Part shown: piece by piece, positions 1-33,747 of the stretch
How positions within the stretch are numbered: the stretch's first letter is position 1
How the letters are laid out: every line of letters starts with the position of its first letter
Assembly: GCA_001825335.1 (NCBI GenBank)
Contig: MHWA01000020.1
Span: 1-33,747 of the forward strand
Length of the DNA stretch: 33,747 bases
Source of the DNA: Candidatus Zambryskibacteria bacterium RIFCSPLOWO2_01_FULL_35_19
Lineage (GTDB): Bacteria; Patescibacteriota; Minisyncoccia; Phycocordibacterales; WO2-35-19
Direction of reading: 5' to 3'
The notes under the pieces: model-generated
Seen by the model: only the letters and a program-made list of their open reading frames with translations
Databases searched by the model: none
What the model was told of the DNA's origin: nothing
Position numbers and translations under genes: made by a program

Positions 1-2
1 TT

Positions 3-758
3 TTGGGAGTTTCTATAACTGGATATTATGACAATAAGATTGTTCGTGATGACAAAAATTTGCAAATTTTACGCGATGAAGGAATCAAGGCAAACAAAAA
101 ATATGCTAAACGTTTTGGAGTAAATGAATCAACTGCCATTACTTGCGTCAAACCTCATGGCAACTCTGGGCAACTTTTGGGAGTGGGCTCTGGAATGCAC
201 ACTTGGTTTTCTAGATATTATATTCGTAGAGTCAGAATTTCAGCCAATGACCCTCTTTTGAAATTAGCAGAAAATCAAGGTGTGCCAATCAAACCAGAAG
301 TTGGTTATTCTACTTCAAACGCTTCCACTATGGTATTGGAGTTTCCTTGCAAAGCGCCTGATGGAGCAATGGTCAATAAAGATGTTACCGCTCTTGAATT
401 ATTGGAAGAATGGAAAAGATTGAAAACTAATTTTACCGAACACAATCCATCAGTGACTATCTATGTTGGTGATGAAGAATGGATCGCTGTAGCCAACTTT
501 GTTTATAAAAATTGGGACATAGTAGGCGGGCTTTCCTTCTTACCTCGAGACAATCACGTCTACCAACTCGCTCCTTATGAAGAAATCAGTAAAGAAGAAT
601 ACGAAAAACGAAAGAAAACACTTAAACACATAGATTTTTCAAAGTTGATGCTTTATGAAAAGAGCGACAATACAATCGGCGCCAAAGAGCTGGCCTGCGT
701 TGGTGGAGTCTGCGAAGCTGATGCTTTAGCTTTCACTCCTGAAATAAAAACAGCTTAA
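3..758 (+). CDS. C-terminal part of adenosylcobalamin-dependent (class II) ribonucleoside-triphosphate reductase, truncated by window start
   Basis: ORF open to window edge; ITCVKPHGNSGQLLGVGSGMHTWFSRYYIRRVRI and C-terminal ACVGGVC resemble class II RNR. Confidence 0.72.
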   Translation: MGVSITGYYDNKIVRDDKNLQILRDEGIKANKKYAKRFGVNESTAITCVKPHGNSGQLLGVGSGMHTWFSRYYIRRVRISANDPLLKLAENQGVPIKPEVGYSTSNASTMVLEFPCKAPDGAMVNKDVTALELLEEWKRLKTNFTEHNPSVTIYVGDEEWIAVANFVYKNWDIVGGLSFLPRDNHVYQLAPYEEISKEEYEKRKKTLKHIDFSKLMLYEKSDNTIGAKELACVGGVCEADALAFTPEIKTA

Positions 759-834
759 TACAATAATTAAAACCTATTTCTTTTGATTTAAAGTTATTCA
801 CAGAAAGTTTTGTTGATAGGTGTATAATGTATTT

Positions 835-1902
835 ATGGAAAACAAAATTATTCGTGTGGCTATAAATGGTGCTGGTAGAATTGGCCGAGCTTTTTTGCGT
901 CTTGTAGAAAATAATCCGCAAATAGAGGTAGTGGCTATAAATGACTTGGGTAATATAGAAAATATTGCTTATCTTTTGAAATACGATACAGCTTATGGGG
1001 CCTTACAGTTTGGAGTGAAAGTAAGTGATGACAAAAAGAAATTATTAATTAGTAAGTCCCACTTCGCTGAAGCTTCGCGGGATACTCAAGAAATAAATTT
1101 CTTGAGTGAAAAAGAGCCAGCCAATTTACCTTGGCAAGATTTAAATATTGATATAGTACTAGAATCCACAGGAGCTTTTACTAAATTTGAAACAGCTAAA
1201 GCTCACATAACAGCCGGAGCCAAGCGTGTAGTTATCACCGCTCCTACCAAAGATTCACCAGCAGATGATACTCAAGCTATGATACTTATGGGTATTAATG
1301 AAGAGAAATTAAAAACCTGCCAGATTTCCTCAAATGCTTCTTGCACTACAAACGCCGGCTCACCGCTTATACAAATTTTGAATGAAAAAATCGGCATAGA
1401 AAAAGCAGTTTTAAATACCATACACGGCTATACCGCTAGTCAAAGCATAGTAGACGGACCAAACAAAAAAGATTGGAAAGAGGGTAGAGCGGCCGCTCAA
1501 AATATAATCCCCACTTCTACCGGAGCCGCTATTGCTGTCACTAAAGTCTTGCCAGAATTAGAAGGCAAATTTGACGGCGTAGCTATGAGAGTGCCAGTGG
1601 TAGCTGGCTCTATAGTAGACGTCACCTTTATAGCCAAAAGAGAAACAAATGTAGAAGAAATAAATAATATTTTAAAAGAAGCATCCAAAGAAGAGCGCTG
1701 GCAAGGCATTTTTGCGGTTACCGAAGACCCAATAGTTTCCAGTGACATCATTGGCTCTCTTTATGGCTCTATTGCTGATTTAGGTTTAACTAGAGTAATA
1801 GATAAAAATCTGGTCAAAGTCTGCGCTTGGTATGACAACGAAATGGGCTACACCGCCACTCTCATCAAGCATGTTTTGAAAATGGGAGAGTATTTGAAGT
1901 AA
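835..1902 (+). CDS. gap: Glyceraldehyde-3-phosphate dehydrogenase, type I
   Basis: RVAINGAGRIGRAFLR, SNASCTTNAGSP, WYDNEMGY; ATG at 835 preferred over GTG at 820 because TATAAT lies at 823-828. Confidence 0.95.
   Translation: MENKIIRVAINGAGRIGRAFLRLVENNPQIEVVAINDLGNIENIAYLLKYDTAYGALQFGVKVSDDKKKLLISKSHFAEASRDTQEINFLSEKEPANLPWQDLNIDIVLESTGAFTKFETAKAHITAGAKRVVITAPTKDSPADDTQAMILMGINEEKLKTCQISSNASCTTNAGSPLIQILNEKIGIEKAVLNTIHGYTASQSIVDGPNKKDWKEGRAAAQNIIPTSTGAAIAVTKVLPELEGKFDGVAMRVPVVAGSIVDVTFIAKRETNVEEINNILKEASKEERWQGIFAVTEDPIVSSDIIGSLYGSIADLGLTRVIDKNLVKVCAWYDNEMGYTATLIKHVLKMGEYLK
1057..1082 (+). repeat. Palindromic repeat family P1 in gap
   Basis: TCCCACTTCGCTGAAGCTTCGCGGGA, encoding part of SKSHFAEASRDTQ. 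Confidence 0.85.
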
Positions 1903-1936
1903 AGTAAAGTTGGTTGTAGATATTAACATAATCAAG

Positions 1937-2407
1937 ATGAAAATATATTTTGCATCAGATCATGCGGGGTTTGAGATGAAAAAAGCTCTAGTCAAATTTG
2001 TAAAAGAGCTTGGTTTTGAGGTAGCTGATTTAGGTCCAGAAAAATTAGATCCAAAAGATGATTATCCTGTATTTATGGAAAAAATCGGATTAGAGATATT
2101 CAAACATCATAAAAATGCTAAAGCCATAACACTAGGAGCTTCTGGCCAAGGCGAAGCGATAGTGGTCAATAGATTTCCAAATGTTAGGGCAGTGGTTTTT
2201 TATGGTGGGAACAGAGAGATTATAAAATTATCTAGAGAACACAACGATGCAAATATTTTGTCACTTGGAGCTAAATTTATTAATTTAGAAGAAGCAGAAG
2301 AAGTTGTAAAACTTTGGTTAGAAACTCCATTTTCTGGGGACAAAAGACATATAAGAAGACTTGAAGAAATAGACGAGTTAGAAGAATCTCTTTATATCAA
2401 TCCTTAA
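1937..2407 (+). CDS. rpiB: Ribose 5-phosphate isomerase B
   Basis: MKIYFASDHAGFEMK, GASGQGEAIVVNRFPNVRA, REHNDANILSLGA; internal ATG at 1937 matches family N-terminus. Confidence 0.9.
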   Translation: MKIYFASDHAGFEMKKALVKFVKELGFEVADLGPEKLDPKDDYPVFMEKIGLEIFKHHKNAKAITLGASGQGEAIVVNRFPNVRAVVFYGGNREIIKLSREHNDANILSLGAKFINLEEAEEVVKLWLETPFSGDKRHIRRLEEIDELEESLYINP

Positions 2408-2437
2408 TTTATTATTAAAAGTGAGTAATATTCAAAT

Positions 2438-3109
2438 ATGCTAGAAATCATTCCTTCTATCATTCCTCAAAATTTAAATATTGTTAGAGATAGACTTGGT
2501 AAAATTTTGGGTTCAGTCAAAAAAGTACAAATAGACATTGTTGATGGAATTTATGCTCCCACAAAAACTTGGCCTTTTAATAATAACCAATTTGAAGAAA
2601 TACAAAAAATAGCAGGTGGAAGAGAGAAATTTCCTTATATTAATGATTTTATTTTAGAAATAGATATGTTGGTGCTTCATCCTATTGAATATTTATCTGA
2701 TTTTATTTCACTTGGAGCAAAAAGTTTTATTATTCATATTGATTCTACTGATCATATAAAAGAATGTTTAGAAAATATAAAAGAAGCAGGTGCAAAAGTA
2801 GGTCTTGGTATTAAACCTTCCGGAGATATTTCTTTATTAGAATCTTTTTTACCAGAAGCAGATTTTGTTCAGTTTATGGGTAATGACAAGGTGGGGTATA
2901 GTGGAGTAGATTTAGATAAATACGTTTTAGAAAAAATAAAAAATTTTCATAAAAGACATCCTTCAGTAGAAATTCAAATTGATATAGGAGTAACAGAAGA
3001 AACAATTCCTAAATTCAAAGAGGCGGGTGTAACTTCTTTTATTTCTGGCTCGTCTATTTTTAACACAAATAATCCAAAAGAGGCTATAATGAATCTACAA
3101 AATTTTTAA
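2438..3109 (+). CDS. Ribulose-phosphate 3-epimerase family protein (divergent)
   Basis: TIM-barrel motifs IDIVDGIYAP, GLGIKPSGD, FMGNDKVGYSG, ISGSSIF. Confidence 0.75.
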   Translation: MLEIIPSIIPQNLNIVRDRLGKILGSVKKVQIDIVDGIYAPTKTWPFNNNQFEEIQKIAGGREKFPYINDFILEIDMLVLHPIEYLSDFISLGAKSFIIHIDSTDHIKECLENIKEAGAKVGLGIKPSGDISLLESFLPEADFVQFMGNDKVGYSGVDLDKYVLEKIKNFHKRHPSVEIQIDIGVTEETIPKFKEAGVTSFISGSSIFNTNNPKEAIMNLQNF

Positions 3110-3118
3110 TTATTTAAG

Positions 3119-3154
3119 TTGACAATATTTGACTGTGTATATACAATGTATATA
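3119..3154 (+). promoter_or_regulatory. mazEF promoter with palindromic operator
   Basis: TTGACA (3119-3124), 17-nt spacer, TACAAT (3142-3147); perfect palindrome TATATACA-A-TGTATATA (3138-3154) overlaps the -10. Confidence 0.75.
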
Positions 3155-3177
3155 TATTAAAGATAATTTAAAATAAG

Positions 3178-3417
3178 ATGACTACTAAATTACAAAAATG
3201 GGGCAATAGCTTAGGAATTAGGTTACCAAAAGAAATACTGAAAAAAGCCAAATTAAAAGACGGTAGGACTGTTTCTATAAAAAATGTTGGGGACTCTATT
3301 GTTATCACTGCCAGTTCAAAAGAAGAAACTCTTGAAAGTCTGTCTTCAAAAATAACTCCAGAAAATAGATACGATGAATTGTATTGGGGTCCTCCAGTTG
3401 GTAATGAAGTATGGTAA
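3178..3417 (+). CDS. mazE: MazE/AbrB-family antitoxin
   Basis: MTTKLQKWGNSLGIRLPKEILKKAKLKDGRTVSI: SpoVT/AbrB-like N-terminus. Confidence 0.92.
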   Translation: MTTKLQKWGNSLGIRLPKEILKKAKLKDGRTVSIKNVGDSIVITASSKEETLESLSSKITPENRYDELYWGPPVGNEVW

Positions 3418-3740
3418 AAAAATATATACCAGATAGAGGTGATATCTGTTGGGCGTCTTTAGACCCCACTCTTGGTCATGAACAAAAAGGCAGAAGACCA
3501 GTTTTGGTGTTGTCTCCTAAAATATATAATAACCTTTCTGGTTTAGCTTTAATTTGCCCCATAACTTCCAAAATCAAACCATACCCATATGTCGTTTTGT
3601 TGGGGGACAAAGGTGTCATTCTGACAGACCAAATTAGATCAGTCTCCTGGCAAAGGAGAAATTTGAAATTTGTAACCAAAGCACCAACCGAAATTTTAAC
3701 AAATGTTTTTTCAAAAATAAAAATACTTTTGGATGTTTAA
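3411..3740 (+). CDS. mazF: MazF-family endoribonuclease toxin
   Basis: PDRGDICWASLDPTLGHEQKGRRPVLVLSP, ICPITSK; ATGGTAA overlap with mazE. Confidence 0.93.
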   Translation: MVKKYIPDRGDICWASLDPTLGHEQKGRRPVLVLSPKIYNNLSGLALICPITSKIKPYPYVVLLGDKGVILTDQIRSVSWQRRNLKFVTKAPTEILTNVFSKIKILLDV

Positions 3741-3767
3741 TTAATTTTTTATTGCTATAATATAAAT

Positions 3768-3941
3768 ATGAATAAATCTAAAATAATAGTTCTAATTTTA
3801 ATATTTATATTTTTATTAGGTTTTATTCCTATATGGACACATGTAAACATTTTTGGCAGTGAACGTATAAATTCCTATGAATTTTTTGGTAACTGTTGGC
3901 TAGGTGATGTTCGTTTATGTGACTATGACCCATTTAATTAG
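3768..3941 (+). CDS. 57-aa small protein with N-terminal hydrophobic segment, below ORF-track cutoff
   Basis: MNKSKIIVLILIFIFLLGFIPIWTHVNIFGSERINSYEFFGNCWLGDVRLCDYDPFN; TGCTATAAT (3753-3761) puts +1 at 3768 = ATG. Confidence 0.6.
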   Translation: MNKSKIIVLILIFIFLLGFIPIWTHVNIFGSERINSYEFFGNCWLGDVRLCDYDPFN

Positions 3942-3966
3942 AATGAATTATTAAATTAAACTAAAA

Positions 3967-4809
3967 ATGCCTCAATTAACAGATGAAAAAATAATATGGA
4001 TGGAAGAGAAAGCGCGAGATATTCGCATTTCTATTATTGAAATGCTTGTAGAAGCAGGTTCAGGACACACTGCCGGTCCTTTAGGGATGGCAGATATATT
4101 TACTGTACTTTATTTTCATATATTAAAACACGATCCCACTAATCCTATGTGGGAAGATAGAGACCGGTTAATCCTTTCAAATGGACATATATGCCCAGCC
4201 CTTTATGCCACTATGGCTCATAGTGGTTATCTCAAATTAGAAGAATTAAAAACTTTACGTCAATTTGGTAGTCGCCTCCAAGGACATCCGCATCGTGAAT
4301 TTTTATCATTTATTGAAACTAGCTCTGGTCCTCTTGGACTTGGTCTTTCCCAAACAATAGGGATGTGTTTGGCCGACAAGATGGACAATGGAAAATTTTC
4401 GGGCAAACAATTTTATTGTTTGATGAGTGATGGAGAACTGCAAGAAGGAAATGTATGGGAAGCGATGATGTTGGCATCCAAAGAAAGACTTCAAAACTTA
4501 ACAGTAATTATAGATAGAAATAACATTCAAATAGAAGGTTTTACTGAAGACATTATGCCGTTAGAGCCATTAAAAGAAAAATGGCAGTCTTTTAATTGGG
4601 ATGTGCGGACAATAGACGGTCATAATTTTCAAGAAATAGTATCGGCAATAGGCGAAGCTCAAGCTGTCTTTGCCAAACCGTCAGTTATTATTGCTAATAC
4701 TATTGCAGGTAAGGGAGTCTCTTTTATGGAAATAAATTATAAATGGCACGGCAAACCTCCAACTAAAGAAGAGGGAGAGAGAGCGATAACTGAATTAAAA
4801 TTAACCTAA
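3967..4809 (+). CDS. Transketolase, N-terminal (TPP-binding) subunit
   Basis: SGHTAGPLGMADIFTVLYF, SDGELQEGNVWEAMM, HGKPPTKEE. Confidence 0.93.
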   Translation: MPQLTDEKIIWMEEKARDIRISIIEMLVEAGSGHTAGPLGMADIFTVLYFHILKHDPTNPMWEDRDRLILSNGHICPALYATMAHSGYLKLEELKTLRQFGSRLQGHPHREFLSFIETSSGPLGLGLSQTIGMCLADKMDNGKFSGKQFYCLMSDGELQEGNVWEAMMLASKERLQNLTVIIDRNNIQIEGFTEDIMPLEPLKEKWQSFNWDVRTIDGHNFQEIVSAIGEAQAVFAKPSVIIANTIAGKGVSFMEINYKWHGKPPTKEEGERAITELKLT

Positions 4810-4891
4810 TTATACTAAGTACCCTAATTATTCTAAACAAACCTCAATTTACTAAATAGATTAATTAGAATAATTAGAATAATTTGAAAAA

Positions 4892-5887
4892 ATGTTAAAC
4901 AACGAATTAAAACTTAATACAAAATTATTTAATGAAGATGTAGAGCAAATACCTATCCGTCAAGGTTTTGGTGAGGGGCTGGTCATTGCTGGGGATGAAA
5001 ATAAAAATGTGATTGGACTTTGTGCTGATTTAAATGAATCAACCAAAATGAATTTGTTTGCCGAAAAATATCCTGAAAGATTTATTCAAGTTGGAGTAGC
5101 CGAACAAAACTTAGCCACAGTCGCAAGTGGTATGGCGGCTATGGGTAAAATACCTTTTATATCTTCTTACGCTATGTTTAGCCCAGGACGAAATTGGGAA
5201 CAAATAAGAACAACGATCGCTTATAATGACAGACCAGTAAAAATAATAGGCAGTCACGCAGGAATCTCTGTAGGGCCCGATGGAGGTACTCATCAAGCTA
5301 TAGAAGACATTGCTATTATGCGCGTACTTCCCAATATGATTGTCCTTTCTCCTTGTGATGCAATAGAAGCAAAAAAGGCGACTATAGCGACCGCCAAAAT
5401 AGATAAACCGGTTTATATTCGTTTATTAAGAGAAAAAACACCAATCATCACCACAGAAGAAACACCATTTGAAATAGGTAAAGCTAAAGTTTTTTTTGCT
5501 CCACCAATGAAAGCTCAAGTAGGTATCATCGCTACTGGGGCCTTAGTTTACAATGCTATTTTGGCTGCTCAAAGATTTGCACAAAAAGGCATCTCTGTTA
5601 AAGTTTTAAATATTGCAAGTATTCGACCACTAGATTTTGAAGCCATTATTAATCTAGCCAAAGAAAGTGGCGCTTTGGTCAGTGTAGAAGAGCACCAAAT
5701 AGTTGGAGGACTCGGCTCTGCCATAGCTGAAGTTTTAGTTCAAAATTATCCTGTCCCTATGGAATTAATAGGAGTTCATGACAAATTTGGCCAATCCGGC
5801 ACTCCAGAAGAACTGATAGAACACTATGGTATGAGCGTTTCTCATATTGAAAGGGCGGTGGAGAAAGTGATAGAAAGGAAAAATTAA
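4892..5887 (+). CDS. Transketolase, C-terminal (pyrimidine-binding) subunit
   Basis: IRQGFGEGLVIAG, VGVAEQNLATVASGMA, SHAGISVGPDGGTHQAIED, EEHQIVGGLGSA. Confidence 0.93.
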   Translation: MLNNELKLNTKLFNEDVEQIPIRQGFGEGLVIAGDENKNVIGLCADLNESTKMNLFAEKYPERFIQVGVAEQNLATVASGMAAMGKIPFISSYAMFSPGRNWEQIRTTIAYNDRPVKIIGSHAGISVGPDGGTHQAIEDIAIMRVLPNMIVLSPCDAIEAKKATIATAKIDKPVYIRLLREKTPIITTEETPFEIGKAKVFFAPPMKAQVGIIATGALVYNAILAAQRFAQKGISVKVLNIASIRPLDFEAIINLAKESGALVSVEEHQIVGGLGSAIAEVLVQNYPVPMELIGVHDKFGQSGTPEELIEHYGMSVSHIERAVEKVIERKN

Positions 5888-5900
5888 TCCACAGGCATTC

Positions 5901-5929
5901 TTGCAAGTATTTTGTAAATCTGATATTTT
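5901..5929 (+). promoter_or_regulatory. Candidate promoter for RNA locus 5936-6056
   Basis: TTGCAA (5901-5906), 17-nt spacer, TATTTT (5924-5929) with extended TGa. Confidence 0.5.
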
Positions 5930-5935
5930 GATATT

Positions 5936-6056
5936 AGGTGTGTGCAATATGTCCCGGGAAAGGAGGTGATCCACACCTTTTCGGGTTATCTTTATCCTAA
6001 AGAAAGGAGGGTGGCGGCAAAAGCAACGAGGGGCTATCACAACTGGTAGCCCCTTT
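5936..6056 (+). ncRNA. Candidate structured small RNA with a 15-nt complement to the 16S 3' tail
   Basis: GC-rich; AAAGGAGGTGATCCA at 5959-5973; hairpin CCCG..GGTG-atcca-CACC..CGGG; terminator-like hairpin at end; promoter-like boxes upstream. Confidence 0.55.
6030..6056 (+). terminator. Rho-independent terminator
   Basis: GGGGCTATC-acaact-GGTAGCCCC followed by TTT. Confidence 0.7.
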
Positions 6057-6060
6057 AAAT

Positions 6061-7065
6061 TTACATAATTTTTTGAGGTCTATAATCTTGTGAAGCTTGA
6101 GAAAGGAATTTGAGCATATCTTCTTGAGAAAGTAGACCCTTTTGAGCCCCTACATATTGAACTACCGACATTGAATTGATCGGAGCCCAGAGGAAAGCTT
6201 CTGAAAGAGATTTACCCAAAGCAATAGCAGAAGTAAAGGTGGCTGAAAAAGCATCCCCAGCACCAGTGCGATCAAATGGAGGTTTTTCGTCAGGGAAAGG
6301 AGGCATAAAAAACCCCTCATAACCATCATAAGCGTAAGCTCCTTTTGGTCCATCAGTAATGACTGTTACATTTGGTCCAATATCGTGCATCCCTTTTAGT
6401 AAATTTTTAATATCTTGCTCTTCTGGTTTATTTAAAATATTTTTAGCTTCTTCTACATTACAGAAAAAGATATCCGTGCGAGCATACAAATCTTTTAATT
6501 TTTCTATTCCCATTTTCATTTGAAAAGTGCCCGGTTGGAAAGCCAATTTTATTTCTTGATTTTTTCTTAAATACTCTAAAATTTCCTGATGATAATCTAA
6601 AGAATTTTCTCCAAGAGAGGAGAGATAAACCCATTTTGGTTTACCAATATCTGGCAACTTATATTCATACTCTTCATGTTTGACTAAAATAGTGCGGTCA
6701 TCTTCAAACCAAAGCACATAATGATAGTTAGTCAATTTATCTTTATGGACTTTAACAAAAGGGGTAGCTACTTTATTTTTGTTTAAGGTAGCAATACACT
6801 CATGACCATTGTGGTCATCTCCTACGTTTGCTATTAAAGCGGCATTTAATCCTAACCGAGTAGCACAAACAGCAGCATTGGGACTATTACCCACAGCTCT
6901 AACTTCTTCCATAAATTCATAAGGAACTTTGTCTCCAAATCTCAAAGTTAATTCACATTTTTTGCCCTCTTGATTACAAATTGTTTTTGCATCTTTTAAT
7001 CTAATGAAGGCGTCAGTAGTGATGTCCCCAATAGCAACAAAATCAAAATTTTTATTTTCATACAT
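6061..7065 (-). CDS. PfkB-family carbohydrate/nucleoside kinase
   Basis: AIGDITTDAFIRL, GNSPNAAVCATRLGL, FDRTGAGDAFSATF. Confidence 0.9.
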   Translation of the reverse strand: MYENKNFDFVAIGDITTDAFIRLKDAKTICNQEGKKCELTLRFGDKVPYEFMEEVRAVGNSPNAAVCATRLGLNAALIANVGDDHNGHECIATLNKNKVATPFVKVHKDKLTNYHYVLWFEDDRTILVKHEEYEYKLPDIGKPKWVYLSSLGENSLDYHQEILEYLRKNQEIKLAFQPGTFQMKMGIEKLKDLYARTDIFFCNVEEAKNILNKPEEQDIKNLLKGMHDIGPNVTVITDGPKGAYAYDGYEGFFMPPFPDEKPPFDRTGAGDAFSATFTSAIALGKSLSEAFLWAPINSMSVVQYVGAQKGLLSQEDMLKFLSQASQDYRPQKIM

Positions 7066-7142
7066 ATCGTTATTTTTTATTGTTGTTTTTATTATACACC
7101 TATAATTATTTTGAAAAATAAAAAATATGATAATATGTGGAT

Positions 7143-8006
7143 ATGATAAAAACTTTACGCGAATATATTGCAGAAGCTGAAGAAAAAAAAATTGCTATTG
7201 GGCATTTTAATATTTCAAATTCAGAAGGTTTTTGGGCGGTAGTTAATGCTTCTAAAAAATTAAATTTGCCGGTTATTATAGGTGTATCTGAAGGCGAAAG
7301 AGATTTCATCGGAATAAAACAAGTTAAAGCTTTGGTGGATACTGTCAAAGCTCTTGATTTACCAATATTTTTAAATGCTGACCATAGTTATTCGGTAGAA
7401 AGAATAAAAGAAGTAGTAGATACTGATTTTGATGCTGCTATTATAGATGGAGCAGAAAAATCTTTTGAAGAAAATTTAAAAATGACTAAAGATTCTGTTG
7501 AATATAAAAATTTGAAAAATCCAAAAATACTAATAGAAGGAGAACTTGGCTTTATTGGTAAATCTTCAAAGATGCTTCTAGAACTTCCTGAAAATGCCGA
7601 GATTTCTCTTGAAACTATGACTAAACCAGAAGAAGCCAGTGAATTTGTAAAAGAAACTGGTGTAGATTTGTTTGCTCCAGCAGTAGGCAACATTCACGGT
7701 ATGATAAAAAGTGGTAATCCAAAATTAAATATAGAAAGAATAAAAGAAATCAGAGAAGCTACAAGGACGCCCCTTGTACTTCATGGAGGTTCGGGTATTA
7801 CAGATGAAGAATTCAAACAGGCCATTCTAGCTGGTATCTCTATTGTCCATATCAATACCGAATTGCGTCTCGCTTATAGACAAGCTCTTCAAAAATCTCT
7901 AAATGAATTTCCAGATGAAATCGCTCCTTATAAATATCTTCGTCCTGCCCGTGAAGCTATGCAAGCGGTGGTGGAAAAGAGGATGATGTTGTTTGCAAAT
8001 TTGTAA
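7143..8006 (+). CDS. Class II fructose-bisphosphate aldolase
   Basis: AIGHFNISNSEGFWAVV, LNADHSYSVE, EGELGFIG, LVLHGGSGI; start moved to ATG 7143. Confidence 0.9.
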   Translation: MIKTLREYIAEAEEKKIAIGHFNISNSEGFWAVVNASKKLNLPVIIGVSEGERDFIGIKQVKALVDTVKALDLPIFLNADHSYSVERIKEVVDTDFDAAIIDGAEKSFEENLKMTKDSVEYKNLKNPKILIEGELGFIGKSSKMLLELPENAEISLETMTKPEEASEFVKETGVDLFAPAVGNIHGMIKSGNPKLNIERIKEIREATRTPLVLHGGSGITDEEFKQAILAGISIVHINTELRLAYRQALQKSLNEFPDEIAPYKYLRPAREAMQAVVEKRMMLFANL

Positions 8007-8037
8007 AAATTTATATTTCTGTTATGATATCTCTGTA

Positions 8038-8709
8038 ATGACCATAAATATAAAAGCAGAAAAAAGAGACAAATTCGGTAAATTAAAAAACTTAAGAAAA
8101 GAAGAGTTTTTACCGGCTGTTTATTATGGACACAAAAATAAATCCACTTCTATTCAAATCAAAAAAAGTGACTTCCTTAAAGCTTGGAAAAATGCCGGTG
8201 AATCAACTGTTATAAATCTGGTCACTCCAGAAGGAGAATTGGGAGCGCTTATTCACGATATTGATTTAGACCCATTAACTAATGAACCAAGACATGCTGA
8301 TTTTTATATCTTTGAAAAAGGACATAAGATTGAAATTGAAATTCCAATTGAATTTGTAGGTATCTCTCCAGCAATAAAAGATTTGGGAGGTTCATTAATA
8401 AAAATATTACGAACACTTAAAATAGAGTCCGAACCTTCAAATCTTCCTCATCAAATTGAAGTAGATATTTCCTCTATTACCGAGCTTGAGGGTCAAATTT
8501 TGGCTAAAGATATAATTTTACCTAAAGGAGTTGAACTTGTAGAAAATCCTGATGAAGTGGTAGTAACTGTGGCTACAGCCAAAGAAGAAGAAATAGAGGA
8601 AGCTCCAGTAGCTGACTTATCTCAAATAGAAGTTGAAAAGAAAGGCAAGAAAGAAGCCGACTCAACTGAAAGCTCCGTCGAGCCAAAGGAAGGAGATTCA
8701 AAAGAATAA
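8038..8709 (+). CDS. rplY: 50S ribosomal protein L25/CTC family
   Basis: MTINIKAEKRDKFGKLKNLRKEEFLPAVYYGHKNKS, HADFY; start moved to 8038. Confidence 0.9.
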   Translation: MTINIKAEKRDKFGKLKNLRKEEFLPAVYYGHKNKSTSIQIKKSDFLKAWKNAGESTVINLVTPEGELGALIHDIDLDPLTNEPRHADFYIFEKGHKIEIEIPIEFVGISPAIKDLGGSLIKILRTLKIESEPSNLPHQIEVDISSITELEGQILAKDIILPKGVELVENPDEVVVTVATAKEEEIEEAPVADLSQIEVEKKGKKEADSTESSVEPKEGDSKE

Positions 8710-8729
8710 ATTTGCTATAATAAATTTGT

Positions 8730-10118
8730 ATGAAATACGACAAATTTATTTTTATCTTTGTTTTGATTTTAGCTTCTAGTTTTTGGCTTCTAACTTCTGT
8801 CAATGTAAGCGCTTTAACCGAAGCTGAAATACAAGCTCAAGAAGCCAAATGGAAAGCCGAATTGGAAGCAACCGAAAAAGAAATTGCAGAGTGGGAAAAT
8901 ATATTAAACCAAACAAAGACAGGGACTGCTTCTCTTGAGAGAGACGCCGCTCTTTTAAACGCCAAAATAAATGAAGCAAAAGCTTTCATAAGAAAAAGAC
9001 AAATTCAAATAAATCAACTTACCGCTGACATAGGATTAAAAACTAAAACTATCGCCGAACTTGAAGAAAAAATGAATAGAGGTAAAGAATCTTTGGCCTC
9101 TATCTTAAAATCAACCAACGAACTAGATTCGTTTTCTTTAGTAGAAGTAATGCTTTCCAATAAAAATCTGTCTCAATTTTTTGAAGATGTTGATTCTTAT
9201 AATTCGATAAAAACATCTTTAGAAACCCAATTTAATGAAATAAGATATTTGCAAGCAAAAACTGATGAAGAAAGAAGCGACCTTGACAAAAAGAGGATAG
9301 CCGAAGCTGATACTAAAGCCAAAATTGAAGCTGATAAAAAGAAAGTCGAAATAGACGAAGCTGAAAAACAAAGATTGATTAATATAAACAAAAATCAAGA
9401 AAAAACTTACGAACAAGTAATTTCCGAAAAAGAAAAGAAAGCTGCTCAAATTAGAGCCGCCCTTTTTGCCCTTCGTGATACTGAAGGTATTGCTTTTGGT
9501 GATGCTCTTAAATATGCCACTTTAGCTTCACAGAAAACAGGCGTTCGCCCAGCTCTTATTTTAGCCATCCTTACTCAAGAATCAGATTTGGGTAAAAATC
9601 AAGGTTCTTGCTTAGTCAATAATTTGGATACAGGAGATGGAGCTGGCAAAAATACTGGCACTTTTTTTGAACAAGTAATGAAAGCTCCTCGAGACACTGT
9701 GCCTTTCAAAAATATAACAGAGAGACTCGGCAAAGATTGGAAGATGACCCCAGTTTCTTGTCCTCCGGGCAAAGTTTATGTCTCCGGACGTGGTTTCGGA
9801 GGAGGTATGGGACCATCGCAGTTCATACCTTCTACTTGGGAGCTTTTCAAAAATAAACTCGGCGGTGTATTAGGAATAAAACCAGACAATGTCAACCCTT
9901 GGAATCCAGAACATGCAATACTAGCCACCGCAGTTTATATGGCAGATTTAGGAGCCAGTAGTGGGGGATATACAGCCGAGCGTAATGCTGCTTGTCGATA
10001 TTATTCGGGTCGCGCTTGCGATAACAAAGCTCCAGCTAATTCATTCTACGGCACACAAGTCCTTGCAAAAGCAGAAAATATCCAACTTATGATGATTGAC
10101 CCATTGGAAGGGTTCTAA
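8730..10118 (+). CDS. Secreted coiled-coil protein with C-terminal lytic transglycosylase-like domain
   Basis: Signal peptide, long E/K-rich coiled coil, then ALILAILTQESDLGKNQG, GGGMGPSQFIPSTW, AVYMADLGA. Confidence 0.85.
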   Translation: MKYDKFIFIFVLILASSFWLLTSVNVSALTEAEIQAQEAKWKAELEATEKEIAEWENILNQTKTGTASLERDAALLNAKINEAKAFIRKRQIQINQLTADIGLKTKTIAELEEKMNRGKESLASILKSTNELDSFSLVEVMLSNKNLSQFFEDVDSYNSIKTSLETQFNEIRYLQAKTDEERSDLDKKRIAEADTKAKIEADKKKVEIDEAEKQRLININKNQEKTYEQVISEKEKKAAQIRAALFALRDTEGIAFGDALKYATLASQKTGVRPALILAILTQESDLGKNQGSCLVNNLDTGDGAGKNTGTFFEQVMKAPRDTVPFKNITERLGKDWKMTPVSCPPGKVYVSGRGFGGGMGPSQFIPSTWELFKNKLGGVLGIKPDNVNPWNPEHAILATAVYMADLGASSGGYTAERNAACRYYSGRACDNKAPANSFYGTQVLAKAENIQLMMIDPLEGF

Positions 10119-10168
10119 CCCACCCCAACCCCTCCTTTAAATTAAAGGAAGGGCAAGGGGAGAGTTAG
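10115..10168. repeat. Intergenic palindromic repeat overlapping a stop codon
   Basis: CTAACccaCCCCaaCCCCTCCTTTAA / TTAAAGGaaGGGcaaGGGGagaGTTAG. Confidence 0.6.
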
Positions 10169-10257
10169 GTCAATAAAAAACAGTATTAAAATAATGGCTC
10201 TAAATAAGGGTATTTTTAAATATCCCCTATTTAAATTAATTTTTATTTAATTTTTCC

Positions 10258-10285
10258 TTGACAAAGTTTGAGAAGGTGATATACT
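10258..10285 (+). promoter_or_regulatory. Strong extended -10 promoter for RNA locus 10292-10578
   Basis: TTGACA (10258-10263), 16-nt spacer, TATACT (10280-10285) with TGa. Confidence 0.75.
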
Positions 10286-10291
10286 GTATTT

Positions 10292-10578
10292 AGATCGGAA
10301 GCAAGGTGCTTCGCGATTTTATTGGAAACCCACTGACCCATATCGCGGTCGGTGGTGGAAAAAGGAAGGACAGAGGAAAATGGATCCTCGTTAGTTTTTC
10401 TACGACCGCACGTTCATTTTTTTTAACTTTTCCCGCTCACGCGGGAACTGCCCGTAATCTGGGGGCTAAGTGTATTCCCAGATGATAAATGATAAAGGAC
10501 TCTACTAGTGTGGAGTCGACGGCAGCCCAACCAACAACTGGGCAGAACGCCAGGGCCACTCTTCAAGGTGGCCCTTTT
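10292..10578 (+). ncRNA. Structured ncRNA of ~287 nt, family not recognised
   Basis: Promoter, terminator, no ORF; stems GCGGTCG/CGACCGC, TGGAAAAA/TTTTTCTA, GAGGA/TCCTC, CCCGC/GCGGG, ATCTGGG/CCCAGAT, GACTCTAC/GTGGAGTC, GCCCA/TGGGC. Confidence 0.75.
10553..10578 (+). terminator. Rho-independent terminator
   Basis: GGGCCAC-tcttcaag-GTGGCCC-TTTT. Confidence 0.85.
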
Positions 10579-10630
10579 CATTTGTATATTTTTTTAAATA
10601 TGTTATATTGGTGGAAATAAAAATAATAAG

Positions 10631-10864
10631 ATGAAAAAAGAAATTCACCCAGAATATTATATTGACGCTAAAGTAAGCTGTCTTTGCGGTAATAAATTTA
10701 GCGTTGGTAGTACTCAAAAAGAAATAAAGGTAGAAATTTGTAGCGCCTGCCATCCATTTTTTACTGGTAATGAAAAAGTGATAGATTCTGCTGGTAGAGT
10801 AGAAAAATTCAAGGCTCGCAGAGAAGCCGCTAGCAAAAAAACAAAAAGCAAAGTAAAGAAATAA
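10631..10864 (+). CDS. rpmE: 50S ribosomal protein L31
   Basis: [38 protein letters not shown]. Confidence 0.95.
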
Positions 10865-10983
10865 AACTCTTTCTTGTCACAAGTTTTATAGTGCACGGAT
10901 ATTTTTTTGCTAAAAAATTCCTCGTGCTCGCTCCGTCGAGACTCGCAAGGCACTCTAAAACTTATGACTACGACGAGTTTTAT
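10861..10983. repeat. 123-bp foldback element between rpmE and prfA (family P2)
   Basis: Nested inverted repeats ATAAAACTC/GAGTTTTAT and AAGTTTTATAGTGC/GCACTCTAAAACTT (13/14); core shared with 31139-31198. Confidence 0.8.
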
Positions 10984-10990
10984 TAAAAAC

Positions 10991-11932
10991 ATGGATCTAG
11001 AAAAATATAAAACAAACCCAAAGACCCAATACTTGGCAGAAAACTTAGAAAGACTTCTTAAAGAAGAAGTTGATGTTTTAGCACTTCAAAAAGAGGATGG
11101 TATGGAAAAGTTAGCTGAAAAAGATTTAGAAAATATCAAAATTCAAAAAGATATTTTAATATCTCAAATGGATGAAATTTTAAGAGAGGAAGAAAAAGAA
11201 GAAGAATTTCCAAATGAAATAGTTTTAGAAGTTAGAGCTGGTGTCGGTGGCGAAGAAGCAGCTCTTTTTGCCGAGGAATTAGCCAATATGTATCAAAAAT
11301 ACGCAGATAATCATAAATGGAGCGTTATTAAATTATATGAATCACCATCTCCTCTTGGTGGTTATAAAGAAGCTTCTTTTGAAATACGAGGCAAAGATGT
11401 TTACAAAAATTTAAGATATGAGACTGGTATTCATAGAATCCAAAGAGTGCCCAGAACCGAAAAAATGGGCCGAGTTCATACCTCAACGGCATCGGTAGCT
11501 ATTTTACCAATAAGAAAAAAACATACGGGAATAGAAATAAGCCCAGCTGACCTTGAAATTACTTTTTCTCGAGCTGGTGGTAAAGGTGGTCAAAACGTTA
11601 ATAAAGTAGAGACAGCCGTTCGTTTGACTCACAAACCAACTGGTATTGTCATAAGTTGCCGAGCAGAAAGAAGTCAGCAAGCTAATAGAGAAAAGGCGAT
11701 GGAAGTTCTTATTGCCAAACTTGATGAAATAAAAAAAGAAGAAGAATTTAAAAAGTATGCATCCGAAAGAAAAGAGCAGGTGGGGGTAGTTGATAGGTCA
11801 GAAAAAATAAGAACTTACAACATTCTTCAAGATAGAATTACCGATCATAGGATAAATAAAAGTTGGCATGGTATTGAAAATATGATGAAAGGCCAAATTG
11901 ATATTATAATTGACTCCTTTAAAGAATTTTGA
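10991..11932 (+). CDS. prfA: Peptide chain release factor 1
   Basis: [44 protein letters not shown] (GGQ); extension from 10907 is repeat DNA. Confidence 0.94.
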
Positions 11933-11948
11933 TAAGATTTTAAACTGT

Positions 11949-12635
11949 ATGGTAGAAACAGAAAAAACAGAACAAAAGTTAGATGAACTCTTTAAAGCAG
12001 GAGCTCATTTTGGATTTGCTAAATCTAGAAGACACCCTACTGTCGCTTCTCATATATTTGGTTCTAAAAACAGAATTGATATTTTTGACCTAGAAAAAAC
12101 CCAAGAATCTTTAGATAAAGCTCTTGAATTTGTATCCTCTTTAGTAGAAAAAAAGAGCACCATCTTATTTGTCGGTGGTAAAAATGAAGCCCAAAAGATA
12201 TTAAAAGAAGCCGCAGAAAAAGTAGGAGCTCCTTATGTCGCTAGCCGTTGGATTGGAGGCACCTTAACAAATTTTCCAGAAATTAGAAAAAGAATTGAAA
12301 TGATGCTTGATCTTCTATCTCAAAAAGAAAGGGGGGAACTTTCAAAATACACCAAAAAAGAGAGATTGCTCATAGACAGAAAAATAGAAAAGCTTCAAAA
12401 AATGTTTGGTGGTATAAAAGATATGACTGCTTTACCTAAAGCTTTATTTATTGTTGATCCTAGGTTTGAAGAAACCGCTTTGAGAGAAGCTATAAATCTA
12501 AAAATTCCTGTTATTGCTTTGTGTGGCTCTGATAACAATATATCAAATATTGATTACCCAATCATTGCCAACGATTCCAACATTGCCAGCATTTCCTTTT
12601 TTGTAAACAAAATTACAGAAGCTTTCAAAAAATAA
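11949..12635 (+). CDS. rpsB: 30S ribosomal protein S2
   Basis: LFKAGAHFGFAKSRRHP, IGGTLTNFPEIRKRI, NLKIPVIALCGSDNN. Confidence 0.94.
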   Translation: MVETEKTEQKLDELFKAGAHFGFAKSRRHPTVASHIFGSKNRIDIFDLEKTQESLDKALEFVSSLVEKKSTILFVGGKNEAQKILKEAAEKVGAPYVASRWIGGTLTNFPEIRKRIEMMLDLLSQKERGELSKYTKKERLLIDRKIEKLQKMFGGIKDMTALPKALFIVDPRFEETALREAINLKIPVIALCGSDNNISNIDYPIIANDSNIASISFFVNKITEAFKK

Positions 12636-12694
12636 TTTTTAATTTAAAATTTTTAAACATTGAAAATTTAATGAAAATTGAAAACTGAAAATTT

Positions 12695-13282
12695 ATGACA
12701 ATAACAACAAATCAAATCAAAGATCTCCGAGATCAAACTGGTGTCTCTGTAATGCAGTGCAAAAAAGCCCTAGAAGAAGCTGGCGGAGATATGGAAAAAG
12801 CTACCATAATATTGCGCAAGATAAGTAAACAATCTGCAGATAAAAAGGCAGACAGAACCTTAGGTTCTGGTGCTATAGCTTCATATATTCATTCAAATAG
12901 CTCTGTCGGAGCTATGGTTGAGCTTTTATGCGAAACTGACTTTGTAGCCCACAATGAAGATTTTAAGGCCATAGCCAGAGATATAGCTATGCATATTACA
13001 GCTCAAGCTCCTCAATACTTAAAGATAGAAGATATTAAAGAAGAAGACAAAACAAAAGCTAAAGAGATTTTTGAAAAAGATATGGATAATGACAAACCAA
13101 AAGAAATTCGTGATAAAATAATGGAAGGGAAATTGGCTGCTTATTTTGGGGAGAAAGTTTTGTTAGAACAAGCTTTTATCAAAAACCATGAAATCACCAT
13201 CAGGAATTTGGTTGAACAAGCTAATCAAAAATTCGGAGAAAGAACAGAGATTGGTCGTTTTATTAGATTTTCTATTAATTAA
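12695..13282 (+). CDS. tsf: Elongation factor Ts
   Basis: IKDLRDQTGVSVMQCKKALEEAGGDMEKA, ELLCETDFVAHNEDF. Confidence 0.95.
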   Translation: MTITTNQIKDLRDQTGVSVMQCKKALEEAGGDMEKATIILRKISKQSADKKADRTLGSGAIASYIHSNSSVGAMVELLCETDFVAHNEDFKAIARDIAMHITAQAPQYLKIEDIKEEDKTKAKEIFEKDMDNDKPKEIRDKIMEGKLAAYFGEKVLLEQAFIKNHEITIRNLVEQANQKFGERTEIGRFIRFSIN

Positions 13283-13290
13283 ATAAAAAT

Positions 13291-13680
13291 ATGACCACTG
13301 TCGTGGTATTTAGCTCATCACTTTTTATTGCAACTGCTATGGTTATTATAAAAGCCATTGAATTGCGACGCGGTAAAATAAATTTTTTGTTAGCTCTATT
13401 TCGTAAATTTGATTCTCATTCAGATAAATTTGTTGCTAGTTCAAAATTTATGGCCTTACAACTTATACAAAGTATTCGTTATATTATATTAATTCAAGTA
13501 AAAATAGTTTGTAAAAAGTTACTCACAAAAGTAGAACAAAAAATAGCTAACGAGTACAAAATAAGACAAAGCACTCTTATGGGTCAAAAAAAGATTACCA
13601 ATAAGGGTTCAGTCTCATTTTATCTTAGAAAAATAACAGAACAAAAGAGTAGCATAGGTAAAGGAAAAATAGAAGATTAA
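13291..13680 (+). CDS. Hypothetical protein with N-terminal TM segment
   Basis: 129-aa ORF directly after tsf; hydrophobic N-terminus, basic tail. Confidence 0.55.
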   Translation: MTTVVVFSSSLFIATAMVIIKAIELRRGKINFLLALFRKFDSHSDKFVASSKFMALQLIQSIRYIILIQVKIVCKKLLTKVEQKIANEYKIRQSTLMGQKKITNKGSVSFYLRKITEQKSSIGKGKIED

Positions 13681-13683
13681 TTT

Positions 13684-13759
13684 GCCGGCATAGCTCAGTT
13701 GGTAGAGCGCCACTTTTGTAAAGTGGATGTCCGGGGTTCGAACCCTCGTGCCGGCTCCA
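13684..13759 (+). tRNA. tRNA-Thr (anticodon UGU), CCA encoded
   Basis: Cloverleaf: acceptor GCCGGCA/TGCCGGC, anticodon arm CCACT-TTTGTAA-AGTGG, T-arm CGGGGTTCGAACCCTCG, CCA. Confidence 0.95.
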
Positions 13760-13761
13760 GT

Positions 13762-14475
13762 TTAATTTTCCTTCGTAGTAGTTGCTTCTTCAGCTTTAAG
13801 AGTTTCTTCTAAAGCTTTTTGTTTATCTATTTCTTTAAGAATAGGTAAAATTTCTTTTATATCTTCTATAGATTTAAATCCATAATAAATTTTGTCGTCT
13901 ATAAGAAGGGTTGGTTGTTCATCTTTTATATTATAAATATTGATCAAAGTCTGTAATGCTGATAAATCTAAATTGTAATCAAATGAATAAACACGAAGTT
14001 CTGGATAATCTTCTCGTAGTTTGGTCAAAACAAAACCCTCTTTTTGACAATCTTTGCAATCATTTTCAACATTAGAATAAAAGTAAATCAGAGACAAGGT
14101 TTTGCCACCACAGCGCTCTTTTATTTTTTGCATCAAAAGAAAGTCCTTAATCTGGAGCAGGGAATAATACTTTTTAAGATTGAGGACTTCTTCATTGTCA
14201 GAACCCCGATTTTGTTCGGTGTAAGCTAGTTTATCACCAAGAACAGCCAACTCGCGAGACAAAAAAGAATTACCAATATCTTTGCAAGAAAGTTCGGAGA
14301 GTAAAGAAAACTGGGTTTCAGAGGCCAAAATATCCACCGAGATACGGCTCTCAATATTTTTTATTTCGTTAATCTTCTTTTGACTGAAATAATTGCTAGC
14401 CAAAATCGCCGTGACAAATATCGCCGCTGTTATGAGAAATGTATATGCATACTTTTTCCAACTATGTTGCTCCAT
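13762..14475 (-). CDS. Membrane-anchored thioredoxin-like protein
   Basis: N-terminal TM, SLIYFYSNVENDCKDCQKEGF (CxxC), QPTLLIDDKIYYGF. Confidence 0.65.
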   Translation of the reverse strand: MEQHSWKKYAYTFLITAAIFVTAILASNYFSQKKINEIKNIESRISVDILASETQFSLLSELSCKDIGNSFLSRELAVLGDKLAYTEQNRGSDNEEVLNLKKYYSLLQIKDFLLMQKIKERCGGKTLSLIYFYSNVENDCKDCQKEGFVLTKLREDYPELRVYSFDYNLDLSALQTLINIYNIKDEQPTLLIDDKIYYGFKSIEDIKEILPILKEIDKQKALEETLKAEEATTTKEN

Positions 14476-14558
14476 TCCAATAGTTTATAGATTATAGACA
14501 AAAAATCAAGTGTTTGACTTATTAATTTTCCAAAAGATCATTCAAAAAATTAATAAAC

Positions 14559-14596
14559 TACACCACACTTTTTTAATAAAGAAGGGGAACCCTTCT
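14559..14596. repeat. Palindromic repeat family P4, intergenic copy
   Basis: 36/38 identical to 25018-25055; contains AGAAGGG-gaa-CCCTTCT hairpin. Confidence 0.85.
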
Positions 14597-14618
14597 GTTT
14601 TTTATTTTTTAGAGGTGG

Positions 14619-15854
14619 TTAGCGCCATTTGGTTTCTTTTGCAAAGGCCACATTGTATAGAGCCTTAAGCATCCAAAAAGGAGCAATAAGAGTGTAAAGT
14701 AAAATAAAAAGAATACTGTCCAAACCGAATTTAGTTTTTTCTTCAGCCAATTTGCGAGCAGTGACAATCATAAAAATCGTTCCCACCACAGCAATAATAG
14801 ATACGAAAACAATTAAATTAGTATTGATATAAAATAAATCAAAATTAAATTTTGGAAACGATAAGCCAATGGTTGCAATTTTTTTTATAGCGACAATAAG
14901 AGAACTAAACCAATCAAAAACAATAGCTCCAAAAAAATACAAGGTGGAAAAGAAAGAAAAACCCGCAGCTGGCAAAACTATTATCCCCAAATGTCCATAT
15001 TGTAACTTAAAAAACATATCCCTATGATCAATAGCATTTTGCAAAAAACCGTAAGCCCAACGCAAACGCTGTTTAAAAAGAGTCTTAATAGTATTAGGGG
15101 CCACAGTATAAACAAAAGCGTCATGGACATTACCAATCTTCAAGCCATTTCTTTGCATTCTCATAGCAATCTCAATATCTTCGGTATTGTAAGCGTGACG
15201 ATAATGACCTATCTTATCAAATACTGACTTACGAAAAATGGAAAATGGGCCGGGGGTAATATAAAGAGCATTTAGATGATAAAAAACTTTTTTTAAAAAG
15301 ATACCAAAAATATATTCACCTTTTTGGATAAAACCTAAGATGCCTTTTGGTTCAAATATTTTTATAGATGGGGTAACAGCCATCATTTCTCTATCTTCAA
15401 ATTTAGCCACAATCCTTTTTAAGGCCTCTGGATGAACATAAGAGTCAGCATCAAGACAGCCCACTAATTCTGTATCTATAGAACACAAAGCATAATTAAG
15501 AGCAGTATATTTGCCACCATTTTCCTTCCTTAAAAGTTTGACTTGTTTATTGCGAGCAAATCTTTGGACAACTTTCCAAGTATTGTCGGTGCTACCATCA
15601 TCGACAACAATAATAGAAAGTTTATCTTTAGGATAATTAATTTTTAAGAGAGAAAAAATAGTCTTAAGAATAGTATTTTCTTCATTCCAAGCAGGCACTA
15701 TAATAGAGACACTGGGCCACTTTTTAGGCATTTTTAATATTGATAACTTATGCTCTCTATCTCTAGATTCAAAATAAGTAATCAAAAAAAACACTTCTAG
15801 ATACAAAGCTATAAAAAGAAAAATATGAGTTATAATCTCTGATGTTATATGCAT
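14619..15854 (-). CDS. Membrane glycosyltransferase family 2
   Basis: VSIIVPAWNEENTILKTIFSLL, VVDDGSTDNTW, DADSYVHPEAL, FKQRLRWAYG; several TM segments. Confidence 0.9.
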   Translation of the reverse strand: MHITSEIITHIFLFIALYLEVFFLITYFESRDREHKLSILKMPKKWPSVSIIVPAWNEENTILKTIFSLLKINYPKDKLSIIVVDDGSTDNTWKVVQRFARNKQVKLLRKENGGKYTALNYALCSIDTELVGCLDADSYVHPEALKRIVAKFEDREMMAVTPSIKIFEPKGILGFIQKGEYIFGIFLKKVFYHLNALYITPGPFSIFRKSVFDKIGHYRHAYNTEDIEIAMRMQRNGLKIGNVHDAFVYTVAPNTIKTLFKQRLRWAYGFLQNAIDHRDMFFKLQYGHLGIIVLPAAGFSFFSTLYFFGAIVFDWFSSLIVAIKKIATIGLSFPKFNFDLFYINTNLIVFVSIIAVVGTIFMIVTARKLAEEKTKFGLDSILFILLYTLIAPFWMLKALYNVAFAKETKWR

Positions 15855-15905
15855 CTACAATGAATTAACTGAACTATATTTGAATAATAATATATTTTTT
15901 GAAAA

Positions 15906-17048
15906 TTAGCGAATTTTGGCCTTATAGATTTCGATAGTTTTTTGTTCTAGTTTTTTATGCATTAAATCAACTTCACCCGAAGCTAAAGTTTTTTCTAACG
16001 AACGATAAACAATTCGATAAGTATAACTTACTGTATCTTTGCCAAACCTGTTTTCATCTTCATATTTATCAATCAATTTTACTTCTTCAATCATATCTTC
16101 TCCAACTGTCTCACGAATCAAATCAAAATAATTATTTGGCACAAAGCTTTTATTTACTAAAAAGGAAATGTCTCTAGTTGCTGGCGGATATTTACTAACT
16201 TCTTTATATTTTTGGTCAAGATGGAGTTGTTTTTTGACCCTCTCGTCTTCTGACCAAAGTAAACGGATATCCGGTAAAGACATACTGACTATGGCTAATC
16301 TCTCTAGTCCAAAGCCAAAAGCCCAACCGGTATAATTTTTTGAATCAACCCCTAGTTTTTCTAAAACAGTTCCTTTAACGACACCGCAACCAACCACTTC
16401 TACCCATTTACCTTCAATTTCAACTTCCATTTCTAAAGATGGGTCCGTATAAGGGAAAGTATCTTTGTTTAATCGATATTTAATATCAGGTCCAAATACA
16501 GCAATAGCAATATTTCCAAGTGCTTCTTCCAAATCTTTTTGTCCAATTGTTCCTAAATCTTTTGGTATTAAATACCAGCCATCTATTTGGTGAAAGACAT
16601 TCATATGATTGCGGTCAATCTCATCTTTGCGATAAACTTTACCAAAACTAAAACACCCCACTGGCTCATTTTTAGCAATACGCTTTTTTATTTCGGAATC
16701 CATTAAATAGTAATACCAACAAACAGTAGTGTGGGTGCGCAAAATGTTTTTATCATCTACATAATAAGTATCAGATTTGCTTCTAGCAGGATGGTCCATT
16801 GGAAAATCAAACAAATCAAAACTTACATCGGCAGGCACAATTTCTGGAGTCTTGATAATATTCAAATTTTTAAAATATGTGCTACTAACAATACGATGGA
16901 CAATTTCAGCAATAGGACTATCTTCGGAACGAGAAAGATCGGGCATACTCAAATAACGCTTCATTCGCAAAGCATCGGCATCTTGTCTTTTTTCTAAATT
17001 CTTTAATAATTCTTTTTCTTCTTCGGTTGAAATAATTTGTTCTTTCAT
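15906..17048 (-). CDS. Single-chain phenylalanyl-tRNA synthetase (PheS core plus C-terminal FDX-ACB)
   Basis: ILRTHTTVCWYY, GKVYRKDEIDRNHMNVFHQIDG, WAFGFGLERLAIV; then YPPATRDISFLV..LIDKYEDE..YRSLEKTLASGEVD. Confidence 0.85.
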   Translation of the reverse strand: MKEQIISTEEEKELLKNLEKRQDADALRMKRYLSMPDLSRSEDSPIAEIVHRIVSSTYFKNLNIIKTPEIVPADVSFDLFDFPMDHPARSKSDTYYVDDKNILRTHTTVCWYYYLMDSEIKKRIAKNEPVGCFSFGKVYRKDEIDRNHMNVFHQIDGWYLIPKDLGTIGQKDLEEALGNIAIAVFGPDIKYRLNKDTFPYTDPSLEMEVEIEGKWVEVVGCGVVKGTVLEKLGVDSKNYTGWAFGFGLERLAIVSMSLPDIRLLWSEDERVKKQLHLDQKYKEVSKYPPATRDISFLVNKSFVPNNYFDLIRETVGEDMIEEVKLIDKYEDENRFGKDTVSYTYRIVYRSLEKTLASGEVDLMHKKLEQKTIEIYKAKIR

Positions 17049-17108
17049 AATTACTCTATTCTAAATAAAATCGTGTTAAAATTCAACAACAAAATAAATC
17101 CGACAAGA

Positions 17109-17139
17109 TATAGCAAATAAGATAAAAATTTGCTATAAT
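17109..17139. promoter_or_regulatory. Divergent promoter region pheS / gyrB
   Basis: TGCTATAAT (+) and TGCTATATC (-) form inverted repeat TATAGCAAAT-n9-ATTTGCTATA. Confidence 0.6.
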
Positions 17140-17184
17140 AAGAAGGTAGAATTATATAAAAAGTTTTAATATTATTGTTTAATA

Positions 17185-19284
17185 ATGGCTAAAAATAAGG
17201 TTGAAAAAAAAGACTTTAAACCCAAAAAGTCAGGCAGTTATAGTGCCGAGTCTATTACTGTTTTAGAAGGACTAGAGCCAGTGCGCCGAAGGCCGGGAAT
17301 GTATATAGGAACTACAGGACCTGATGGACTTCATCATTTGGTGACCGAAATCTTTGATAACTCTCGCGATGAGGCGATGGGCGGTTTTGCTAACAGAGTA
17401 GAAATTGCTTTCTTGCCGGATAATTATATTCGAGTAACTGATAATGGCCGAGGTATCCCAGTTGATATTCACAAACAAACCAAAGTTTCTGCTCTTGAAA
17501 CGATTATGACCACTCTTCACGCTGGAGGTAAATTTGGAGGAGACGGATATAAAGTTTCCGGCGGTCTTCATGGAGTAGGAGCTTCTGTAGTAAATGCTCT
17601 TTCTATTTTTATGCGTGTTGAAGTATACAAAGATGGCGGTATCTATGTTCAAGAATATTCAAAAGGCAAAAGAAAAGCTGCTGTTAAAAAAATAGGTAAT
17701 TCTAAAGAGCATGGGACCATTATTACTTTTAAACCAGATATAGAAATATTTAAAAACATAGACCTTGATTTTAATAGAGTGGTCCACCATATGAGACAGC
17801 AAGCTTACTTGGTCAAAGGTCTTAAAATATCAGTTTTAGATCTTAGAGAAGTTAAAACAAAAATCAAAGAAACTGAAATTATTTATTTAAAAGATTTAAA
17901 AATTGAAGCTCCTTCAATGACTTTCAAATTTGATGGGGGGCTCACTTCTTTAATTAAATTTTATAATCACAATCAAAAACCAATCCACAAAAACATTTTT
18001 TATGTTGAAAAAATGACCAATGAGTCAAGTGGGGAATCAGTAGAAGTAGCTCTTCAATATGTCAATGATATTACTGCTCGTATTATGCCTTTTGCTAATA
18101 ATATCTATCAAAGCGAGGGAGGAACTCACATAACCGGCTTTAAAACTGCCCTAACCAGAACTTTAAATAATTATGCTAAGAAAAATAATATTACCAAAAA
18201 TGGTGAAGATGCTTTTACTGGAGATGATGTTTTAGAAGGATTGACAGTGGTAGTTTCAGTCAAACTGCGAGAGATACAATTTGAGGGACAAACTAAAGCT
18301 AAACTTGGAAGTGTTGAAGCACGAGGAATGGTAGAATCTGTTTTTGGAGAAGCTTTTGATATATTTCTAGAAGAAAATCCAGAAGATGCTAAGGCTATCA
18401 TAAATAAAGTAGTCTTAGCTTTACGCGCCCGCAAAGCCGCTAAAGCCGCTAAAGACTCTATTTTGAGAAAAGGGGCTTTAGAAGGGATGACTTTACCAGG
18501 CAAACTTGCTGACTGCCAAAGCAAATCAGCTGAAGAGTCAGAACTCTTTATTGTAGAGGGAGATTCAGCTGGTGGTACCGCTAAAACAGGAAGAGATAGA
18601 AAAACCCAAGCTATACTACCACTTCGTGGCAAAATTTTAAACATTGAAAGAGCTCGGCTTGATCGTATGCTAGCGTCAGAACAAATTAAAAATTTGGTTG
18701 TTGCTCTCGGCACTGCCATTGGAGACACTTTTGATATTGAAAAACTTCGCTATCATAAAGTGATTATCGCAACCGATGCCGATGTTGATGGTGCCCACAT
18801 TCGCACCCTTATTTTGACTTTGCTTTATCGTTATTTCCGACCACTTATTGATGGTGGATACATTTACATCGCTCAACCGCCACTTTATAAAATAAAAAAA
18901 GGGAAAGAAATTTTCTATGCTTATAGTGATGATGAAAAAGCTAAAATAATTGGCCGTCCCAGTGCCGATATTGAGGATTTTGAAAACATACCCGATGCCG
19001 ATGTTGAAATAGAAGAAGAAAGTGAAAATAACGCCGTTCAAACAAAGACAACTTCGGCAGCGGGACGCAAAATCTCTGTCCAGCGCTACAAAGGTCTCGG
19101 TGAAATGAATGCTGAAGAACTTTGGGAGACCACCATGGATCCATCTCGTCGAATTCTAAAACAAATTAATGTAATAGAGGCTTCAGAAGCTGATGATATA
19201 TTTGATGTCTTAATGGGTTCAGATGTCCCTTCTAGAAAGAGTTTTATTCAATCCAACGCCAAACTCGCCACCCTTGATATTTAA
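17185..19284 (+). CDS. gyrB: DNA gyrase subunit B
   Basis: RRRPGMYIGTTGPDGLHHLVTEIFDNSRDE, GLHGVGASVVNALS, VEGDSAGGTAKTGRDRKTQAILPLRGKILN. Confidence 0.95.
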   Translation: MAKNKVEKKDFKPKKSGSYSAESITVLEGLEPVRRRPGMYIGTTGPDGLHHLVTEIFDNSRDEAMGGFANRVEIAFLPDNYIRVTDNGRGIPVDIHKQTKVSALETIMTTLHAGGKFGGDGYKVSGGLHGVGASVVNALSIFMRVEVYKDGGIYVQEYSKGKRKAAVKKIGNSKEHGTIITFKPDIEIFKNIDLDFNRVVHHMRQQAYLVKGLKISVLDLREVKTKIKETEIIYLKDLKIEAPSMTFKFDGGLTSLIKFYNHNQKPIHKNIFYVEKMTNESSGESVEVALQYVNDITARIMPFANNIYQSEGGTHITGFKTALTRTLNNYAKKNNITKNGEDAFTGDDVLEGLTVVVSVKLREIQFEGQTKAKLGSVEARGMVESVFGEAFDIFLEENPEDAKAIINKVVLALRARKAAKAAKDSILRKGALEGMTLPGKLADCQSKSAEESELFIVEGDSAGGTAKTGRDRKTQAILPLRGKILNIERARLDRMLASEQIKNLVVALGTAIGDTFDIEKLRYHKVIIATDADVDGAHIRTLILTLLYRYFRPLIDGGYIYIAQPPLYKIKKGKEIFYAYSDDEKAKIIGRPSADIEDFENIPDADVEIEEESENNAVQTKTTSAAGRKISVQRYKGLGEMNAEELWETTMDPSRRILKQINVIEASEADDIFDVLMGSDVPSRKSFIQSNAKLATLDI

Positions 19285-19296
19285 CGTCCCGCTTCT

Positions 19297-21126
19297 TTAT
19301 TTCTTATCCTTAATTTCTTTTTGGAAAAGATTGAGTAATTTTTCAATAGAGAAAAGACCAACCTTTTCAGTGCGAGATTCTAAAGTTATTTCTTTTGATT
19401 CAACTTCCTTATCACCAATCACTAAAAGATAAGGATTTTTTTGTTGTTTAGCATAGTGTATTTTTTTACCTAAACTTTCATTTGATTCATCTACTTCTGC
19501 TCTAATCCCTTCTGTTTTTAATATCTCAAAAACTTCTCTAGCATATTCAAAATGATTTTCCCCAATTGGCAAAATTTTAACTTGCACCGGTGAGAGCCAG
19601 AGCGGGAACGCGCCAGCATAGTGTTCAATTAAAAGACCTATAAATCTTTCAAAAGAGCCAAACAAAGCTCTATGAAGCATATAAGGTCTTTCATTTTTTC
19701 CTTTTTCATTAACAAATAACATATCAAACCTTTCTGGTAAATTAAAATCAAATTGAAGAGTAGAACATTGCCATTCTCTGCCAATAACGTCTTTTATTTT
19801 AAAATCTAACTTAGGACCATAAAAAGCGGCTTCACCTATTTCTTCAGTAAAATCAAGTTTTTTCTCTTTAGCCACTTTTCGTAAAACTTCTTCGGTAAAT
19901 TTCCAACCAAGGTCATTGCCTGCATATTTTTCCTTATCATTTGGATCTCTTAAAGATAAATAGACTTTTACATCTTTCATCTCAAAACCAAAAGATTTGT
20001 ACATAAAAAGTGTAAAATCTATAACTTTTTTTAATTCATCTTCCACTTGATCTTTTCGGCAAATAATATGAGCATCGTCTTGAGTAAAGCCACGAACTCT
20101 GGTTAGGCCAGAAAGTTCTCCTTTTTTTTCAAATCTATAAACGGTGCCACATTCGGCCCAGCACATAGGCAAATCTCTATAAGATTTTGGATTATTTTTA
20201 TAAATTTCTACATGAAAAGGACAATTCATCGGCTTTAAAAGATATTCTTCGGAAACTTCCACTTTTTTATTTTTTTGCTTATCTTCAAGAGTTTGACCAG
20301 CTTCCATCGGTGGATACATTGATTTATTATAAAAACCCCAATGTCCCGATGTCTCCCAAAGTATTCTATTTCCTATATGAGGAGTCCTAACTAAATCATA
20401 ACCATTTTCTAAATGTTTCTGATACCAAAAATCTTCAATAATCCTCCAAAGTAAAGCTCCTTTAGGATGCCATAGAGGTAGACCAACACCAACCATTTCA
20501 TCTATATGGAAAAGATCAAGTTCTTTACCAAGCTTTCTATGATCTCTTTTTTTGGCTTCTTCTTGATTTTGGATATATTTTTCTAGTTCATCTTTTGATT
20601 CAAAAGCCAAACCATAAATACGAGTGAGCATTTTGTTTTTTTCATCCCCCCGCCAATATGCTCCAGCAACACGATCTAATTTCCAAGAGCCATCTTTTAT
20701 ATCCTTGTTAGGTTTATCAGAATGACCCCCAACACAAAGATCAGTAAATTTACCAAAAGTATAAAAAGTTATCTTGCTTGCCTTAAGCCTAGTCGAAGGG
20801 TCTTCTTTTTCTAAATCTTCTATAAGTTCTAGTTTGTATTGATTATCTTTAAAAAATTCTTTAGCTTCTTTACTAGAAACTTCTTTTTCTTCAAACTTAT
20901 CCCAACTTGGCAGAATTTCTTTCATTTTTATTTCAATTTTTTCTAAATCTTCCTCTTTTATAGGAGATTTAAATTCAAAATCATAATAAAATCCATTTTC
21001 AATAACAGGTCCAATGGTTGGCTTAGCTTCGGGGTAAATTTCCAAAACAGCTGCCGCCAAAAGATGCGCCAATGAATGTCTTATTTTATTTACTTTGATT
21101 TTATCTTGATTTTCTTGCTTTGACAT
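19297..21126 (-). CDS. thrS: Threonyl-tRNA synthetase
   Basis: HSLAHLLAAAVLEIYP, MNCPFHVEIY, RVRGFTQDDAHIIC, HRALFGSFERFIGLLIEHYAGAFPLWLSPVQV. Confidence 0.96.
   Translation of the reverse strand: MSKQENQDKIKVNKIRHSLAHLLAAAVLEIYPEAKPTIGPVIENGFYYDFEFKSPIKEEDLEKIEIKMKEILPSWDKFEEKEVSSKEAKEFFKDNQYKLELIEDLEKEDPSTRLKASKITFYTFGKFTDLCVGGHSDKPNKDIKDGSWKLDRVAGAYWRGDEKNKMLTRIYGLAFESKDELEKYIQNQEEAKKRDHRKLGKELDLFHIDEMVGVGLPLWHPKGALLWRIIEDFWYQKHLENGYDLVRTPHIGNRILWETSGHWGFYNKSMYPPMEAGQTLEDKQKNKKVEVSEEYLLKPMNCPFHVEIYKNNPKSYRDLPMCWAECGTVYRFEKKGELSGLTRVRGFTQDDAHIICRKDQVEDELKKVIDFTLFMYKSFGFEMKDVKVYLSLRDPNDKEKYAGNDLGWKFTEEVLRKVAKEKKLDFTEEIGEAAFYGPKLDFKIKDVIGREWQCSTLQFDFNLPERFDMLFVNEKGKNERPYMLHRALFGSFERFIGLLIEHYAGAFPLWLSPVQVKILPIGENHFEYAREVFEILKTEGIRAEVDESNESLGKKIHYAKQQKNPYLLVIGDKEVESKEITLESRTEKVGLFSIEKLLNLFQKEIKDKK
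20777..20802 (-). repeat. Embedded repeat family P3 in thrS
   Basis: Coding strand GACCCTTCGACTAGGCTTAAGGCAAG, encoding DPSTRLKAS between LEKE and KITFYTFG. Confidence 0.65.
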
Positions 21127-21135
21127 AATTAAATA

Positions 21136-24100
21136 CTACAACTTCTTAGCTTTTTCGGCAATTAAAGATTTTTCTCCATTACGGATAGAGACCCGACCTT
21201 TGATAACCACACATTCATCTAGAGTAAAAATTTCATTAAATTCTTTCAAAACTTTAGGGAAAACCACTACTTCAATTTTATCATTTAAATCAACAAATTT
21301 GATAAAAAGCATTTTTTCTCCATTTTTGGTTAATATATCTCTAATATTTTCTATAATACCTCCAACTACCACTAGCTCATCTTTTTTACTTTTTTCTTTT
21401 ATGTTTTTTATATTATTTTTTTGGTTTAAGAGCTTATCTTTAAATTCATCTAATGGGTTGCCAGAAACATAAAGTCCTAAAAGTTCTTTTTCCCAAGAAA
21501 GTTTATCTTTAAAAGTGATTGCTTTAGAAGGTTTTAAGTAAATAGGAGAATAACCTTTAGAAGAAGAGAGTAAGGTAAATAAAGAATCTTGATTTTTATT
21601 TATAGAAACTTCTTTATTGTATTCTAGCAAAGTATCTGTATTTGAAAGCAAAAGACTGCGTTCGCCAAAAGCATCTAAGCTACCACTTTTTATGAGGGCT
21701 TCTAAAGATTTTTTATTTAAATTTCTGTCTTGTATTCTAATCAAAAAATCTTCTAACGATTTAAATTTTCCTTTCTCTTTTCGTTCAGCAGTTATAATAT
21801 GCGAAATACCTTCTCCAAAGTTTTTGATGGTAGTTAAACCAAATCTTATAGTTTCTCCTCCTGCTTTTAATTCTTCTTCACTTTTTTTAACGAGAGTAAA
21901 ATCAGAAAAACTTTCATTTATATCTGGCGGAAGTATTTCAATTCCCATTCTTTTGCATTCAGCAATTGAGATAGCCACCTTTTCAGTATCACCAGATTCA
22001 GCAGATAGAACTGCGCGCATATATTCGCCGGGGTAATTTGCTTTCAAATAGGCAGTTTGATATGCAACACGACCATAAGAGACCGAGTGAGCTTTATTAA
22101 AACCATAGGAAGCAAAGGGTTCTATCCATTTCCATACTTCTTTAGCTTTTTTCTCCGACCATTTGGAATGTTCTATGCAACCTGCAATAAATTTCTCCCT
22201 CTGTTTTTCCATTTCTTCCGGAATTTTTTTACCAACCGCTTTTCTAAATTTGTCCACTTCGCCCCAAGAATATCCAGCAAGTTTGTGAGCCATCATAAGA
22301 AGGTCATCTTGATAAACTAAAATACCATAAGTTTTTTTAAGAATTGGCTCTAATGCCGGATCAGCGTAAGTAATTTTGCTAGCATCATGCTTACGTTCAA
22401 TATAATTTGGAATAAATTGCATAGGTCCGGGACGATAGAGAGCCACCATAGCGTTGATATCATGAATAGAAGAAGGTTTTAATTCCACCAAAAATCTTGT
22501 CATACCATCACCATTGAGCTGAAATAAATCTTCAGTTTCACCTCTCGCCAACATCTCAAAAGTTTTTTTATCATCAATAGGTATATCATCTGGGTTTAAA
22601 TCTATATTTTTAGTTTTTTTCAAAAGCTTGATAGTCGATGCAATAATAGAAAGATTTTTCAGTCCCAAAAAATCAAATTTCAAAAGACCGGCGCCATTTT
22701 CATCTACACTATACATATCATATTGGGTAATAATCTTACCTTCACCCTTAGGGTCAAACTGGAGGGGAGTAAAATTGGTTAAATCAGAGGGACTTATAAC
22801 CACTCCAGCAGCATGAACTCCGATATGACGAGCACAACCTTCTATTTTCTTTGCCATATCAATTACTTTTTTAGTATCAGCATCTTTTTTATACAACTCT
22901 AAAAGTTCTGGCACTTCATTCATAGCTCTATCAATAGTCATCGGATGACCTTGAGCACCCATAGGAATAAGTTTGGCAATTTTGTCACCAATAGTGTAAG
23001 CAAATCCCAAAGCTCGTGCCGTATCACGAACACTGCCCCGAGCCATCATAGTGCCAAAAGTTCCAATTTGGGCCACTTTATCAGCGCCATATTTTTCTTT
23101 AACATATTCCACCATTTCATCACGCCTATCGTCAGCAAAATCCATATCAATATCTGGAGCAGAAGGTCGGTCTGGATTTAAAAATCTTTCAAAAGGTATT
23201 TCATACTCTAATGGATTTATATTTGTAATATTAGCGGCATAAGTAGTTAGGGAGCCAGAAACTGAACCCCTAATATTAGTTAAAATACCATGAGCGTGAG
23301 CATAATTCATAAGATCAGCTACAACCAAAAAGTATGGGGAATAACCTTTTGTTTTTATAACTTCAAGTTCATATTCTAATCTATTTAAAACTTCTTCATT
23401 TTTTGGTAAATCTCTTTTTTCAAGACCTTCAAAAGCAAGATTTCGTAGCTCATCATCATAACTTCTGCCAGATTCAATTTTTATATTTGGGAAAGCCCAC
23501 TTACCAAGTTCTAGTTCTAAATTACAGAGAGCCGAAATTTTGTGATTGTTAAAAATCGCCTCTGGCATATCTTTAAATCTCTCTTTCATTTCTTCGTCAG
23601 GAAGAAAAGAAAAATCTTCATTTTCATTATCCCAAGATCCTCTGTTTTCACCTTGAGGAGCACCCTGTCCAACAGCCATCAAAGTATCTTTTGCCTCTCT
23701 ATCTTCTGGATTTATATAATAGATATCGTGGGAAGCAACAATTCCGACTTCATTTTCTTTAGCAAAATTAGCCAGCTTTGTCATATATTCATTATGGCCA
23801 GCAAATTCTGGATGTTTAGTTATCTCGATATAGAAATCGCTACTTGTATTGGACTTATCTAATTTACTATTATTATTTTTAAAAATATCTTTATATTTTT
23901 GAATTAATTCTTTAGCTAGTTTTATATTTTTATTTCTCAAGGCAGTAGAAATATCACCATTCCAAGAAGAAGAAATACAAATCAACCCTTCCGAATATTT
24001 TTCTAAAATCTCAAAATCAATCCTCGGTTTGTAATAAAATCCTTCCAAATATGATGCAGTCACTAATTTTAAAAGATTTTTATAACCGATTTCATTTTTA

Positions 24101-24378
24101 CAAAGTAAAACTAAACGAAATCTATCTTTGTCTACTCCCGCTTGCTTGTCAAAACGAGTTCGACTGGCCAAATATGCATCTACCCCAATAATTGGTTTTA
24201 TTCCGGCTTTTTTACATTCCTTATAAAATTCAATAGTTCCATATAAATTGCCGTTGTCAGTCAAAGCCAATGTTTTCATTTCATTTTTTTTGGCTATTTC
24301 TATAAGTTCGGGTATTTTAGGTAAGGCCTGTAGTAGAGAATAGTGAGAGTGAGTGTGTAGATGATTTATTTTAGCCAT
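21136..24378 (-). CDS. dnaE: DNA polymerase III alpha subunit
   Basis: MAKINHLHTHSHYSLLQALPKIPELI (PHP), PDIDMDFADDRRDEMVEYVKEKYG, FNKAHSVSYGRVAYQTAYLKANYP, C-terminal OB fold. Confidence 0.95.
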   Translation of the reverse strand: MAKINHLHTHSHYSLLQALPKIPELIEIAKKNEMKTLALTDNGNLYGTIEFYKECKKAGIKPIIGVDAYLASRTRFDKQAGVDKDRFRLVLLCKNEIGYKNLLKLVTASYLEGFYYKPRIDFEILEKYSEGLICISSSWNGDISTALRNKNIKLAKELIQKYKDIFKNNNSKLDKSNTSSDFYIEITKHPEFAGHNEYMTKLANFAKENEVGIVASHDIYYINPEDREAKDTLMAVGQGAPQGENRGSWDNENEDFSFLPDEEMKERFKDMPEAIFNNHKISALCNLELELGKWAFPNIKIESGRSYDDELRNLAFEGLEKRDLPKNEEVLNRLEYELEVIKTKGYSPYFLVVADLMNYAHAHGILTNIRGSVSGSLTTYAANITNINPLEYEIPFERFLNPDRPSAPDIDMDFADDRRDEMVEYVKEKYGADKVAQIGTFGTMMARGSVRDTARALGFAYTIGDKIAKLIPMGAQGHPMTIDRAMNEVPELLELYKKDADTKKVIDMAKKIEGCARHIGVHAAGVVISPSDLTNFTPLQFDPKGEGKIITQYDMYSVDENGAGLLKFDFLGLKNLSIIASTIKLLKKTKNIDLNPDDIPIDDKKTFEMLARGETEDLFQLNGDGMTRFLVELKPSSIHDINAMVALYRPGPMQFIPNYIERKHDASKITYADPALEPILKKTYGILVYQDDLLMMAHKLAGYSWGEVDKFRKAVGKKIPEEMEKQREKFIAGCIEHSKWSEKKAKEVWKWIEPFASYGFNKAHSVSYGRVAYQTAYLKANYPGEYMRAVLSAESGDTEKVAISIAECKRMGIEILPPDINESFSDFTLVKKSEEELKAGGETIRFGLTTIKNFGEGISHIITAERKEKGKFKSLEDFLIRIQDRNLNKKSLEALIKSGSLDAFGERSLLLSNTDTLLEYNKEVSINKNQDSLFTLLSSSKGYSPIYLKPSKAITFKDKLSWEKELLGLYVSGNPLDEFKDKLLNQKNNIKNIKEKSKKDELVVVGGIIENIRDILTKNGEKMLFIKFVDLNDKIEVVVFPKVLKEFNEIFTLDECVVIKGRVSIRNGEKSLIAEKAKKL

Positions 24379-24406
24379 ATGGACATCATAATAGAAACTC
24401 AAAATT

Positions 24407-24415
24407 TTATCCACA
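24407..24415 (+). promoter_or_regulatory. DnaA-box-like TTATCCACA upstream of dnaE
   Basis: Exact match to the classic DnaA 9-mer. Confidence 0.4.
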
Positions 24416-24500
24416 GGTCGCTTGCATCATTTATTATCTTTTGGTACATTAATTATAGAAGTGCTCAATTCTCACTAGAGAGAGAGCACGGAGAAAAAAA

Positions 24501-24614
24501 ATGCAAAAAAACCTGGCCCGTGAGGGCATTCAATCTGCGCTGGTGGACACCAGCGCACATCAAGGAGAAGAGAAGACCATGGAGAAGTTCGGCGCCTCAG
24601 CGAAGAAGAAGTAG
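24501..24614 (+). CDS. Possible 37-aa small ORF within the GC-rich locus
   Basis: MQKNLAREGIQSALVDTSAHQGEEKTMEKFGASAKKK; GGAG 8 nt upstream; GC-rich third positions. Confidence 0.35.
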   Translation: MQKNLAREGIQSALVDTSAHQGEEKTMEKFGASAKKK

Positions 24615-24648
24615 ACCACGCCGGTCTACGAGGAAGTCGAAGTTCGAG

Positions 24649-24684
24649 CCCCCGTCACCAAGAGTGGCGGGGGTAAACTTTTTT
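24649..24684 (+). terminator. Rho-independent terminator
   Basis: CCCCCGtCAC-caaga-GTGgCGGGGG then TTTTTT. Confidence 0.75.
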
Positions 24685-24701
24685 ATGCTATTTTATATGT
24701 A

Positions 24702-25322
24702 ATGAAAACTCCAGAAAAATGGATAATTGGTATAGATGAAGTGGGCAGGGGACCACTCGCGGGGCCAGTCAGTGTAGGAGTTTTTATGACAGATAAAAAA
24801 ACAGGAAACTGGATTTTAAAAAATATTTTTGAAAATAAATTGCGGGATTCTAAAAAACTAAGCGCAAAAAAAAGAGAAAAAAATTATAAAAAATTTTTAG
24901 AATTAAAAAAATTAAATAAAATTTCTTTTTCTGTATCTCACATTTCAAACAAAATAATAGATAAAAAAGGGATTTCAAAAGCAATCCAAACAGGAGTGAA
25001 AAAATCTCTCAAAGAATTACACCACACTTTTTTGATGAAGAAGGGGAACCCTTCTTTCATTAGACTTGATGGATTGTTGAAAGCGCCAAAAGAATTTAAA
25101 AATCAAAAGACAATTATAAAAGGGGATGAAAAAGATGTTTTTATTGCTTGCGCTTCTATTGTGGCTAAAGTCTCTCGAGACAACTTAATGTGTAAATTAG
25201 CTTTAAAATACCCTCAATACAATTTTGAAACCCACAAAGGATATGGCACCCTCCTCCACCGCCATCTCATTAAAAAACTTGGCCTAAGTGAGATACATAG
25301 AAAAAGTTTTTGTAAAATTTAA
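24702..25322 (+). CDS. rnhB: Ribonuclease HII
   Basis: IGIDEVGRGPLAGPVSVG, LRDSKKLSAKKRE, ASIVAKVSRDNLM, KGYGT. Confidence 0.94.
   Translation: MKTPEKWIIGIDEVGRGPLAGPVSVGVFMTDKKTGNWILKNIFENKLRDSKKLSAKKREKNYKKFLELKKLNKISFSVSHISNKIIDKKGISKAIQTGVKKSLKELHHTFLMKKGNPSFIRLDGLLKAPKEFKNQKTIIKGDEKDVFIACASIVAKVSRDNLMCKLALKYPQYNFETHKGYGTLLHRHLIKKLGLSEIHRKSFCKI
25018..25055 (+). repeat. Palindromic repeat family P4 embedded in rnhB
   Basis: TACACCACACTTTTTTGATGAAGAAGGGGAACCCTTCT encodes HHTFLMKKGNPS in frame; 36/38 match to 14559-14596. Confidence 0.85.
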
Positions 25323-25362
25323 TCATATTGCCTTATTTTATGAAATATATTAATATAAACCT

Positions 25363-25593
25363 ATGGTAATCAGGATGAGACATACACGAGCCCATACGGC
25401 AAATAGAAGGAGTCATCACGCTTTGGAGACTCAATCTTTAAACTTGTGTAAAGAATGTGGTAGCCCAAAAGCACCTCATTTAGTTTGCCAAGTTTGTGGC
25501 AAATACAAGGGCAAACAAATATTGGATGTCCATTCAAAGATTATCAAAAAAGAAAACAAGGCCAAAGAAAAAGCCAAACAAGCAAAAAAATAA
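25363..25593 (+). CDS. rpmF: 50S ribosomal protein L32
   Basis: RHTRAHTANRRSHHALETQSLNLCKECGSPKAPHLVCQVCGKYKGKQIL. Confidence 0.9.
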   Translation: MVIRMRHTRAHTANRRSHHALETQSLNLCKECGSPKAPHLVCQVCGKYKGKQILDVHSKIIKKENKAKEKAKQAKK

Positions 25594-25723
25594 ATTAACC
25601 TAATTATTCTAATTTCTAATTAACCTAAATAATTTCTAATATCAAATTTCTAAATTGGGATTTGAGAATTGGTAATTATTTAGACTAATTAGTATAATTA
25701 GGTCAATTAGAAATTCACATTTT
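25594..25723. repeat. AT-rich inverted-repeat spacer
   Basis: AATTTCTAATTAACCTAA pairs with TTAGGTCAATTAGAAATT (17/18); TTAACCTAATTATTCTAA also near 4801. Confidence 0.55.
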
Positions 25724-26605
25724 ATGGCAAACAGGCACCTTGCAAGATCAACAGTACTTCAAACTCTCTATGAGTGGGATTTTAGTGGTCAAAAACTTGA
25801 ACCAAAAGATATTCTTAAAAGAGATGCTACTGAATTTGCGCCCGATGCTCAAAATGGAGATTTTATGAAAAATCTACTAGAAGGTGTTTTAGGTAAGCGA
25901 AGAGATCTTGACAACATAATTACCAAAGCTGCTCCAGAGTGGCCTATTGAAAAAATTGCCATCTTAGATAGAAATATTTTACGTATTGGTCTTTTTGAAC
26001 TTTTATTTTCTGATAGAGAACAAGTGCCTCCAAAAGTAGCTATCAATGAAGCTATTGAGTTGGCTAAAAAATTTGGTGGAGAAACTAGTGGCAAATTTAT
26101 AAACGGTGTTTTAGGAGCCGTCTACAAGGAAATGGGTGAACCCGGTAAAGATGATAAAAGTCCTATCAACAAAAAAATAGCCACCAAAGAAACTTTAGTC
26201 GGAGCAGTTGTTTATGCTCGCGAAAAAGATGAAGTTTATATAGCATTGGTTCACGATGTTTTTGGACACTGGACATTGACCAAAGGAAAGTTAGAAAAAG
26301 ACGAAAATCAAGAAGAAGGTCTGGTCCGTGAAGCTAAAGAAGAACTTGGAATAAAAATAAAAGTCAAAGATAAATTAGGAGAAAATGCTTACGAAACATT
26401 TCATCCAGAAAGGGGTAGATTAGAAAAACACGTTATATACTTTTTAGCAGAAGCTCCTTATGAAGAACTGACCTTAGAAAATAAAGAGAAGAAAGGTGGA
26501 TTAGATGATGTCAGATGGTTTAAATTAGCAGATATTTTGGACTTAAATTTTTATGATGATATATTGCCTATAGTAACCAAAGCCATTAATTTATTAGTTA
26601 AATAA
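25724..26605 (+). CDS. NusB - Nudix hydrolase fusion
   Basis: N-terminal NusB (RHLARSTVLQTLYEWDF, DRNILRIGLFELLF, AINEAIELAKKFGGETSGKFINGVLGAV); C-terminal Nudix box GKLEKDENQEEGLVREAKEELGI. Confidence 0.88.
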   Translation: MANRHLARSTVLQTLYEWDFSGQKLEPKDILKRDATEFAPDAQNGDFMKNLLEGVLGKRRDLDNIITKAAPEWPIEKIAILDRNILRIGLFELLFSDREQVPPKVAINEAIELAKKFGGETSGKFINGVLGAVYKEMGEPGKDDKSPINKKIATKETLVGAVVYAREKDEVYIALVHDVFGHWTLTKGKLEKDENQEEGLVREAKEELGIKIKVKDKLGENAYETFHPERGRLEKHVIYFLAEAPYEELTLENKEKKGGLDDVRWFKLADILDLNFYDDILPIVTKAINLLVK

Positions 26606-26607
26606 AA

Positions 26608-26679
26608 CGCCAATTATCAATTTACACTAATCTTACGAATCTAAAATTAGTAAAATTAGTGTGCATTAGCTGATTGGCG
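26608..26679. repeat. Nested hairpin in nusB-rnc spacer
   Basis: CGCCAAT (26608-26614)/ATTGGCG (26673-26679) and ACACTAAT (26624-26631)/ATTAGTGT (26655-26662). Confidence 0.6.
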
Positions 26680-26688
26680 GACAATAAA

Positions 26689-27387
26689 ATGAAAGAAAAA
26701 GATTTTAGCGAGTTTGAAAACAAAATAGGAATAAAATTTAATGATCAAAGTATATTAAAACAAGCATTTACTCATCGCTCTTTTTTGAATGAAAATAAAA
26801 ATTTAAAAGGAGGTCATAATGAGCGCTTAGAATTTTTAGGAGATGCTGTTCTTGAACTAGCTACAACAGACTTTCTCTACAATAAATATCCAGAAAAAAA
26901 CGAAGGTGACCTAACCTCCATCCGAAGCGCCCTAGTCAATGCTCAAACATGTGCTGAAGTAGCTAGAGAAATCAAGGCCAATGATTTCTTATTACTTTCT
27001 CGTGGTGAAGCTAAAGATGAGGGTCGGGCTCGTCAATATATTTTAGCTAATGCTTTAGAAGCTATTATCGGAGCTATCTATATAGATTCTGGATACAATA
27101 ATGCGCGAGATTTTATATTGAAATATATAACTCCAAAAACAGAACAAATAGTAGAAGAAGAGCTTTGGATAGATGCTAAAAGTAAATTCCAAGAAAAAGC
27201 TCAAGACATAGTCAGTATTACTCCATCTTATAAAACTATGAAAGAAATCGGGCCTGATCACGACAAAAAATTTACTGTTGGTGTATTTTTGGATGGAGAG
27301 TTGGTCTCCGAAGGCAATGGTGAATCAAAACAGGACGCAGAACAGTCGGCGGCTCGTAAAGCTTTAAAAAATAAAAATTGGAATTAA
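26689..27387 (+). CDS. rnc: Ribonuclease III
   Basis: FTHRSFLNE, HNERLEFLGDAVLEL, ALEAIIGAIYIDSGY, dsRBD C-terminus. Confidence 0.94.
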   Translation: MKEKDFSEFENKIGIKFNDQSILKQAFTHRSFLNENKNLKGGHNERLEFLGDAVLELATTDFLYNKYPEKNEGDLTSIRSALVNAQTCAEVAREIKANDFLLLSRGEAKDEGRARQYILANALEAIIGAIYIDSGYNNARDFILKYITPKTEQIVEEELWIDAKSKFQEKAQDIVSITPSYKTMKEIGPDHDKKFTVGVFLDGELVSEGNGESKQDAEQSAARKALKNKNWN

Positions 27388-27388
27388 A

Positions 27389-27796
27389 TTATTTAACTTT
27401 ACATTTTAAGCATTTGCAACCAAGAGGTTTGATGATTTCATCAAAATATTCTTTATCATAATCATAACAAAGCTCTTCCCCTGCCTTTATTTTACGTTTA
27501 GAAAAAACACAAATATGGCCTCGTAAAATTTCTATTTCACAATTTGGTAAACATGAATGATTTATATATCTAGCAATATTTTTGCGACTAGAACCATCTA
27601 TAAAACGATTTTTACTAGTCTCAAAAAGATATTTACCCCCTTTTAAATTAGCCTCTTTTTCTGTTAGGATTGACCCTTTATATTCAATAACAAAACCGCC
27701 GCGCTCTATAGATTCTTTAGTAAAAAGACCCAAACCCGCTATAGATCTTTTGACAATCAAATTACGTTTTATATATCTATATTTTTTAGAAAGCAT
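27389..27796 (-). CDS. SET-domain protein (putative lysine methyltransferase)
   Basis: RSIAGLGLFTKESIERGGFVIEYKG, ARYINHSCLPNCE, AGEELCYDYDKEYF, CKCLKCK. Confidence 0.9.
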   Translation of the reverse strand: MLSKKYRYIKRNLIVKRSIAGLGLFTKESIERGGFVIEYKGSILTEKEANLKGGKYLFETSKNRFIDGSSRKNIARYINHSCLPNCEIEILRGHICVFSKRKIKAGEELCYDYDKEYFDEIIKPLGCKCLKCKVK

Positions 27797-27843
27797 AAAG
27801 ACTATTATACATAAAATATTATTTTGTATGATAAAATACTTTC

Positions 27844-30096
27844 ATGCTTAAATCATTGGAAGTTTCGGGCTTTAAATCTTTTGCCAAAAAAACTGAATTA
27901 CATTTTAAATCAAAAATAACAGCCATAGTTGGGCCAAACGGTAGCGGTAAATCAAATATAGCCGAAGCTTTTCGTTTTGTATTAGGAGAGCAATCTATGA
28001 AATCTATGCGCGGTAAGAGAGGTGAAGACCTTATCTGGAATGGATCAACTGAAACCGCTCGTTCAAATAGATCTAGAGTAAAACTTGTTTTTGATAATTC
28101 AAAAAATATATTTGATATTGATTTTGATGAGGTAATAATAGAAAGGGTAGTCAATAGAGATGGGAGCAACGAATACTATTTAAACAGTAGTTTGGTTAGA
28201 CTTAAAGATGTGATAGAGCTTCTTTCAGAAGCCCACATTGGAGCTTCTGGACATCATATAATATCTCAAGGAGAAGCTGACAAAATACTTAGTGCAAATA
28301 TTAAAGAAAGAAAAGAGATGATAGAAGACGCCTTAGGTCTTAAAATTTACCAATATAAAAGAGAAGAAAGCCAAAGAAAACTTTTAAAAACAGAAGAAAA
28401 TATAAAACAAGTTGAATCCTTGCGAAGAGAAATAGCTCCCCATCTCCGTTTTTTAAAAAAGCAGGTAGACAAAGTAGAAAGAGCCGAACAATTGAGACTA
28501 AAACTATCTAAATTTTATAGAGAATATTTAAAGAGAGAACAAATTTATATAGAAAAATCTAAAAAAGAAATTGACAATAGTAAAAACCCATTGACTCAAA
28601 AACTTGAAGAGTTGGACAAATCAATGGGAAAAGCTAAAGAAGTATTAAACACCTCAAGAAATAAAGATCAAAAAAGTGAAGAACTTTTAGATATAGAAAA
28701 TAAAATAGAGAAAGAAAGACAAAACAAAGATAGTTTGTATAGAGAAATAGGCAAAATAGAAGGAGAAATAAATGCTAATCAAAAAATAATCCAAAAAATA
28801 GAAACAGACCAAAAATCAGAAGACAACAAAACAGTCCCACTAAAAGAGATAGAAAAATTGGAAAAAGAAATTTCAGAATTTAGAGAAATTTCTAGAATAA
28901 TTCAAAGGATTAAAGATTTTATTGAAAGTCACAGAACTAAATCTGATCTTTCGACAAACTCAGGACAAGTAACAAATTTAAGTGAATTAGTTTCTTTAAA
29001 TAATAATCTGGAAGAAAAAAAGATAGATATGGAAGAAAAAATAGAGGAAAGTAATATTTATTTAAATAAATTTTCTTTTGAATATCAAAAAATAAAAGAA
29101 TCTATAGAAAAAGAAAAGAACTCTGGCCGAGAAGCAGAAAGAGTTATGTTTAAAATATCTTCCGAACAAAGCGAGCTTAGAGGGCAATTAAATTTACTAG
29201 AGGCAGAAATAAAAAGAATAAAAATAATAGAAGAAGACTGGAAAAGGGAAATACAAGAAGGGGGAGTACTTTTAGGAACAGATATTTTAGGGTTTGAAAA
29301 TGAAGAAATCCTTAACTCTGAAGAAGAAAGAGCAGAACAAGAACAACGCCGAAGGGAGCTCGAAAAAATGAAAATAAGATTGGAAGAGTTAGGAGGTGGT
29401 AGTGGAGCAGAAGTCACCAAAGAATACAGAGAAACTCTGGAAAGAGATGAATTTTTAGAAAAAGAGTTGGAAGATTTAAAAAAATCGGCAGACTCTTTAG
29501 AAATTCTTATAAAAGAATTAATTGAAAAATTAGATATTGAATTTAAAGAAGGTATAGAAAAAATAAATAAAACTTTTCAAGAATTTTTTATACTTATGTT
29601 TGATGGAGGTAATGCGTTTCTCAAAATAGTAAAAAATGAGAAAAAAAGAAGTATAATCTCTGAATTCGAAGATGAACTTGTCTTACGTAGCTCTGATGAA
29701 ATACAGAACGAAATGGAAACGGGGGAACAAAATAAGATTGAAACTGGAATTGATATCGAAGTATCGTTACCTCGAAAAAGAATCCGAGGTCTAGAAATGC
29801 TCTCTGGTGGAGAAAGGGCTCTCACTTCAATCGCTCTTCTTTTTGCTTTATCTCAAGTCAATCCGCCACCTTTTATAATTTTAGACGAAACTGATGCCGC
29901 ACTCGACGAAGCCAACTCCAAAAAATACGGAGATATGATTGAGTCTCTTTCTAAAGTCTCCCAACTTATCCTTATTACTCACAACCGCGAGACAATGTCT
30001 CGCGCCGGCGTCATATACGGCATCACTATGGGCAGAGACGGCAGCTCTCGCTTGCTATCTATTGCTTTTGATGAAGCGGTCGCGGTGGCGAAGTAA
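27844..30096 (+). CDS. smc: SMC-like ATPase, short form
   Basis: SGFKSFAKKTEL, GPNGSGKSNIAEAFRFVLGE, LSGGERALTSIALLFAL, FIILDETDAALDEAN; only 750 aa. Confidence 0.92.
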   Translation: MLKSLEVSGFKSFAKKTELHFKSKITAIVGPNGSGKSNIAEAFRFVLGEQSMKSMRGKRGEDLIWNGSTETARSNRSRVKLVFDNSKNIFDIDFDEVIIERVVNRDGSNEYYLNSSLVRLKDVIELLSEAHIGASGHHIISQGEADKILSANIKERKEMIEDALGLKIYQYKREESQRKLLKTEENIKQVESLRREIAPHLRFLKKQVDKVERAEQLRLKLSKFYREYLKREQIYIEKSKKEIDNSKNPLTQKLEELDKSMGKAKEVLNTSRNKDQKSEELLDIENKIEKERQNKDSLYREIGKIEGEINANQKIIQKIETDQKSEDNKTVPLKEIEKLEKEISEFREISRIIQRIKDFIESHRTKSDLSTNSGQVTNLSELVSLNNNLEEKKIDMEEKIEESNIYLNKFSFEYQKIKESIEKEKNSGREAERVMFKISSEQSELRGQLNLLEAEIKRIKIIEEDWKREIQEGGVLLGTDILGFENEEILNSEEERAEQEQRRRELEKMKIRLEELGGGSGAEVTKEYRETLERDEFLEKELEDLKKSADSLEILIKELIEKLDIEFKEGIEKINKTFQEFFILMFDGGNAFLKIVKNEKKRSIISEFEDELVLRSSDEIQNEMETGEQNKIETGIDIEVSLPRKRIRGLEMLSGGERALTSIALLFALSQVNPPPFIILDETDAALDEANSKKYGDMIESLSKVSQLILITHNRETMSRAGVIYGITMGRDGSSRLLSIAFDEAVAVAK
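28945..28970 (+). repeat. Embedded repeat family P3 in smc
   Basis: GATCTTTCGACAAACTCAGGACAAGT encodes DLSTNSGQV at the coiled-coil midpoint. Confidence 0.6.
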
Positions 30097-30170
30097 AATT
30101 TAATTACGGACATCCTTGCGTGAGTAATTACAAAATATAACATTCAACGCGATCGGGTTAGTTGTTATAT

Positions 30171-32240
30171 TTATACAAGTTTAAAATCCAAAGTTTTGCG
30201 GGTAAGGTCAGCAGAGACAAGGCGGACACGGAGGGAATCACCAAGGGAGAATTTCTTTTTGGAATTTTGCCCAATTATAGCGTAATTTTTTTGGTCCAGT
30301 TTGTAGAAGTCATCGCCCAAATCTTTGATGCGCACCAACCCTTCCACTTTAGTATCAGGGTCTTCGACATACATACCCCATTCGGTCACTCCAGAAATAA
30401 CAACATCAAATTCTTCTCCGATTTTATTTTGCATAAATTCTACTTGCTTATATTTGATACTATCGCGCTCCGCTTCTTGAATAGTAACTTCTTTATCACT
30501 AGCGGCTACTGCAATCTTTTCAAATTTTGCTATTTCATCTTTAGCAACAGGTAAATTTTTGATATGTTTTTCTAAAATTCGATGTATTAAAAGATCAGGA
30601 TAACGACGAATAGGAGAAGTAAAGTGAGTATAATATTGAAAAGCTAAACCAAAATGCCCTATATTTTTTGTAGAATACACCGCTTTAGCCATACTACGAA
30701 TAGTTGCAGTTTTTATGAGTGATTCGGAAGCGTGACCCTCAATTTGTTTCAGAAGTATATTTATATCTTTAGCCGAAACCTCTCCGTTGTGAATTGGTAA
30801 TTCATGACCTAAAGCTCTGACAAAAATCGCCAATTCTTCTATTTTCTCCATCTTTGGTAATTTGTGAATACGAAAAATAGAAGCGCCACCTCTTTTACCT
30901 ACCTTATCACTAATAAACTTAGCCACTTCTCTATTAGCAAGAAGCATCCACTCCTCAATCATTTTCATAGTGTCAAGTCGTGGTTTTTTATAAATCCTTA
31001 TTGGTTTACCTTTGTCATCTAATTCAAACTTAACTTCATCTGTTTCAAATTCTATGGCTCCATTTTTTTTGTTTTCTGCACGATAAATATTGGCAAGACG
31101 GTTAAGTTCTGAAAGTTCCTGAAAAAAACTTCCTGAGCGTGCCTTGCGCAACTCGACGGAGTGAGCAGAGGAATTTCCCACTAGGGAAATATCCGTGCTA
31201 AGGGAAGGAATGTTTTTTTCAGGAACTTTTTGATCAAGAATTTCCTGCGCCTCTTCGTAAGAAAATCTTTTATCTGAATTTATTATTGTCCTGCCAAACC
31301 AACGCTCCAAAACTTTGCCAGTATTTTTTTCAATATCAAAAACAGCCGAAAAAGCATAGCGATCAACATTTGGTTTAAGTGAACATAAATCATTACTTAA
31401 AATTTCAGGAAGCATAGGAATTGTTCTGTCTACCAAGTATGTCGAAAAACTTCTATTTAGAGCCTCTTTATCCAAAGGAGTATCAGGACGTACAAAAAAA
31501 GAGACATCGGCTATATGAACACCAACTCTTATTTTACTGTCACCTAAATCTTCATATGAAAGTGCATCATCAAAATCTTTAGCATCCGCTGGGTCTATTG
31601 TAAAAGTAGTGATATCGCGGAAATCCTTTCTGTTTGTAGTATCAAAGGGCATTTTTGACACTTTTTCTGCCTCTGCTTCTACTTCAGAAGGAAAATTATA
31701 AACAATACCCTTATCCAAAAGGATTGAACGCATCTCTGTTTCGTGTTCGCCCTTTTTACCAATAATAGAAATAATTTTACCTTTTGGATTAAGATTTGGA
31801 TTGACCCAATTTATCTCTACTAAAGCTTTTTGCCCAACATCTGATGTTGGATTAATATCCACTTCTTTATAAAATTTAAAATCATCTGGCTTAAAAAATA
31901 TCCGAGAACCGGATTTTTCTATTGTTCCGACAAATTTAGTTTTATTTCTTTTTATTATCTTAGTGACTCTGCCTTTTTTTCTGCTTGCCCCGCGAAGCTT
32001 CTGCGAAGTGGGGTCTTTACCTATAACCTCTACTTCTACTTCGTCTTTATCTAAGGCACAATTTAAATTTTCTTCAAAAACAATAATATCATCACCCATC
32101 CCTCGACTAGCTCGGGATCCCGCCTCTACGGGCGTGACAAAACCAAGCGGTTTAGCTGTAATTTTGATGACACCTTTTAAAATTTTTGATGAGTTGGTTT
32201 TTTTATTTATTATTTCTTCCTTTTCTCTTTTTTTATGCAT
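30171..32240 (-). CDS. rnr: Ribonuclease R / RNase II family exoribonuclease
   Basis: TIDPADAKDFDDALS, GVHIADVSFFVRP, RTIPMLPEILSNDLCSLKP, FTSPIRRYPDLLIHR, C-terminal S1 domain. Confidence 0.95.
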   Translation of the reverse strand: MHKKREKEEIINKKTNSSKILKGVIKITAKPLGFVTPVEAGSRASRGMGDDIIVFEENLNCALDKDEVEVEVIGKDPTSQKLRGASRKKGRVTKIIKRNKTKFVGTIEKSGSRIFFKPDDFKFYKEVDINPTSDVGQKALVEINWVNPNLNPKGKIISIIGKKGEHETEMRSILLDKGIVYNFPSEVEAEAEKVSKMPFDTTNRKDFRDITTFTIDPADAKDFDDALSYEDLGDSKIRVGVHIADVSFFVRPDTPLDKEALNRSFSTYLVDRTIPMLPEILSNDLCSLKPNVDRYAFSAVFDIEKNTGKVLERWFGRTIINSDKRFSYEEAQEILDQKVPEKNIPSLSTDISLVGNSSAHSVELRKARSGSFFQELSELNRLANIYRAENKKNGAIEFETDEVKFELDDKGKPIRIYKKPRLDTMKMIEEWMLLANREVAKFISDKVGKRGGASIFRIHKLPKMEKIEELAIFVRALGHELPIHNGEVSAKDINILLKQIEGHASESLIKTATIRSMAKAVYSTKNIGHFGLAFQYYTHFTSPIRRYPDLLIHRILEKHIKNLPVAKDEIAKFEKIAVAASDKEVTIQEAERDSIKYKQVEFMQNKIGEEFDVVISGVTEWGMYVEDPDTKVEGLVRIKDLGDDFYKLDQKNYAIIGQNSKKKFSLGDSLRVRLVSADLTRKTLDFKLV
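31112..31229 (-). repeat. 118-bp foldback element in rnr (family P2)
   Basis: Perfect 18-bp inverted repeats AAAGTTCCTGAAAAAAAC/GTTTTTTTCAGGAACTTT around a core shared with 10891-10953. Confidence 0.85.
31988..32013 (-). repeat. Palindromic repeat family P1 in rnr
   Basis: CCCCGCGAAGCTTCTGCGAAGTGGGG; other copies at 1057-1082, 33295-33320, 33334-33363. Confidence 0.85.
32099..32132 (-). repeat. Repeat in rnr N-terminal region (family P3-like)
   Basis: CCCTCGACTAGCTCGGGATCCCGCCTCTACGGGCG encodes PVEAGSRASRG between GFVT and MGDD. Confidence 0.55.
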
Positions 32241-32319
32241 ATTTTTAGTATTCTAACATAATTTTGAATTTTATGTTATGATATTTTTATTATTCAATTT
32301 TATTTATAATATTTATATT

Positions 32320-32952
32320 ATGTTTTCAATAAAAGAATCAATAAAATACGCTTGGGAAAAATCAAAAGAACATATGGAATTAGTCTTATTTACCACCCTT
32401 CTTATCTTAGCGGTAGGAAGTTTGACTGGTGGCTTTGGTGGCAACAATCAAAATGATTTCTCTTTGATTGGACTTATCGCTATCATCTTTGGGATGATTA
32501 TAAAGATCGGTTACAACAAAATATTCTTAAGAATATACGATGGTGAGACTCCAAAATTTGTAGATATATTTAAAGAATATAAAACTTTTTGGAAATATTT
32601 GGGAGTTTCTATTATATATCCGTTAGTAATTTTAGGAGGACTTATACTCATAATAGTCCCTGGGATTATATGGGCTGTTAGATTTTCTTTTTCTTCAATT
32701 ATAGTTATAGACACCAAAAGTGGTCCAGTGGCTGCTATGAAAGAAAGTTATGCCATCACTAAAGGTAGTTTTTGGGAAATCTTATTATTTTGGATTACTA
32801 TGATGCTTTTAAATATATTAGGTCTTATTTTCTTTGGAATTGGACTTATTATAAGTATTCCAATTTCCGTTATGGCTTATGTTTATGTATACAGAAAGCT
32901 AACAAAAGAAAAAGCCGGTCTTATAGAAAATCCTTCTTCTCTAATAGCTTGA
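32320..32952 (+). CDS. Multi-pass membrane protein of unknown function
   Basis: MFSIKESIKYAWEKSKEHM then several TM segments; ATG at 32320 preferred (TATAAT at 32305). Confidence 0.7.
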   Translation: MFSIKESIKYAWEKSKEHMELVLFTTLLILAVGSLTGGFGGNNQNDFSLIGLIAIIFGMIIKIGYNKIFLRIYDGETPKFVDIFKEYKTFWKYLGVSIIYPLVILGGLILIIVPGIIWAVRFSFSSIIVIDTKSGPVAAMKESYAITKGSFWEILLFWITMMLLNILGLIFFGIGLIISIPISVMAYVYVYRKLTKEKAGLIENPSSLIA

Positions 32953-32980
32953 CGTATATTTTAAAAAGTATATACTTTTT
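32949..32980 (+). promoter_or_regulatory. Candidate upstream rrn promoter with palindrome
   Basis: TTGACG (32949-32954), N16, TATACT (32971-32976); perfect palindrome AAAAAGTATATACTTTTT (32963-32980). Confidence 0.45.
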
Positions 32981-33006
32981 AACACTCCCTATGGGGAGTG
33001 TTTTAA
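32981..33006 (+). terminator. Terminator-like hairpin
   Basis: AACACTCCC-TATG-GGGAGTGTT then TT. Confidence 0.7.
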
Positions 33007-33294
33007 AGAAAGTTCATTGACATACCAAGAAATATAATAAGTACAAGAAAAAGAAACTACTAGCTTTGAGCCGTGGTAAGGTTTGGTTAGTAGTTGCAAG
33101 TTCCAATTTTTAAGGAGTCTCATTTTTGAGACAACTATAAAAATTGAGGATGCTGATTTTTTAAATAAAATCAGCGCCCAAATTTTTATCTAGTTTATTA
33201 AAACTAGAAAGTGATTTTAGTAGCTAGGGTCAAAACAAGAATTTCAAAATAAGGTATTTTTTGTTTTGTTCCGTTCAAATTTCGAAGAAATTTG

Positions 33295-33363
33295 CCCCGC
33301 GAAGCTTTTGCGGAGTGGGGCATATTAACTCAACCCCACTTCGCCCTAACGGGCTTCGCGGGG
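33295..33363. repeat. Two P1 palindromes in opposite orientation in the 16S leader
   Basis: CCCCGCGAAGCTTTTGCGGAGTGGGG (33295-33320) and CCCCACTTCGCCCTAACGGGCTTCGCGGGG (33334-33363). Confidence 0.85.
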
Positions 33364-33380
33364 TAAAATTAAACTTCGTT

Positions 33381-33747
33381 TAATTTTAGAGTTTGATCCT
33401 AGCTCAGGATGAACGCTGGCGGCGTGGATAAGGCATGCAAGTCGAATGGGTTTAGACCCATGGCGAACGAGGTAGTAACACGTAGGTACGTACCCTTTAG
33501 TTGGGCATAACTAGCCGAAAGGTTAGATAATTCCCAATGGTCCCTGAGACTTCGGTCGAAGGGTAAAGATTTATCGCTAAAGGAACGGCCTGCGACCTAT
33601 CAGCTAGTTGGTGAGGTAATAGCTCACCAAGGCTATGACGGGTAGGGGGGGTGAGAGCCCGATCCCCACCGATGGAACTGAGAAACGGTCCATACACCTA
33701 CGGGTGGCCGCAGTCGAGAATCTTCCGCAATGGGCGAAAGCCTGACG
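33381..33747 (+). rRNA. rrs: 16S ribosomal RNA, 5' part, truncated by window end
   Basis: AGAGTTTGATCCTAGCTCAGGATGAACGCTGGCGGCGTG from 33388, through CCTACGGGTGGCCGCAG. Confidence 0.95.

Follow-up and report, generated by a model that had tools for sequence, protein, structure and literature searches.

The window, the whole 33,747-nucleotide stretch analysed from Candidatus Zambryskibacteria bacterium RIFCSPLOWO2_01_FULL_35_19, carries a GAPDH gene at positions 835 to 1902 of the plus strand. The open reading frame is intact, encodes 355 amino acids with the Pfam domains Gp_dh_N and Gp_dh_C, and contains a 10-codon insertion; the protein reads KKLLI-SKSHFAEASRDTQ-EINFLSEKEP. Measured against homologs the insertion is exactly 30 nt (1057 to 1086, conserved strand minus), made up of AGTA in the place of a tag followed by a 26-nt hairpin, with edges ambiguous by a few bases within 1054 to 1086. 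A preliminary description had estimated about 39 nt, having taken in three native codons (N-E-K type) when it delimited SKSHFAEASRDTQ.

The 10 inserted residues are missing from 17 aligned named homologs and from 8 genomes of the same family, and the 30-nt empty/filled difference is seen solely in this genome among those compared. The closest named homolog, from Ca. Zambryskibacteria CG10_34_34, is 90% identical. Solved GAPDH structures also show a 10-residue gap at the insert (phmmer, PDB). The earlier claim of an in-frame palindrome insertion is borne out by these comparisons, since homologs without the repeat share none of the inserted residues. In an AlphaFold2 model (mean pLDDT 88.6), the insert lies between strands 69–73 and 84–90, with residues 78–82 below 50; it is predicted to form a flexible extension, a loop at a β-hairpin turn.

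The inserted DNA forms a hairpin, P1 (1057 to 1082), whose sequence is TCCCACTTCGCTGAAGCTTCGCGGGA. The plus strand resembles a poor palindrome because a G–T wobble and a GAA/GAA internal loop fold on the other strand, where CCCGC-GAA-G..C-GAA-GTGGG gives a proper hairpin. The full minus-strand form, defined from the fold and an 8-pair consensus, is TCCCGC-GAA-GC-TTCA-GC-GAA-GTGGGA. With short flanks, the folding energy of the GAPDH copy is −14.1 kcal/mol on the conserved strand and −8.1 kcal/mol on the other. A symmetric inverted-repeat pattern (CCCRCTTCG..CGAAGYGGG) returned no matches and was abandoned for a reading of the other strand (CCCGCGAAG..CGAAGTGGG). On one strand the element consists of a CTTG tag and YCCNNCGWAGC-NNNN-GCGAAGNNGGR, a hairpin with the GAA/GAA internal loop; the general unit is CTTG, or a degenerate tag, followed by YCC(N)(N)CG(W)AG-Y-loop-R-CG(N)AG(N)(N)GGR. 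The tag, which is the 5' flank of the conserved strand, is exactly CTTG in only 37 of 93 distinct copies and AGTA in GAPDH; neither GTAG nor CGTC is among the 25 commonest tags listed for those copies.

The stem shows strong compensatory covariation. Across the 93 copies, 99.2% of 744 stem cells are paired, against at most 52.5% in slid controls, and changes on both sides affect 90 cells, compared with 16.4 for shuffles and no more than 34 for slid controls. That alignment was fitted to a covariance model, which leans the counts towards structure; in an unfitted alignment of 23 copies, 100% of cells are paired.

Further copies lie in the same window. The 20-nt core of P1, with at most 3 mismatches, occurs three times in it and in none of 100 shuffles. 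A covariance model built from 23 copies finds four copies at 36–49 bits, the next match scoring 8 bits; the GAPDH copy scores 47.9 bits at 1054 to 1089 on the minus strand. A second in-frame copy lies in the RNase R gene (30171 to 32240, minus strand; Pfam RNB). It occupies 31984 to 32013 on the plus strand, with a canonical CTTG tag at 31984–31987 and the hairpin at 31988–32013, and scores 49 bits; relatives are without the 8 residues PTSQKLRG that it encodes. The remaining two copies are upstream of the 16S rRNA gene and oppositely oriented. In the first (33277 to 33320, plus strand), an adjacent hairpin, AAATTTC-gaa-GAAATTT at 33277–33293, is followed after one base by the element hairpin at 33295–33320. 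The second (33334 to 33387, minus strand) has its hairpin at 33334–33363 and, after one base, an adjacent hairpin at 33365–33387.

Other repeats and insertions were also observed. In genome G004 the RNase R gene (L136) has a different insert at the very site of the window's element, and genomes G003 and G006 have RNase R inserts at other positions; the site may be a hot spot for insertion. The window's RNase R gene holds, at 32100–32160 on the minus strand, a second insertion, VEAGSRASRG, which has no counterpart in relatives and contains an unlike palindrome, ATCCCGAGCTAGTCGAGGGAT. At 10860–10984, at the start of a release-factor ORF, there is a 35-nt inverted repeat, 83% complementary, with its arms 55 nt apart.

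The element is widely dispersed. The genome of origin has eight matches to its core CCCACTTCG..CTTCGCGGG, four on each strand, and none to the reversed-pattern control; four other genomes of the family have the core too. The covariance model yields 19 copies in the genome of origin and up to 20 in others, with hits in 34 of the order's 148 genomes. A strict pattern, CTTGYMCNNCGNAGY-N(2-24)-RCGNAGNNGKR, is present in 121 of 380 Patescibacteria genomes, and its reversed control matched nothing in any genome listed. In the phylum of a Clostridiales genome, whose genomes are two to three times the size, 1 of 399 carries it. The GAPDH insert is a copy of an element that roughly a third of the sampled Patescibacteria genomes contain. 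No claim is made that the element is restricted to Patescibacteria, since further copies occur in IMG/VR contigs whose host is unknown. Copies were also observed to be frequent in IMG/VR contigs classed as viral (L217–L296). Phage records gave no match and plasmid records no full match, Thermus plasmids giving only weak matches covering 77%. A literature search returned no paper with the inserted peptide or DNA strings, an absence that is no proof of novelty. That the insertion is an assembly or chimera artefact of a metagenome-assembled genome can hardly be credited: the window and its relatives do come from draft, multi-contig genomes, but the insert keeps the reading frame, and the family recurs, with covarying stems and without a single match to the reversed-pattern control, in more than a hundred assemblies made independently.

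In-frame copies were observed in a number of protein-coding genes. These include GAPDH, RNase R, UvrC (two copies, in an N-terminal extension), RF2, an RlmI-like methyltransferase, ValRS, RsmA/KsgA, UvrA, uracil-DNA glycosylase and TrpRS. The TrpRS copy (L210) has the cleanest edge: removing CTTGTCCGCCGAAGCTTCAGCGAAGGCGGA (CTTG plus 26 nt) leaves GKGN-CFFFIADLHALT, and the alignment to PDB has a gap at the insert. The methyltransferase copy (L008), minus CCTG and 26 nt, reads SAG-AKVTHVD. Of the 35 strict copies located within ORFs 150 codons or longer, 34 have a length divisible by 3 and 30 measure exactly 30 bp; outside ORFs the length is divisible by 3 in 32 of 47 (Fisher p = 0.0013 vs inside). 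Relative to the ORFs, 22 copies are antisense and 13 sense. The commonest form of the element has four of six frames without stops, and the inserted peptides differ by frame and strand (SHFAEASRD, PTSLKLRG, PREALAKWG and SAFAKASADK). Since the 30 bp of the common unit divide by 3 and four frames are stop-free, insertions into genes are read through as about ten extra residues. Such insertions persist at places where the protein can accommodate a loop, the GAPDH β-hairpin turn being one.

Copies also adjoin the 5' or 3' ends of tRNA genes (L036, L072, L197–L205). In genome G202, three loci carry head-to-head dimers in the same arrangement, with spacers of about 22 nt. The G202 dimers (L197–L200) are directly upstream of tRNA genes and have a common palindromic spacer, TGGTCTATAAACCA; in genome G384 (L202–L204), three identical copies adjoin the 3' ends of different tRNA genes. 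Copies in a putative RNase P RNA gene (L121, L150, L070) apparently lengthen a helix, the gene having been assigned by visual inspection for conserved motifs (GAGGAAAGTCCGAACA, for instance, in L121 and L070).

Adjacency to tRNA and 16S genes, together with the strong structural covariation, could suggest that the hairpin, rather than being a mobile element, is a functional RNA signal that acts in processing or attenuation. This interpretation is improbable: copies of the element run antisense (22) as well as sense (13) to ORFs, sit in frame inside conserved domains of unrelated essential enzymes, are missing from orthologs and are scattered in position, and an Rfam scan of the GAPDH region gave no relevant match.

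A second hairpin stands beside P1 in GAPDH. Hairpin 2 (1084 to 1107) is ACTCAAGAAAT-aa-ATTTCTTGAGT, with arms of 11 nt and a loop of 2, one base from P1. The preliminary description was right that both hairpins are present, although it gave hairpin 2 arms of 10 and a loop of 4; its statement that the right arm is native also stands, the distal arm being GAPDH coding DNA for N-F-L-S. Hairpin 2 is one of three perfect hairpins (arm at least 11, loop at most 6) in the window, against 0–1 per shuffle. Among 144 copies, 10 have on their tag side a perfect hairpin with arms of at least 7 that stops exactly one base short of the element, where random placement within the same loci would give 0.65; on the tail side, none of the 144 has a perfect hairpin at the one-base position. 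The adjacent hairpins are unrelated in sequence, for example ACTCAAGAAAT in GAPDH, GAGTCTAAT in L040 and AAACGACC in L061 (putative TrmD). Because the statistics on the second hairpin, here and below, were devised after the GAPDH case had been seen, they are a lead and not a proven mechanism.

One origin for both hairpins would be local, through template switching or fold-back copying of the GAPDH flank, with no mobile element involved. For hairpin 2, with its native distal and derived proximal arm, the evidence is compatible: only 3–6 of the 8 pairs of the inner stem are paired in eight GAPDH relatives, and random substitutions from the three relatives tried give a perfect stem with a probability of about 1e-4. 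The one-base spacing in 10 of 144 copies points the same way. P1, on the other hand, was not copied from the GAPDH flank, because its sequence matches hundreds of copies elsewhere, including in other genes of its own genome. In addition, 134 of the 144 copies are without such a neighbour of arm at least 7. As an account of the whole locus, local copying is very improbable, a shade more so than an RNA signal; the earlier suggestion that the flank was copied in inverted form fails for P1, a copy of a phylum-wide repeat, and fits hairpin 2 no better than a landing-site explanation does.

The latter adds to the mobile element a preference for landing at the foot of pre-existing single-strand hairpins, hairpin 2 having preceded the GAPDH insertion. 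Its targets would be terminators, the rRNA leader, rnpB helices and tRNA ends. Ten of 144 copies abutting a perfect hairpin at one spacing, several copies in structured RNA contexts (L121, L150, the 16S leader) and others at tRNA ends speak for it, as does the report that some known REPs lie inside target palindromes (PMC3733652). Yet no GAPDH relative has the palindrome, and the majority of copies lack an adjacent hairpin. Moreover, rnpB and rRNA leaders are rich in hairpins anyway; without the four rnpB-like or 16S leader copies six adjacent hairpins remain, still above 0.65 (Poisson p ~6e-5). Such a preference is possible, though it is given well short of an even chance. Still more doubtful is the proposal that some insertions go together with the making of a perfect second hairpin from the target flank, one base away. 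If true, it would imply transposition via fold-back synthesis or hairpin-foot targeting, which is not described for REPs.

As a whole explanation, the GAPDH insert is very probably a copy of a dispersed, mobile and mainly selfish palindromic element. The evidence for mobility is presence and absence between species. The element may be non-autonomous DNA, mobilised in single-stranded form as a hairpin that an enzyme acting in trans recognises, HUH/Y1 transposases (REP- or IS200-like) being the likeliest class by analogy with REPs; the tag at the hairpin foot would serve as a guide or cleavage site. Selection would filter copies in genes, and those beside tRNA and rRNA genes might have been co-opted as RNA hairpins. 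This hairpin-guided route has perhaps slightly less than an even chance of being correct, and is inferred because CGTC repeats likewise have no associated transposase and the GTAG tag guides TnpA-REP cleavage.

Y1_Tnp genes are present in 9 of 9 family genomes, and their number does not follow element copy number: genome G006 has 10 Y1 genes and 0 strict pattern hits. A covariance model search of Y1 loci found no examined Y1 gene with the element hairpin on both sides; the two copies near Y1 genes lie upstream of one (G000:C14) and inside a neighbouring RF2 gene (L055). Y1 loci were considered as REPtrons of the element and rejected, their flanks mostly carrying other palindromes. At L047, L049, L056, L096, L105 and L107, Y1 genes of about 220 aa have gene-specific short perfect palindromes, mostly on both sides (for example CCAAGGTT..CCTTGG and GAAGAAGGG..CCCTTCTTC), likely a separate element family.

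Although the genomes of Patescibacteria rank among the smallest in bacteria, a tiny and probably selfish palindrome recurs in their essential enzymes and next to their RNA genes. It is tolerated in the enzymes because it is 30 bp long, and amounts to an experiment of nature in how well GAPDH, UvrA, RF2, RNase R and tRNA synthetases accept insertions. The element explains recurrent odd peptides in Patescibacteria proteins, such as AFAKASADK, and these can lead annotation and phylogeny astray. It also poses the question of which enzyme moves a transposase-less, REP-like hairpin.

Among known systems, the element shares most with REPs and their relatives. It is a short, dispersed hairpin within 20–40 bp (a 30-bp unit with 19 copies in the genome of origin, and covariation), and it forms head-to-head dimers (three in G202); single copies occur too, as does a tail-to-tail pair in the window. 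Like GTAG REPs (RAYT/TnpA-REP), it has a tetranucleotide at the hairpin foot, head-to-head dimers and dispersed copies (PMC3733652, PMC6006769); in those REPs the tag beside the hairpin foot is the guide needed for TnpA-REP cleavage (PMC6006769), and intragenic copies are reported in repair and tRNA-synthetase genes (PMC3733652, PMC6006769). It differs from them in having no GTAG/GTGG tag, no flanked Y1 (RAYT) gene at the searched Y1 loci, and a low copy number of about 1–20 per genome. The subterminal hairpin and short guide sequence of IS200/IS605 family ends, and of non-autonomous elements derived from them, are a further likeness, suggesting single-strand recognition, although no two-ended element of that type, with a transposase between hairpins, was found. 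Quasipalindrome correction, or template switching, could explain hairpin 2, whose derived arm matches the native one, but cannot produce P1.

CGTC REPs, including the Rickettsia palindromic elements (RPEs), are likewise short tagged palindromes, some in frame as extra residues, with dimers common. They include RPE-4 and RPE-6, RPE-1 being longer; they have no associated transposase gene, though Y1 genes occur in many species, and Patescibacteria are not among the phyla listed for them (PMC3733652). As in RPEs, the palindrome is found in frame in protein-coding genes (GAPDH with 30 nt, RNase R, TrpRS and others). The tag sets it apart from the RPE families, being CTTG and not CGTC; the stem starts with YCC, not AT, and the 30-bp unit has a CG(W)AG internal-loop motif. 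The element works like a REP or RPE and is not filed as a GTAG or CGTC REP, because its commonest tag, CTTG (37 of 93), is none of GTAG/GTGG or of CGTC, TGTC and CCTC at one end. The GAPDH insertion is real, and it was made by a new family of tagged palindromes.

Follow-up and report, generated by a model that had tools for sequence, protein, structure and literature searches.

The window analysed here, 33,747 nucleotides in length, is the whole of contig 20 of the home genome (G000; 510 kb, 20 contigs). It carries four copies of a GC-rich hairpin sequence, designated P1, in two protein genes and in the 16S rRNA leader, arranged as follows:

820..1902, + strand: gap (GAPDH), host gene, with Pfam domains Gp_dh_N/C
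1057..1082, - strand: P1 copy in gap, peptide SHFAEASR, net insertion 30 bp (10 aa)
30171..32240, - strand: rnr (RNase R), host gene, with Pfam domains RNB and CSD2
31988..32013, + strand: P1 copy in rnr (gene on the - strand), peptide PTSQKLRG, followed on the gene strand by the tag CAAG
33295..33320, + strand: first P1 copy in the 16S rRNA leader (the 16S model match begins at 33381)
33334..33363, - strand: second P1 copy in the 16S leader, opposite in orientation to the first; its inner stem (GCCC-GTTA-GGGC) is longer

All four copies had been claimed in an earlier note made from the letters of the window, and all were present where it had placed them and with the sequences it gave; the number of chance matches expected in the shuffled window was 0. 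Likewise supported were its suggestion of a CPR-like genome, the host being probably a Patescibacterium, and its observation that the gap and rnr copies share their orientation with respect to the gene but are read in different frames. About 319 kb (the window plus sampled stretches) were inspected directly, and the remaining sequence was covered by genome-wide searches. In the home genome, the motif search that the note had proposed returned 9 P1 matches with 3 or fewer mismatches, and the reversed control gave 0, a frequency far above control.

Aligned copies define a P1 unit composed of an outer stem (commonly with the arms CCCCGC/GTGGGG), a conserved GAA/GAA internal loop, whose invariance is partly by construction because the core was fixed by the search pattern, an inner stem that covaries and, on one side only, a tag (5'-CYTG in P1 orientation). 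The sequence had been described as a palindrome; it is not a simple one and instead forms a hairpin that contains a G-T wobble and a 3x3 internal loop (GAA/GAA). The unit is about 30 nt long: a 4-nt loop gives 30 nt, the length also of the cleanest insertions (30 bp), and extension of the inner stem raises it to 33 or 36 nt. The GC inner stem varies in length through complementary changes and ends in a short loop, with the variants CCTTCGG, TCTTCGA and TCCTTGCGGA on the complementary strand. Of 116 copies, 70 have C-G and 28 have T-A as the outermost pair. Directly outside the hairpin, the tag reads CAAG or CAGG (CARG) in the complementary orientation, equivalent to 5'-CYTG in P1 orientation; it was found on one side in 45 of 113 copies, whereas other offsets gave 0-6 and the opposite side 0-2. 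Another 17 non-canonical copies, with other outer stems and outside the search pattern, kept the core and often the tag, and the reversed control yielded 1 match in all.

Covariation was scored on 41 distinct copies with a 4-nt loop, after thinning of near-duplicate canonical copies and omission of L349, L354 and L372, which have no outer stem. In this alignment, 94% of the cells were paired, compared with 79% after shuffling, and the covariation score of 0.459 (shuffled, 0.188) was reached by 0 of 500 shuffles. Slid versions of the alignment were all lower, with 29-52% paired. RNA folding gave -12.8 kcal/mol for the P1 strand and -7.5 kcal/mol for its complement, the P1 strand being more stable because of the GAA/GAA internal loop and the G-T wobble.

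The exact P1 pattern, CCCGCGAAGC-N(2-14)-GCGAAGTGGG, was present in 5 of 98 relatives (control, 0) and in 27 of 384 genomes sampled across the phylum (7%; control, 0). In a GTDB scan of 85,488 species, about 53 of the 80 titled matches listed came from named CPR lineages and 13 from other bacteria, the rest being unnamed; the CPR lineages among the matches listed comprised Nomura-, Zambryski-, Staskawicz-, Davies-, Woese-, Roizman-, Berkel-, Peri-, Peregrini-, Uhr- and Shapirobacteria as well as others. Several of the non-CPR matches listed are probably due to chance, since they are GC-rich and without the tag. The family spans many CPR lineages, which is invisible from one window. In genome G031, a related core has been amplified to about 30 matches (loci L373-L396), many of them within a larger inverted repeat, CTTCCCCTCT...AGAGGGGAAG, that has a CTTG tag inside; the composite element consists of 10-bp outer inverted repeats enclosing a P1-like hairpin. 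This amplification indicates that copies multiply within a genome. Transfer of P1 by phages was considered and set aside, with 1 exact match among 2.9 million viral contigs.

Comparison with congeners, also proposed in the earlier note, revealed filled and empty alleles and supports the in-frame insertion of a palindromic element. The gap copy adds exactly 10 aa, which are absent from 24 of 24 aligned relatives, including G005 (92% identical), and from the best solved-structure match. A P1 copy in valS of G004 likewise adds 10 aa and is lacking from nine homologues. In uvrC of the home genome, the 3' copy adds 10 aa and is common only to the close relative G005, whose uvrC lacks the two N-terminal copies of the home genome and bears another insert; these differing places point to insertion that is recent on the scale of these species. 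The rnr copy adds 8 residues relative to G003, G006 and G007 (net +24 bp relative to G006), and aligned congeners lack the inverted pair of the 16S leader. Inspection by eye showed no target-site duplication at gap, rnr and valS. Elements of several families occupy one spot in rsmA across several congeners, and the same applies to a loop in rnr, which fits the idea that both spots are permissive loops that collect inserts.

P1 copies were classed as CDS copies by a single criterion, location inside an open reading frame of at least 150 aa. P1 is somewhat depleted in genes without exclusion from them: 69 of 116 copies (59%) lie in such frames, compared with 73.5% of random positions in the same loci. 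Insertions into protein genes, essential ones among them, are usually in frame. The hosts include polA, lig, uvrA, recG, gatA, tsaD, TGT, POR, a ribonucleotide reductase and several tRNA synthetases, as well as dprA and, both assigned by eye from sequence, dnaG and rsmA. Since all six combinations of frame and orientation are used, in unrelated proteins, the peptide is not what is conserved; as the earlier note had proposed, conservation concerns DNA or RNA, the motif being far more frequent than in the control and the encoded peptides absent from homologues. A loop length of 1 mod 3 (4, 7, 10 or 13, making the unit a multiple of three) characterised 60 of 69 CDS copies, compared with 29 of 47 other copies (p=0.003). 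GC-rich genomes may have contributed chance matches to the untitled loci (some of those from L121 onward), and restricted sets serve as a guard; with named CPR records and congeners only, the corresponding values were 40 of 42 and 17 of 24 (p=0.009).

RNA genes also serve as hosts, and in two genomes the hairpin lies inside RNase P RNA:

L143, 507-859: rnpB with P1
L075, 1035-1398, - strand: rnpB with P1

In both rnpB copies, the stable P1 strand is the one in the transcript, as it is in the 16S leader.

P1 is, in our judgement, quite probably a non-autonomous mobile hairpin element of the REP/RPE type. Such an element would insert into intergenic DNA, protein genes and RNA genes without evident target duplication, and genic insertions would survive if their added length is a multiple of three and they fall in a permissive loop, or if their position is tolerated by a structured RNA. 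Variable-length alignment positions suggest that the survivors sit in loops. The strand asymmetry of the unit (wobble, G-A pairs and one-sided tag) suggests recognition as single-stranded DNA, for which an HUH-type enzyme acting in trans would be a candidate. Against a mobile element of this type count the failure to tie any transposase to P1, with 5 of 28 P1-bearing assemblies giving no Y1 match, the low copy number of canonical P1 (1-6 per genome), the restriction of the exact form to 7% of the sampled phylum genomes, the lack of strictness of the tag (45/113) and net insertions that are not always 30 bp (rnr +24, rsmA about +21). As a more speculative extension, which we hold only tentatively, the GAA/GAA loop and CYTG tag may mark a CPR-wide superfamily of single-strand hairpin transposons that passes between lineages with the help of a so far unrecognised enzyme and has added length, more than once, to essential proteins and to RNase P RNA.

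Specific mobilisation of P1 by the RAYT-like Y1 transposases of these genomes, as in a classic REP/RAYT system, is less likely than not. Its appeal lies in a layout like that of REPs, with a 5' tag and a mismatch-bearing hairpin, and in the abundance of Y1_Tnp genes, which were found in 64 of 98 relatives; among 28 P1-bearing assemblies, 23 have IS200-like Y1 transposases and 5 (incomplete MAGs) gave no Y1 match. In addition, the excess of P1 cores correlates weakly with the Y1 count (Spearman 0.30, p=0.003; Fisher p about 0.05), in a comparison that takes no account of phylogeny. However, P1 did not bracket a Y1 gene, and no transposase could be tied to it, among about 50 Y1 loci examined. 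Many recognisable RAYT-like Y1 genes are instead flanked by their own near-perfect palindromes, other than P1, and Y1 enzymes were for this reason not assigned as the P1 mobiliser. Individual candidates were also rejected: palindromes of the ACAATGG(G)CGCCATTGT type flank the C14 RAYT on either side, and the P1 copy nearby sits in dprA; at L143, a seeming RAYT next to P1 resolved into P1 inside rnpB, which adjoins a RAYT fragment.

A role as a functional RNA element (processing site, protein-binding hairpin or terminator) with its structure under selection would agree with the better folding of the P1 strand and with the presence of this strand in the transcripts of the 16S leader and the two rnpB genes. 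This reading is nevertheless improbable, as both orientations occur in CDS, where the less stable strand is more often sense (43 copies, compared with 26 for the more stable one), and as P1 sites are not conserved between congeners. DNA-uptake genes are commonly encoded by CPR bacteria, and the conserved core is short, both of which would suit a competence or DNA-uptake sequence accumulated through biased transformation; the few copies per genome (9 relaxed matches in 510 kb), the long unit, the covarying stems and the 30-bp insertions at empty sites are unlike an uptake word and make this very unlikely. Even less credence can be given to P1 as a conserved peptide module of its host proteins: in-frame peptides do recur (PTSLKLRG, SHFAKASRD), but the six frame and orientation combinations in unrelated proteins, whose homologues lack the inserts, refute it.

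Among known systems, RPEs (e.g. RPE-1, RPE-4 and RPE-6) are palindromic elements of bacteria with small genomes, inserted in frame into genes that are unrelated to one another and probably functional (PMC10969869, PMC3733652). The likeness to RPEs suggested in the earlier note holds for the in-frame insertion of a palindromic element into functional genes and for the empty sites in relatives, whereas membership is not supported, given the size, tag and frame usage: the first-described RPEs are ~150 bp long with a conserved encoded peptide, and P1 is about 30 bp long and occurs in all frames, with no peptide conserved. According to Di Nocera et al. 2013, REPs carry a one-sided GTAG or CGTC tag, some tagged REPs are intragenic, often in DNA-repair genes and tRNA synthetases, RPE-4/6 were identified as CGTC REPs, and CGTC REPs have no dedicated transposase (PMC3733652). 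The RPE-4/6 tag is CGTC, and P1, with its CYTG tag and GAA/GAA loop and its occurrence in CPR, is set apart from the RPEs by description. With GTAG/CGTC REPs, P1 shares a 20-40 bp hairpin, an unpaired tetranucleotide tag on one side, the occurrence of dimers and the presence of copies inside genes; it differs from them in its CYTG tag, which is less strict, in the conserved symmetric internal loop and in its low copy number. REPs are mainly extragenic, with the RAYT flanked by the element, whereas many P1 copies are genic (69/116) and no RAYT association was found. As in REPIN/RAYT systems and TIR-associated Y1 transposases, P1-bearing genomes contain palindrome-flanked Y1_Tnp genes, but these palindromes belong to non-P1 families (e.g. 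that of the 14556/25015 repeat in the window). P1 is closer to an intragenic REP-like hairpin than to an RPE and is not a GTAG or CGTC REP; as its tag, internal loop and hosts differ from those of tagged REPs, it is a separate variant rather than a member. A search of the open literature (subscription journals being outside its scope) found no description of such elements in CPR, which is weak evidence of novelty.

Rickettsia and a small number of species with REPs have been the best-known examples of in-frame palindrome insertion; to these P1 adds many orders of a very large and mostly uncultured bacterial radiation, in which congeners show cleanly filled and empty sites. P1 supplies CPR proteins and RNAs with lineage-specific insertions and offers a way to date gains as well as a concrete hairpin for finding the mobilising enzyme. 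A caution for alignments is that short peptides specific to CPR may be mobile DNA.

Other repeats and inserts were noted alongside P1. Positions 14556-14596 and 25015-25055 of the window carry a 41-bp repeat (93% identical) with a GAAGAAGGGGAACCCTTCTTC palindrome, which also adjoins Y1 transposase genes on contig 1 of the home genome (L213 2012-2038) and in G005 (L212); given this proximity, the repeat is probably the cognate of that RAYT. Another GC-rich repeat lies at 31136-31167, in frame in rnr (AHSVELRKARS), and again at 10925-10956, upstream of prfA; congeners have other inserts in this rnr loop. At 32100-32142, rnr contains a further GC-rich, insert-like stretch (VEAGSRASRG) that is lacking or different in relatives. 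The uvrC gene of the home genome (L022 9520-9580) bears a different insert, FLLPSLSQGEGQGVRS, in common with G005, and rnr and rsmA of G004 (L159, L037) both carry the in-frame insert TRPPRIRESVAGG, which is derived from a different palindrome family.
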